A stretch of DNA of 54,385 nucleotides from an uncultured bacterium (GCA_903882905.1 CAIRYW010000010.1:1-54385), one strand, 5' to 3'. Positions 1 through 54,385 are shown, numbered from the stretch's first letter. A program made the numbers and translations. Notes: generated by a model not told the origin, from the sequence alone.

Positions 1-185
1 AAGTATGATCCAATATCACCCTGTGCTCCTACTTGTACATTATCAGGAGTGTATATTGGAGCAAGAGGTACGTATTTTGCATTTGCTACTTGTGTATCTG
101 CAGCATGAACAAAAAGTGTGAAGAGGAAGAAGGAGAGGAAAAAAGAGAAACAGATTACAAATATTTTTTTCTTGTTTTTTTTCAC
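1..185 (-). CDS. N-terminus of a secreted/membrane protein (partial, runs off window start)
   Basis: GTG start at 183-185 (minus) gives VKKNKKKIFVICFSFFLSFLFTLFVHAADTQVANAKYVPLAPIYTPDNVQVGAQGDIGSY..., a clear signal peptide; not in the ORF track. Confidence 0.7.
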   Translation of the reverse strand, partial: MKKNKKKIFVICFSFFLSFFLFTLFVHAADTQVANAKYVPLAPIYTPDNVQVGAQGDIGSY

Positions 186-191
186 GGCGAT

Positions 192-1247
192 CTAAAATGA
201 AACAGAATTGGGAGAATTATTTGAACTTGATCCAAAACTAATATTTAAAGATTGTGCGGCTTCTACTAAAAAATTTGAAACACTTTTTACATCTATACCA
301 ACCGTTGTTTGCCCGCTGCTGTTCGAAGTATTTTTAAATACCATTGAAGGTTGATTGTTTATATTAATATCCGCTCCATTCATGCTCCAAGTGTATTCTG
401 TGTTTGGGTCAGTTCTCCATTTGAAACCAAAATTGTATGGGTAAGCCGCTAAAGTTATTTCATTATTACCTAAATTAAAAGAAGCAGGTAAAGCCTCGTT
501 AAATAAAACTCCATAAAGAGGATTGTCTTCATAAACTAGGACATTTGGTTGAATCGGCGCTAGTGGTACAAAAGCATTTGATTCTGCTGCTCCGTCACCA
601 TTTACCGTTACAGTTATTGTGTGTGAGTCAAGAATGATTGGACCTTGGTAAAGTACAAAATCCTTTCCATATCCAGAATATTCAGGAATTGCATCAATGT
701 CATTTAACCATTTGTATGTAAGGTGTGTTGGATCGACTCCAATACTTCCATCTGCTTTAAAATTTGGGAAAGCTGCAACGACAACTTTTTCTTGTGGAGC
801 GTACAAAGCTTTTCCTTTGTAAAATGGAGGGGTATAAGTTTTAGCTTCCCAGACTAAGTCTACTTTTTCGGGTGCGAGTGTAACCGACTTGTCAACTTCA
901 GGTCCATTAATTGGAAGAATTATAATGTCGATTTTTTTTGAAGTGCCTGCATCTCCTGCGACTGTATCCAACTCTACAACTCCTCTTCCTTTTTGGGCGG
1001 TGATGCCGTCTATTTTCCAAGTAACATCGGCTTTTGTTAAGTCTGTTCCGTAAGCTTCAATAGAAATTTTTACATCATCTCCTGGGTTTGGTATGCCTGG
1101 GGAAACATTTACGTCTATTTGTTCCTGAACTTCACTAATTTGACCAGGGATAGAAGAATCTGGAGTACTTTGGGCAAAAGTTTTTGTGCAAAGAAATAGT
1201 GAGAGAAAAAATACCGAGGTAGAAATTATTAGAACCTTCTTTTTCAT
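192..1247 (-). CDS. Secreted protein of T4SS-like operon, unknown function
   Basis: ORF track 192..1436; the signal peptide MKKKVLIISTSVFFLSLFLCTKTFAQ implies start at 1247. Confidence 0.75.
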   Translation of the reverse strand: MKKKVLIISTSVFFLSLFLCTKTFAQSTPDSSIPGQISEVQEQIDVNVSPGIPNPGDDVKISIEAYGTDLTKADVTWKIDGITAQKGRGVVELDTVAGDAGTSKKIDIIILPINGPEVDKSVTLAPEKVDLVWEAKTYTPPFYKGKALYAPQEKVVVAAFPNFKADGSIGVDPTHLTYKWLNDIDAIPEYSGYGKDFVLYQGPIILDSHTITVTVNGDGAAESNAFVPLAPIQPNVLVYEDNPLYGVLFNEALPASFNLGNNEITLAAYPYNFGFKWRTDPNTEYTWSMNGADININNQPSMVFKNTSNSSGQTTVGIDVKSVSNFLVEAAQSLNISFGSSSNNSPNSVSF

Positions 1248-1344
1248 AAAGATATTATAGCAATAAAGTTGATAGTTAACAGCTTGTCCATTCAAGTTTT
1301 GCACAGCAAAAGTTGCTTGGGAGGGATAGTTAGGAGAGAAAAGC

Positions 1345-1382
1345 AAAACCCAGCAATCCGCTTTGCGGTTTGCTGGGTTTTG
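1345..1382. terminator. Rho-independent hairpin AAAACCCAGCAA...TTGCTGGGTTTT
   Basis: 12-bp inverted repeat with A/T tracts on both sides. Confidence 0.75.
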
Positions 1383-1398
1383 TAAATCAAAAAACTTG

Positions 1399-2055
1399 CT
1401 AAGCTTCAGGTGTTGGTTGTCTACTATTTTTTCCAATCTCTGGTAATGGTTGAGGGTTCTCTTTTTTTGGTAAATCCGCTGGAGTATTTGATTTTTTTTC
1501 TTTTTTTGGTTCTGCGATCCTTTCTTTTTTTTCTTCGTTTAATTGTTTTTGTTTTTCAATAATTTGCTCGCGAGTTTGTTGTGGTTTTTCTTGCGGTTTT
1601 TGAAGAAAACCACCAATCCCTCTCTGATTATTTATAAGCTTTGCAATTCTTTGATTTTTTACAACTGCATTTAATCCTCTTGCTATTTTTTGGGCTCCTG
1701 CCACTCCTCTCGCGGCACTAATCCCGACCTTATCTTCCATTCTTACCATTATTGAGACAGCAACAACATCCATTATCCATAAAGGAAGTTCCTCGATTCC
1801 TGGAATAAATTTCAATAATGCTAAAGCAGAGAAAACGAATAAACGAGTACCTCTAAAATTAACTCTATGGAAAGCAAACCAAAGTATAAGTGCTCCACCA
1901 ACAAGAAGATCAATCGCAATATTTACTCCCCAACCCACAACAGGGATCAAACCAATAAGTGCTTCTAAAATATCAGCGGCAAGAGCAAAACCAACCATTA
2001 GTCCAATAGTTCCGTTTGTTAGGCGAGGTTCTTTTTTTTGATTCTCAGGAGGCAT
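1399..2055 (-). CDS. Multi-TM membrane protein with basic/acidic C-terminal tail
   Basis: ORF; hydrophobic segments in the N-terminal half, KEKK-rich tail. Confidence 0.7.
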   Translation of the reverse strand: MPPENQKKEPRLTNGTIGLMVGFALAADILEALIGLIPVVGWGVNIAIDLLVGGALILWFAFHRVNFRGTRLFVFSALALLKFIPGIEELPLWIMDVVAVSIMVRMEDKVGISAARGVAGAQKIARGLNAVVKNQRIAKLINNQRGIGGFLQKPQEKPQQTREQIIEKQKQLNEEKKERIAEPKKEKKSNTPADLPKKENPQPLPEIGKNSRQPTPEA

Positions 2056-2070
2056 CCCGTCACTAGAATT

Positions 2071-2349
2071 TTAATTTATTAAACTTTTCGACTTTCTTAA
2101 GTATAAATATTCCTTTAACCTCTGTTTTAACAATCTTTGTCCCGAACTAGTTTTTAAGTACTTTTCTCTTCTTCGAGCATCATCTTTGTTAATACATGCT
2201 TCATAGTATATCAATCTGTATGGAGCAAGTCTTTTGGTAGAAAAGTTTAATTTTTGATTATGTTCAAATATACGTCTTTTTAAGTTGTTCGTATAACCTG
2301 TGTAAAGCTCATTATTTAGTTTACTCTCTAGTAGATATACGTAGAACAT
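2071..2349 (-). CDS. GIY-YIG nuclease superfamily protein
   Basis: MFYVYLLESKLNNELYTGYTNNLKRRIFEHN matches the GIY-YIG signature. Confidence 0.9.
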   Translation of the reverse strand: MFYVYLLESKLNNELYTGYTNNLKRRIFEHNQKLNFSTKRLAPYRLIYYEACINKDDARRREKYLKTSSGQRLLKQRLKEYLYLRKSKSLIN

Positions 2350-2447
2350 AATCGAATTAAAATTTCAGTGCGGGAGCATTAGTTACTAAATTCTAATTTA
2401 AAGATGATATTTTATCATTCCCGCTTTGGCAGGAGTAATAAGTCTCA

Positions 2448-4277
2448 TTAAAGGTTATTTCTTTCCTCATCCAATTCTTTTTTTGCGGCACGATTTGCGA
2501 GAACTTGAGAAGGATCAGAAGTAATAATTTGATCCTCGGTGTAAGAAGCAATAACTTTAATGGCTACGTGTTTTAACCCTGCAAAGAAAATTCCTTCCCC
2601 AACATCTGATTCAAGTAAAAGATATTTTTCTTCATCTGTTAAATTAAAAGTATGTTGAACACTATCAATCGAAGATGGAGATTGTTTTAGAAGCACCTGA
2701 ATTGATGAGTTTGTAATAATAGGAAGACCATATGGAGATTTTAGAAAATCTTCTACGTCTTGAGTAATCGTACATAGACCTAAATAATATTTTCGACACC
2801 TTTTTGCTAAACCTAAAAGGAACGAAGCAGTGTCTTCGGATTTCATCATCCACCAAGCTTCATCAATAACTAAAATTCTTTTTCTTAGTTTTTGTCTGAT
2901 GGCATTCCATATATAGTGAGTGACGATATACATAGCAACAGGCTTTAGTTCGTCTTCCATATCTCGAAGTGAAAATACAATAAATTTTTTATTGATATCA
3001 ACGTTTGATGGCCTGTTAATAAAGCCAGCCCAAGTTCCTTTTGTGTATTTTTCTAATCTTTGAACAAGTGAAGCTCCACCTTCCATTCCAGCAAGCACTA
3101 ATTCAAAGTCAGAAAGTAGTGGAGGTTCAACAGCTGTAAAGTCAGACTCAGGAGTAATGTCTTTAAGAGCATATGTTTGACCTATTGCTTGGTCGATTAC
3201 AGAATCTTCTTCTGGAGTAAGTCCTCCAAGCATAATTCTAAAAAGACCAACGAGATTAATAATGTTTGCACGAAGAACGTCGGCCGCAGATTCATCTTCC
3301 CTTGGCACAGGGAGATCAAATGGATTGATATGGTGTTCTGAGTTTAGAGAGATATTAAAGTACCTACCCCCTGTTGCTTCTGAGAGATATTCATATTCTT
3401 TTTCAGGGTCGATCACGATTACATCAATATCAAACATTAAGGATCGAAGGATTTCCAATTTTGTAAAATAACTTTTTCCACTACCAGCTTTTGCAAAAGT
3501 CACAGAGTTGTAGTTTTCCAAAGAAAATCTATCAAATAATATAAGACTGGAATTGTGTCTGTTGATTCCGTAAAGGATTCCTTTATCTGATGTAAGGTCA
3601 AAAGAAATAAAAGGAAAAACACTCGAAAGCGGAGAAGAGTTTAGTTTTGAGTTTACATTCAACTCATCTGTACCAAAAGGAAGCACGCTTCTGAAACCTT
3701 GTTCTTGTTGGAATAAAGCCGGTTTTACATAAACAAGTTTTGATTCAAGAATTGATTTTATTTCAGATTCAATTTTATCAAGTTCATCGTTTGTACTTCC
3801 ATAAATCGTAAAATAAAGACCAACATCAAATATTTTTTCTTGGGCTTGCTGAAGTTGATCTCTAAGTTGTTCGAGGTCTTGATATGCAGTGTCCAATACT
3901 GGGTCACGAACAAGGCCTTTTTCTTCTCTCATGTGAATCTGACTTTGAACTTCAGCTACTTTTTTTTGGAAAGTTCTAAGAATTTGAGCTGTATCAATTG
4001 GGTGAACATAAATTGAAATGTCAAAAATTTTATCTAGGTTTATGATCGGAGCAAACCAACTTTCAGTTAAAAATCTTGGATAAGAAATCACAAAAAAAGT
4101 TCGAGCAATTTTATCTCCAAGACTGATATCTCGTGGCGTAACTTTTATTGCCGAAGGAGCAATAACATCTTTAAGTTCAAGAACAGCTGAGCTGTAAATT
4201 TCTTCAGGTAGAATAGCGGTTACCGCTGGGTTTTGGTTTGTGTTTTTTTTATTAAATAAATTATCTAAAAATGACAT
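2448..4277 (-). CDS. virB4: VirB4/TraC-type conjugal transfer ATPase
   Basis: Walker A FAKAGSGKSYFTKLE, Walker B RILVIDEAWWMM, VirB4-like layout. Confidence 0.9.
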   Translation of the reverse strand: MSFLDNLFNKKNTNQNPAVTAILPEEIYSSAVLELKDVIAPSAIKVTPRDISLGDKIARTFFVISYPRFLTESWFAPIINLDKIFDISIYVHPIDTAQILRTFQKKVAEVQSQIHMREEKGLVRDPVLDTAYQDLEQLRDQLQQAQEKIFDVGLYFTIYGSTNDELDKIESEIKSILESKLVYVKPALFQQEQGFRSVLPFGTDELNVNSKLNSSPLSSVFPFISFDLTSDKGILYGINRHNSSLILFDRFSLENYNSVTFAKAGSGKSYFTKLEILRSLMFDIDVIVIDPEKEYEYLSEATGGRYFNISLNSEHHINPFDLPVPREDESAADVLRANIINLVGLFRIMLGGLTPEEDSVIDQAIGQTYALKDITPESDFTAVEPPLLSDFELVLAGMEGGASLVQRLEKYTKGTWAGFINRPSNVDINKKFIVFSLRDMEDELKPVAMYIVTHYIWNAIRQKLRKRILVIDEAWWMMKSEDTASFLLGLAKRCRKYYLGLCTITQDVEDFLKSPYGLPIITNSSIQVLLKQSPSSIDSVQHTFNLTDEEKYLLLESDVGEGIFFAGLKHVAIKVIASYTEDQIITSDPSQVLANRAAKKELDEERNNL

Positions 4278-4283
4278 GGTTTA

Positions 4284-4926
4284 TTATTTAACTACCTGAT
4301 TAATATTAATTGGTTTTTCAGTTTCTCCTGGATTGAATAATTTATAATACAACTCAATCACCTCTTCTGTGCCAAGTGGAATTGATCTAACTCCCATTCT
4401 TGTGAGGCCTTGTATGACGATTTGGACCCTTTCATCTAGTTGAGTTCTATTTTCTTCAAAATTATCTTTATCTTGAGCTGTTTTACTCTTTTGTTTTTTA
4501 CCAGTAAATAAACCTGCTACTGCCCCCCCCTTTTCCTTGAACCATTGAAGGTTCGTATGAGACAACAACAAAAAAACTTTTGTTCATTATGTTTACTTGG
4601 TCAGTAAAAGTTTTGATGAAATTTATGTATTCTCTAGTTTGGATTTTAAGTAAATCGTTTCTTTGTTCTTTCAAAACACTTTCGAGCAATGTTATGTACG
4701 GTTTTATATCCAGCCTACGAGACTGCATAAAAATTTGAATAGAAAAATTAATTGAATTTAAAAAATTTTGAAACTGCATGATGATAGCTTCTTGTTCATC
4801 AGCACCTTTAAGCGCAAAGTTAACAGAAGATGTCATAATCACAGACCTAAGACTGTTATCTTTCATTATGATAACTCCATCCCGAATTTCTTTTATTGGA
4901 ACAAAATCTTGTGAATTTATTGCCAT
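4284..4926 (-). CDS. VirB4 N-terminal-like protein, apparently split by a 1-nt frameshift at a G8 tract (ORFs 4498..4926 and 4284..4571)
   Basis: Two overlapping ORFs in different frames; removing one G from the C8/G8 run at 4523-4530 gives one continuous ORF ...SYEPSMVQGKGGAVAGLFTGKKQKSK... Confidence 0.65.
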
Positions 4927-5423
4927 TTTATTTTTTTAATATCATCTTGAATGCCTTGAAAACTATTTATTTCTTCTTTTGAAACGTCATTTCCTATTCT
5001 TTGTTCTTTTTCAAGAGCTCTTTGATTACTGATTGTATCATTTATATCAAGACTCCATGTTAATTCTCTTAATTTTGATTCTGAAAGTTTTGGAATTAAG
5101 TCTTTGCTTACAGGTGAAGTTGCCATTTGAGCGGTAGAATTATTTTTTGTTTTTTGCCACAAATAAAGTTTTTTGCTAAGAAAAAATCTTACAGCTGATT
5201 CAACTATAAAAACGAAAGGTCTATTATTAACTTTGTAGAAGGCTAAGGCCAAAGAAAACCCGCCTACAGGAAGGATTATAAAAAAAGAAATATAAATAGG
5301 AAAAAATCTATAAGCTAAAAAACATATCGCTCCCCCACCGGCAACGTAAGCAAATTGCTTGAACGTAAGTGGTCCAAAAATTTTATCTTCTATTTCAATA
5401 AATTGAGGAACTTGGTACTGCAT
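4917..5423 (-). CDS. PrgI-family / VirB3-like membrane protein
   Basis: MQYQVPQFIEIEDKIFGPLTFKQFAYVAGGGAICFLAYRFFP..., PrgI-like; placed before the VirB4 genes. Confidence 0.8.
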   Translation of the reverse strand: MQYQVPQFIEIEDKIFGPLTFKQFAYVAGGGAICFLAYRFFPIYISFFIILPVGGFSLALAFYKVNNRPFVFIVESAVRFFLSKKLYLWQKTKNNSTAQMATSPVSKDLIPKLSESKLRELTWSLDINDTISNQRALEKEQRIGNDVSKEEINSFQGIQDDIKKIKWQ

Positions 5424-5430
5424 ATTTTTT

Positions 5431-5461
5431 AGGTGCGAGGTTTTAGTTTAGAGGTGCGAGG
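5431..5461. repeat. Left flanking GGTGCGAG-type repeat of the four-helix-bundle cassette
   Basis: AGGTGCGAGGTTTTAGTTTAGAGGTGCGAGG; inverted relative to CCTCGCACCTCGCACCTC at 5905-5922. Confidence 0.7.
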
Positions 5462-5834
5462 GATCAATTGAAAGTTTTGAAATAAAAACTTTTAACATTT
5501 TTCTTATCTCATCCAATAAGATCTTACAGTTATTATATTCTAAATCGGAGATGAAAGATAATTTTTTCGAAATAAATAATTGAGTCTCAACTTCTGCACA
5601 TGAACCTAGGGAAATGCGCAAAAATTGACTGAAATCTTTGCGAGTAGACCTTTGTTTACCCTCAGCTATGTTTGAGGCTATAGAAACTGAAGCTCTTTTT
5701 AATTGAGAACTGAGTCCATAGAGTTCAGAGGTTGGAAATTTGGAAGTTAGTTTGTATATTTTTTCAATTAAATCAATACTTTTTTGCCACACTATCAAAT
5801 CTTGGTAGTCGTTAATTTTCGCTTTTGTATCCAT
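5448..5834 (-). CDS. Four-helix-bundle protein (23S rRNA intervening-sequence/Avd-like family)
   Basis: DLIVWQKSIDLIEKIYKLTSKFPTSELYGLSSQLKRASVSIASNIAEGKQRSTRKDFSQFLRISLGSCAEVETQL is typical of this family. Confidence 0.9.
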   Translation of the reverse strand: MDTKAKINDYQDLIVWQKSIDLIEKIYKLTSKFPTSELYGLSSQLKRASVSIASNIAEGKQRSTRKDFSQFLRISLGSCAEVETQLFISKKLSFISDLEYNNCKILLDEIRKMLKVFISKLSIDPSHL

Positions 5835-5859
5835 TTTATTTTAAAGTTTTGTCCTTTTT

Positions 5860-5936
5860 CCTCGAACCTCCCACCTTGCCACTCGCAACTGTTTTAACTT
5901 CTTCCCTCGCACCTCGCACCTCAAAACTCTTAACCT
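5860..5936. repeat. Right flanking CTCGCAC/CTCGCAA heptad-type repeat
   Basis: CTCGAACCTCCCACC...CTCGCAACTGTTTTAACTTCTTCCCTCGCACCTCGCACCTCAAAACTCTTAACC. Confidence 0.75.
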
Positions 5937-5989
5937 CTATATTTTACAGAACTTTTATAAAAAACAAAAAGTGATATTATGATAAATGT

Positions 5990-6490
5990 ATGAGTAACCC
6001 AGAACAACCACCAAGAGAAGAGGGAGCAGGAGAAACTTTGAGGCCTGATGCTGAAGTTTTACCGACTAGTACAGAAATAAAAGATGCTGAACGAGAAGAA
6101 CAACAAGCAGAACACGCTAGGAGCGCTGAAGAAAGAAATAGATTAGGAGAGGAATTAACTACTACCCCTATTGCAGAAAATGTTCCAAGACAAGAAGAAG
6201 TTACAAGAGAAAATACTACAGAAGAAACTTCTAACGAAACTCCAAATGAACCCCCAGGAATATTTAGAAGAAGTATAAATAAATTAAAAGAAAAATTTAA
6301 TAATTCTAAGGCTAGCGTTAAAAATTTTTTTAAGACTTCTGGACCAAGGAGGTGGAGTATTGGTCTTTTTTGGGGATTTTTTTATGCACTTAAAGTTGGC
6401 TGGGAAAAAGCTATTGGTAGCAAAGGTGGAGGAGGTGGCAGCAGTCCTAAAAAAAGTTCTGGTGGCGGACACGGAGGAGGACATCACTAG
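5990..6490 (+). CDS. Acidic protein with Gly/His-rich C-terminus, unknown
   Basis: ORF 166 aa; ends KGGGGGSSPKKSSGGGHGGGHH. Confidence 0.6.
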   Translation: MSNPEQPPREEGAGETLRPDAEVLPTSTEIKDAEREEQQAEHARSAEERNRLGEELTTTPIAENVPRQEEVTRENTTEETSNETPNEPPGIFRRSINKLKEKFNNSKASVKNFFKTSGPRRWSIGLFWGFFYALKVGWEKAIGSKGGGGGSSPKKSSGGGHGGGHH

Positions 6491-6541
6491 GAAAGTTGCG
6501 AGTTGCGAGTTTCTAGGTGTTAGGAAATACAAAGAAATAAA

Positions 6542-6584
6542 AGAAATACCGAACGAAAAGCTGTGCTTTTCGTTCGGTATTTCT
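6542..6584. terminator. Perfect 20-bp hairpin between convergent genes
   Basis: AGAAATACCGAACGAAAAGC TGT GCTTTTCGTTCGGTATTTCT. Confidence 0.8.
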
Positions 6585-6619
6585 CTAAAAAATAACATCT
6601 CGCACCTAAGAACTCGAAA

Positions 6620-7456
6620 CTAATTTGTTGGCTCTCTGTAAGGGTCAATTTTTATTCCTACTTGCGAAGTAGGTTCTTTTTTTTCTTCAACAATAGTATT
6701 TCCCTTTTCTACACTGGTCACACTCGATAGTTTCATTTCGGCAATTGTTTTTGGGGCAGAAGGCATAATGACAGGATTTTTTTGATAAGGCGTTTCAACT
6801 GATTCTTTCTTTGCACTTCGCACCTCTTCACTCGCAACTGTTTTTATTTCAATCTTATTTCCAGTAAGTTCTTGGACGTACCCTTCAATCTCAGTTGTTT
6901 TTGAAATTTCTGGAGTTTTCTCTTCTGATTCTTCCCTTCCACCTCGCAACTCTTCCTCCGCAACTGTTTTCACTTCTTCCCTCCCACCTCGCACCTCAAA
7001 ACTCTCAACTCTTCTCCTTTCTGCAGGGGATGGATTTTCGATTTCTCTCAAAACATCATGTTTTGTAAGATGTAAATGTTCCTCATCATTTTCATCGGCT
7101 GTATTTATCGTTCGGAGTTTATTCGGCGCTTCATTATGGAAGGATCTTTCCATTATTTCTCTTACAGGTTTAAACATTGCATCATCAATGTCATTTACAA
7201 TACTTATGGCTTCTCCGTGATCTATATTCAGATCTTTCTTTACTGTTTCCAAAAAATCTTTGGCCGCAGTAATACCCATCAATACATCAATAGTAATTTG
7301 ATTCAATGTTCCTGCTTGATCAATTTGCAGACGATGATTTTGCGCAATTTTGTAAACTTTTTCAGCACTATCTAGATTAGCTATAGTATCCTTAATTGGA
7401 CTTGGAAGCTTGTCAAAAATTTCATTGTATTGAGTTGTTTTGTAATTACTTGGCAT
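6620..7456 (-). CDS. Uncharacterised protein with in-frame heptad-repeat insertions
   Basis: ORF 278 aa; the segment VESFEVRGGREEVKTVAEEELRGGREE is encoded by the same repeat found intergenically at 5884-5934. Confidence 0.7.
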   Translation of the reverse strand: MPSNYKTTQYNEIFDKLPSPIKDTIANLDSAEKVYKIAQNHRLQIDQAGTLNQITIDVLMGITAAKDFLETVKKDLNIDHGEAISIVNDIDDAMFKPVREIMERSFHNEAPNKLRTINTADENDEEHLHLTKHDVLREIENPSPAERRRVESFEVRGGREEVKTVAEEELRGGREESEEKTPEISKTTEIEGYVQELTGNKIEIKTVASEEVRSAKKESVETPYQKNPVIMPSAPKTIAEMKLSSVTSVEKGNTIVEEKKEPTSQVGIKIDPYREPTN

Positions 7457-10126
7457 TTATCTTTTATAAGTACTATCTATGTTAACCCCAAATCGCTGCC
7501 CATCCTCAATAATAGCTTCTTTTGCTGCTATTGATTCTTGGCTTACTTTTACACCTCTAGCACCATTGGTCTGGTGCATAACAGCTGCCGTTGATGAGTC
7601 GTCTGCAAACTTTGTCTTGTATGCATCCAATATCATGTCAGTGGCGACGGTAAGATTGCCATGGATCATATTTGCTTGTCTTACTGTTTCCCTCATATCA
7701 TCTGAGTCTATTCTTCCAGCAAGATGTTTGAGTTTGTCTACTAAAATGGCATCATTTTTTGCGGCTGGATTATCTCTCATTATTTTTACAATGTCGTTTA
7801 ATGAAGCAATTTCTTGAGCAGCAGAACCTGAGAGTTTTTTAATATCATCATCAATCAAATCATTTCTTGCAATACCAACAAATGTTGCTTCTCCACCACC
7901 TTTGTTTCGTAAACCTCTCGTGAGAGCATCTCTTAATGCATCGCCGGCTGGAGTAACTGCTTTTAATTTGTTTCTACCTGCATCTTTTACAGCTTCTAGA
8001 GCAGAAATTATTTGTCCTTGAGTTCTGTCTTTATTTGATAGCCATGCCTGCAATTCATCCGCATTTCCTCTTTCAAGAATTTTATTAAGCTCATCATCAA
8101 AGAATTCATTTCCTTGTTTTGTCTGTCTAATAATTTCTCTAATTTCTTGATCGGTGTTCCTACCGTGTCCATGCTCTGTGAAAAGTCTACTAAACATGCG
8201 ATTCCCTTCTCCTCCTTTAGCTTTCATATGTAGCATTACGTTTGCTTTTTGCTTTGTAGACATTTTGTCCCAATCTTGCTCGAATCCCTGTTGTTCTGTG
8301 CTATTTTTTGATCCCATTCCTATATCGATTGCTTGTTGTGCAATTCTTTCTGGGTCATCGTGAAATTCATGCTTAGCAGCCTCTCGATATTTTGCTTCAA
8401 AGTCTAATTTTTTGTTGTATCCAGATGCTAAATTATCAGCGATTGCCACCTGTGCTCTCGCTGTCCATTTTGATGCCCATCCAACAGCTTTTCCGTGTTC
8501 ATCAAATCCAGAGGCTCTACCATAAAGTCCAGCAGAAACACCTTTTTCTTTCCATGTTCTAACTGCTTTTCCAACTGTATTATTAAATCCAGATCCAACC
8601 GCGAACATTGCCCCTCCTTGTATCGCCCCTTGAGCGCCTTTTGCAAAATTCATTGCGCCTGATGCTCCAGCAACACCCATTTTTTCTGCAACGATAAGTG
8701 TGGCAATCAAAAGAGCAGATACAATCATAAAATCAAGCAGGACACCGGCATTCTTTTCTGCTGCTGTTCCGTTACCGGTTGTTCCATTGTCTCCAGCTTG
8801 TAAACTAGTAGCTAATAAATTGTCTGATGAATCTCTAGTACCACCTTCTCCTAAAGCAGCCAAAAATCCAGGATTATTAATTACAGTAAAAGAAATCCAA
8901 AGCAAAATCATATACATAGGAGCAAAAAAAGCTTCTTTCAAAAGATAATTCCACCATTCGTGTACATAACCTTCTGTTTGGTGTAAAACCATTCCTGCAA
9001 AAGCTAAGGGAGAAAAAATCATAACAAGAATTAAGATGACATATCTTTTTATAAACATCACTAGGGCTGATATCAAAATAACAAGCGCTACTATCATGGT
9101 GATAGATCCGCCAGCTAAAATTGAAAAAGGTACGCTACTTACCGCAACTGCATTTCCATTTGTTAATGTCTTTGTAACAGAATACAGAGATTGTAATCGG
9201 AAGGCTGCCATAAAAGCATCCCCTATTCCACCTGTACCACCATTAACAGTAATTGCATGAAAAAAAGCAATAGCCAGTATATTTGAAGCATCAATAATTA
9301 CTTTTGTAAAAAACAAACTAAAATTTAAAAGCACTGCAACAGTAATCAATTTTGAGAGAGTTTTTTTGACATCATGTTCACCTACTCCAAGAATTGTAGA
9401 AATTGCTAAATAAAGAAGAATAAAAATAAACCCTATATTTGCCAAATCTCTCATTGTTTTCCAAGCTACATCAATTGCTCCGATTTTGTCTATTCCACTT
9501 GCCATACTCAATACGGTTATTGTAAAAGTATAGTTAAATAACCAGCCAGCAATACCTACTAACCAGCTCAGTGGCCAAAAAATACCATAATATAGACCTA
9601 TAATTAGGCAGTTTCCAGCATCAAGGAATGCCCCAACCCCACCAACACCTATGCTAAAACATTGTCCTTGGTGGTCAACTAATGGTGAACGACCTCCTCC
9701 ACCACTATCTGATGTACCATTTTGAGCAGAATCTGTAACCGTGCCGTTTGTTGCGTCGGAAAGACTTTTTCCTGTAACAGTGACATCAGGATTTCCTTTA
9801 GAATCGAGTCGAGGAGTAACTTGTGAGTATGTATTAACCATTGTCGTTCCTTGCATGTCCGAACTTTTTTGGTAATATAATTTATTATCTGCTTGATAAA
9901 CATTAGTTATTGTCTTTCCTGTTGAATCAACAACCGACAGTCGGGCTGAAGTTGATAAAACTTGTACGTTATCTGGGAGACCTTTATTTGTTACGTAGCC
10001 TCCAGTCCCTGCTTGTGCGTCTACTGCTTCTGCAAATCCAAAAGAAAATATTGCGACAAATGCAATTACTAAAACTATTTTAGAGAAAGAAAAAATATTT
10101 TTTTTGTCTATTTTGAGAAAACTCAT
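7457..10126 (-). CDS. VirB6/TrbL-like large multi-TM T4SS protein
   Basis: 889 aa, signal sequence, several TM helices, Ala/Gly-rich cytosolic C-terminal extension. Confidence 0.75.
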   Translation of the reverse strand: MSFLKIDKKNIFSFSKIVLVIAFVAIFSFGFAEAVDAQAGTGGYVTNKGLPDNVQVLSTSARLSVVDSTGKTITNVYQADNKLYYQKSSDMQGTTMVNTYSQVTPRLDSKGNPDVTVTGKSLSDATNGTVTDSAQNGTSDSGGGGRSPLVDHQGQCFSIGVGGVGAFLDAGNCLIIGLYYGIFWPLSWLVGIAGWLFNYTFTITVLSMASGIDKIGAIDVAWKTMRDLANIGFIFILLYLAISTILGVGEHDVKKTLSKLITVAVLLNFSLFFTKVIIDASNILAIAFFHAITVNGGTGGIGDAFMAAFRLQSLYSVTKTLTNGNAVAVSSVPFSILAGGSITMIVALVILISALVMFIKRYVILILVMIFSPLAFAGMVLHQTEGYVHEWWNYLLKEAFFAPMYMILLWISFTVINNPGFLAALGEGGTRDSSDNLLATSLQAGDNGTTGNGTAAEKNAGVLLDFMIVSALLIATLIVAEKMGVAGASGAMNFAKGAQGAIQGGAMFAVGSGFNNTVGKAVRTWKEKGVSAGLYGRASGFDEHGKAVGWASKWTARAQVAIADNLASGYNKKLDFEAKYREAAKHEFHDDPERIAQQAIDIGMGSKNSTEQQGFEQDWDKMSTKQKANVMLHMKAKGGEGNRMFSRLFTEHGHGRNTDQEIREIIRQTKQGNEFFDDELNKILERGNADELQAWLSNKDRTQGQIISALEAVKDAGRNKLKAVTPAGDALRDALTRGLRNKGGGEATFVGIARNDLIDDDIKKLSGSAAQEIASLNDIVKIMRDNPAAKNDAILVDKLKHLAGRIDSDDMRETVRQANMIHGNLTVATDMILDAYKTKFADDSSTAAVMHQTNGARGVKVSQESIAAKEAIIEDGQRFGVNIDSTYKR

Positions 10127-10154
10127 TTTTTAGAAATATACATTTACATTATAT

Positions 10155-10268
10155 CCCGTTAGAGATGAAACGGAAACTGTTTACATGTGCAAAGTAGTGT
10201 TTTTATTAAAAATGAAAACACAGATTATCAATGTGTTTTGATTAAGGGGTTTCCTATCTCTAACGGGA
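10155..10268. repeat. Inverted-repeat element, ATCCCGTTAGAGAT...ATCTCTAACGGGAT
   Basis: 14-bp perfect terminal inverted repeats about 100 bp apart upstream of the VirB6-like gene. Confidence 0.7.
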
Positions 10269-10312
10269 TTATATCAAAATTTTAAGTTTAAAGTTAATAA
10301 TTTGGTGGAAAG

Positions 10313-10353
10313 AAAAACCCCCAACAATTCGCGAAGCGAATTGTTGGGGGTTT
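10313..10353. terminator. Hairpin AAACCCCCAACAATTCGCGAAGCGAATTGTTGGGGGTTT
   Basis: Perfect inverted repeat downstream of the 10386..11423 gene. Confidence 0.85.
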
Positions 10354-10385
10354 CCTACTCATCACTAGTCACCCTTCACTATAAA

Positions 10386-11423
10386 CTATGTTCCAACTCT
10401 ATCTATCATAAATTTTACAGCTTCATTTGTGTTGGTTGATTGTATTTTTATATTTGGGTATTTATTCTGGAAAACTCTAAAAATCTCGTCGGCAAAACCT
10501 TGCCCAATCATTGGGACTTTGTCAAAATCAAGGATGATTGATTTAAATTTATTTAAACCTTCGAGCACTCTTCTGGCTTGTGAACGAGAAATATGAATTC
10601 CAACAGTTGTGTAAAGTTTGATTTTTATTTCTGTTCTATCAAAACCGTAATCGCTTTCATCATCGATATTGGTATATTTTTTAAAGACGTCAGTTAAATG
10701 TTTATTCCCATCAGTTGCTATTTTGAATATAACTCTTGTCCCCCTTTTTATTTTTTTAGGTTTTTGGAGGAATACATCATTTATTTTGTTGTTTACAATT
10801 AATTGGTAACCAAAACTGTCTAAAATAAATTCTTCAGAAGATTTTGAAGTAAAAAAAATACCTTCCCCAGAATGAGATTTTGGCATAGTTGTTGTTTTCC
10901 CTTTTAGTAAATCTTGTATTGCCTCAGTTTCTGATTTTAAACCTCTTTTCTCCATTATATTTCTAAAAACTCCGACTCCAAAATCATTTATAGAAAATAT
11001 AAGCATTTTATCTTTAACATAGGCTTCAACATCAATTTTTTTTGATTTTGAATGTTCTATTGCATTGTTTAGCATTTCTGAAAACGCATAAGTAAAGATA
11101 TCCCTTATGTTTTCTTTTTGTTTTAAAATAAGTGTAAATTTTTTTTCTATTTCATCGAGAACCTTGTGTTCCTCGAGAGATTTATTTGTGTATGTTTTTG
11201 AAATTTTTGTTGGAAATATTTCTGAATGCTCTGATGCAAATTCCGGTAAAACATAAAAAGCTTTGCGAGTCGATCCAAATTTTAGGAGCTTTCTCTCTGT
11301 GACAAGCTTGAATATGAGACTATTTGCATACTGACGAGAAACATTGAATTTTGAAGCAATTTCACTTGTGTTGATTTTGCCCTTATTTCTAGCTATCTCT
11401 ATGATTTTTTCTATAGTTAACAT
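10386..11423 (-). CDS. HTH + histidine-kinase-like ATPase + C-terminal STAS-like (DUF4325-like) regulator
   Basis: HTH SEIASKFNVSRQYANSLIFKL; GHKL-type AFSEMLNNAIEHS...INDFGVG...HSGEGI; C-terminal VLEGLNKFKSIILDFDKVPMIGQGFADEIFRVF. Start MLTIEKI at 11423 (ORF track begins at 11465). Confidence 0.75.
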   Translation of the reverse strand: MLTIEKIIEIARNKGKINTSEIASKFNVSRQYANSLIFKLVTERKLLKFGSTRKAFYVLPEFASEHSEIFPTKISKTYTNKSLEEHKVLDEIEKKFTLILKQKENIRDIFTYAFSEMLNNAIEHSKSKKIDVEAYVKDKMLIFSINDFGVGVFRNIMEKRGLKSETEAIQDLLKGKTTTMPKSHSGEGIFFTSKSSEEFILDSFGYQLIVNNKINDVFLQKPKKIKRGTRVIFKIATDGNKHLTDVFKKYTNIDDESDYGFDRTEIKIKLYTTVGIHISRSQARRVLEGLNKFKSIILDFDKVPMIGQGFADEIFRVFQNKYPNIKIQSTNTNEAVKFMIDRVGT

Positions 11424-11477
11424 AATTGTCAAGTAATTGTAAACTAAACTAAAACCAATTGTCAAGTAATTGTAAAC
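11424..11477. promoter_or_regulatory. Two 21-bp direct repeats AATTGTCAAGTAATTGTAAAC, 33-bp period, next to the regulator start codon
   Basis: Identical copies at 11424-11444 and 11457-11477. Confidence 0.7.
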
Positions 11478-11500
11478 AAGTTTAGATTAAAGGGTTTTGT

Positions 11501-11514
11501 ATCTCTAACGGGAT
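11501..11514. repeat. ATCTCTAACGGGAT motif (single copy)
   Basis: Same sequence as the termini of 10155-10268. Confidence 0.65.
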
Positions 11515-11531
11515 ATAAATAATGTAAAAAG

Positions 11532-11574
11532 AAAAAGTCCTCAGTGCAAATGTATCTGCACTGAGGACTTTTTT
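11532..11574. terminator. Hairpin AAAAAGTCCTCAGTGCA...TGCACTGAGGACTTTTT
   Basis: Perfect inverted repeat with T tract. Confidence 0.85.
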
Positions 11575-11586
11575 ACTAATCAATAA

Positions 11587-13479
11587 TTAAATACTCGTCG
11601 AGCAAGTTGTTGTGGCTGAAAGAGTGGATGATGTATCAAATACAGTTAGGATTCCAGTTTTTACTCCAAATGTTGTGTAAGTATTTCTATCAGTCTGATC
11701 AGATCCAGAAGCATCCCCAGCCCATGAGTATGCAAAGTTTCCACTTCCGCCAGTAGCTGATGCTGTCCAAGTAACAGCGCCATTTGATGGAGATGCTGTA
11801 CAAGATACAGATGATATTAGAGGATAAATAGTTGCAGAACAATTTGCACTTGATGTTAGACCAGAAGAATTATCAAATATTGCCACCGATGCATTTTTTA
11901 TTCCTGTTGTTGAATAAGTGTTGATGATATTTTGGTCAGACCCTGAAGCATCTCCACCCCATGAGTATGTGTAGTTTCCGCTTCCTCCTACTACAGAGGA
12001 ACTCCATGAAACTGCTGTGGTGGTAGCAGTGATATAAGATATGCCCGTGGCTCCACAAGAAATAATTGGATTAGTGTTGGAAATTGTACTAGGTTGGCTT
12101 TGATAAATAGGATTTGAAGAATCATACGTATTATTTGAATTTGAAGAACCTGAACCTGAATTTCCTGAAGAAGAACCGGAACTATCAGATCCATAATTAG
12201 AAGGATCAAATGCTTTATCGAGAGCAATTTTTATAAGTTGATTTACAAGAGCGGAAACAATTTGGTCGAATGAAGTTGCTATATTAAGACGATCCTTTCC
12301 AGCTCCAAGTGCTTTGTTTAATCCAGCATCTAAGGCATCACCCGCTGTGCCTTTAATAGGATCACTTCCATTGGTACATTTGCCGGTGTCTTTGTTAGGC
12401 ATACTTTTGTCTTGGCAAACATCAAATAATCTAAATCCCTTTGAAATATTCATGTCAATGAGAGCAGTATTATTTTTTACTTGTATCAAATGATAAGCCT
12501 GATCTTGGGCCGCAAGAGTTGCACCATAAACGTTGTTTGGTTGCTGAATAATTTCAAACCATCCTGGAAACCCTCCAGAATTCCAATTTCCATTAGTAAA
12601 CTGGTTATAATTATTTTTTATCTGACTCAGACTACAATTTAGTGCGTTATTACCAGTTCCTCCACCTAGCGTACCCAAAAGGACAGCTACTTTAAAAGGT
12701 TTACAGACATTAATTCCAAGCGTTCCTTCAGCAAGACCGTTTACAAAACCTCCTAGTTCTTGATCTGCTACACCTTTAAAAAATTGTTTAGTATTTGTTA
12801 TATAAACTGGACCGCCTTTGAAACCATTATTTATCCATTGGATTGTTGAGACAGTAATATATTGAATTATTTCGTTTCCAATACAAAAACCGATGGCATT
12901 AAGACTTGGAAATTGAAAAATACCAAGAGTCATAGTTGACATACCATTAAATAGGTCGCCGTCTCCTTTTGCCCCTGGACCAGTTGTTCCAGATACATGG
13001 GTGAGAATTTGTAGATCACCAGCAGCATTACCAGTACTAGCTTTTATAGCTTCTGTATTAGGTCCTCCAGGATTAGTAGGAACTCTTTGATCAAATAATC
13101 CTTGTACTTTATCTTGTGCGATTCCTCCAACTTTATTTGTTGCTTGTCCTGCAATCATTGAAACAGCTTTTGAAACAGTACTTACTATCATTTGTGAAGC
13201 AAGGACTCCAATTGAACAAGATGCAACTCCTTTTGCGATTCCTCCCGCAGCAGCTTTTGCAGGAGCAGAAGGAGAGGTTCCTCCTGTGTTGCCTTGTTCT
13301 GCAGCTCCTTGTTTTTGGAGTGCAGCACCTAAAGTTGAGGCATCTCCACTAAGCGATGCCTCATAAACAGCACCATCACCCGCCTGTGCTGTAGCCAATG
13401 CACTTAAAGGAACAGAAAAACATAGAGAAAATATAATTAGTGTTGAAACAAGACCTAAATTTTTTTTAAAACTAGTCAT
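11587..13479 (-). CDS. Secreted protein with two C-terminal PKD-like repeats
   Basis: Signal peptide MTSFKKNLGLVSTLIIFSLCFSVPLSALA; repeats GGSGNYTYSWGGDASGSDQ... / GGSGNFAYSWAGDASGSDQ... Confidence 0.75.
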   Translation of the reverse strand: MTSFKKNLGLVSTLIIFSLCFSVPLSALATAQAGDGAVYEASLSGDASTLGAALQKQGAAEQGNTGGTSPSAPAKAAAGGIAKGVASCSIGVLASQMIVSTVSKAVSMIAGQATNKVGGIAQDKVQGLFDQRVPTNPGGPNTEAIKASTGNAAGDLQILTHVSGTTGPGAKGDGDLFNGMSTMTLGIFQFPSLNAIGFCIGNEIIQYITVSTIQWINNGFKGGPVYITNTKQFFKGVADQELGGFVNGLAEGTLGINVCKPFKVAVLLGTLGGGTGNNALNCSLSQIKNNYNQFTNGNWNSGGFPGWFEIIQQPNNVYGATLAAQDQAYHLIQVKNNTALIDMNISKGFRLFDVCQDKSMPNKDTGKCTNGSDPIKGTAGDALDAGLNKALGAGKDRLNIATSFDQIVSALVNQLIKIALDKAFDPSNYGSDSSGSSSGNSGSGSSNSNNTYDSSNPIYQSQPSTISNTNPIISCGATGISYITATTTAVSWSSSVVGGSGNYTYSWGGDASGSDQNIINTYSTTGIKNASVAIFDNSSGLTSSANCSATIYPLISSVSCTASPSNGAVTWTASATGGSGNFAYSWAGDASGSDQTDRNTYTTFGVKTGILTVFDTSSTLSATTTCSTSI

Positions 13480-13489
13480 ATTTATTTTT

Positions 13490-14356
13490 TTATTGGGCGG
13501 TAGAGTTTGTGCCCTGACCTGCTGAACCAAAATCATTCCAATAACTTCCTACTTCATCGTTGGTAAAAATTATACCACTATATTTAAAATATCTGGCCAA
13601 AGTATTAACGTAGTCTGTTTGATATTGATTAGCTTGTTGTAAGTAACCTAAAGCAGTTGCCGCCTTAACTGGATCTTGGTCCGCATTGGCTAAAGTATTA
13701 TAGACAGAAGCAGCAATACTGTAATTATTTACAATACCTAAAGTTGTATTAGCAATATCAACCGGAACTGGTAAATCATAAACACTCTTTGCAGCATTAT
13801 TGTAAATTTTTGCAATATTTTCTAATTTAACATTACCAGAGCCAGAGCTTTCTTTTGCCATACCAGCAAGGATGTTGTTTTGGATAGAAGCTACCGCAGA
13901 AGCAAAAAATTTTACGTTCTCTTTTGTCGGCAAAGAAAGCAATTTTAAATTTTCTGCTGTATATATTTTGTAAGTAAAATTTTTTGCCGCGGCTGCTGCG
14001 ATTCCAGAGACAAGACTTTGTTGTGAATCTGCTGAAGTATCTCCACTCTGTGAAAGTGATTCGACTCCAGTGTATAGACTCTTTGCTACTAAATCACTAA
14101 CATTTCCCGTGCCAGTTACATCAGAGGAAGTAGAGTTATCTATCCCTAGTAGATTGTTTAAGTTTTGAGTAGCAGCATCTTCTCCATTAGCGGAGTTAAA
14201 TGTGTTGATATCTGTAACCGAATATGAAAGTGAAGACGGTGTAAAAGGGTGATCTTGTTTGTATTTGATAACCAAAATACTGGCAATTATTGCGACGACG
14301 ACAATAAGTAATGAAACTATTTTTTTACTTGGTTTTGGGAAAGGTTTATTCATCAT
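13490..14356 (-). CDS. Membrane-anchored protein, unknown
   Basis: N-terminal TM anchor, coding-like ORF. Confidence 0.65.
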   Translation of the reverse strand: MMNKPFPKPSKKIVSLLIVVVAIIASILVIKYKQDHPFTPSSLSYSVTDINTFNSANGEDAATQNLNNLLGIDNSTSSDVTGTGNVSDLVAKSLYTGVESLSQSGDTSADSQQSLVSGIAAAAAKNFTYKIYTAENLKLLSLPTKENVKFFASAVASIQNNILAGMAKESSGSGNVKLENIAKIYNNAAKSVYDLPVPVDIANTTLGIVNNYSIAASVYNTLANADQDPVKAATALGYLQQANQYQTDYVNTLARYFKYSGIIFTNDEVGSYWNDFGSAGQGTNSTAQ

Positions 14357-14413
14357 CGACGTAAGTTTAAATAGTATAACATCAAAGATATTTTTTTGTG
14401 ATAGAATTTGAGC

Positions 14414-15643
14414 ATGAAAAGAGGTTTGTCTACACTAACTATTTTTTTGTTTTTATTTGTGGTGTTTTCTCCTGCATTTGCTCAAAACACAAGCTCTTTA
14501 GATCAAGCAAATTCTACTAAACAACAACTAATAACTCTTTTGACCAAACTTTTAGCAGAGCTTGAATCACAGCTCCAGAATCTTTTGGCTAATTCCCAAG
14601 TTGTTTCTAAACCAGTTCCAGTACAGACAGTAAATCAAACTGAACAAAGTAATATAATGGGAGGAACATTGTCTGCCGAAAAGGTTTTTATAGCTTTCAA
14701 AACAACAGATCTTTTTATTTCAAGTATTTCTTCTTTTGTAGTTGCTCCAGGCAATTTTTTAACTATTAAAGGACATGGATTTCTTGCTCAAAATATCATA
14801 CATATTGGTAATAGTTATTCCTCATCTGTTCTATCTCAAAACGGAGTTATTACTTTGAGTATTCCAAATCTTCCAAATGGAATATATGAAATTTGGGTAG
14901 AAAATGTCAACGGATCAAGCAAAAAAACTTCTCCACAATACATTAATATTTCAAACCAATCTCTCATTCGTCCTGAAATAACAAAGTCTTACCCTCAAAA
15001 CGTTTCGCAAAACAGTACTGTAACGGTTGAAGGAAGTGGTTTTGATCAATACAATAACACCATAAATTCAACTTTAGGAACTATTCATAATGTATCTTCA
15101 AATAATGGTAAATTACAATTTCTAATTTCTGATTTTCCACAAGCGAAAACAATTAAGAGCTCTAACTTCCCTAATGGAATGCTTGTTACATATAGTGTAA
15201 ATACAAGTAAGGGTCAAAGTAAGAATTTTGGTTTTTTTGCTTTTTCTTCTTCTGTTGCAGAAAAAAAACAAGGAATATTTGGAAAATTAATTTCAGCTTT
15301 AAATAATTTAATTATTCCTCTACCAGCTTTTGCTTATGGAAGAATGTATGATGGTGGACCAACCGATACCAAAGGTGTTGATACTGAATGTACATGTAGT
15401 GGTTCAACTTTATTGAAATTCGATAGCTCTCTTGATTATCAAACACATTATTATGTGGATCAGGATGGGGTTAGTACTTTGGTAGGTTCTACAATAGGCG
15501 TCATGTCAGAAGGAAATGATTATTTAACCACCGTATATCCGTATGGCGTTTGTGAGATTATAGAAGGAGAAGAATGTAATAATTCCGATAATACTCCTGA
15601 AGGAACATTAAATATAGCTGGAGCTGATTTAGTTTCTGGTTAG
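14414..15643 (+). CDS. Secreted protein with IPT/TIG-like repeats
   Basis: Signal peptide MKRGLSTLTIFLFLFVVFSPAFAQ; VVAPGNFLTIKGHGFLAQN and SQNSTVTVEGSGFDQYN motifs. Confidence 0.75.
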   Translation: MKRGLSTLTIFLFLFVVFSPAFAQNTSSLDQANSTKQQLITLLTKLLAELESQLQNLLANSQVVSKPVPVQTVNQTEQSNIMGGTLSAEKVFIAFKTTDLFISSISSFVVAPGNFLTIKGHGFLAQNIIHIGNSYSSSVLSQNGVITLSIPNLPNGIYEIWVENVNGSSKKTSPQYINISNQSLIRPEITKSYPQNVSQNSTVTVEGSGFDQYNNTINSTLGTIHNVSSNNGKLQFLISDFPQAKTIKSSNFPNGMLVTYSVNTSKGQSKNFGFFAFSSSVAEKKQGIFGKLISALNNLIIPLPAFAYGRMYDGGPTDTKGVDTECTCSGSTLLKFDSSLDYQTHYYVDQDGVSTLVGSTIGVMSEGNDYLTTVYPYGVCEIIEGEECNNSDNTPEGTLNIAGADLVSG

Positions 15644-15648
15644 TAGAA

Positions 15649-16443
15649 TTATAATTTTTTAGTAATAGTAAGCCAATCTTCTAATTTAAGAGTTTCTGCA
15701 CGAGTAAGTGCAGAAATTTTTGCTTCTGCAAAAACTTCTGCCAACTTTTCTTTTGAAGCAATTCCATCTAAATTTCTTATCAAAAGTTTTCTTTTGTGAG
15801 CAAAGCCTGCTTTAACCACTTCAAAAAACTTTTCTTCATCTTTTTTGTTAGCAAAAGGATTTTTAATATTATCAATTGAAATAACCATTGAATCAACATT
15901 TGGTGATGGGTTAAATTGTCCACGGCTAATTTTAAATCCAAGCCTGGGTGTACCGTACACTTTTACACTCAAAGATAAAATACTTTCTTTACCATCTCTC
16001 GCCACAATTCTTTCAGCAACTTCTTTTTGAACTAGGAGGGTCATAGAACTTGGTTGTACTTTCGCAGACAAAAATTTTCTAATTATTTCTCCTGTGATGT
16101 TGTATGGAATGTTAGCGATTACTTTGTAATCGCTAGTTGTGAGTTGTGAGTTTTGAGTTGCTGGGTCAAAATCAAGAATATCTGAGTGGATTAATTCAAG
16201 TTTTCCTTGCTTAATTTCTTCTGAAAATTTTTCTTTTAAGAATTCAAATAAATTATCATCTTTTTCTACAGCAAAAACTTTTTTTGCTTTGAGAAGTAAA
16301 GCTTCTGTTAGGATTCCCTTTCCTGGCCCTATCTCAAGCACTGTGTCTTCTTTAGAAACTCTCCCTTCCATAACAATTCTTTCAACAATTCTTTTTGAAG
16401 TGAGAAAGTTTTGACCTAATGATTTTTTTGGATAGTGTTTCAT
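15649..16443 (-). CDS. rsmA: 16S rRNA adenine dimethyltransferase
   Basis: PKKSLGQNFLTSKRIVERIV, VLEIGPGKGILTEALL, ANIPYNITGEIIRKFL. Confidence 0.93.
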   Translation of the reverse strand: MKHYPKKSLGQNFLTSKRIVERIVMEGRVSKEDTVLEIGPGKGILTEALLLKAKKVFAVEKDDNLFEFLKEKFSEEIKQGKLELIHSDILDFDPATQNSQLTTSDYKVIANIPYNITGEIIRKFLSAKVQPSSMTLLVQKEVAERIVARDGKESILSLSVKVYGTPRLGFKISRGQFNPSPNVDSMVISIDNIKNPFANKKDEEKFFEVVKAGFAHKRKLLIRNLDGIASKEKLAEVFAEAKISALTRAETLKLEDWLTITKKL

Positions 16444-16669
16444 TTTCTCTACTTGGGAGTCGGGTTCCCAAGTTGGTTAATTCCAATTGATTAGAATCAA
16501 TTTCAAAAATAATCGTTTATAAATAATTCTTGAAATCAAAACTTGGACATCTGAATCCAAAAATTTTGATAAAAAATTAAGTTTCGTCAGTCGACGTAGC
16601 GAAGCTACGCCTCCTTCCTCATCCTTCATTTTTTCTTTCAAAATTTTAGAATTCATTTTGTCCATTATT

Positions 16670-18619
16670 TTAGAAATCGATTCTTGGTAAATTGTGGAAA
16701 AAACTTGTTTCCCTTTTTAACATTTCATCATCAATATCAAGAATAAATTCGGACGGCATTCTCACTTCTCTGGAACCATACACAGTGCGTACTGAAGCAT
16801 ATGTCAAAAAAAGTTTTTTTCTTGCTCGGGTTAAAGCAACGTAAAAAAGTCTGCGCTCCTCTTCCTCATCTTCGAGTGAAGATTCATCATCGTTAATCCT
16901 TTGATGAGGAAAAAGTTTGTCTTCAAGTCCTGTGATAAAAACTGTATCAAATTCTAGGCCTTTTGCAGCATGGACTGTCATTAATTTAACTCCTATTTTT
17001 TCTTCAGTCATTTCGTCTTGATCAGAAAAAAGTGAGGCGTGTTCAAGGAATTTTAGCATTGCCTCATCGCTTTCGTAATCAAAAGAAGTAGCAAAAGTTA
17101 CAAGTTCTCGTAGGTTTTCTAATCTTTCCAAATCTTCCTCTTTTCCTTTCTTAAACATCTCTTCCATACCTGTTCTTGCAATCACAAACTTAACCACTTC
17201 ACTTGGTTTTTCCGTTTCAGTTTTTTCTTTTATATCAGCAAGTAAATTTCTAAAACTTTTTATTTTTTCTTGAATAGCTCCAGTTAATTCCATTTCTTTT
17301 CCTTCTAAAATTTTTAGAACAGTCACCTTTCCTATTCCTCTGGCAGGAGTATTAATAATTCTTTTTATATCAGAAATACTTTGCGGGTTTAAACTTGCTC
17401 TGATGTATGAAAGTGCGTCTTTGATTTCTTTTCTCTCAAAAAATTTTGTTCCGATTAGGTTGTAAGACACTCCTAATTTTATAAATGCTTCTTCAAGTGA
17501 TCTTGATTGAAAATTTGCACGGTATAAAACTGCAATTTCATCTGCCTTGTGTCCATTCTCAATCATTTCCTTTGCTTTAGACGCTATGTAATAGGCCTCA
17601 TCTCTTTCATCAAGACCTACATAAAGTGAAATCAATTCCCCATCTTCATTTTTTGTGAACAGATTTTTTTCTTTTCGCATTGTGTTTTTTGCGATGATGG
17701 CATTTGCTACAGCTAAAATATTTTTGGTCGAACGATAATTTTCTTCTAGCAGTACACTCTCTGCATCAGGGTAGTCTTTTTCAAAGCGCATTATATTTTT
17801 AAAGTCTGCTCCTCTCCAACTGTAAATACTTTGGTCAACATCTCCTACCACAGCAATATTTTTTGTATCCCCTGCTAAATATTTTGCAATTTCATATTGC
17901 ACTCTGTTTGTATCTTGGTACTCGTCTATGTGGATGTATTTCCATTTATTTTGATATTTTTTTCTAATCTCTGGATTTTTCAAAAGTTGCATAGTTTTTA
18001 AAAGCAAATCGTCAAAGTCGAGAGCGTTTTCTTCTTTGAGAGTTTTTTCGTACATTGGCCAAACTTCGGATACTTTATCTTCAAAATAATTTTTCCCTTC
18101 ACTTGCCATAAATTCATCCAAAGAATTCCCCATTCCCTTTTCTTTTGAAATTGCGCTAAGAACACTTCCTGGGTTTACGTGTTTTGGATCCATTCCGAGA
18201 CGCTCCATGGCATCTTTGATTGCTTTTTTGGCATCCTCTTTATCAAATATTGAAAAGAAGCGTGGTAGTCCCAAACTAGCAGATTCTTGCCTGATTACAT
18301 AAACCCCGAGCGAGTGAAAAGTTGACAAAAATGGCAAAACTAAATCTTTTGAGTAGTTTTTCTCCTCTTCTTTTAGGAGTTTTGTCACCCTTTCTCTCAT
18401 TTCTTTAGCCGCTTTGTTGGTAAAGGTGATAGCAAGGATATTTTCTGGGTTTACTCCTTTTTTGATTAGGTGAAGAATCCTTTGGGTAACCGTTTTTGTT
18501 TTACCTGCCCCAGCGCCGGCCATTATTAAAAGTGGTCCTTCGGTTGCGAGGACAGCTTTTAGTTGGCTTGGATTTAAGCCCTTTAAATATAGGTTTTTTT
18601 CACTAAAGTTCTCTTCCAT
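16670..18619 (-). CDS. UvrD/PcrA-type superfamily 1 DNA helicase
   Basis: LNPSQLKAVLATEGPLLIMAGAGAGKTKTVTQRI, DEYQDTNRVQYE, VGDVDQSIYSWRGA, LMTVHAAKGLEFDTVFI. Confidence 0.95.
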   Translation of the reverse strand: MEENFSEKNLYLKGLNPSQLKAVLATEGPLLIMAGAGAGKTKTVTQRILHLIKKGVNPENILAITFTNKAAKEMRERVTKLLKEEEKNYSKDLVLPFLSTFHSLGVYVIRQESASLGLPRFFSIFDKEDAKKAIKDAMERLGMDPKHVNPGSVLSAISKEKGMGNSLDEFMASEGKNYFEDKVSEVWPMYEKTLKEENALDFDDLLLKTMQLLKNPEIRKKYQNKWKYIHIDEYQDTNRVQYEIAKYLAGDTKNIAVVGDVDQSIYSWRGADFKNIMRFEKDYPDAESVLLEENYRSTKNILAVANAIIAKNTMRKEKNLFTKNEDGELISLYVGLDERDEAYYIASKAKEMIENGHKADEIAVLYRANFQSRSLEEAFIKLGVSYNLIGTKFFERKEIKDALSYIRASLNPQSISDIKRIINTPARGIGKVTVLKILEGKEMELTGAIQEKIKSFRNLLADIKEKTETEKPSEVVKFVIARTGMEEMFKKGKEEDLERLENLRELVTFATSFDYESDEAMLKFLEHASLFSDQDEMTEEKIGVKLMTVHAAKGLEFDTVFITGLEDKLFPHQRINDDESSLEDEEEERRLFYVALTRARKKLFLTYASVRTVYGSREVRMPSEFILDIDDEMLKRETSFFHNLPRIDF

Positions 18620-18680
18620 GGGTAAATTGTGTCCCACAAATATAACACGTAATAGGGCTTTTTAAGTAATTTTTTCCCGA

Positions 18681-18733
18681 AAAACACTTGGGAGCAAGGC
18701 CTCTCAAGAGGAGGCCTTGCTCCCAAGTGTTTT
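18681..18733. repeat. 23-bp perfect inverted repeat, 7-nt loop, in a divergent intergenic region
   Basis: AAAACACTTGGGAGCAAGGCCTC TCAAGAG GAGGCCTTGCTCCCAAGTGTTTT. Confidence 0.85.
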
Positions 18734-18865
18734 CCACAGGCCGTCATTTTTAAGCCCTTGTAAAGTGGTAGACATGGTATAATAAACAGGCAGTAAAAGC
18801 ACTCCGCCCTAAGGCCTTGTAAGGTCTTTTTCCCGAATTCAAGAATTACCATTAATTAAGAATCT

Positions 18866-19990
18866 ATTTATAAAAGTGAAAATGAGGATAGCAAGGCTGT
18901 AAAAGGCCAATCTAAAAGATTTGGAAAGGGATTCAGAGGAATATTCTCCTGGATTACCCTATTTGCCGTACTAACCCTTGCTTTATTACAACCAATAAAC
19001 GCTCACGCCAGCGTTCTTTCTTTTATAGGGAGTTTTTTTGCTTCACCAACTGATGCCTCAACAGTAGCCGGAGATTTGAATTCTCAAAATGTAGCTATTT
19101 TGCAACCAGTAAACAATATTAATCCTGAACCAAATAAGAATAGAGATCTGACTATAGTAGATGATAGTGCCATTCAGGCGGTTGATATTGCTTCTTCTGC
19201 TTCATCAACCCAAAATAACACGATCAGTGTCTATACAGTTAAAACAGGCGATACTCTAACAGAGATCGCCTCTATGTTTGGTGTAAGTCCAGAAACTATT
19301 TTGTACGCAAATGATTTAAAGAGTCAAAAAGATTTAAAACCTGGTGATCAATTAGTAATTTTGCCGGTTTCAGGTATTTACCACACAGTTGTTAAAGGTG
19401 AAACATTAAGTGGTATTGCAAAAAAGTTTAAAGTAGATGCAAGTGATATTTTGAGTTATAACGATTTTTCTTCCGCTGATGATTTGAAAGTTGGAATGGA
19501 TATTGTCATTCCAGGTGCGGAAGAGATTGCTCCAAGCACCGGAGCAAATAATCCACCTCCAACTTCTGGTGGGTCATCCCAAGGAACATCAAAAGGAGCT
19601 TCTTCTGCTGGACTTTCAGGATATTTAACAAAACCAGTAAGTGGAGCAAAAGAAACACAAGGCTTGCATGGAAAATATAGAACCGCAGTTGATCTTGCGT
19701 CCTCAATCGGCACACCAATTCATGCAGCAGCAACTGGCGTTGTCCTTATTGCAAGAAGTTCTGGATGGAATGGTGGATACGGAAATTATATTGTAGTTCA
19801 ACATTCAAATGGTCTTCAGACTTTGTATGCTCACCTTTCAGACGTTTTGGTTAATCAAGGCCAATCAGTAGGTCAAGGTGATTTGATTGGAAAAATGGGT
19901 TCATCAGGAAATTCAACTGGTTCCCACCTTCACTTTGAACTTTTGGGAAGTGTTAACGGATGGAAAGTTAAAAATTGGAATCCCTTTTAA
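18866..19990 (+). CDS. Secreted LysM (x2) + M23 metallopeptidase; start codon unclear
   Basis: VYTVKTGDTLTEIASMFGVSPETILYAND, HTVVKGETLSGIAKKFKVDASDILSYND, M23 HGKYRTAVDLA...GSSGNSTGSHLHFEL. The ORF-track start 19076 (TTG) would remove the signal peptide; the frame is open from about 18860 but has no ATG/GTG/TTG. Confidence 0.85.
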   Translation: MYKSENEDSKAVKGQSKRFGKGFRGIFSWITLFAVLTLALLQPINAHASVLSFIGSFFASPTDASTVAGDLNSQNVAILQPVNNINPEPNKNRDLTIVDDSAIQAVDIASSASSTQNNTISVYTVKTGDTLTEIASMFGVSPETILYANDLKSQKDLKPGDQLVILPVSGIYHTVVKGETLSGIAKKFKVDASDILSYNDFSSADDLKVGMDIVIPGAEEIAPSTGANNPPPTSGGSSQGTSKGASSAGLSGYLTKPVSGAKETQGLHGKYRTAVDLASSIGTPIHAAATGVVLIARSSGWNGGYGNYIVVQHSNGLQTLYAHLSDVLVNQGQSVGQGDLIGKMGSSGNSTGSHLHFELLGSVNGWKVKNWNPF

Positions 19991-19996
19991 CTAGTG

Positions 19997-20036
19997 AAAA
20001 AAGCCGTTCGTCCGCTTGTGGACGAACGGCTTTTTT
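19997..20036. terminator. Hairpin AAAAAAGCCGTTCGTCC...GGACGAACGGCTTTTTT
   Basis: Inverted repeat between convergent genes. Confidence 0.9.
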
Positions 20037-20041
20037 GTTGT

Positions 20042-21577
20042 TTAAGAAATTTTTCCACGAAATTGTAAAGCCTCTAAAATATGTTTTGAGCCTACTTCTA
20101 TTGCTGAATCTAAATCTGCAATTGTTCTGGCAACACGTATCATTCGATGAAAAGTTCTAGTTGATAACGAAAGTTTTTCTGATGAATCAAGTAGAAGTTT
20201 AAAAGCTTTTTCATCAATCAGACTCCCTTCTTTAATGTGCTTTGGTTTTATTTCTTTATTCATTGAATATTTCATACCAAGTTTTTTGAATCTTTCTCTT
20301 TGAAAAATTCTCGCGTTTTTAATTTTTTCTTTAATATCTTTTGAGGAGATTTCTAATTTGTCATTTGATAATTCAGTGCGCTTCAATTCTTCAACTGGGA
20401 CAATTAAATCAATTCTGTCTAATATTGGACCAGAAATTTTTCTTTGGTACCTTCCGATTGTAATCGCAGAACAACTGCATTGTTTTTGGCTTCCATAATT
20501 TCCACAAGGACAAGGATTCATAGCAGATATCAGAGTAATTTTTGCAGGAAAGACCGCTGTACCCTTTGCACGAGAGACAGAGATTTTCCCTTCCTCGAGA
20601 GGTTCTCTTAAGGACTCAATTACCCTTCTATCAAATTCTGGAAATTCATCTAAAAATAAAACACCGTTATGGGCAAGTGTTATTTCACCAGGTCGGAGAT
20701 TCATTCCTCCTCCAACGATTGCAACGTGTGAGGATGTATGGTGAGGACTTCTAAATGGAGGCTTTGAAATTTTATCTCCATTCAAAATCCCAGCGACAGA
20801 ATGGATAGATGTAGTATCAAGCATTTGCTCGTAATAAAGATCAGGAAGAATTGTTGTAAAAGCTTTTGCCAGCATGGTTTTTCCAGTTCCAGGAGGCCCG
20901 AAGAAAAGTACATTGTGTCCTCCTGCAGCAGCAATCTCTAAAGCTCTTTTTGCTAGGTTTTGACCTTTTATGAATGCAAAATCATTTTCATTTTCTTCTT
21001 TTGTTTCCTGGGTATTTTCTCTTTGCCACTCTAAAATTTCTTTTCTAAATTCTGATTCAAAAGGTGCAAAGTGATTAATAATTTCTTTCAGATTACTTAC
21101 ACCAAAAACTTTTATTCCATTTACGAGTGATGCTTCATTGGCGTTTTCTTTAGGAACAAAAATTTCTTTAAAATTTTTTCTTTGAGCTAAGATTGTAGAT
21201 GGTAAGACCCCTTTAACTTTTCTAATGTCACCATTTAAGGCAAGTTCTCCTAAAAACATTTTTTCTTTTGGATCAAATTTTATTTCTCCATTTGAAAGTA
21301 AATATGAAAGGGCAATTGGTAAATCGTAAGACGGTCCTTCTTTTTTAATATCTGCTGGAGCCAAAGAAATAACTACTTTTTTATTATTACTTTTTGGCGA
21401 ATCAAAGCCAGAATTTTTTATAGCTGCGCTCACCCTGTCTTTTGCCTCTTCCACAGCTTTATCAGGTAGTCCAACAATCGCAAAAGAAAACAATCCACGA
21501 GAAAGGTCTGATTCTATCTCGATCACCGAAGAATTACTTATATCATTTTGTGCGCTATATACTTTTGCAACAGCCAT
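20042..21577 (-). CDS. YifB/ComM family Mg-chelatase-like AAA ATPase
   Basis: VGLPDKAVEEAKDRVSAAIKNSG, FFGPPGTGKTMLAKA, NPCPCGNYGS. Confidence 0.93.
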   Translation of the reverse strand: MAVAKVYSAQNDISNSSVIEIESDLSRGLFSFAIVGLPDKAVEEAKDRVSAAIKNSGFDSPKSNNKKVVISLAPADIKKEGPSYDLPIALSYLLSNGEIKFDPKEKMFLGELALNGDIRKVKGVLPSTILAQRKNFKEIFVPKENANEASLVNGIKVFGVSNLKEIINHFAPFESEFRKEILEWQRENTQETKEENENDFAFIKGQNLAKRALEIAAAGGHNVLFFGPPGTGKTMLAKAFTTILPDLYYEQMLDTTSIHSVAGILNGDKISKPPFRSPHHTSSHVAIVGGGMNLRPGEITLAHNGVLFLDEFPEFDRRVIESLREPLEEGKISVSRAKGTAVFPAKITLISAMNPCPCGNYGSQKQCSCSAITIGRYQRKISGPILDRIDLIVPVEELKRTELSNDKLEISSKDIKEKIKNARIFQRERFKKLGMKYSMNKEIKPKHIKEGSLIDEKAFKLLLDSSEKLSLSTRTFHRMIRVARTIADLDSAIEVGSKHILEALQFRGKIS

Positions 21578-21617
21578 TTTCCGATCTTAGGCTACTAAAA
21601 TATTTTATAAATCGTGA

Positions 21618-21989
21618 TTAAATTTTTTCGTTGATATGTTTTTTACAAGTTCTGGCAGCTGGGTTTGCATTCAGTCTGTCTTCCTCAATTAATTCTCCAG
21701 AAATTTCACATTTTCCGTAAGTCCCTTTTTCAATTTTTTCTAATGCTTTATTTACTTCGCATAATCTTGATTCTAGTTGTTTCAAAATCGCCATATTATT
21801 TTCGTAATCATTAATTTCATCTGCCACATTATTTCTGTCAGCATTATCAATATTTTCTTCAGGAGTGGTAGCCTCCCAGTCGGCAGGATTGTCTGGATTT
21901 TTTTTCCCAACAGTCTCTAAGTCTTTTTCCAAAAGACTTTTTTCTTCCAAAAGACTATCCTTATATTTTTTTATTTTACTTTTATCCAT
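21618..21989 (-). CDS. TraR/DksA-like protein
   Basis: ALEKIEKGTYGKCEISGELIEEDRLNANPAARTCKKH. Confidence 0.8.
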   Translation of the reverse strand: MDKSKIKKYKDSLLEEKSLLEKDLETVGKKNPDNPADWEATTPEENIDNADRNNVADEINDYENNMAILKQLESRLCEVNKALEKIEKGTYGKCEISGELIEEDRLNANPAARTCKKHINEKI

Positions 21990-22014
21990 ATGTTGATTCT
22001 ACCATAAGGTTATA

Positions 22015-23036
22015 TTAATTTAATATTACGGAAGCTCTGATTTTGTTTAAAATAATATTCAAAGCATCCTCACTTTTTGCAATAATTATAATTTTTCCGT
22101 TTATTATTGTGTAAAAGAAGATGGTTTTATTATTACTATCGATAAGTGCCCTTGAATCATGATTAAGAATTGTCTGATCAACAAAAGTATTTCCTTGAGC
22201 AATGGTTTCCTCTCCAATCACAGGCTCTAAGTCGTAAGCCATAGTTTTTTCCCACTCAAGCATTCCTGGGAAAGCCGTTTCTTGTGAAGAAGTCTCCATT
22301 ATCAAAAATGGTTCTGCATGGTCGCTCCCACTCCAAATTCCTAACATGAATTGATCTGGTAATAGAGACCTATTTAATATATCTGGAACATTTGTTCCGA
22401 TTACAGAAAGTAAATCGATAGCAGAGAGACCTTTTTCAACGCCTGATTCTTGCTTTGTTAGGTTAATTTTTTCTATTGAATCATTAGTTTTACTAGGGAC
22501 TATGTAATTTTCAATATTATTTTGTACCTCTCTTGATGAGAGACTGGTGATATCCAGAGTTATAGTTGAATCAGCAGCAATAATATCTTTTTTTATTGGA
22601 TTTTGAATTGTAGCTGTGGGCTGATTTTTTGTCATAAGAGCAAAAATTACTGCTCCGATACCCAGGACAAAAAGAGCCGATGCTACGATGGCTAAAATCA
22701 TGTGTATGTTTGACTCATCTTTTTCTTCAATAGGTTCTTCTTGAGGTCTTTTTCTACCTTGTTCTTTTGCAGCAATTTTTATCATTGAAAGCCCCCCCCT
22801 CTTACTGCGTCAGCTACATCTCCATGATATGTGCGGAGTGTATTAAGCTCTGGGTACCCTTCCTTATCATTTTTTGGTTTAGCCTCTGGTGCTGGAGCCG
22901 TTTCTCTTTTTGGTAATTCCGGAGCTTTATTTACAGGAGAATTTAAATCAGTTAAGTCAGCAATAGAAAGACCCTTGGCTTTTTCTTCATTTGCTTTGAG
23001 AGATTCTTCTATAAAATCTTTTTGATCAACTGCCAT
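22015..23036 (-). CDS. Probably one membrane protein gene split at a G8 tract (ORFs 22782..23036 and 22015..22785)
   Basis: Adding one G to the run at 22792-22799 fuses ...LRTYHGDVADAVRGGG-LS-MIKIAAKEQGRKR... Confidence 0.55.
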
Positions 23037-23126
23037 ACGGAATCAATTATAACTTTTTACGAGCAAAACAAAAACCGCAAAGTATACCCTAGTGGTTTTA
23101 AATCTCATATTTAGCAAATGAAACTC

Positions 23127-23885
23127 TTATTTAGTTGCTGTGCTAGTTGCAATCATAAAATAATTATCACTACTATCAGATATTGTAGTATTGTTAATTG
23201 TCATTGTTGCCATTATTTTATAGGAACCGGGTAGAACTGTTGAAGGAATTTGCCAAGTACAGCTTCCTGTATTTGGAATATTCGAATTAATGACCTGTGT
23301 TCCTGTAATACTTGGTCCAGTCAAGAAAAGGCCAATTGAATTTGGATTTCCTGTTGGAGCAATCCAACTTATGTTTATGGTACTACTTGTTGCGTAAATT
23401 TCTCCCCCGTTAGGGCTAGTAACTATTATTGAATTCAGTTGGTTTAAATTTTGAGTCTGAGTCTGGACTACAGAACTGCTTTTTTGTTGCGCAATCGCGG
23501 TTTGTAATTTTAATTGAAGCTGTTGAAGAAGTTGTGTGAGAGTTTTTATCAAAGCTTGTTTAGTTGCATCTGCAGCTTGAGAATTTGAATTGGAGGAATT
23601 TGAAGATGAGTTATTTGTTGAGTAAGGATAATAGGATGCACCTGCTGAAGTTGTATAAGGTGATGTGCTTGAATAGTTATCTTTAGCTGAATAATTATCT
23701 GTTGGTGTAGAATCGTAGTAATTAGTTTTTTTGTCAGTGCCATAGTAGTCGGTCGGGTAACTTGTTGGGTAGTTTTTTGAGTTATCTGTTGGGTAGATTC
23801 CTGGATAACTAGTTTGTGCAAGAGCGGGAGTTATAATTACTAGAGAAAATATTGCAACACTGATAAGAGAAATATTTTTTTTCAT
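23127..23885 (-). CDS. Secreted protein with Ser/Thr-rich GPI-anchor-like (Kre9/KNH) Ig-type domain
   Basis: Signal peptide; low-complexity YPTD region; IIVTSPNGGEIYATSSTINISWIAPTG...GSYKIMATM. Confidence 0.7.
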   Translation of the reverse strand: MKKNISLISVAIFSLVIITPALAQTSYPGIYPTDNSKNYPTSYPTDYYGTDKKTNYYDSTPTDNYSAKDNYSSTSPYTTSAGASYYPYSTNNSSSNSSNSNSQAADATKQALIKTLTQLLQQLQLKLQTAIAQQKSSSVVQTQTQNLNQLNSIIVTSPNGGEIYATSSTINISWIAPTGNPNSIGLFLTGPSITGTQVINSNIPNTGSCTWQIPSTVLPGSYKIMATMTINNTTISDSSDNYFMIATSTATK

Positions 23886-24031
23886 TTTATAATTTTACGA
23901 AATTATGTCGAGCAAACGTTCTGTAAGCACGACCAAATTAATTTATTAACATCTCTCTAATTATAACTTTTTGTGCGCCAAAAAACACTATACCGAGTTT
24001 GTCTCAGTAGATATTTTTGCTTCTAGATTTA

Positions 24032-25048
24032 CTAATTTTGATTTGAAGCTACGGTGATTGGGACAGCATTACTTAAATCACCAGTCGCTAGATTATGAAC
24101 CGCGAGATAATATGTTCCCTGATTAAGTTGTGGAGCGGTAAAAATTATTTTGTTGCTACTAATTGTATTAGATGGAGTAAGAGATATTATTGTTTTTGAA
24201 AGAAGAGTTGGAGTATTACCCATTTCTATTTCCAATTCGCAGTTATTTGCATTTGTGCATACAAAAAAGCCTGAACCATTAATCGTGACTGTGTTTCCAG
24301 GGTAAAATTGAAAATCTGCATTTGATTGCGAGCTAACTTTATTAATATAGATATTGAAAACAGGTAAGGATGCTTTAGTTTTATCAGAATTAGATGAGTT
24401 TTGGTTTTGTGTTAGTGACTTAACAGAAAGTTGGACTATATCAGTGCCATTGAATTTATAAGTGACTGTGCGTACAACATTCCATTTTTCTTGTGTACAA
24501 GCTTCCTCGGTGCCCGGAGGAGTACATGCTAACCCCATACCGGTTAGTGAAATAATTCCATTTTTAATAGAAATATTTGTAATTTCTGATTTTGCAGCAG
24601 AAGAACTCATATAGGCAGGCTCAAAAGTTTCATATTTTGTAGAATGAAAAAGTTTTGCGCTAGAATTATGATCATTAAAAACAACTTGTAAACCAATACT
24701 ACATGATGCTCCGCAGTGAACTTCTTGTACAATTGCGTCTTCATATCCATCGCCATTTATATCTCCTCTAGCAACAACTTTTGCCTGAGGATCGTCTGAT
24801 CCAGCGGCAATAAATTGTGCATCAGTTAAGCTAGTCGGATTTAAATTTAAAGGTTGATTTTGTGTTGAAGAAATTGCTTGAGAATTTACAGAAGAATCAC
24901 TTGTTGTCGCAACATTATTTTCGACTTGGTTTGTCGTTGGAGCTTTTGCTTGCTGATTAATAAAAATATAACTTCCTAAACCAATTGCTAATAACGCGAC
25001 AATTCCCCAGACTAGAGGAATAATGAATCCTTTTTTGTAGTTTTTCAT
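24032..25048 (-). CDS. Membrane-anchored secreted protein, IPT-like C-terminus
   Basis: N-terminal TM helix; FYPGNTVTINGSGF. Confidence 0.65.
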   Translation of the reverse strand: MKNYKKGFIIPLVWGIVALLAIGLGSYIFINQQAKAPTTNQVENNVATTSDSSVNSQAISSTQNQPLNLNPTSLTDAQFIAAGSDDPQAKVVARGDINGDGYEDAIVQEVHCGASCSIGLQVVFNDHNSSAKLFHSTKYETFEPAYMSSSAAKSEITNISIKNGIISLTGMGLACTPPGTEEACTQEKWNVVRTVTYKFNGTDIVQLSVKSLTQNQNSSNSDKTKASLPVFNIYINKVSSQSNADFQFYPGNTVTINGSGFFVCTNANNCELEIEMGNTPTLLSKTIISLTPSNTISSNKIIFTAPQLNQGTYYLAVHNLATGDLSNAVPITVASNQN

Positions 25049-25077
25049 ATAGAAATTGTATCACTGAAAAATAAATA

Positions 25078-25116
25078 CAAAAAACACCGGTCGCCTGAAG
25101 GGCGACCGGTGTTTTT
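25078..25116. terminator. Hairpin AAAAACACCGGTCGCC...GGCGACCGGTGTTTTT
   Basis: Inverted repeat with T tract. Confidence 0.9.
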
Positions 25117-25125
25117 AAAGTTTTA

Positions 25126-27231
25126 TTAATTCTTTTTCTGGAAGAAATTTGGATCCGTTTGCTTGATTGAAAGAGAAAGTCTACCCTTGTCATCAATATC
25201 TTTGATAACTACTGGTACAATATCCCCTGCTTTCAAATAATCAGAAACATTTTCAACCCTAAATGGTGCGATTTCTGAAACATGGACTAGGCCTTCTGAT
25301 CCATTTCCAATTCTTACAAATGCTCCAAAGTCCATAAGTTTGATTACTTCCGCTCCGTCAAACTTATCACCTTTTTTGTATTCACGTGTCATTTCTTCAA
25401 CGATTTTCTTTGCAGCTTCTGCACTTCCATCTTTTCCTGTGAAATAAACTGAGCCATCGTCTTCAATATCAATTGTTGCTCCAGTCTCTTTCATAATTTC
25501 TTTTATTGTTTTTCCTCCAGTTCCAATCACAAGTCCAATTTTATCTGGGTCAATCATTATTTGTAGAATTTTTGGAGCGCTTGAATTTATATCTGCTCGA
25601 GGTTGTGAGATTTCTTTATCCATAACATCAAGAATTTGTAATCGTGCAGTTTCTGCTTTTTTAAGCGCTTCTCCTAAAAGTTTTACTGGAATTCCATCAA
25701 CTTTTACATCCATTTGAACAGCTGTGATTCCTTCTCGTGTTCCAGCAACTTTAAAATCCATATCACCATGATGATCTTCTGGTCCTTGAATGTCTGTAAG
25801 AAGGCAGTATTTATCTGCACTTTCCATCATCACTCCTGAGGCTATTCCAGCAACCGCTCGTGTTACAGGAACTCCTGCATCCATAAGCGCGAGACTTGAT
25901 CCGCAAACAGAACCCATAGATGTTGAACCGTTAGAAGCAAGTGCTTCAGAAACAACTCTTATTGTGTAAGGGAAATTTTCTTTTGCAGGAAGGACAGGAA
26001 GCAAAGCCTTTTCTGCTAAGTGTCCGTGTCCAATCATTCTTCTGTTTAGTCCACCCATTCTTCCTGTTTCTCCAACTGAATATGGAGGGAAATTGTAGTG
26101 ATGCATAAATCTTTTTTCTGTTTGAGATTCCATACTGTCGATTGTTTGTGTATCTCCTGGTCCTCCAAGAGTTAAGACAGAAAGAATGTGTGTTCCTCCT
26201 CTGTAAAATATTCCACTACCATGAAGAACTGATGAAACTCCGCCAGCTTTTGCAAATAGAGGTCGAAGTTCGTCTGGTGTTCTACCATCAGGCCTTCTTT
26301 TGTTTTCAATCGCTTCTTTATGGATTAAGTCGTTTAGTTGTTCTTCGAAATATTCATCGGCAAAAGAAGTTTTTTCTTCTGGGAATTTTTCTTTGTAAAT
26401 ATTTATCCATTCTTCATGCAATTCACCAATGTGTCCTTTTCCTGGAATTCCTGTGAAAATTCTATCTTTGAAAATTGGAAAAAGTTTTTCCGCAAAAAGT
26501 TCTTTTAATCCTCCGGGTGCAACTGGGAATACGATTTCTTTTTTTTCTTTTCCAATTTCTTTAACAATCATTTTTTGCCATTCCTGAATTTTTTCAATTT
26601 CTTCAGAGGCTTTTTTCAAACTTTCTTCGACAACTTCGTTTGTTACTTCCTTTGAAGCAATCTCAATCATGTTTATGTTTCCATCTTTTCCACAAGCAGT
26701 TAAATCCAAAGTTAATTCTGCGCTTTCTCTATCAACGTAATTTGGATTAACTAAAACTTCCCCATTTTTGATTCCAATTCTTACCGAACTTACTGGTCCA
26801 TTGAATGGAATATTTGAAGTAGAAAGTGCAAGCGATGCGCCAATTACTCCCAAAATATCTGGGTCATCTTCTCCAATTGAAAGCACTGTAGCAACAACTT
26901 GAATGCTGTGACGAATATTTTGATTGAAAAGTGGGCGGATTGTTCTATCCACTACTCGTCCAGCAAGAATTGCTTCATCAGATGGACGACCTTCTCTCCT
27001 CATAAATCTACTGCCAAGAATTTTTCCAGCAGCATAAAATCTTTCCTCAAATTCTACAGTTAAAGGAAACCAACTTCCATCTTTTGCATGTTTATCCATT
27101 ACTGCTGTTGCAAGGATGGTTGTATTTCCATAACTTAATAACACAGATCCACTTGCCTGATCAGCAAGGTCTGTAAATGAGGCTTTTAGAGTTTTACCTC
27201 CAACCTCCAAAGAGTATTCTTTTGTATTCAT
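25126..27231 (-). CDS. pnp: Polyribonucleotide nucleotidyltransferase (PNPase)
   Basis: YGNTTILATAV, GSRFMRREGRPSDEAILAGRVVDRTIRPLF, KH and S1 domains at C-terminus. Confidence 0.97.
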   Translation of the reverse strand: MNTKEYSLEVGGKTLKASFTDLADQASGSVLLSYGNTTILATAVMDKHAKDGSWFPLTVEFEERFYAAGKILGSRFMRREGRPSDEAILAGRVVDRTIRPLFNQNIRHSIQVVATVLSIGEDDPDILGVIGASLALSTSNIPFNGPVSSVRIGIKNGEVLVNPNYVDRESAELTLDLTACGKDGNINMIEIASKEVTNEVVEESLKKASEEIEKIQEWQKMIVKEIGKEKKEIVFPVAPGGLKELFAEKLFPIFKDRIFTGIPGKGHIGELHEEWINIYKEKFPEEKTSFADEYFEEQLNDLIHKEAIENKRRPDGRTPDELRPLFAKAGGVSSVLHGSGIFYRGGTHILSVLTLGGPGDTQTIDSMESQTEKRFMHHYNFPPYSVGETGRMGGLNRRMIGHGHLAEKALLPVLPAKENFPYTIRVVSEALASNGSTSMGSVCGSSLALMDAGVPVTRAVAGIASGVMMESADKYCLLTDIQGPEDHHGDMDFKVAGTREGITAVQMDVKVDGIPVKLLGEALKKAETARLQILDVMDKEISQPRADINSSAPKILQIMIDPDKIGLVIGTGGKTIKEIMKETGATIDIEDDGSVYFTGKDGSAEAAKKIVEEMTREYKKGDKFDGAEVIKLMDFGAFVRIGNGSEGLVHVSEIAPFRVENVSDYLKAGDIVPVVIKDIDDKGRLSLSIKQTDPNFFQKKN

Positions 27232-27446
27232 ATCTTTATTTGTCCGCCTCTATTTTGGCGGGTTGAGCGATTTTCAGATTTTAGGTTTTAAAAGGCACTT
27301 ATTTGCGTTGCTTTTAAAAACTACCTATCCAAAAACCGCAATTACTTTGTAATTTGCTTACTATAACACACAAAAAACTTAGGGGAAAGCCTTCCTCTTG
27401 AGAAGTCTTTTCCTAAGTTTTTTTAAAAGTAATTAGTCATTAGTGA

Positions 27447-28136
27447 CTAGGGATTAAAAGTAAACGAGTCATCAACTATAATACCCATTTCAGTAAATAA
27501 TCTGTCTCCATTTTTAGCAGGTAAATCAGCAATGCTTAGACGATGAGTATTGTCTGGAGTGTTTACAACTGACCACATGCCACCGTCTGTATAAACAGCA
27601 TCTTGCCCATCAATCTTTTCTCGGTAATAATTTCCATAAGTCGAAGTACTGTAGCCAGAATCTGGACCAAGTAGCCATTCAGAAGGTGTAATATTTTGGT
27701 AGTTCTCAACATCACTTATCATAATAGCTCCATCTGACATTCCATCACTTCCTTTTGGTTTGATTACAATTCTGTCAGCACGGTCAGGATAAACTTTAGG
27801 ATAATATTCAACGGTTAAATAAGGTGGGTATTTAAATGAGAATCCTAGATTGCTTTTATATGTCTTAAATGTCTCAGAATATTTTACATAATCTTCATTC
27901 GCAGGAATACTTGGTGTTGGGGAATAACTTCCATTTGGAGGGTTATCATCAGATGTTTGTGCTGCAGTATTTGTTGTTGCTGTTTGATCATTTAAATCCC
28001 AAGTCTTGTTCGGTAAAGATGTTTTTGGTTTTATTTGATTGAGTATTAAAAATCCAACAGAAAAAACAACAAGTAATGAAACAAATATTACTAGAACTAA
28101 ATCTCTCTTCTTAAATTCTTTTGGTAATTTAAACAT
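27447..28136 (-). CDS. Membrane-anchored protein, PsbP-like fold possible
   Basis: N-terminal TM; YKSNLGFSFKYPPYLTVEYYP. Confidence 0.55.
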   Translation of the reverse strand: MFKLPKEFKKRDLVLVIFVSLLVVFSVGFLILNQIKPKTSLPNKTWDLNDQTATTNTAAQTSDDNPPNGSYSPTPSIPANEDYVKYSETFKTYKSNLGFSFKYPPYLTVEYYPKVYPDRADRIVIKPKGSDGMSDGAIMISDVENYQNITPSEWLLGPDSGYSTSTYGNYYREKIDGQDAVYTDGGMWSVVNTPDNTHRLSIADLPAKNGDRLFTEMGIIVDDSFTFNP

Positions 28137-28167
28137 TTTATTTTAATCTAAAAAATTATTGTATACC

Positions 28168-28320
28168 TTAACTAAAAGAGTTTGGCCTTCTACTTTCATT
28201 TAATCTTTCCTCTAAATCATCAACTCTATTATCCAATGAAGTAATCATTTGACCCATAGAAAAAACTCCAGCCCATAAAATAATAACCACTACTACTAAA
28301 ATAATCTCTAAAATACTCAT
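28168..28320 (-). CDS. Small single-TM protein (50 aa)
   Basis: MSILEIILVVVVIILWAGVFSMGQMITSLDNRVDDLEERLNESRRPNSFS; not in ORF track (too short). Confidence 0.6.
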   Translation of the reverse strand: MSILEIILVVVVIILWAGVFSMGQMITSLDNRVDDLEERLNESRRPNSFS

Positions 28321-28367
28321 GCTTTTTTGATTAATTAATAAAATTGGATTATATACGGTTTGATTTT

Positions 28368-28883
28368 CTAGTTATGAACAGGTCGATAAAAATCTTTAAA
28401 ATCTATTTTCCATTTATTTTTCTTAGTATCCCAGACTCTAACTCCCCCTTTCTTGTAACGCTTCCATCCGTCGCAGTCTTTAATGTTGTGAGGGAGTTTG
28501 TAATGTTCTTCTTTTGTTACAATGCACCCAATCGCAGCGGCTTTTGAAATTTCTTTAATATTTTTTGGATTCGCAAGTAATTTTTGAATAATCCTACTTT
28601 TCATAAAAACATGTTCGAGTCTAAGATCTTTTATGCTTTCATTTTTATTTTCTCTTCTTTCTTTGACTCCTTCAGATATAAAAGTCAGTTTATATTTATA
28701 GTTGGTTCTTTTTTCTGCTGTTAATCCATCAGCTTCAGTAATATCCCAAATCATTTGACTCAATAATCTTGTTTTATGATGATCCGTTACTTTTTTCATA
28801 GAAAGAATATATCGAATAGCATTAGTAGCACTAGAAATAGTTTCTTTTTGTTCTTGTATTTTTTCTGCGAGAGTTTTGATCAT
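28368..28883 (-). CDS. Hypothetical protein
   Basis: ORF 171 aa next to the NYN gene. Confidence 0.6.
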   Translation of the reverse strand: MIKTLAEKIQEQKETISSATNAIRYILSMKKVTDHHKTRLLSQMIWDITEADGLTAEKRTNYKYKLTFISEGVKERRENKNESIKDLRLEHVFMKSRIIQKLLANPKNIKEISKAAAIGCIVTKEEHYKLPHNIKDCDGWKRYKKGGVRVWDTKKNKWKIDFKDFYRPVHN

Positions 28884-28890
28884 TTTTCCT

Positions 28891-29469
28891 TTACGGTAAA
28901 TCCAAAATTTCCCCCACAGTTTTTTCTAATTCCTCTTTAGCTCTACTCTTTCCTCCTCCATTACTTGCCATTAAGTATTTTTTGTAGTTTTTATCTAGAT
29001 CAAAAAATTCATCTACTGCTGCCTTAAGCATCCCAGAAGAAGATTTTCCAAATGAAACAGCTTCAACTTGGCATCCTTGACTGAATTTTAAATATTCAAC
29101 AAGAGGGACAAAGTCTCCATCTCCAGAAATAATAATTACAGTATCTACTTTTGGTGACATTGAGATTGCATCAACAGCAAGTCCGACATCCCAGTCAGCT
29201 TTTTTTGCTCCGCCTGCAAAGATTTGCAGATTTTTTGTTTTGGCTTCAATACCCATTTTTTCTAAAGCATCAAAAAATGGTCTTTCTTCCCCAGATTCAG
29301 TGGTAATTACGTAAGCAACAGCACGAATAAGAACCCGTCCTGCAACAGCGTCTTTGACCACTTGGCCAAAATTAACCCTTGAATTATAAAGGTGTTTTGC
29401 ACTATGGTATAAATTTTGGGCATCAATAAAAACGCCAACTCTTTGCTCCTTATGTTTGATTGAACTCAT
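28891..29469 (-). CDS. NYN domain (LabA/DUF88-like) protein
   Basis: RVGVFIDAQNLYHSAKHLY, KADWDVGLAVDAI, DTVIIISGDGDFVPLVEYL. Confidence 0.9.
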   Translation of the reverse strand: MSSIKHKEQRVGVFIDAQNLYHSAKHLYNSRVNFGQVVKDAVAGRVLIRAVAYVITTESGEERPFFDALEKMGIEAKTKNLQIFAGGAKKADWDVGLAVDAISMSPKVDTVIIISGDGDFVPLVEYLKFSQGCQVEAVSFGKSSSGMLKAAVDEFFDLDKNYKKYLMASNGGGKSRAKEELEKTVGEILDLP

Positions 29470-29577
29470 AAAAATTAGTTTCTAGTCATTAATGACTAGA
29501 AAAATATTAAAATTATTAAAAACGACTTTTGAATGTACTAAACAAAAAAAATAAACTTACAACTTAAAAACTTGAAA

Positions 29578-29844
29578 CTATTTTTTCAGTTCCAATTTTT
29601 TAGCTAGAGTTTCGTATCTCTTTGGACTTTTTGCTCTTAGATATTTCATATGACCTTGTCTTGTTGCAACAAGTTGAAGAAGTCCTCTTCTTGAGTGAAA
29701 ATCTTTTTTGTGTTTTTTAAGATGATCTGCAAGTTCCTCGATTCTTTTTGTGATTACAGCAATCTGAACCTCAGGAGAACCTGTGTCTTTATCATGTTTC
29801 TGGACGGTTTTGATAACCTTTGTCTTTTTTGTCTTTGTTAACAT
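29578..29844 (-). CDS. rpsO: 30S ribosomal protein S15
   Basis: DTGSPEVQIAVITKRIEELADHLKKHKKDFHSRRGLLQLVATRQ. Confidence 0.97.
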   Translation of the reverse strand: MLTKTKKTKVIKTVQKHDKDTGSPEVQIAVITKRIEELADHLKKHKKDFHSRRGLLQLVATRQGHMKYLRAKSPKRYETLAKKLELKK

Positions 29845-29980
29845 TGCTCAAATATGATAGCACGAAAGGCTATTTTTTGCAAGATCTTTATTAAAAACAC
29901 ATTTTACTCCAATTTATTATAAAAAAATGTCGTCGCTCCGAATTGAACAGAGCGACGACAAGATGAACTTGATCCTTGAG

Positions 29981-31091
29981 TTAGCCTCGTGGGCCGGGGC
30001 CGTTGAGGTTTTGGTCCTGAACGAATCGGAAGTAGCTTCCACCGAAATAGGGACTTCTGCCCCCCGTGAAGGTGATAACCACAGGTCCGTACCCGACGTA
30101 AAGGTCAACCGTTGTCCAAGACTGGCTTGGATCAATCGAGGCTGTCTTCACGAGGGTTTTGCTGCCGTCCTCACCGATACTGAATATTTCCACCTTCCCA
30201 AGGAAGTTGTTTATGGAAATGCTCAGCCCGTATATTCCCTGAAGGTCAGTGAAGTAAGTCTTTGCTGCGACGAAGGTCCCGTTTCGTTCAACAACTTTGT
30301 CCAGCAAGACTTGAGTATAGTCTTTGTAGTTTTGACTTCCTCCGAAGTCAATTTTCACTGGACCGCCGATGTAGGTTGTGTTGATACCAGCGTATTGCGA
30401 TGCGGTGCTTGGATTTGTCGGATCAAATGGGTAAACAAAACCCGTTTTTTGGTCGTAAAGGGTGTATGTCCCCTCGTCGAGCGGATCCACATAAATCCAG
30501 AAGCCTCCGAGATTTTGGTTATATCCCACTGAGCTACTGCTCCCTGCCTGGTTTTCATTTTCCAGAACGAGGTCAAATGCATTTACTCCTGCTGGAATTT
30601 GACTCGTTGCGAAAGCGATTTTTTTCAGCCTATCCGAAGGCCGAAGTTCGATTGCAATGTTGTCATTGCTGCCGAACAAAAGCTTTGAATATCCACCATA
30701 CGAGGCGAACGTTCCGTCTTCGGTGTAGCCAGTAAGCCACACAGAAAAGTTGCGAGTTTCACCGATTTTGTTCCGTGGGAAACCAGGCATTCCACCTTGG
30801 GGAATGGTAATTTCCACTCCGTTTGGATTGGCCTGGTTGTAAAGCCGGAATTGTGTAATCCGACCATTCACCAGCGTGAACTGGCTTTGAACCCAAGTGA
30901 AACTTCCGTCGATTTGTGTTTGCTCGAGATACGAACCTCCTTGGTAGGAGGCCGCAGCTTGAGAGACGAAAGCGCTTGCGGCGCTTTCGGCGTCAATCTG
31001 AGGTGTAGTTGAGGTTGTTGTCGTTGTTCCTCCAGCGCGCACGAAGCACGGGAGAAGGATGATTGCGAGGAGTGTTAGAATAGTTTTCATG
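29981..31091 (-). CDS. Secreted high-GC ORFan
   Basis: Signal peptide MKTILTLLAIILLPCFVRAGG; start at 31091 inside ORF 29981..31150; GC clearly above background. Confidence 0.65.
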
Positions 31092-31121
31092 ATTTTCAGT
31101 ATTTGTTGGTTTGTGTTTTGG

Positions 31122-31355
31122 TTAACGGACGTTGATCGGCTTTGCCCCATTGAGGGTCAGGCCGAATTGGTTGAGTTCGCGTTCGGTTTTGGTTGTCTCC
31201 ACTTTGCAGACCTGCTCGGTAGGAGTTTGTTTCGGTTGGGTTGATTCCGTTTGCACATTTTTTGGTGTAGGTGTGTCGGCCGGCGCCTTTTTCAAGGCAA
31301 GATAACTGAACCCGCAAAGTACTGCGAGCGCTGTTATTAACAGAGTTTTTTTCAT
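31122..31355 (-). CDS. Small secreted high-GC protein
   Basis: MKKTLLITALAVLCGFSYLALKKAPADTPTPK; same transcription unit as 29981..31091. Confidence 0.6.
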   Translation of the reverse strand: MKKTLLITALAVLCGFSYLALKKAPADTPTPKNVQTESTQPKQTPTEQVCKVETTKTERELNQFGLTLNGAKPINVR

Positions 31356-31612
31356 CGTATTTTTGTTTGAGTTGAATCTGCCTTATCAAGCCTAATCCGA
31401 ATTTTGGATCAAGTTTTCAAAGTACAGAAAATGCGGACTAGCCGCATGTTTAACTTAATGATTATAGCACAAAATCAAAAAAAAGCAAGATATAGCTTAT
31501 TAATAAAATATTGTGCGCGACTTTATTTTCGGGAACATAGCGACCTGAAAATAAGAAGTACCCTTGTGGTGACATCCCGAAATTTATTGTGCGACGTGAT
31601 ATAATTCCAATA

Positions 31613-32545
31613 ATGAACGATCTAAACACTCTCAAAAGACAGTTTCTTGAGCATTTGGAAATAGAAAAAGGCCGAAGTCTCAAAACTATTGAAAATTACG
31701 AAAGATATTTAGATAAATTTTTCCAATTTGGAAAATTAAAGTCTCCTAAAGATATAAATGAAGATGTCGTCAGAGAATTTCGCTTGTGGTTAAACCGCCA
31801 GCCTGGTGCGTATAGCACCCGAAATGAAACAATGAAAAGAAAAACTCAGAATTACTACCTGATTACCCTACGAATGTTTTTAAAATACCTTGTGAAAAGA
31901 AAGATTTCAGTACCATTCACCGCAGATCAAATTGAATTAGCAAAAGTTCCTGAGCGATCAATCGACGTTATTACTGCCTTAGAGCTAAATCGTCTTCTTG
32001 AAGCGCCAAATCAAGAAAAAAACCCAGAAACAAGAGCTCGTGATAGAGCAATAATTGAAATGCTATTCTCAACAGGCCTTCGTGTTTCTGAACTTTGTGC
32101 CCTACCAAGAGAAACAGATCTAACTTTAGATGAAATTTCTGTTCGCGGTAAAGGAGGAAAAATTCGCGTAGTTTTTCTCTCTGAGAATGCTAAAAAATAT
32201 TTAAAAGAATATTTGAAATTACGAAAAGATATGAATGGAGCTTTATTTACAAGGGTTTTTACCAAAAATGTAAAACCAAAAAAAGATGAAGGAGATGCAC
32301 TGGATCGCCGTTCGATCGAAAGAATCATAAAAAAATATGCAACGATTGCTGGAATAACTGGAAGAGTAACACCTCATGTGATTCGTCACTGTTTTGCAAC
32401 AGATCTTTTGCACAATGGTGCTGATTTGCGCTCAGTTCAAATGTTACTTGGCCATGCAAATATAAACACAACTCAAATATATACCCACGTAACTGATAAA
32501 CATCTCCACGATATTCACAAAAAGTTTCACAGCGGAAATAATTAA
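31613..32545 (+). CDS. XerC/XerD-type tyrosine recombinase
   Basis: FSTGLRVSELCAL, TPHVIRHCFATDLLHNGADLRSVQMLLGHANINTTQIYTHV. Confidence 0.93.
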   Translation: MNDLNTLKRQFLEHLEIEKGRSLKTIENYERYLDKFFQFGKLKSPKDINEDVVREFRLWLNRQPGAYSTRNETMKRKTQNYYLITLRMFLKYLVKRKISVPFTADQIELAKVPERSIDVITALELNRLLEAPNQEKNPETRARDRAIIEMLFSTGLRVSELCALPRETDLTLDEISVRGKGGKIRVVFLSENAKKYLKEYLKLRKDMNGALFTRVFTKNVKPKKDEGDALDRRSIERIIKKYATIAGITGRVTPHVIRHCFATDLLHNGADLRSVQMLLGHANINTTQIYTHVTDKHLHDIHKKFHSGNN

Positions 32546-32609
32546 TTAAAATCAGGCAAAAAAAAATACCCCGGCAACAATTTGCTTGGGGGTTGGGTGA
32601 TTTTGCTGG

Positions 32610-33026
32610 TTAGGCGGCCGCTTCTTCGGAAAGGAGGCCTTCGGACGGAGGCTCTTCGACGGACGGAATTTCGTCCTTGAAGTTGACCTTGGTAAGGAAT
32701 GGAAGGGCCCATTCCGAGTTTCGGTGGTGTCTGGGGACCACAGCCATCAGGGGATTCTCTTCGGTTGCGCCGGGGGCGGTTGTGGAGATGACGACTGCGT
32801 ATCCGTTAACGCGGTAAACTCCCGCTCTCCCGAATTTGTCCATGGCCTCTCGGAGATCGTGGTTCGGATGGAACACGAGCAGTTTTTGCGCATTTGCAGG
32901 GTTGGTGGCGAGGCTAACCAGATGAGTCGCGATACTGACAAGCGTTTCGCGAGTGTTTCTGCTGTTTTCTGCGTCAACTCGCGGGTCGCGCAGGTGGTGT
33001 AGGTTTGTGGTGCGGGTGTCGCTCAT
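32610..33026 (-). CDS. High-GC ORFan
   Basis: MSDTRTTNLHHLRDPRVDAENSRN...; start 33026 or 33050. Confidence 0.5.
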   Translation of the reverse strand: MSDTRTTNLHHLRDPRVDAENSRNTRETLVSIATHLVSLATNPANAQKLLVFHPNHDLREAMDKFGRAGVYRVNGYAVVISTTAPGATEENPLMAVVPRHHRNSEWALPFLTKVNFKDEIPSVEEPPSEGLLSEEAAA

Positions 33027-33189
33027 AATAATAAACGGTAGGATGTTCACTTTGGTTTTATGTTTGAATTGCAGTTTGTCCAGCTTTTTTATTTAAACGA
33101 ACAAACTACTTAACGACACATTCTCCACTTTATCAAGATAAAAGCAAGTAAATTCACATAGTATTTTTTTGCTGTGTTAAAATTACTAA

Positions 33190-33987
33190 ATGAAAATTAT
33201 TTCTTGGAATGTAAATGGGATTCGCGCAGTGCACAAAAAAAATCTATTTATGCCATTTTTGGAGGAATATGATCCAGATATTATCTGTCTTCAAGAGACC
33301 AAAGCCGAAAAACACCAATCTCCAATCGAGCTTGTAAAATATAGGGAATTTTGGAATTCAGCCATTAAAAAGGGCTATAGTGGTACTGCAATTTTCTCTA
33401 AAATTGAGCCTGAAAATGTATTTTTAGATTTTCCAACTGACATTGCAAAAAAATACAAATTTGAGAAAGATAAATTTGGTAATCCAAATACTGAAGGAAG
33501 AATTGTTGTTGCGGAATTTAAAAAATTTTTTGTTGTTTCAGTTTACACGCCGAATGCAAAAGATGATTTAAGTCGTCTTGACCTACGCCATAAACTGTGG
33601 GATGTTGCTTTTCTTGAATATATGAAAAAATTAGAAAAAAATAAACCTGTAATATTTGGAGGTGATTTAAATGTTGCTCACACTCCAGATGATCTTGCTC
33701 GTCCAAAAGAAAATGTTGGCAACAAGGGTTTCACAAATGAAGAAAGAGAAGGAATTCAAAAATTTATTAATGCAGGTTTCATAGATTCTTTTAGAATTTT
33801 TACAAAAGGTAATGGTTATTACACTTGGTGGAGCCATTTTGCAAACGCTCGTGCCCGAAATGTTGGATGGAGAATAGATTACTTTTTTGTCTCAAAAATA
33901 CTTGCTAAAAAGGTCAAAAAGGCAGAAATACTAAGTAAAATAATGGGTTCTGACCATTGTCCTATATTACTTGAAATTGATCTGTAG
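33190..33987 (+). CDS. xth: Exodeoxyribonuclease III family
   Basis: MKIISWNVNGIRAVHKK, DIICLQETKA, GSDHCPILLEI. Confidence 0.95.
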   Translation: MKIISWNVNGIRAVHKKNLFMPFLEEYDPDIICLQETKAEKHQSPIELVKYREFWNSAIKKGYSGTAIFSKIEPENVFLDFPTDIAKKYKFEKDKFGNPNTEGRIVVAEFKKFFVVSVYTPNAKDDLSRLDLRHKLWDVAFLEYMKKLEKNKPVIFGGDLNVAHTPDDLARPKENVGNKGFTNEEREGIQKFINAGFIDSFRIFTKGNGYYTWWSHFANARARNVGWRIDYFFVSKILAKKVKKAEILSKIMGSDHCPILLEIDL

Positions 33988-34293
33988 GTTGCAAAAGTCG
34001 ATGTCCTTTATAAAGGACATCGATAAGAAAAGTTATCCCCACTTGTGTCCTTTACATGTCCTTTAAAAGGAATACAATATTATCAGTTAGCGAGATTTAA
34101 TCTATTTTTCTCGCACATTGGTACATTCAATTTTTTTGAAGGAGGCCTTGCCTCGAAGTAATGAAGTGAATTCTCAACATTTTATATTTTTTGGATTCAA
34201 ACTTCTTAAATCTTCATGCTCGACTTCGTCTTCAAACAAACTCTAGAACCCATCTCAAAGATAATTTAGGAAATTATTTTCGAGATGGGTTCT

Positions 34294-34320
34294 AAAAAGC
34301 CCCGCTACGCGGGGCTTTTC
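34294..34320. terminator. Hairpin AAAAAGCCCCGC TAC GCGGGGCTTTT
   Basis: Inverted repeat with A/T tracts. Confidence 0.85.
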
Positions 34321-34375
34321 TCTTTCTAAATTTGGAGGTAATTCCTCCTGTGAGGTTTTTCCTCCAAATTTATTT

Positions 34376-35878
34376 TTATTCCACGTGATGTCTATCTCTC
34401 AATTTTTTTAATTCATCTTCCTCCTCTTTTTCTTTTCTTTCTTTGGCTTTTTCTCCTAGATCTTTTAATTCTTTATCAGTTAATTTAGATAATTCGATTG
34501 CTCTTTTTTCTAAATCAGATTCAGTATTCTTTTTTGGATCATCTAAAACTTCATCAAGTAATATGTGTAAAATAAATCCGATTTTTGGTCCTGGAGCAAT
34601 ATTTGTTTTTTTAATTATCTCTTCCCCACCAATCTTTAATTGCGCCACAGAGACAGGATCTCGCAGTGCTTCGTCAATCATCGAATGATACTTTCGAAGT
34701 CTATAAGGGCTCTCTTTTGGCCTTCCCATACCCATTCTATCGCTCGCTCTGACGTTCATTAGTTCCCAAATTAATTCTGGTCCAACGTTCCTCACCATTC
34801 TTCTAACTGCCGACAAAGTGATTTGTTCTGTGTCAGAAAAAAACATATGCCAGCGGACAAGTTTTGTAACAGTTTCAATTATTTTATTTGAAAATTTTAA
34901 TCTTTCTAATATTTTTTTTGCAATTCTTGCACCCACAACATCATGGCCATAAAAAGTGTAATCTTTTTTCTCATCAGAAAATCTCCTTGTTGGCGGCTTG
35001 CCGATATCGTGAAGCAAGGATGCTAAGCGAACCTCCAAAGAGAATTTTTTCTTTGCAGAATGTTCAAGGCTGCGGAGTAAATGTTCAAAGACATCATACG
35101 AGTGCGCTTGGTTTTGGGTTGTACCAATTCCCTCTTCAAGTTCTGGAATAATGAAGTGAATTAAGCCTAATTTCTTGCAAAGCATGATTCCCTTCATTGG
35201 GGAATCTGATGAAATAATCCTTACAAATTCATCTCGAATTCTCTCTTGAGAAATATTTTTTAGTAGAGAAACATTTTCTACTATCGCCTTTTCTGTATCT
35301 GGATCAATCAAAAATCCAAGTTCCGTTGCAATTCTAACTGCGCGCAAAATTCGAAGGCCATCCTCATTGAATCTTTCGTGTGCATCCCCTACTGTTTTCA
35401 CAATCCCCTTTTGCAAATCAACTTTTCCTCCAAATAAATCAACCACATCAAATTCTCCGCTTTTTTTTCCAAGCGCAAGTGCGTTTATTGTAAAGTCTCT
35501 TCTTTTTAAATCATCCTCTAAATTTTTACTAAATCTGACTTCATCAGGATGCCTGTTGTTTGTATACTTCCCTTCTAGTCTGTATGGCGTTATTTCAATA
35601 ACTTTTAATGTTGGATTTTCTGCTTCTTCGAATACTACTCCAACTGTTCCAAAATCGTTTTCGTAAAATGTTTTTGGAAAAAGTTTTATTATTTCCGCAG
35701 GTGTTGCATTTGTGGTTGCATCCCAATCCTTTGGAGTTCTACCTAAAAATAAATCTCTAACACACCCTCCGATTAAATACGCTTCATAACCTCCCTTCTC
35801 CAAGGTGTCTATTACTTCTAATGCTTCTTTTGGTAGATCAAAAAAAGTATTGTTTTTTGAGGTTTTTTTTTCAGTCAT
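34376..35878 (-). CDS. cca: CCA tRNA nucleotidyltransferase with HD domain
   Basis: GGYEAYLIGGCVRDLFLGRTPKDWDATTNATP, RRDFTINALAL, HDIGKPPTRR. Confidence 0.93.
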   Translation of the reverse strand: MTEKKTSKNNTFFDLPKEALEVIDTLEKGGYEAYLIGGCVRDLFLGRTPKDWDATTNATPAEIIKLFPKTFYENDFGTVGVVFEEAENPTLKVIEITPYRLEGKYTNNRHPDEVRFSKNLEDDLKRRDFTINALALGKKSGEFDVVDLFGGKVDLQKGIVKTVGDAHERFNEDGLRILRAVRIATELGFLIDPDTEKAIVENVSLLKNISQERIRDEFVRIISSDSPMKGIMLCKKLGLIHFIIPELEEGIGTTQNQAHSYDVFEHLLRSLEHSAKKKFSLEVRLASLLHDIGKPPTRRFSDEKKDYTFYGHDVVGARIAKKILERLKFSNKIIETVTKLVRWHMFFSDTEQITLSAVRRMVRNVGPELIWELMNVRASDRMGMGRPKESPYRLRKYHSMIDEALRDPVSVAQLKIGGEEIIKKTNIAPGPKIGFILHILLDEVLDDPKKNTESDLEKRAIELSKLTDKELKDLGEKAKERKEKEEEDELKKLRDRHHVE

Positions 35879-35923
35879 GTGTCTACTTATTTTATTTTAT
35901 TATACTCTTGTTTACTTTTGTGT

Positions 35924-36062
35924 TTGTGCACCCAGAGGGATTTTCGAAACTTACAGTTTCTGTATACCTTTTGGATATTTTATTTCGTGAACTCATAAAA
36001 TAATCTCAAAAGGTTTTCGAATCCCTCAAGAAAGCTCTCCCAGAGCTTTCTTGATTGCTTGT
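35924..36062 (-). ncRNA. Candidate tRNA-proximal structured element (Arg copy)
   Basis: Terminator-like hairpin, then GGGATTCGAA complementary to the tRNA-Arg T-arm, two hairpins, then an 18-nt exact copy of the tRNA 3' end (ATCCCTCTGGGTGCACAA). Confidence 0.5.
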
Positions 36063-36133
36063 GCACCCAGAGGGATTCGAACCCCCAACAACCGCTTCGA
36101 AGGCGGGTATGATATCCATTTCACTATGGGTGC
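36063..36133 (-). tRNA. tRNA-Arg (anticodon TCG)
   Basis: GCACCCA/TGGGTGC acceptor, loop CTTCGAA, T-arm GGGGGTTCGAATCCCTC. Confidence 0.9.
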
Positions 36134-36223
36134 ATATCGAAATCTTACTCTAGTATGCATAAAAATCAAAAAGGTCTGGTTGAAATTACTGCCTAAAATG
36201 ATAAACTAAAAAAGTAAAAATAT

Positions 36224-36294
36224 GCGGGTATAGTTTAGTGGTAAAATGAGTCCTTGCCAAGGATTAGATTCGGGTTCGATTCCCGGTACCCGCA
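36224..36294 (+). tRNA. tRNA-Gly (anticodon GCC)
   Basis: GCGGGTA/TACCCGC acceptor, TCCTTGCCAAGGA anticodon arm, GGGTTCGATTCCC. Confidence 0.93.
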
Positions 36295-36500
36295 CAAGAA
36301 AAACTGACGCCGAAAGGCGTCTTTTTCTTGTGCGGGTAAGAAAGCAAATTTATTTGCTTTCGTCCGGGAATCGAAAGCCGGAATATGTCGCGTAGCGACT
36401 ATGAGGCGGGGTCGCGACCTTTTGCGCAGCAAAAGAGTTGTGACCGATTCCCTTTACTCTTAATTTGTGACGGCAAATAAACTATCTGTGACCGATTCCC
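36295..36500 (+). ncRNA. Candidate tRNA-proximal structured element (Gly copy)
   Basis: Terminator hairpin, TGCGGGTA and CCGGGAATCGAA mirror the tRNA 3' end, core GAAAGCCG...GAGGCGGGGTCG, two GTGACCGATTCCC ends. Confidence 0.55.
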
Positions 36501-36768
36501 CATCTTTATTCCTTGCTTCCCTTGTAATAACCTCCCTTTCTCTACGTCTTAGAGTAACTTACTAAACTCTGTCCTTTTGACCTTTAGATGTCCCTATTTC
36601 TCCAAAATAGGCCTAAAACTGTGGATAACTCTGTTAACATGTGTAAAAGACACCAAAAAAGACATTGTCAAATTATGTCTTAAATACTATAATAGCGTTG
36701 CTAGATAAGGTTATTATTGAGAAATAGACCAAGACGTTTCGTAAGAAACGTCTTGTAAAACATTTCAC

Positions 36769-37218
36769 GTGGAACATAACAATTTAAAACTACAAGTTGG
36801 AGTTAAAGCTCTTATTTTCAATAAAAATAAGGATATTTTATTACTAAAAAGGATTCCTGAGAGAAAAGGAGAAGATAGTTGTTGGGATATTCCAGGTGGA
36901 AGAATAAATAACAACCGAAGTCTGCTAAGTAATCTTTTAAGGGAGATTAAAGAAGAGACTTCTCTCAATAGTATCTCAAATCCAGTTATCCTTTCAGCTC
37001 AAGATGTATTCTTTAGGGGTAGTAGGATTGTTAGGGTAACTTATGTTGCACGTGTAACATCTAGCAGGGTAGTAAAGTTAAGTAGTGAGCATTCGGAGTA
37101 TAAATGGGTTAAGTTTGATGACTTAATGAAAATTAAAGATTTAGATAAGCACGTAAGGATTATTATAAAGGACAAAGATAAGGTGTCCTTAATAAAATCC
37201 TTTATTAATAAGGTTTAA
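36769..37218 (+). CDS. NUDIX hydrolase
   Basis: PGGRINNNRSLLSNLLREIKEETSL; GTG start. Confidence 0.9.
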   Translation: MEHNNLKLQVGVKALIFNKNKDILLLKRIPERKGEDSCWDIPGGRINNNRSLLSNLLREIKEETSLNSISNPVILSAQDVFFRGSRIVRVTYVARVTSSRVVKLSSEHSEYKWVKFDDLMKIKDLDKHVRIIIKDKDKVSLIKSFINKV

Positions 37219-37231
37219 ATTATAAAAGATC

Positions 37232-37624
37232 GTGAACTTAAATAAGATCGGAAAATTAGGAGAGGATATTGCTGTAAAGTTTCTCAAAGGGAAGGGATTT
37301 GAGGTTTTGAATAGAAATTACCTTAAAAAACTGGGAGAAATTGACATTGTTGCTAAAAAGCTAGGTATTTACCACTTTATTGAGGTAAAAGCAGTTTCAC
37401 GTGAAATTATTGACAATAAGCCGGTGAAAGGGGACTTTGTGGAACCTGAGGAGAATATGCACAGGGATAAGATAAGAAGATTAGCAAATGCTATAGAAAT
37501 ATTTTTGGAGTCAAATAAAGTTTCATGTGAAAGGTTTACGTTCGATTTATTTGTAGTTTATATCGATATAAAACAAAAGAAAGTATTAGTCAAGGTTTAT
37601 GAAGATTTTCCTCTATTTATATGA
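37232..37624 (+). CDS. YraN/UPF0102 family protein
   Basis: KIGKLGEDIAVKFLKGKGFEVLNRNYLKKLGEIDIVAKKLGIYHFIEVKAV. Confidence 0.92.
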   Translation: MNLNKIGKLGEDIAVKFLKGKGFEVLNRNYLKKLGEIDIVAKKLGIYHFIEVKAVSREIIDNKPVKGDFVEPEENMHRDKIRRLANAIEIFLESNKVSCERFTFDLFVVYIDIKQKKVLVKVYEDFPLFI

Positions 37625-37680
37625 ATTAAATATAAATAAATTTCTAAAAAAAAGAGTGTTGTGTTAAACTCATGTTTCAA

Positions 37681-37751
37681 CGGAGTGTAGTGTAACGGTA
37701 GCATTAATGCTTTGGGAGCATTCGGTCCGGGTTCAAATCCCGGCACTCCGA
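37681..37751 (+). tRNA. tRNA-Pro (anticodon TGG)
   Basis: CGGAGTG/CACTCCG acceptor, ATGCTTTGGGAGCAT anticodon arm, GGTTCAAATCC. Confidence 0.93.
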
Positions 37752-37918
37752 CACGTGAAAAACAGCGAAGCTGTTTTTAGGGATTTGAAAGCCGCAGCTA
37801 TATTTTGCTTAGCAAAGCAAAATAGCGAGGCGGGGCCGAGAAATTTTACGAGCGACGGCGAGTAAAATATTCGTGGCCAAATCCTTTTTTAGCATAAATT
37901 TATCTGTGACCAAATCTT
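37752..37918 (+). ncRNA. Candidate tRNA-proximal structured element (Pro copy)
   Basis: AAAAACAGC GAA GCTGTTTTT hairpin, GGGATTTGAA complementary to the tRNA-Pro T-arm, core GAAAGCCG...GAGGCGGGGCCG, GTGGCCAAATCC-T6, then TATCTGTGACCAAATCTT. Confidence 0.55.
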
Positions 37919-37924
37919 AAAACA

Positions 37925-38683
37925 ATGCCTAAAAACAACAAAGATACATCATGGCAAGGGGTTTCTGGTTGGTACGATGATCTTCTAACAAAAGAAGATA
38001 CTTACCAAGGAAAAGTGATCTTGCCAAATTTACTTAGAATTTTAAATCCAAAAGCAGGGGAGAATGTTTTAGACGTGGCTTGCGGACAAGGTTTTTTTGC
38101 ACATGAGGTTGCAAAATTTGATGCAAGGGTAGTCGGAGTCGATTCGTCAAAAGATTTGATAAATATTGCTACAAAAAATAAAACAGGGAATGAAAAGTTT
38201 TTTATAACAAATGCAGAAAATATTTTGCTTAACGAAAAGTTTGATAAAGCTTTTTGTGTTCTTGCACTTCAAAATATAAAAAATATTGATAAGGTTTTTG
38301 CTGGAGTTTCTAAAGTGTTAAAAACAAAAGGGAATTTTGTGATTGTGATTAATCATCCGAGTTTTAGAGTTCCTCAAAATTCTGATTGGGGATTTGATGA
38401 AACAAAAAAGATGCAGTACAGATCGGTTTATAAATATATGTCAGAAATTGGTGTCAGTATTGAAATGAATCCAGGAAAAAAAGAAAAAAGTAAAAAAACT
38501 TTGAGTTTCCATAGGCCGCTGCAGTATTATTTTAAAATGCTTGCAAAAGAAGGTTTTGTAGTGCGCCGACTTGAAGAATGGATTTCACATAAAGAAAGTA
38601 TGGCTGGCCCAAAAAAGATTGCCGAAGATAATGCACGAAAAGAAATTCCTCTTTTTATGATGATTGAAGCTGTAAAAAATTAA
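37925..38683 (+). CDS. Class I SAM-dependent methyltransferase
   Basis: ENVLDVACGQGFFAHEVAKFDARVVGVDSS. Confidence 0.9.
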   Translation: MPKNNKDTSWQGVSGWYDDLLTKEDTYQGKVILPNLLRILNPKAGENVLDVACGQGFFAHEVAKFDARVVGVDSSKDLINIATKNKTGNEKFFITNAENILLNEKFDKAFCVLALQNIKNIDKVFAGVSKVLKTKGNFVIVINHPSFRVPQNSDWGFDETKKMQYRSVYKYMSEIGVSIEMNPGKKEKSKKTLSFHRPLQYYFKMLAKEGFVVRRLEEWISHKESMAGPKKIAEDNARKEIPLFMMIEAVKN

Positions 38684-38686
38684 AAA

Positions 38687-39244
38687 ATGGAGAACAAAGA
38701 AATAGAAGTAAGGTTTTTGGAAATCGATAAAGAAAAAATAATTTCTAGATTGAAAGAAATTGGCGCCAAAGATTTGGGGAATAATTTAATGAACGAAATT
38801 ATTTTTGACAATAAAAATTTTGATTTCAGGGAAAATAAAAAACTTTTGAGATTGCGAAAAAACGGGGAGAAAATTTTTTTATCATACAAACATTATCATG
38901 ATCATACTGCAGAAGGTACAGAGGAAGTTGAAATTGAAGTTTCGGATTTTGAAAATACAAAAAAAATTATAGAACAAACTGGTTTAATGGCCTTTAGAAT
39001 TCAAGAAAAATGGAGACACACTTTTGTTTTGGATGATATTGTTTTTGATATAGACACTTGGCCAAAAATTCCAACATTACTTGAGATTGAATCTTTAAGC
39101 GAAGAGCATTTAAAAAAGGGAGCAGAGATGCTTAATTTATCTTGGGAAAAAGCGGTTTTCATGAATCAAAGAAAAGTTATTGAAGAAGTTTATAATATTC
39201 CTGTAAGCCGTCTGAGATATTTTACTTTTGATAAAATGGAATAA
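38687..39244 (+). CDS. CYTH-domain (class IV adenylate cyclase-like) protein
   Basis: NKEIEVRFLEIDKEKIISRLKEIGA, LRLRKNGEKIFLSYK, VFDIDTWPKIPTLLEIES. Confidence 0.85.
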   Translation: MENKEIEVRFLEIDKEKIISRLKEIGAKDLGNNLMNEIIFDNKNFDFRENKKLLRLRKNGEKIFLSYKHYHDHTAEGTEEVEIEVSDFENTKKIIEQTGLMAFRIQEKWRHTFVLDDIVFDIDTWPKIPTLLEIESLSEEHLKKGAEMLNLSWEKAVFMNQRKVIEEVYNIPVSRLRYFTFDKME

Positions 39245-39300
39245 ATGGAGAGTAAATAAGCCTAAATCTACTAGTTTTTTATAAGAAAAAGTTACAAAAG

Positions 39301-39440
39301 TTAATTTGACTTTTGTCTATTTTCATGCTAGAATCTACTCAAATTGTGATCATTGAAAAAAGTGCATGCGGGTGAGATTTTAGAAAGCAAAATTTGTTTT
39401 TTGAAATCTCATCAGCATGCCTAGATGCTGATCAATAAAA
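39301..39440 (+). promoter_or_regulatory. Promoter-like hexamers plus structured leader with overlapping alternative hairpins
   Basis: TTGAC...TAGAAT, then GCATGC-GGTGAGATTT...AAATCTCATCA-GCATGC and the overlapping ATCAGCAT...ATGCTGAT. Confidence 0.55.
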
Positions 39441-39499
39441 CCAAAAGCAGAAACAAACTCAAGGTACCTAGGCAAACCTGTGAAATTGTACCAACTACT

Positions 39500-40780
39500 A
39501 TGACAGACAAGGAAAACCTGACCGCGGAGTCAGAGGAAAAAAAACCGCAATACAGTATAGACCTTCTTGGTCTCGCAACGGTGCGGGTTGCCAAGGAAGG
39601 TGATCACCTCCAGTCAGCTTATTTGCCATTCGTGGTGGATGCTGGAGACAGTGCTTACCTTGGTGTCCAAGGCGAAGGGAACTACGCTCTCGAGCTGTGG
39701 TTTGAAGAAGAAGTGCTCAAGGATGCTGAACTTGATGTTGTCGTGTTGTCGAAAACCTTCTACAACAACAAAAACGGCCAAATCAAGGCATCGGCCAAAG
39801 GCGATCTCCGGAAGACCGTAGGTGAATTCGAGAAAAAGGAGTGGTGGAAGGAGACGGTGGACGGCAAAAGCTTCCACGTTTTTATCCAACGATTCACAGT
39901 AGCGCCGAAGGGTGCGGTCTCTAAGCGTCTCGTGACGAAAGAGAACGAAAACAACCTGTATGTCGTCATGGCCTCGGTGGCTGGGATTCAAACATACGCC
40001 ATTTCGTCCTACTTCGACCAGAAACAAAACAACGGTCTTTACCTCACGGTGGAGCCAGTGTGGATGGGATCTGTCGGGAAGGTCGCGGGCAAGTTTGCTT
40101 GTTATGTTCTCGAACGGAAACGTGGGGGTTCACCTGCGCTTTTCGAAATCATCAAGGGGCACTATGCTCCAAAGATGGGGGAACTGGCAGACAAAAAGGT
40201 TGTGATCACTCACGAGAAAGAGGAAATCTTGAATGTCTCTGGTCTTCGGGCTTGGGGGCGTGACGGAAATCTTCTGTCTCAAGGTGCGTCGCCGACAGAA
40301 GCGGAGGAGATTGAGGTCTTCAGTTACATGGTCTCCGGACCGCGTCACTTGAGCTTCGGTCGAGACCGCTGGGGTCGCCAGATCTACTTGAACTGGAACA
40401 ACGTCGTCGGGGTTCCTGCTCCACAAATTCGCCGTGTCCAAAACGGCGCGATTGTCCGCTGCAAATTCGCAGTGGAGCCTCACAGCAATTTCAACCATCA
40501 AAAAGTTGACCTTGTTCGCGGTTTGGAGATTCAGATTCTGCCAGAGGAGGAAACTCGTTTGCGGATCAATGAGCTCGCAAAGCTCGGAGGTCAGTGGACA
40601 GAATGGCAGGACTGGTTCAACGAGGCAAAGGTGGAAGATCGTGCGGAGGTTAAAGACCGTGCGAAAAATTCTCCCCAGTCTGTGGAACGCCCGAGGAAGC
40701 GCAGGAAGCTTTTCGGGAAGCACCTCTGGCGTGGCGTACCGGGAGCCTTCGGCCGGAACAGGGAAAAAAACAGCATCTAA
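39500..40780 (+). CDS. High-GC ORFan (about 426 aa)
   Basis: MTDKENLTAESEEKKPQYSIDLLG...; ORF track starts at 39425 but that ATG lies inside the leader hairpin. Confidence 0.6.
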   Translation: MTDKENLTAESEEKKPQYSIDLLGLATVRVAKEGDHLQSAYLPFVVDAGDSAYLGVQGEGNYALELWFEEEVLKDAELDVVVLSKTFYNNKNGQIKASAKGDLRKTVGEFEKKEWWKETVDGKSFHVFIQRFTVAPKGAVSKRLVTKENENNLYVVMASVAGIQTYAISSYFDQKQNNGLYLTVEPVWMGSVGKVAGKFACYVLERKRGGSPALFEIIKGHYAPKMGELADKKVVITHEKEEILNVSGLRAWGRDGNLLSQGASPTEAEEIEVFSYMVSGPRHLSFGRDRWGRQIYLNWNNVVGVPAPQIRRVQNGAIVRCKFAVEPHSNFNHQKVDLVRGLEIQILPEEETRLRINELAKLGGQWTEWQDWFNEAKVEDRAEVKDRAKNSPQSVERPRKRRKLFGKHLWRGVPGAFGRNREKNSI

Positions 40781-40787
40781 CAATTAA

Positions 40788-40822
40788 CCCCGACACGACT
40801 TTCGCAAGAAAGTCGTGTCGGG
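40788..40822. terminator. Hairpin CCCGACACGACTTTC GCAA GAAAGTCGTGTCGGG
   Basis: Perfect inverted repeat. Confidence 0.85.
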
Positions 40823-40880
40823 AACCTTTTTAATAATTAAGATATTAAATTTTCATAAAGCGTGTAGAATTAAATAAAAA

Positions 40881-41840
40881 ATGGAAAACACAAAAAAAAA
40901 TTCAAAAATAATTATTCCAACAAAACTGCAAAATGATTCTCTTGCAGCGATTTTTTTATTGAAGCATTTTGGAGAAACTTTTTTTCCTGGAGTTAAATCA
41001 GCTAGTATAGAAATTATTTCTCAGATTAATGAAACAGCAGAAGAACTTGAAAAGAAAGGAATTCTTTTAATTGATATTGGTGGGGGAATTTTTGATCATC
41101 ACAAATTTAGCGAGAAAAAAACTACCACAAGCCTTGTTGCAAAATATCTTGGAGTTGAAGAAAATGAAGCACTTCAGATGTGGTTTTCTTTTGTAGAAAG
41201 ATGCGAATTTTTTGGCAAAGCAGTTATTTCAAATGACTCACTTGATAAAGCATTTGGCTTGGCTGGACTTTTAGTCAATGTAAATAATTTGTACAAAAAT
41301 GATCCCAATAAAGTCTATGCCGTTATGGAACCAATTTTGGAGGCTCATATAACTGAGCAACAAATAAGAACTGTTGAGATCCCTAAAATTTTTAAAGAAA
41401 AAGTAGATAAAGGAGAAGTAATTCTTTTTTCAGTTAAACAGCATGGACAAAAAATAAATATTGCAATGCTAGAATCGGATAACCCAAGCATTTCTGGATA
41501 TTTGCGATCAAAAAATGGCGGTAATTATCATGTTGTTGTGATCAGACTTTCAAGTGGTCACGTAAACGTAATCACAAAAAGTATAGCAAAAATCGATTTA
41601 ACGGCACTCGCGGCGGTACTCAGAAAAAGTGAAGCTAATGTGTCTGGAAAAGAAATTTCAAGTGATATAAAAATACTTTCTCAACATGGAAGAATGAATG
41701 AAATTCCAGAATGGTATTACGATCCAGCAACAAACTCAATTCAAAATGGTGGTATTAATCCAAGCGGAGTAAACCCAACAAAAATTTCTTGGGAAGACAT
41801 GAAAAGAATTGTTGAAGCTGGTCTATCGCAACATTTATAA
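40881..41840 (+). CDS. DHH/MYG1-like phosphoesterase-type protein
   Basis: LLIDIGGGIFDHHKFSEKKTTTSLVAKYLG. Confidence 0.65.
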   Translation: MENTKKNSKIIIPTKLQNDSLAAIFLLKHFGETFFPGVKSASIEIISQINETAEELEKKGILLIDIGGGIFDHHKFSEKKTTTSLVAKYLGVEENEALQMWFSFVERCEFFGKAVISNDSLDKAFGLAGLLVNVNNLYKNDPNKVYAVMEPILEAHITEQQIRTVEIPKIFKEKVDKGEVILFSVKQHGQKINIAMLESDNPSISGYLRSKNGGNYHVVVIRLSSGHVNVITKSIAKIDLTALAAVLRKSEANVSGKEISSDIKILSQHGRMNEIPEWYYDPATNSIQNGGINPSGVNPTKISWEDMKRIVEAGLSQHL

Positions 41841-41841
41841 A

Positions 41842-42156
41842 ATGTCCCTAAAATTTAAAAAAAATGTGGAGGATTTTATTTGCGAACATTGTGGAAACAG
41901 TGTGAAGGGTAATGGCTTCACCAACCATTGCCCTAAGTGTCTTTGGAGCAAACATGTTGATGTATTCCCTGGAGATCGTTTAGAAGCCTGTGGAGGCATG
42001 ATGGAGCCTATCAACGTAGAGAAGAAGGGTAATGATTATATGCTTATACAGCAATGCGTGGCTTGCGCGAAAGAATTTAGGATCAAGGTTTCACAGGAAG
42101 ACGATTTTGATGAAGTGATCAAGATTGTGAAGAAATCTGTGGATAAACACCTATAG
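41842..42156 (+). CDS. RNHCP domain zinc-ribbon-like protein
   Basis: FICEHCGNSVKGNGFTNHCPKCLWSKHVDVFPGDR. Confidence 0.85.
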   Translation: MSLKFKKNVEDFICEHCGNSVKGNGFTNHCPKCLWSKHVDVFPGDRLEACGGMMEPINVEKKGNDYMLIQQCVACAKEFRIKVSQEDDFDEVIKIVKKSVDKHL

Positions 42157-42235
42157 GTCGGTCCTATGGGTGTTTATCCACAGGTCGTTTCACTCCCAAA
42201 GACAAGGTCCTGCATTGTTTCAGATTAATTTTGGT

Positions 42236-43486
42236 TTATTGGTTGCTTATCAAAACTTTTGAAAGAGCTGGAGCGGAATTTTTTATAAAATTTTCTGATT
42301 CAGAATTTGCATTTGTTAAGAAACTTTCAAAACTTTTTCCTGTATCTCTCAAAATATCATTTTTAATATAATTTATTCCAATAATTCTTTCTGAAGGAAG
42401 TTCTCCTGGAGTGTTATTTATTGATGCATCCATTATTCCAAAAAGATTCCCGTTCGAATCAAAGGCTCCACCACCAGAACTGCCAACTTGTGCCATCCTT
42501 GTTGAACCGCTATCTAAAAGTGCATTTGACAAAGAATTTAAGTTAAAAGAATTTAACACTGTCGATGGAATATTTAATAAATATAGAGCAGAAGTAATTG
42601 TTGATTTATCAAATACTGGATAACCGACAAGAGTAATATTTTCACCTTTTAATGGAATGTTTTGTGCAAGAGGTGCGCTCCACTCGGCAGGGAAATCACT
42701 CGAATTTAAATTAGGATTTGAATTTCCTCTTTTCACTAATGCATAATCTTTTTCTCCTGTACCAGTAAGTTCGGTACCAATTTTAAAAGCGTTCGTGTGA
42801 GAATAAATCCAAGCAGATGGGACATAAATAGATTTTGCTTCGTAGATTTTTTTTGCTGGTTCACCTTCTCTGATAAAACAAGAAACTGTGCCAGAGGGTT
42901 CTGTATCCGAAAGCATTACATACATTGCAACATGCGCGTTAGTTAAATAAACTCCAGAAGGATCAATTTGGACAGCGCTTCCTACGACTATTTCAATTTG
43001 AGAGCCTCTGATTGCCTGACAATAAATATTTACTACAGCGGCAGAAATTTTTTGATCGACAGTTGATGAATTAGAAAGAAGATTACCAGAAGTCTGTGAG
43101 GTAATATTTTGGGTTATGGCAGGTGATGTTGTTGTCGAGGAAGTTGCTAAATTAGTTTTAGGTATTTTTATTTGTTCTGCGGAGACAATTATTTTTGGCG
43201 GAATATTTTCTGTTGTATTTTGACTAGATGTTGCTTCGCCTTTTTTTGGTTGAGTTTTTTGTGTTGGTCTAATTTCTTTTGGGATCGTTACTGAAGTTGT
43301 TGCCTGTTCTTTCAAATTCGTATTTGAATTTGTTTGGGTGTTTGTTTGTGAATTTGTAGAAGTAGAAACGTTTTGCTCAAGAGCAGATTTAATTTGTGTA
43401 GGTAAAATATTTAAAAAATCACTCGGGTTATATCCAAGGAATGATATTGCATAGATAATTCCAATCGTGACAAATTTTGTTAACAC
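42236..43486 (-). CDS. Secreted trypsin-like serine protease
   Basis: GSAVQIDPSGVYLTNAHVAMYV, SSGGGAFDSNGNLFGI. Confidence 0.8.
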   Translation of the reverse strand: MLTKFVTIGIIYAISFLGYNPSDFLNILPTQIKSALEQNVSTSTNSQTNTQTNSNTNLKEQATTSVTIPKEIRPTQKTQPKKGEATSSQNTTENIPPKIIVSAEQIKIPKTNLATSSTTTSPAITQNITSQTSGNLLSNSSTVDQKISAAVVNIYCQAIRGSQIEIVVGSAVQIDPSGVYLTNAHVAMYVMLSDTEPSGTVSCFIREGEPAKKIYEAKSIYVPSAWIYSHTNAFKIGTELTGTGEKDYALVKRGNSNPNLNSSDFPAEWSAPLAQNIPLKGENITLVGYPVFDKSTITSALYLLNIPSTVLNSFNLNSLSNALLDSGSTRMAQVGSSGGGAFDSNGNLFGIMDASINNTPGELPSERIIGINYIKNDILRDTGKSFESFLTNANSESENFIKNSAPALSKVLISNQ

Positions 43487-43560
43487 ATCGATTATTATAG
43501 CAATTTTGTTTAAACGAACATAAGTACTATAATTGAGATACTAATAATAAAGGTTCGGTT

Positions 43561-44226
43561 ATGAGTAAACAAGATTTAAAATCAAAAGCAATTTCTTTAA
43601 GACGAGAGGGATATTCGTACTCAGATATAAAAAAGAAAATTAATGTTTCTAAGAGTACTTTAAGTTTATGGTTATCATCTTTACCTTATATTCCAAATGA
43701 ATATGCAAGACAAAAAATCGCAAGAGCAAGATTAATTTCAAGTAATGTTAAGAAAAAAAATCGTATTGATTCAATCAATAGGGCGAAGGAAATAGCAAGA
43801 AAGGATATCAATAATTTAACCAAGAGAGATCTATTTATGTTGGGAATAGGTATATATATTGGGGAAGGATCAAAGACACATGATATTGTCAGAGTTTCTA
43901 ATTCAAACCCTGCAATAATAAGGTTCATGGTTGTCTGGTTTCAAAAAATATGCGGACTTGATATAAAAAATTTATCAATACGTTTACATGTCTATCCAGA
44001 CAATGATTTAAAAGAATGTGAGCAATTTTGGGTTAGAGAAACAGGAATATCTACAGCGCAGTTCCTTAAGCCTTACATAGACGTTAGAATAAATAAGAAA
44101 AAGAGTAATGGACGGAAATTGTCATTTGGTACAGCTCATTTATCAATAAGAAGTAATGGAAATGATGAATTTGGAGTAAAATTGTCCAGAAAAATTTGTG
44201 CTTGGATGGATGAAGTGTTAGGATAG
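43561..44226 (+). CDS. HTH + possible LAGLIDADG-like endonuclease-type protein
   Basis: Resolvase-like HTH YSYSDIKKKINVSKSTLSLWL; LGIGIYIGEGSKT. Confidence 0.6.
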   Translation: MSKQDLKSKAISLRREGYSYSDIKKKINVSKSTLSLWLSSLPYIPNEYARQKIARARLISSNVKKKNRIDSINRAKEIARKDINNLTKRDLFMLGIGIYIGEGSKTHDIVRVSNSNPAIIRFMVVWFQKICGLDIKNLSIRLHVYPDNDLKECEQFWVRETGISTAQFLKPYIDVRINKKKSNGRKLSFGTAHLSIRSNGNDEFGVKLSRKICAWMDEVLG

Positions 44227-44237
44227 TAAAAAAATTT

Positions 44238-44308
44238 GCGGGATTAGTTTAATGGTAAAATAGCGGTTTTCCAAACCGCGGACGGGAGTCCGATTCTCCC
44301 ATCCCGCA
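44238..44308 (+). tRNA. tRNA-Gly (anticodon TCC)
   Basis: GCGGGAT/ATCCCGC acceptor, GCGGTTTTCCAAACCGC anticodon arm. Confidence 0.9.
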
Positions 44309-44340
44309 CAAATGTAAAAGAAATATGTTAAAATCTAGCT

Positions 44341-44517
44341 GTGGAACAAGGATTTAAACAAAATGGACAAGAAAACCCAGATGAACAAAAACAAGTAGTT
44401 CCTTCTTCTTTTGACGTACCTCAAGTTGAAACTCCTATTCCAAATGTTGATAGAGCTGGAAAATTAACCCCAGGACAAGAGGAAGATTTAAGAAAGGAAT
44501 TAGAAAAATATAAGTAA
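44341..44517 (+). CDS. Small acidic protein (58 aa, GTG start)
   Basis: VEQGFKQNGQENPDEQKQVVPSSFDVPQVETPIPNVDRAGKLTPGQEEDLRKELEKYK, followed by a terminator at 44521-44545. Confidence 0.55.
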   Translation: MEQGFKQNGQENPDEQKQVVPSSFDVPQVETPIPNVDRAGKLTPGQEEDLRKELEKYK

Positions 44518-44584
44518 ACTAAAAACCGCCCAATGGGCGGTTTTTAGTAAGTGATAAAAGAATTATCGCGATAATTCTTTTGGA

Positions 44585-44857
44585 TTATTTTACAGCGTCC
44601 TTTAGAGCTTTTGCTGCTCTGAATTTAGGAACTTTTGTTGCTGCAACTTTTACTGTTTCTCCTGTTCTTGGGTTTCTAGCGTTTCTTGCAGCTCGAGCTT
44701 TTACTGAGAAAATCCCTAGTCCTGCGATTGAAACTTCGTCTCCCTTCTTTAGGCTTGAAACAATACTGCTTAATACAGTGTCAACAACAGACTCAGCCTG
44801 CACCTTTGTGCCACCAAGTACTCCGTGAACTGCTTCTACGATACCTTGCTTGTTCAT
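44585..44857 (-). CDS. hup: HU family DNA-binding protein
   Basis: MNKQGIVEAVHGVLGGTKVQAESVVDTVLSSIVSSLKKGDEVSIAGLGIFSVKARAARNARNPRTGETV. Confidence 0.95.
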   Translation of the reverse strand: MNKQGIVEAVHGVLGGTKVQAESVVDTVLSSIVSSLKKGDEVSIAGLGIFSVKARAARNARNPRTGETVKVAATKVPKFRAAKALKDAVK

Positions 44858-44950
44858 ATTTTTTTTAAATTAAATTATTAATTCGACCCCTTATATTATC
44901 AATCTAATTATAGATTATAAGGTTTTTTTAGCAAATAGGATAGAAAAATA

Positions 44951-44980
44951 AAAAGTCGCGCCCAAAGGGCGCGACTTTTT
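44951..44980. terminator. Hairpin AAAAGTCGCGCCC AAA GGGCGCGACTTTTT
   Basis: Perfect inverted repeat with T tract. Confidence 0.9.
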
Positions 44981-45005
44981 CTTTTTATTCACTTTAAACT
45001 AAAAA

Positions 45006-46535
45006 CTACCGTGCTATTTCTACAACTTTATTTTCTCGAATGACAGTCACTCTAATTTCTCCAGGATATTTTAATTCAGCTTCAATCTTCTGAGCAATAT
45101 TTTTTGCTAGTTCAAAAGCTTGAAGATCATTAATTTCTGTTGGTTTTACAAACACTCTGATTTCTCTTCCTGCTTGTAGGGCATAAACTTTTTCTATTCC
45201 ACCAAAACTATTTGCAATTGCCTCTAGATCAGCAAGTCTCTTTAGATAATTTTCAACACTGTCTCTTCTTGCTCCTGGGCGTCCTCCAGAAATTGCATCT
45301 GCAGTCTGAACAATTCTTGATTCAAGTGTTTCATAAGGATATTCTTCGTGGTGGGATTCCATTGATTTGATAATTTCTTCACTTGCTCCAAATTTTTGAA
45401 GAATTCTTCTACCAATTTCAACGTGAGTTCCTTGAACTTCATGATCAACAGCTTTTCCAATGTCGTGAAGAAGAGCTCCCGCTTTTGTTACAGCCACATT
45501 TGCTCCAAGTTCTTCTGCAATCATTCCAGCAATGTGAGTCATCTCTATTGAGTGTTGCAAAACATTCTGGCCGTAACTTGTTCTGAAATATAATCTTCCT
45601 AAAATTGAAATAATTCTTGGATCTAGATTGAATACTCCACATTCAAAAGCTGCTTGCTCACCTTTTTCTTTAATAATTTTATTTATTTCCCCCTTAGCTT
45701 TCTCAACTTCTTTTTCGATTTTTACAGGTTGGATTCTTCCGTCAATAATAAGGTTTTCTAGGGCTACTTTAGCAATTGCGCGTCTGACAGGATCAAAACA
45801 AGAAATTGTGATTGTACCTGGTGTATCATCAACAATGACTTCAACCCCGGTTTCTCTTTCAAATGATTTAATATTTCTTCCTTCTTTTCCAATAATTTTT
45901 CCTTTGAGTTCATCAGATGGAATGTTTACTGAAGTTACAAAAATATCAGGACTAACAGAATTTGCTAGACGCTGAATAGATGTTGTAAGAATTTCTTTTG
46001 CTTTGTTTTCTAATCTTTCTTCACCGTTTTGTTCAAGTTTGCGAAGTCTTGTAAGAATAGCTTCTTCTTGTTCGACTTCTGTTTCTTTTACAATTTTTTC
46101 AAAAGCTTCATCATGAGTCATCTTGGCAATTTTTTCTAATTCTTGCCTTTTTGATGCCTCCATTGCATCAATTTTATCTTTTTTCTCTCTGAGTTCTCCG
46201 ATTTTTGCTTTCATCTCCTCAACTTCTTTTTCAATATCAGATTGCCTTCGATCAAGTAGACCTTCCTTGGCAATCAAGCGATCTTCCGTCTTTTTTATCT
46301 TTTCATCTTTTTCTTTCAACTCTTCACGAACAGATTTCAAAGTCTTTGCAGCTTCTTCTTCTGCGTTCAAAGTTATTTTCTTTGCTTCTTCTTTAGCTCC
46401 CAACATCAATTGTTTGATGTCGCTTTCAATTGTGCCTTTTTTGCTCAAGGCCAAGAGCACTCGGAAAAAATATCCGAGTATGATACCTACGACCCCCGCA
46501 AGGGCGACAAGTAAGAATACAAGTTTTAATGACAT
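45006..46535 (-). CDS. rny: Ribonuclease Y
   Basis: N-terminal TM + coiled coil, KH GRNIKSFERETGVEVIVDDTP, HD ALLHDIGKAVDHEV. Confidence 0.97.
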   Translation of the reverse strand: MSLKLVFLLVALAGVVGIILGYFFRVLLALSKKGTIESDIKQLMLGAKEEAKKITLNAEEEAAKTLKSVREELKEKDEKIKKTEDRLIAKEGLLDRRQSDIEKEVEEMKAKIGELREKKDKIDAMEASKRQELEKIAKMTHDEAFEKIVKETEVEQEEAILTRLRKLEQNGEERLENKAKEILTTSIQRLANSVSPDIFVTSVNIPSDELKGKIIGKEGRNIKSFERETGVEVIVDDTPGTITISCFDPVRRAIAKVALENLIIDGRIQPVKIEKEVEKAKGEINKIIKEKGEQAAFECGVFNLDPRIISILGRLYFRTSYGQNVLQHSIEMTHIAGMIAEELGANVAVTKAGALLHDIGKAVDHEVQGTHVEIGRRILQKFGASEEIIKSMESHHEEYPYETLESRIVQTADAISGGRPGARRDSVENYLKRLADLEAIANSFGGIEKVYALQAGREIRVFVKPTEINDLQAFELAKNIAQKIEAELKYPGEIRVTVIRENKVVEIAR

Positions 46536-46783
46536 AAGCGATTAGTTCGCTTCCAGTTGATCTTTGCCGTTTTTTATAAGTTTTTTCAAAATTAAAGTCA
46601 TCTTTTTCTCAGAAAACGTCTCGGAATTTCTAGTTGCGAAAATATAAATTAACATAGTAATGAGTCTTTACTATACATAATTAAGTAAATTTTGTCCAAT
46701 TTTACCAAAAAAACAAAATAGCCCCGGCGAAGCCGGGGCATTTCTTGTAATTTTCCTAAAAGCTATCACCTAACAGCTGTAAG

Positions 46784-47359
46784 CTATATAACCTTATCAA
46801 TTATTCCGTACTTTTTAGCCTCCTCAGAATTCATGAAAAAGTCTCTATCTCCGTCTTTTTCTATCTTTGAAAGCGGTTGACCAGTGTTTTTTGCTAAGAT
46901 TTTGTTCAAGACCTCGCGATTTTTGAGGATTCTTTTGGCACTAATCTCAATGTCTGATGCTTGTCCTTCTGCTCCGCCATGGGGTTGATGGATCATAACC
47001 TCAGAGTTTTCTAGTGAAAATCTCTTTCCTTTTGCTCCAGCAGAAAGTATTACCGCCCCCATAGAAGCAGCCATTCCAATACAAATTGTTGAGACATCAT
47101 TTTTTATGTGGTTCATGGTGTCGATAATGGCAAGGCCTGAAGTGATAACTCCTCCAGGCGAGTTGATATATAGAGTAATGTCTTTCTTTGGATCTTCCGA
47201 TTGAAGAAAAAGAAGCTGGGCAATAACTGTACTTGCAACAGCGTCATCAATCGGTCCGCCAAGAAAAATGATGTTTTCTTTTAGAAGTCGTGAATAAATA
47301 TCGTAGGCTCTTTCGCCTAGATTTGTTTTTTCTATAACTGTTGGGATTAAATAACTCAT
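46784..47359 (-). CDS. clpP: ATP-dependent Clp protease proteolytic subunit
   Basis: [61 protein letters not shown]. Confidence 0.97.
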
Positions 47360-47460
47360 ATGTGTATTTTATTAAGCCGAATATGATTAAAGAATATTGC
47401 AAACAAGAAAATAGTCAACCCAGCACTTTCTTTTCTAAAAAAAGAAAGTGCTAGGCAAGA

Positions 47461-47490
47461 AAAAAGCCGACACCGCGAAGCGGTGTCGGC
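47461..47490. terminator. Hairpin GCCGACACCGC GAA GCGGTGTCGGC
   Basis: Perfect inverted repeat. Confidence 0.85.
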
Positions 47491-47509
47491 CTAATCTTTA
47501 ATTTATAAT

Positions 47510-48616
47510 CTATTCACCAATTGTTACTGGTTTTCCATTTTCAATTTGCCTTACGGTTGCTTGTGACACTATGATTCCATCCTTATCAATTGAAAGATTT
47601 CCCATTACACCTTGAAAGTTTTGGATCTTTGCAAAGGCATCGCGAATTTCTTGTCGAGAAGGTTTTGTCTTTCCATCGCCTGTATTTTCTACAGTCTGCA
47701 CAATCATATTTATGACATCTGCTCCGTTTCCTGCACCAACTTTTGGATTTGTATTATATGTCTTTGTGAATTCATTAACAAACTTTTGATTTGGGTTTGA
47801 AGCATTTACATACCACTCTCCTTCAAAAAGTTGAGGTTGATCTGTAAATTCGAAGGATTCAACGCCTGTAAAAGGAGTTTTGATTCCAAGATCTCTGATT
47901 TGTTTTGCAAGAATCTCAATAGATGGCGAAGTTGCTTCTAGAATATAAATGTCAGCAGGATGAGTTTTTGCTTTATTTATTATGGTTCTAAAGTCAGTTT
48001 CATTGCCATTAAATTTTTCATCATCAGAAATATTTATTCCTGCGTTCGGTAAATCTTTTTTGATTGAATTCATTACCGCTTGTACTCCAGGTTGGTTTTG
48101 CTCGAAGATTACAACGTTTTTGATATTTCTTTTTACCAATTCCTTAGCCGTAAGAGAACTTTCTTCGTATGGAGGTGTCCAGTGCACGAAATTGTAATCA
48201 CCTATCGCTACCTTTGGATCAGAGGCGATACTATTTACGTGTAAGATTTTTGCATTTTCTGCAATTGGGCTTACTGCATTTCCAACAGGAGAACCAAATG
48301 ATAGTAATACATCAACATTATCTGAATTAATAAGTTTACTTGCTGTTGACGCTCCTGTAGTTGGGTCAAATTTATCATCCTCAAATATAACTTCGTACTT
48401 ATATTTTGTTTTAGGCAAATCTTTTATTGCAAGATTTATTCCGTCCTTATAACTTTCCCCAAGAAAGGCAAGATCACCTGTAAGGGGAGCACTTACTCCT
48501 ATTTTTATTGTTTGCTCATCTGATACCTGTGAATTTTTTTCACTATTAATGACTACAAACAATCCGACAACTATTGCTACTAAAACCACGATTCCTAATA
48601 TAATTTTCTTTTTCAT
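47510..48616 (-). CDS. ABC transporter substrate-binding protein (branched-chain amino acid/LivK-like)
   Basis: TIKIGVSAPLTGDLAFLGESYKDGINLAIKDL... Confidence 0.9.
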   Translation of the reverse strand: MKKKIILGIVVLVAIVVGLFVVINSEKNSQVSDEQTIKIGVSAPLTGDLAFLGESYKDGINLAIKDLPKTKYKYEVIFEDDKFDPTTGASTASKLINSDNVDVLLSFGSPVGNAVSPIAENAKILHVNSIASDPKVAIGDYNFVHWTPPYEESSLTAKELVKRNIKNVVIFEQNQPGVQAVMNSIKKDLPNAGINISDDEKFNGNETDFRTIINKAKTHPADIYILEATSPSIEILAKQIRDLGIKTPFTGVESFEFTDQPQLFEGEWYVNASNPNQKFVNEFTKTYNTNPKVGAGNGADVINMIVQTVENTGDGKTKPSRQEIRDAFAKIQNFQGVMGNLSIDKDGIIVSQATVRQIENGKPVTIGE

Positions 48617-48795
48617 ATATTATTGTTTAATTTATAACTCAACTCTAATGCAACAATTATACAGTTACGTCAATGATTGTAGGAAAAGAAAATCAATATT
48701 TTAAAATAAAGGCTTATAAAATAAGGGTATTTAATATATAAAAATATTTTGTTGGTAATAATTGACAAAAAAATAAGAAGGTTTAAGCTATATAT

Positions 48796-49599
48796 ATGGA
48801 TATAAAAAACACTGATTTACCAAAAAAGCTTGAAAAATCAGGGCTTTCTCAGAAGGAGTCTTTGGTTTACACATCCCTGATTGAATTGGGAGGAGCTTAC
48901 CCTTCACGTATTTCTCAATATACAGGATTGAATAGAACGACTGTTTATGAGATTCTCTTACATCTTTCAGTAAAAGGTCTTATTACTGAGATTGAAAAGA
49001 AGAATAAGTTGTTCTATCAAATCGAGGAACCAAAAAAATTATTGCGGTTTGCTAAAGATAAAATGAGAATTGCTGAGGATGAAATATTTACTATTGAAAA
49101 AATTTTGCCAGATATAGAAGGAATTGTTTCTTTGTCATCTCATAAACCAAAGATAAAATACTTCGAAGGGGAATCAGGAGCCTTGGCAATATATGCAGAC
49201 CATATAAATGTCGACAAACCATACGAAATGCTTGCGTGGGCTAACTCTTCAGAACTTGAAGTATTTTTACCATCAGATTTTTTTGAGCACTACAGAAAGA
49301 CAAAAGAAGAAAAAAATATTACCACCAGAGGAATACTTCCTGGAGGTGAAGAGGGACTTTCTTTTCTTCAGAGAAGATACAGTCAGTTAAAAAAAGAGAT
49401 AATGCCTGAAATAAGATATGTTGATCCTAAAGATTTTCCTTTTAAAGCTGAGATAACAATTTACGCAGAAAATAAAGTTTCAATTGTAAATCTTTTGAAA
49501 GGTGTTTCTTCTGGAGTTATCATAGAAGACGATACGATTCACGGATTGATGAAAATGATTTTTGAATTATCGTGGAAAGGAGCAGAAAAAAATATTTAG
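48796..49599 (+). CDS. TrmB-family transcriptional regulator
   Basis: EKSGLSQKESLVYTSLIELGGAYPSRISQYTGLNRTTVYEILLHLSVKGLI. Confidence 0.85.
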   Translation: MDIKNTDLPKKLEKSGLSQKESLVYTSLIELGGAYPSRISQYTGLNRTTVYEILLHLSVKGLITEIEKKNKLFYQIEEPKKLLRFAKDKMRIAEDEIFTIEKILPDIEGIVSLSSHKPKIKYFEGESGALAIYADHINVDKPYEMLAWANSSELEVFLPSDFFEHYRKTKEEKNITTRGILPGGEEGLSFLQRRYSQLKKEIMPEIRYVDPKDFPFKAEITIYAENKVSIVNLLKGVSSGVIIEDDTIHGLMKMIFELSWKGAEKNI

Positions 49600-49602
49600 T
49601 AA

Positions 49603-50142
49603 ATGAAAAAACTTAAAATTTTAGAAATAGGTGATAAAAAGCTTTGGGAAAAATCAAAGCCGGTGAAAAATCCTGGATCAAAGGAAGTTTTAGATTTGGC
49701 TAAAAATTTAATTCAGATCTGTAAGAAATCTAAGGGGGTTGGAATTTCTGCACCGCAAATTGGAAAAAATATTGATTTATTTATTATTTGGAGCAAACCA
49801 AACAAAAGATACCCGAATGCTCCAAAGTTTGGACCAGAAGTGGTGATTAATCCAAAAATTTTAAGTAAATCGAAAAAAGAAGTAAAAGATTTTGAAGGAT
49901 GTCTTTCTATCCCAGGAATTAGAACAAAAGTTTTTAGAGCAAAAAATATTGAGGTAACGTATACAAATCTCGGTGGAATTAAAGTCAAACAAAAATTTTC
50001 TGATTTTGTTGCAAGAATTTTTCAACATGAGTTTGACCATCTTCAAGGAATTTTAATTTTAGACCGTGCAAATCCAAAAGAAATTTATTCTGAAAAAGAG
50101 TTTAAAAAGATATTGAAAACTTATTTGACTAAACGTAGATGA
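49603..50142 (+). CDS. def: Peptide deformylase
   Basis: GVGISAPQIG, EGCLSIPG, FQHEFDHLQGIL. Confidence 0.96.
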   Translation: MKKLKILEIGDKKLWEKSKPVKNPGSKEVLDLAKNLIQICKKSKGVGISAPQIGKNIDLFIIWSKPNKRYPNAPKFGPEVVINPKILSKSKKEVKDFEGCLSIPGIRTKVFRAKNIEVTYTNLGGIKVKQKFSDFVARIFQHEFDHLQGILILDRANPKEIYSEKEFKKILKTYLTKRR

Positions 50143-50561
50143 CTTGAGCCTTTTTTGTCGTGGGGAAAGACACCGCCATTAAACATATTTACACAATAAG
50201 CCTGGTCCCACCTTTCAAAATGTTCTTTTGTTTTCTTGTTGTATTCTTCCTTATTTCTATACATAGGTGCATCTATACACCAGTAAGTTGCACCACCATT
50301 TCTATCAAAACCTTCAATATTGTTTTCTTGTGCAAATATTAATTCTTCAACAGTTGGAATTCTCCAGGGCTTATCTTTATTTGATGAATTTTCTTCAATT
50401 AATTTTTCTTGAACTTGAGCCCATGTTAAATCAGGGAAATCAGTGTGCCACTCTAGAGCCTTTAAAATTTCAGGATTAAATTCGTAGTCGAGTTTAGTCT
50501 AAAATTTTACAGGTTCAATAGGATCAGTATGTAAATTTTGTTGAGGGACTTGTTCATCCAT
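50121..50561 (-). pseudogene. Gene with in-frame TAG at 50499-50501; DUF1566/Lcl-like C-terminal region
   Basis: MDEQVPQQNLHTDPIEPVKF*TKLDYEFNPEILKALEWHTDFPDLTWAQVQEKLIEENSSNKDKPWRIPTVEELIFAQENNIEGFDRNGGATYWCIDAPMY... Confidence 0.65.
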
Positions 50562-50680
50562 CTCTTTATTATACACAAATTCAAAACAGATTTTTTCTGA
50601 GAAAGAATTTAAGAAAATAATAAAAAAGAAATAGTCAAAAGGCTTGCAATTTGCGGATAATTTTTGTACTCTGAAAATCT

Positions 50681-51082
50681 ATGTTGTCCTTTATCACAAA
50701 CCCGCTAGTTGTCGGTTTCGTTTTTCTCGCGGCCGTCGGAATTTTTGTTTTTATTATGCCCATCATTAGGGCTTTGGTCTTCAAAAAGAAGATCGCAAAA
50801 TTGATTCGTTGGTCTGGAGAGAACCCAAACGCGCTAACAACAGAAGCAGAACCAGCAAAGATTTTTGCTGAACTCAAGGATCTCCGTAAGAAGCTTAAAG
50901 GAGATTGGCCTCGGTTTATCAAAAGGCCACGGAAAATTATTGGTCTATTGATTCATATCGAGACCTATCCAGCTTCGTGCTTAAGAATTTCAGGGCTTGC
51001 TCTGAATAATTTGCTCGAAGACGGGGTTCCTGAAGTTCGCAAGGAAGTGACGCTGTGTCTGGATTTTGAGCAAAGCCCTTAG
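50681..51082 (+). CDS. Membrane-anchored ORFan with elevated GC
   Basis: N-terminal TM; followed by GCCCTTAGTAGAAGGGC-T8 terminator. Confidence 0.55.
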   Translation: MLSFITNPLVVGFVFLAAVGIFVFIMPIIRALVFKKKIAKLIRWSGENPNALTTEAEPAKIFAELKDLRKKLKGDWPRFIKRPRKIIGLLIHIETYPASCLRISGLALNNLLEDGVPEVRKEVTLCLDFEQSP

Positions 51083-51129
51083 TAGAAGGGCATTTTTTTT
51101 ACCCGATATGTTAAGATTTCCATATTCGT

Positions 51130-51316
51130 CCCGTTAGAGAACATTCAGTTAGGAACTCGAGATAAATATTACATAACCACACAATGACAATTACTTACAC
51201 AAAATCAAACATACTACGGAAGCGCTTTTACATCACAATGTCTTCACATATAAACAGTCGTAATTTAACAAAACTAATGTCGGAAGCACTCACAAGCGCT
51301 TCCTTTCTCTAACGGG
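51130..51316. repeat. Element bounded by inverted CCCGTTAGAGA...TCTCTAACGGG, abutting the rsmE start
   Basis: 11-bp inverted termini matching those at 10155/10268. Confidence 0.65.
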
Positions 51317-52018
51317 ATGAGATTACATAGATTTTACACAGAGGAAAAAATTAATTTAAATAAAGAACTAAATCTTTCAGACAAGGATTTGATAAATCAG
51401 ATCAGAAATGTTTTTAGAATGCAGAAAGGCCAAAGTGTAATTCTTTTTGATGGGTCTGGGTTTGACTATGTATCTGAAATTTTGGTTTTGGAAAAGATGA
51501 AAATGATTGTGATGTCAAAAGAAAAAAAAGAATCAGTAATGCCAAAAAAAGAGATAACGTTATTTCAAGCTTTAATAAAAAAAGATAATTTTGAATTGAT
51601 TGCAGAAAAATGCACTGAAATTGGGATAACCAATTTTGTACCAGTGCTTTGTGAGCGGAGTGAAAAGAAAAATTTGAATATTGAGAGGATAGAGAAAATT
51701 TTAAAAGAAGCAACGGAGCAGTCTGGTAGAGGAAATATTCCTAAAATTTTTTCTGTATTAGAATTTTATGATTTACCTTTTGGTGAAATGCCAATCCTTG
51801 TGGCAGATTTTGGTGGAGAAAATGTTAAGAAAATAAATTTTCCAAACAAGTGTGGAATATTAATCGGTCCAGAAGGAGGATTTTCGGATGATGAAAGAAA
51901 TTTTTTGAAAGATTTAGCTATGCAAAAAGAAGGTGGCGTAAAAATTGTTTCTTTAGGCGAAACAGTTCTTCGTGCCGAAACTGCAGCGATTGTTGCGAGT
52001 GGTTTTGTGATGAATTAG
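51317..52018 (+). CDS. rsmE: 16S rRNA (uracil1498-N3)-methyltransferase
   Basis: MRLHRFYTEE, CTEIGITNFVPVLCERSE, GILIGPEGGFSDDE, LGETVLRAETAAIVA. Confidence 0.95.
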   Translation: MRLHRFYTEEKINLNKELNLSDKDLINQIRNVFRMQKGQSVILFDGSGFDYVSEILVLEKMKMIVMSKEKKESVMPKKEITLFQALIKKDNFELIAEKCTEIGITNFVPVLCERSEKKNLNIERIEKILKEATEQSGRGNIPKIFSVLEFYDLPFGEMPILVADFGGENVKKINFPNKCGILIGPEGGFSDDERNFLKDLAMQKEGGVKIVSLGETVLRAETAAIVASGFVMN

Positions 52019-52026
52019 ATTAAAAA

Positions 52027-52064
52027 CAAAACAGCCCCGCGCAAAGCGCGGGGCTGTTTTTTTT
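52027..52064. terminator. Hairpin AACAGCCCCGCGC AAA GCGCGGGGCTGTTTTTTTT
   Basis: Strong GC stem with U tract. Confidence 0.92.
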
Positions 52065-52065
52065 A

Positions 52066-53070
52066 TTACTCTCCTTTCTCTAGAAATTTAAATACAGCTT
52101 CTTTTGTGAGCAGATCTTCGATAAAAGCATGAAGTCGTGCCTCGTCTGCTTTAGGATATTGTTTTTTTAGCATATCGATTTCTTTGTGGACTTCACCGTG
52201 GTCTGCCGTAATGTTTTCTTTTTTTGCAATTTCGATAAGTAAAATTTCACCTATAACTCTTTTTTCTGCTTTTTCTTTCCAGTCATTTCGCACAGCTTCC
52301 TCAGTTTTTCCAGATTCTTTTTTGTATTGCTCAAAAGTGTAGCCTTGTTTTGATAGAGTGCTCGAAAATTCATTTGTCATTTTATCCAATTCTTCTTCGA
52401 GAAGTATTTCTGGAATTTCTAATTTACTGTCTTTGATTATTCCATCAAGGATTTTTATTCTTTTTGTTTCTTTAGCCTTAAATTCCTTTTCTTTTCCTAG
52501 ATTTTCTTTCAGTTTTACTGTAAAGTCAGCGACATCTTTAAAGTCACCTAGTTTTTTTACAAAATCGTCTGTTAATTCCTTGTTCTCTGCTCCTTCTGTT
52601 TTCTCGCGATATTTTTTTAGTTCATCGATGGCATCATTTACTTCTTTTTCTGTAACCTCAAGATCATCTTTATCTTTTGCTATTTTTTGAGCAATTTTTT
52701 TGTAGTCGGCTAAATCAATTTCTGGATAAACATAAGTCTTGATTATTACTTCTGCGTTTTTTCCTTTTTCTAAAGAGGTGACTGCAATTTTTGGTCTGCC
52801 AAGAGTAAAAAGTTTTTTCTCCTCTATTACTTTTGGGTAGATTTCTCTGAGTGCTTCTTCAAGTGCTTCTTCAAGGATTGTGGCTTCACCTAGTTTTGCG
52901 ACAATAACATCTTCAGGAACTTTTCCTGGCCTGAAGCCATCCATTTTGATGTCTTGGCTAAGAGACTTTAAGACTGAAGGTCTTTTAGCTTCAATTTCAG
53001 CACTTTCTATTTCGAGCTTGATTTCGACTTCTGACTTTGGCAACTTTGTGATTGAGACGATTTTTGACAT
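52066..53070 (-). CDS. tig: Trigger factor
   Basis: EIESAEIEAKRPSVLKSLSQDIKMDGFRPGKVPEDVI... Confidence 0.88.
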   Translation of the reverse strand: MSKIVSITKLPKSEVEIKLEIESAEIEAKRPSVLKSLSQDIKMDGFRPGKVPEDVIVAKLGEATILEEALEEALREIYPKVIEEKKLFTLGRPKIAVTSLEKGKNAEVIIKTYVYPEIDLADYKKIAQKIAKDKDDLEVTEKEVNDAIDELKKYREKTEGAENKELTDDFVKKLGDFKDVADFTVKLKENLGKEKEFKAKETKRIKILDGIIKDSKLEIPEILLEEELDKMTNEFSSTLSKQGYTFEQYKKESGKTEEAVRNDWKEKAEKRVIGEILLIEIAKKENITADHGEVHKEIDMLKKQYPKADEARLHAFIEDLLTKEAVFKFLEKGE

Positions 53071-53193
53071 ATGGTTATATACGATTATTTTAAAATAGTT
53101 CTAAGATATTACCTTAATATTGAAGAATTACAAAATAAAAAACCAAGGACTTACCTTTCTGAAGATTTAAGGTGAGTCCTTGGTTTTTATCAA

Positions 53194-53460
53194 TTATTTT
53201 GCTAAAGCTTTGTCTAGCGAGTCTAGGTTTCCTTGGATATCAGTACTTGAAGCAGAGTTTAGATCATTCAAAACGCTCTGAAGAAATGGATCGGTATCTG
53301 TGGCACTTGCCGCAGTTTGAACTTTTTTTATTGTGAGCAATCTTTGATTGTAAAAGTAAAAAGCTCCAGCGAGTAAGACTAGAATTATTATGACAATTCC
53401 AACAAGACCTCCGATACCTTCTTTTGGAGTTTCTATTTCTTTTTCTTGATTATCATTCAT
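53194..53460 (-). CDS. Single-TM hypothetical protein
   Basis: EKEIETPKEGIGGLVGIVIIILVLLAGAFYFYNQ. Confidence 0.65.
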   Translation of the reverse strand: MNDNQEKEIETPKEGIGGLVGIVIIILVLLAGAFYFYNQRLLTIKKVQTAASATDTDPFLQSVLNDLNSASSTDIQGNLDSLDKALAK

Positions 53461-53465
53461 TTTCG

Positions 53466-54380
53466 TTAATTTTGAGATTCACTACTTGAAGCTACTGTAT
53501 CTGTATTACTCTGCTCCTGGTCTTTTTGGTCTATTTCTGTCGTTGTAGATTCAGCTTGTTCGCTTAAGTTTTGTGGAATTATGGTTGTCTGGGTTGAAGT
53601 CGAGATCGATTCAGCGTCTGTTGAGGTTCCAGTAGTCTGATCGCTTAAGGTTGATGTTGCTGAATCATCAGTCTGAGGAGCATTGTCGCTTGCTGCGGGC
53701 AATGAATCCAGGGTTGTTTTATATACATTAACCGCATCCATAATTTTATCAGTTGCTTCTAAGACACTTGCTCTGATTGCATCTACCGAAATTCCATCCA
53801 CTGAAGAGATTGCATTGTTGATTTGTGATTTAACATCTGAAACTGAGGATTTTGCTATTGCTAATTTTTGCTCGGCGTCTGAAAGAAGACTTGTTGAACT
53901 TGAAACATCAATGTTTGATGCGACAAGCAAAGAAATTTTTTCTGTGATTTTTGTGTCAGCTGACTCTAGTTTTGCAATTTTTTTGTCTAAGGTTTTAAAA
54001 AGACCAAGGTTTAAATTATTTTTTACTCCAAGCTGTTTTGTTTTTGAAAGTTTTTGGTCAGTAGATTTAAATTTTACTAAGTTTGATCTTATGTCTGTTT
54101 TAAAAGTATCTACTTCGCTCGCAACTTCAGGATAATTTTTTTTGTCTTTTAAAATATCATCTAATCGAGATTGCAATTTATCAGTCCCGTAATTAAAAAG
54201 ATCTTTAAAAATTTTGATGTTTTCTTGGTTTGGAATTGCAGATAGAGCTTTTTCTGCATCCTGTTTTTTTGAAGCCAAAAAAGATTCTTTGGTATTAATT
54301 TGTCCAGTACTTTGTGCGAAAGATAGTAGCGGGGTAGTTGTGAGAATGATAATTGAAGTTAGTTTAAATATTTTTTTCAT
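53466..54380 (-). CDS. Secreted Ser/Thr-rich protein, unknown
   Basis: Signal peptide MKKIFKLTSIIILTTTPLLSFAQ; coiled-coil and S/T-rich tail. Confidence 0.65.
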   Translation of the reverse strand: MKKIFKLTSIIILTTTPLLSFAQSTGQINTKESFLASKKQDAEKALSAIPNQENIKIFKDLFNYGTDKLQSRLDDILKDKKNYPEVASEVDTFKTDIRSNLVKFKSTDQKLSKTKQLGVKNNLNLGLFKTLDKKIAKLESADTKITEKISLLVASNIDVSSSTSLLSDAEQKLAIAKSSVSDVKSQINNAISSVDGISVDAIRASVLEATDKIMDAVNVYKTTLDSLPAASDNAPQTDDSATSTLSDQTTGTSTDAESISTSTQTTIIPQNLSEQAESTTTEIDQKDQEQSNTDTVASSSESQN

Positions 54381-54385
54381 TTTAT

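Follow-up and report, generated by a model that had tools for sequence, protein, structure and literature searches.

Short folded elements with host-matched inverted arms beside the tRNA genes of Patescibacteria

Results and Discussion

Three of the four tRNA genes on a contig of a Patescibacteria genome are followed by gene-less units in which an inverted arm mirrors the T-arm of the adjacent tRNA, a conserved core folds, and a copy of the tRNA 3' half closes the insert. These units are probably miniature mobile or recombining DNA elements that reside in structured-RNA genes, mostly in the tRNA T-loop between U55 and C56. T-loop insertion geometry, duplication of the 3' half, a target-matched inverted arm, a strand-specific fold and turnover were all observed. 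The analysed stretch of 54,385 nucleotides, contig C10 of a genome of 745,831 bases in 29 contigs, is referred to as the window.

The three units in the window

The tRNA genes of the window were Arg-TCG (minus strand), Gly-GCC, Pro-TGG and Gly-TCC (ARAGORN). An element was looked for at the Gly-TCC tRNA (44238) and none was found, in agreement with the sequence-only reading that preceded this work; every motif quoted in that reading was found where it had been placed. In the following, X denotes the tRNA from C56 on (8 nt, CRANNYYY), X' is the reverse complement of X, and a slash marks the junction. The unit layout was tRNA..GGTT/X, acceptor strand, trailer, hairpin, X' plus AA, core, and /X, with a size of about 130-250 bp and without genes. 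The hairpin was often terminator-like, and the right X often comprised the whole tRNA 3' end, sometimes with CCA and trailer. The features are listed in Table 1.

Table 1. Host tRNA genes and unit features in the window
Feature	Position	Strand	Evidence
tRNA-Gly(GCC), intact host gene; T-loop junction TT/C between 36276 and 36277	36224..36295	+	ARAGORN, Rfam
Gly terminator-like hairpin, 17-bp perfect inverted repeat; also mirrors acceptor strand and trailer (TACCCGCACAAGAAAAA and TTTTTCTTGTGCGGGTA)	36287..36338	+	inverted repeat, fold
Gly extra hairpin, splits the mirror copy between acceptor and T-arm parts	36340..36361	+	inverted repeat
Gly X', reverse complement of T-arm (CCGGGAATCGAA)	36364..36375	+	inverted repeat 12/12
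Gly core A: P2 (GCC-GGA..GA-GGC), P3 (GGTCGC..GTGAC)	36376..36444	+	model R1 match 36366-36452, 74.7 bits, E 1.8e-20; covariation
Gly right copy X (CGATTCCC) of tRNA 3' half, truncated	36445..36452	+	direct repeat
Gly second tandem unit, remnant, ends GTGAC/CGATTCCC	36453..36500	+	direct repeat; complete tandem units elsewhere
tRNA-Pro(TGG), intact host gene	37681..37752	+	ARAGORN, Rfam
Pro terminator-like hairpin	37758..37778	+	inverted repeat
Pro X', reverse complement of T-arm (GGGATTTGAA)	37780..37789	+	inverted repeat 10/10
Pro core A, P2 and P3 hairpins longer	37790..37877	+	R1 match 37780-37885, 65.8 bits, E 1.1e-17
Pro right copy X (CAAATCCT)	37878..37885	+	repeat; arm tracking
Pro second right end, remnant (TATCTGTGACCAAATC)	37901..37916	+	direct repeat
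tRNA-Arg(TCG), intact host gene	36061..36133	-	ARAGORN, Rfam
Arg terminator-like hairpin	36026..36054	-	inverted repeat
Arg X', reverse complement of T-arm (GAGGGATTCGAA)	36016..36027	-	inverted repeat 12/12
Arg core B: ACCTTTTG..CAAAAGGT hairpin, then TATACAG-AAACTGTAAGTTT	35947..36015	-	core B pattern and alignment
Arg right copy of tRNA 3' half (CGAAAATCCCTCTGGGTGCAC), with 2-nt insertion	35926..35946	-	direct repeat

The exact reverse complement of the T-arm that had been reported downstream of each tRNA was present in all three units; the mirrored T-arms were TTCGATTCCCGG (36275-36286) for Gly and TTCAAATCCC (37732-37741) for Pro. The sense copies were likewise present, a second one being found at 36493-36500 for Gly and at about 37911 for Pro. 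The Arg copy was longer than had been noticed, a 21-nt duplicate of the entire tRNA 3' end that corresponds to CGAATCCCTCTGGGTGCAC within the tRNA. Counterparts of the Gly extra hairpin were found in units at tmRNA of several genomes and at Phe and Cys tRNAs. At Trp (L046) and Arg (L076) the inverted part reproduces the 3' strand in reverse complement and not the 5' strand, and an origin from a mimic of a tRNA (acceptor 5' strand and T-arm) was accordingly rejected.

Folding z-scores of the Gly, Pro and Arg elements were -6.4, -6.0 and -4.9, respectively, and the Gly segment from T-arm to inverted arm formed a large palindrome (-66.7 kcal/mol, z -12.7). Because of these z-scores and the recurrence of core A in the same genome and in relatives, the elements of the window are not attributed to chance.

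The tRNA order Arg-TCG, Gly-GCC, Pro-TGG, Gly-TCC is common to the window and to locus L076 (G028:C7:220000-230000, 3345-6111), across families. Gly-GCC and Pro-TGG carry units at both places.

Core folds

One architecture had been proposed for all three tRNAs. The X', core and X layout was indeed shared, but a single core was ruled out, the Arg element belonging to a second family (core B) and the Gly and Pro elements to core A. Core A consists of P2 (GNC-GGA-stem/loop-GA-GNC), a GG linker and P3 (GGTCGC-stem/loop-GTGACC), and is predicted to form a three-way junction together with the X'/X stem; its unit junction is GTGAC/CRANNYYY. The Arg core B reads X'-AA-ACCTTTTG-GAG..CGAA..-CAAAAGGT-RTACNG-(NNC)TGTAA(GNN)-/X. 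A 5' hairpin module, GTGAGAAGCGAA..CTTG.AGCTTCGCAAG, is common to both cores, and the P2 and P3 modules reassort among units.

Both folds were tested by covariation. Among 14 core A copies of the same genome, 92% of cells were paired and 13 of 23 pairs were double-changed, compared to at most 46% paired in slid controls. With 143 distinct sequences, 96.5% of cells were paired, 22 of 23 pairs were double-changed and covariation was 0.594 versus at most 0.10 in slid versions, values that are biased in favour of the model, to which this alignment was fitted. Nine core B sequences gave 97% pairing over 12 tested pairs, seven of them double-changed (slid versions at most 54%). The paired cells of core A comprised 2861 Watson-Crick, 222 G.U (129 of these from one conserved wobble) and 10 A.C combinations. 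From the many G.U and few A.C cells it follows that selection for the core A structure acts on the tRNA-sense strand, whether in RNA or in single-stranded DNA. The earlier idea of a structured class tied to tRNA held in so far as the core is a covarying fold absent from Rfam.

A third, unrelated insert (GAGGAAGCGCAACGAACGGAGTGAGTGAGCAAGCTCTTACT) with the same habit follows tRNA-Ala(GGC) in L358 (G205:C1:585500-587100). It closes with a duplicate of the tRNA 3' end, and a sequence resembling the insert is also located behind the Ser-GGA unit of this genome (L261).

Occurrence of the elements

Core A was matched 25 times in the own genome at E < 0.003 (model R1). Of 60 relatives from the same order, 53 contained it, with up to 65 copies per genome, and its occurrence across the phylum was patchy (58 of 380 genomes, 11 candidates scored per genome). 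The core B signature gave 11 pattern matches in the own genome versus none for the reversed control, and occurred in 58 of 148 genomes of the order, with one control match among those listed; its neighbours were Arg, Thr, Phe, Gly, Leu and other tRNAs. Named organisms with the element were Parcubacteria-type Patescibacteria (Nomurabacteria, Adlerbacteria, Yonathbacteria, Kaiserbacteria, Berkelbacteria and others). Outside Patescibacteria, 58 named contigs fitted the short pattern, and none gave a convincing model match (best E 0.013). A virus-borne element was rejected, as 21 viral contigs fitted the short pattern and none the model. In Rfam 15 the elements gave only tRNA matches at gathering score, nothing relevant at E <= 5 and no ribozyme match. 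Literature searches yielded neither a description of the element family nor a precedent for a target-mirroring arm or for a range over nearly all tRNAs, and we know of no such precedent.

In 87 of 142 matches, a set that favours high scorers, the element was preceded on the same strand by a tRNA or tmRNA whose end lay no more than 450 nt away, usually at 45-60 nt. Among the tRNAs listed for two genomes, 19 of 27 (G028) and 7 of 22 (G000) were followed by a core on the same strand within 300 nt, where about 0.35 and 0.11 adjacencies, respectively, are expected by chance. Units were also located at tmRNA and 5S rRNA genes. In a mirrored 5-prime type, a broken tRNA 5' half carries the core and is closely followed by an intact tRNA, in most cases the same tRNA; the tRNAs were Ser, Ala, Asn, Gln, Met and Thr, and a 38-nt leader was included once. 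In stand-alone copies a self-contained hairpin (TTGAATTGC-GAAcacttGGA-GCAATTCAA) replaces the tRNA arm. Tandem and nested units were found in further loci.

On a Kaiserbacteria contig (L178, about 4000-4700), a 5S rRNA gene is followed by a partial, altered 5S copy, and core A elements flank both sides. A tRNA of 69.9 bits with the ARAGORN anticodon TTA (G000:C4:159596-159668, plus strand; L065 1367-1440) lies beside a weak core match and is possibly a UAA suppressor tRNA. A gene for an AadA-like nucleotidyltransferase (PF13427; L279, G150:C12, 6272-7108, minus strand) starts no more than about 10 nt from the right end of the tRNA-Gln unit.

Occupied and unoccupied tRNA genes

The right copy extended to the tRNA 3' end in 44 of 89 units. 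Orthologous tRNAs were compared among four members of genus g160 (G213, G205, G150 and G388). At Arg-GCG, G150 is unoccupied (CGCCA/ggaaatttcggaaacac..gcgcgctgtttattccc) and G213 is occupied (CGCCA/insert-GTGAC-CGAGTCCCTCCGGGTGCGCCA/tgaatttcggaaatag..gcgctgtttattccc). G213 is longer by exactly the insert and a single 21-bp duplicate of the tRNA 3' end, and the native sequence beyond the last CCA is identical. The Arg-GCG unit of G205 has a different spacer, which suggests an independent event. Ala-GGC is unoccupied in G388 and occupied in G213 and G150. At Gly-CCC, G213 carries two units and G388 one; the unit of G205 is truncated, and G150 has none. Equally clean sites would result from deletion between the 21-bp repeats; the comparisons therefore show turnover and not its direction.

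The cores at Arg-TCG, tmRNA and Gly-CCC of G213 are 97% identical over about 66 nt, and their X' arms differ, each fitting the local host (AGGATTCGAA, AGGAGTCGAA and GGGATGAGAA, respectively). Near-identical cores with host-specific arms suggest gain and recent spread, with gene conversion among these cores as an alternative.

Arm tracking and its interpretation

The X' arm matched the own tRNA at 8.56 of 10 positions (86 units, 31 distinct T-arms), compared to a mean of 7.11 and a maximum of 7.43 in 500 permutations. The right copy matched at 6.5 of 8 positions (permuted 5.29, maximum 5.55). The arms thus differ as the tRNAs differ, as had been proposed. That proposal was to be abandoned if relatives lacked a conserved core or if the arms did not follow the adjacent tRNA; the core recurred in the relatives and the arms followed. 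In variant arms (GGGATGAGAA or GGGACGAGAA) the T-stem complement alone is retained. X' could pair at 7.29 of 8 positions with the tRNA versus 6.79 of 8 with the right copy, and where the right copy had drifted, X' usually still fitted the tRNA. This better fit is also consistent with a function in cis or with hairpin correction.

As a cis-acting RNA, the unit would control tRNA maturation, read-through or decay, with X' pairing either to the T-arm of the tRNA (misfolding) or to the downstream sense copy (freeing). The strand asymmetry of the fold, the persistence of the X' match to the tRNA beyond that to a decayed right copy, the mutually exclusive pairings in predicted folds and some units that lie between tRNAs without a terminator (L017, L041) are in line with such a role. 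It is nevertheless considered unlikely, since many units sit behind terminator-like hairpins, presence at the same tRNA is patchy within one genus, many tRNAs of the same genomes have no units, cores are also present where no intact tRNA lies nearby upstream, and tandem and nested copies exist. For the cis fold that the sequence-only reading had offered, the lasting complementarity of X' to the tRNA speaks in favour, and the hairpins, the turnover and the displaced cores speak against it.

Replication without a dedicated enzyme was also weighed. Template switching at hairpins would create X, X', X triplications, hairpin correction would keep X', and the core would be a junction sequence spread by recombination. 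Two template switches give the layout X, X', X, template switching has been reported to generate perfect stems and to preserve them (PMC8794818), and in some units the tRNA 3' end with its trailer forms a near-perfect palindrome (Arg in L076). Left unexplained are the two conserved, covarying cores with a fixed junction across the phylum and the presence of 97%-identical cores beside several tRNAs within a single genome, and such an origin is judged quite improbable. Of the three readings first offered, the mobile, tRNA-targeting element was best supported, namely by the exact 3'-half duplication, the filled and unoccupied orthologues, the tandem units and the near-identical cores at different tRNAs.

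Candidate enzymes and neighbouring islands

No enzyme for the units was found in searches for Y1 transposases and for serine and tyrosine recombinases; no recombinase gene was seen within units, nor any moving circle or cargo-carrying unit. A RAYT/Y1 transposase was rejected as mover, PF01797 being absent from G002 and G003 (98-100% complete, 12-13 units); RAYT loci had no strong core match except one in G018. Serine recombinases were not detected in G018, which has 65 units. One tyrosine recombinase each was found in the element-rich genomes G001, G002, G003, G018 and G042 (IntI and Xer types taken together), and most element-rich genomes tested had one or few Xer-like recombinases. The presence of Y1 transposases, serine recombinases or tyrosine recombinases did not follow the number of units. 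At a distance of 3.5 kb from the tRNA cluster, the window itself contains a gene for an Xer-like tyrosine recombinase (PF00589, PF02899; 31589-32545, plus strand). Of the two tyrosine recombinases detected in this genome, it is the stronger one.

Cargo-carrying cassettes were considered at tRNA-Gln of G213 (3.6 and 1.35 kb) and at tRNA-Glu of G298 (9 kb, with a serine recombinase and R-M-like genes). At both loci a partial tRNA 3' end lies directly before the unit hairpin; these are therefore separate islands that entered between tRNA and unit. The large serine recombinase of G298 (PF00239, PF07508, PF13408; L317, G298:C1:408000-426000, 7763-9265, plus strand) overlaps tRNA-Glu antisense with its C-terminal codons. 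Another serine recombinase gene (L365, G000:C3, 975-2528, minus strand) overlaps the 3' half of tRNA-Thr antisense, and an inverted repeat of about 110 bp of the tRNA-Thr-adjacent region (about 1037-1150 and 2980-3110) is located on the other side of the tRNA.

Such neighbours bear on the possibility that the units are non-autonomous remnants or decoys of serine- or tyrosine-recombinase islands that integrate at the 3' ends of tRNA genes; the duplicated half would then be a copy of the att site. The ssrA islands of Dehalococcoides are a known case of insertion in the T-loop with a 20-bp 3'-end repeat (PMC3146451), and islands adjoin units at the tRNA-Glu and tRNA-Gln loci described above. Yet one core serves many tRNA specificities as well as tmRNA and 5S, unlike single-site integrases, unit-rich genomes without serine recombinases exist, and the islands have their own partial tRNA ends apart from the core. 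This origin is regarded as very doubtful.

Proposed mechanism and significance

For a mobile DNA element, the following route can be envisaged from the layout and the folds. An enzyme would act on the single, folded sense strand, on which the P2 and P3 hairpins would present the junction GAC/X at the foot of P3. X' would pair with the target site TT/X and thereby position GAC/X and TT/X. The first five T-loop bases (TTCRA), common to nearly all tRNAs, could let one element reach any tRNA, and X' may be acquired on entry by copying the new host tRNA, after pairing through TTCRA. Insertion would be viable because an intact tRNA remains. Tentatively, the units may form a new class of mobile elements that enters structured-RNA genes via the near-universal TTCRA, makes its guide arm as a mirror copy of the rest of the host gene, leaves an intact tRNA, folds on one strand, is served by a putative enzyme and is able to colonise nearly every tRNA of a genome, with cores A and B as two lineages that share this habit.

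An apparently undescribed structured element is present in tens of copies beside tRNA, tmRNA and sometimes 5S genes, in one of the largest radiations of bacteria, whose genomes are otherwise very small. If mobile, it would show how nearly all tRNAs can become targets of a single element that acquires its own guide, and would point to a new enzyme of transposition or recombination in Patescibacteria; in a regulatory role, it would represent a tRNA-by-tRNA control layer in cis. Either way, the units supply direct repeats beside essential genes and split tRNA copies, and can mislead the annotation of tRNA genes, 5S genes and att sites.

Comparison with known systems

Rickettsial palindromic elements (RPE) are palindromic sequences of about 100-150 bp that have spread through a reduced genome; to our knowledge, they are not described with target-matched arms or with duplication of a tRNA 3' half. 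With REP and BIME sequences the units share the form of short intergenic palindromic repeats in tens of copies with a GGAG-like motif at the hairpin foot, but RAYT is absent from element-rich genomes, and we know of no REP that duplicates or mirrors tRNA sequence. Tandem inversion duplication fits the X, X', X layout and does not predict conserved, covarying cores at the junction. In IS200/IS605 elements and PATEs, hairpins of one single strand are used, and cleavage sites are recognised by pairing with a guide beside the hairpin. The IS200/IS605 guide is fixed and about 4 nt long, whereas that of the units has 8-12 nt and equals the host tRNA; the units also differ by the lack of a linked Y1 transposase and by long target duplicates.

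The ssrA islands of Dehalococcoides combine T-loop insertion, a direct repeat of about 20 bp of the 3' end, a serine recombinase overlapping the target gene and tandem arrangement (PMC3146451). The units likewise lie in the T-loop, are flanked by a direct repeat of the tRNA 3' end and form tandem arrays. The islands are multi-gene and specific for one gene, in contrast to the gene-less units at many tRNAs with their X' arm and folded core.

Integron attC sites have a poorly conserved fold that acts on one strand, with the junction at its foot (PMC2727003). As in integron cassettes, units occur in tandem, and X', placed close to the 3' end, can pair with the X beyond the junction (PMC2727003). 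Strand asymmetry and a fold were seen in the units by cell counts and covariation, and an action on one strand with the junction at the foot of the fold would resemble that of attC. Unlike the R boxes of attC, which keep AAC and GTT, X and X' vary with the host tRNA and show no constant AAC..GTT; attC forms one long hairpin, the units a three-way junction. In contrast to integrons, no cargo genes were seen, no integron integrase was identified, and many tRNA genes are occupied instead of one attI. By analogy, the proposed pairing-guided positioning would follow the logic of both the IS200/IS605 guides and the integron attC folds.
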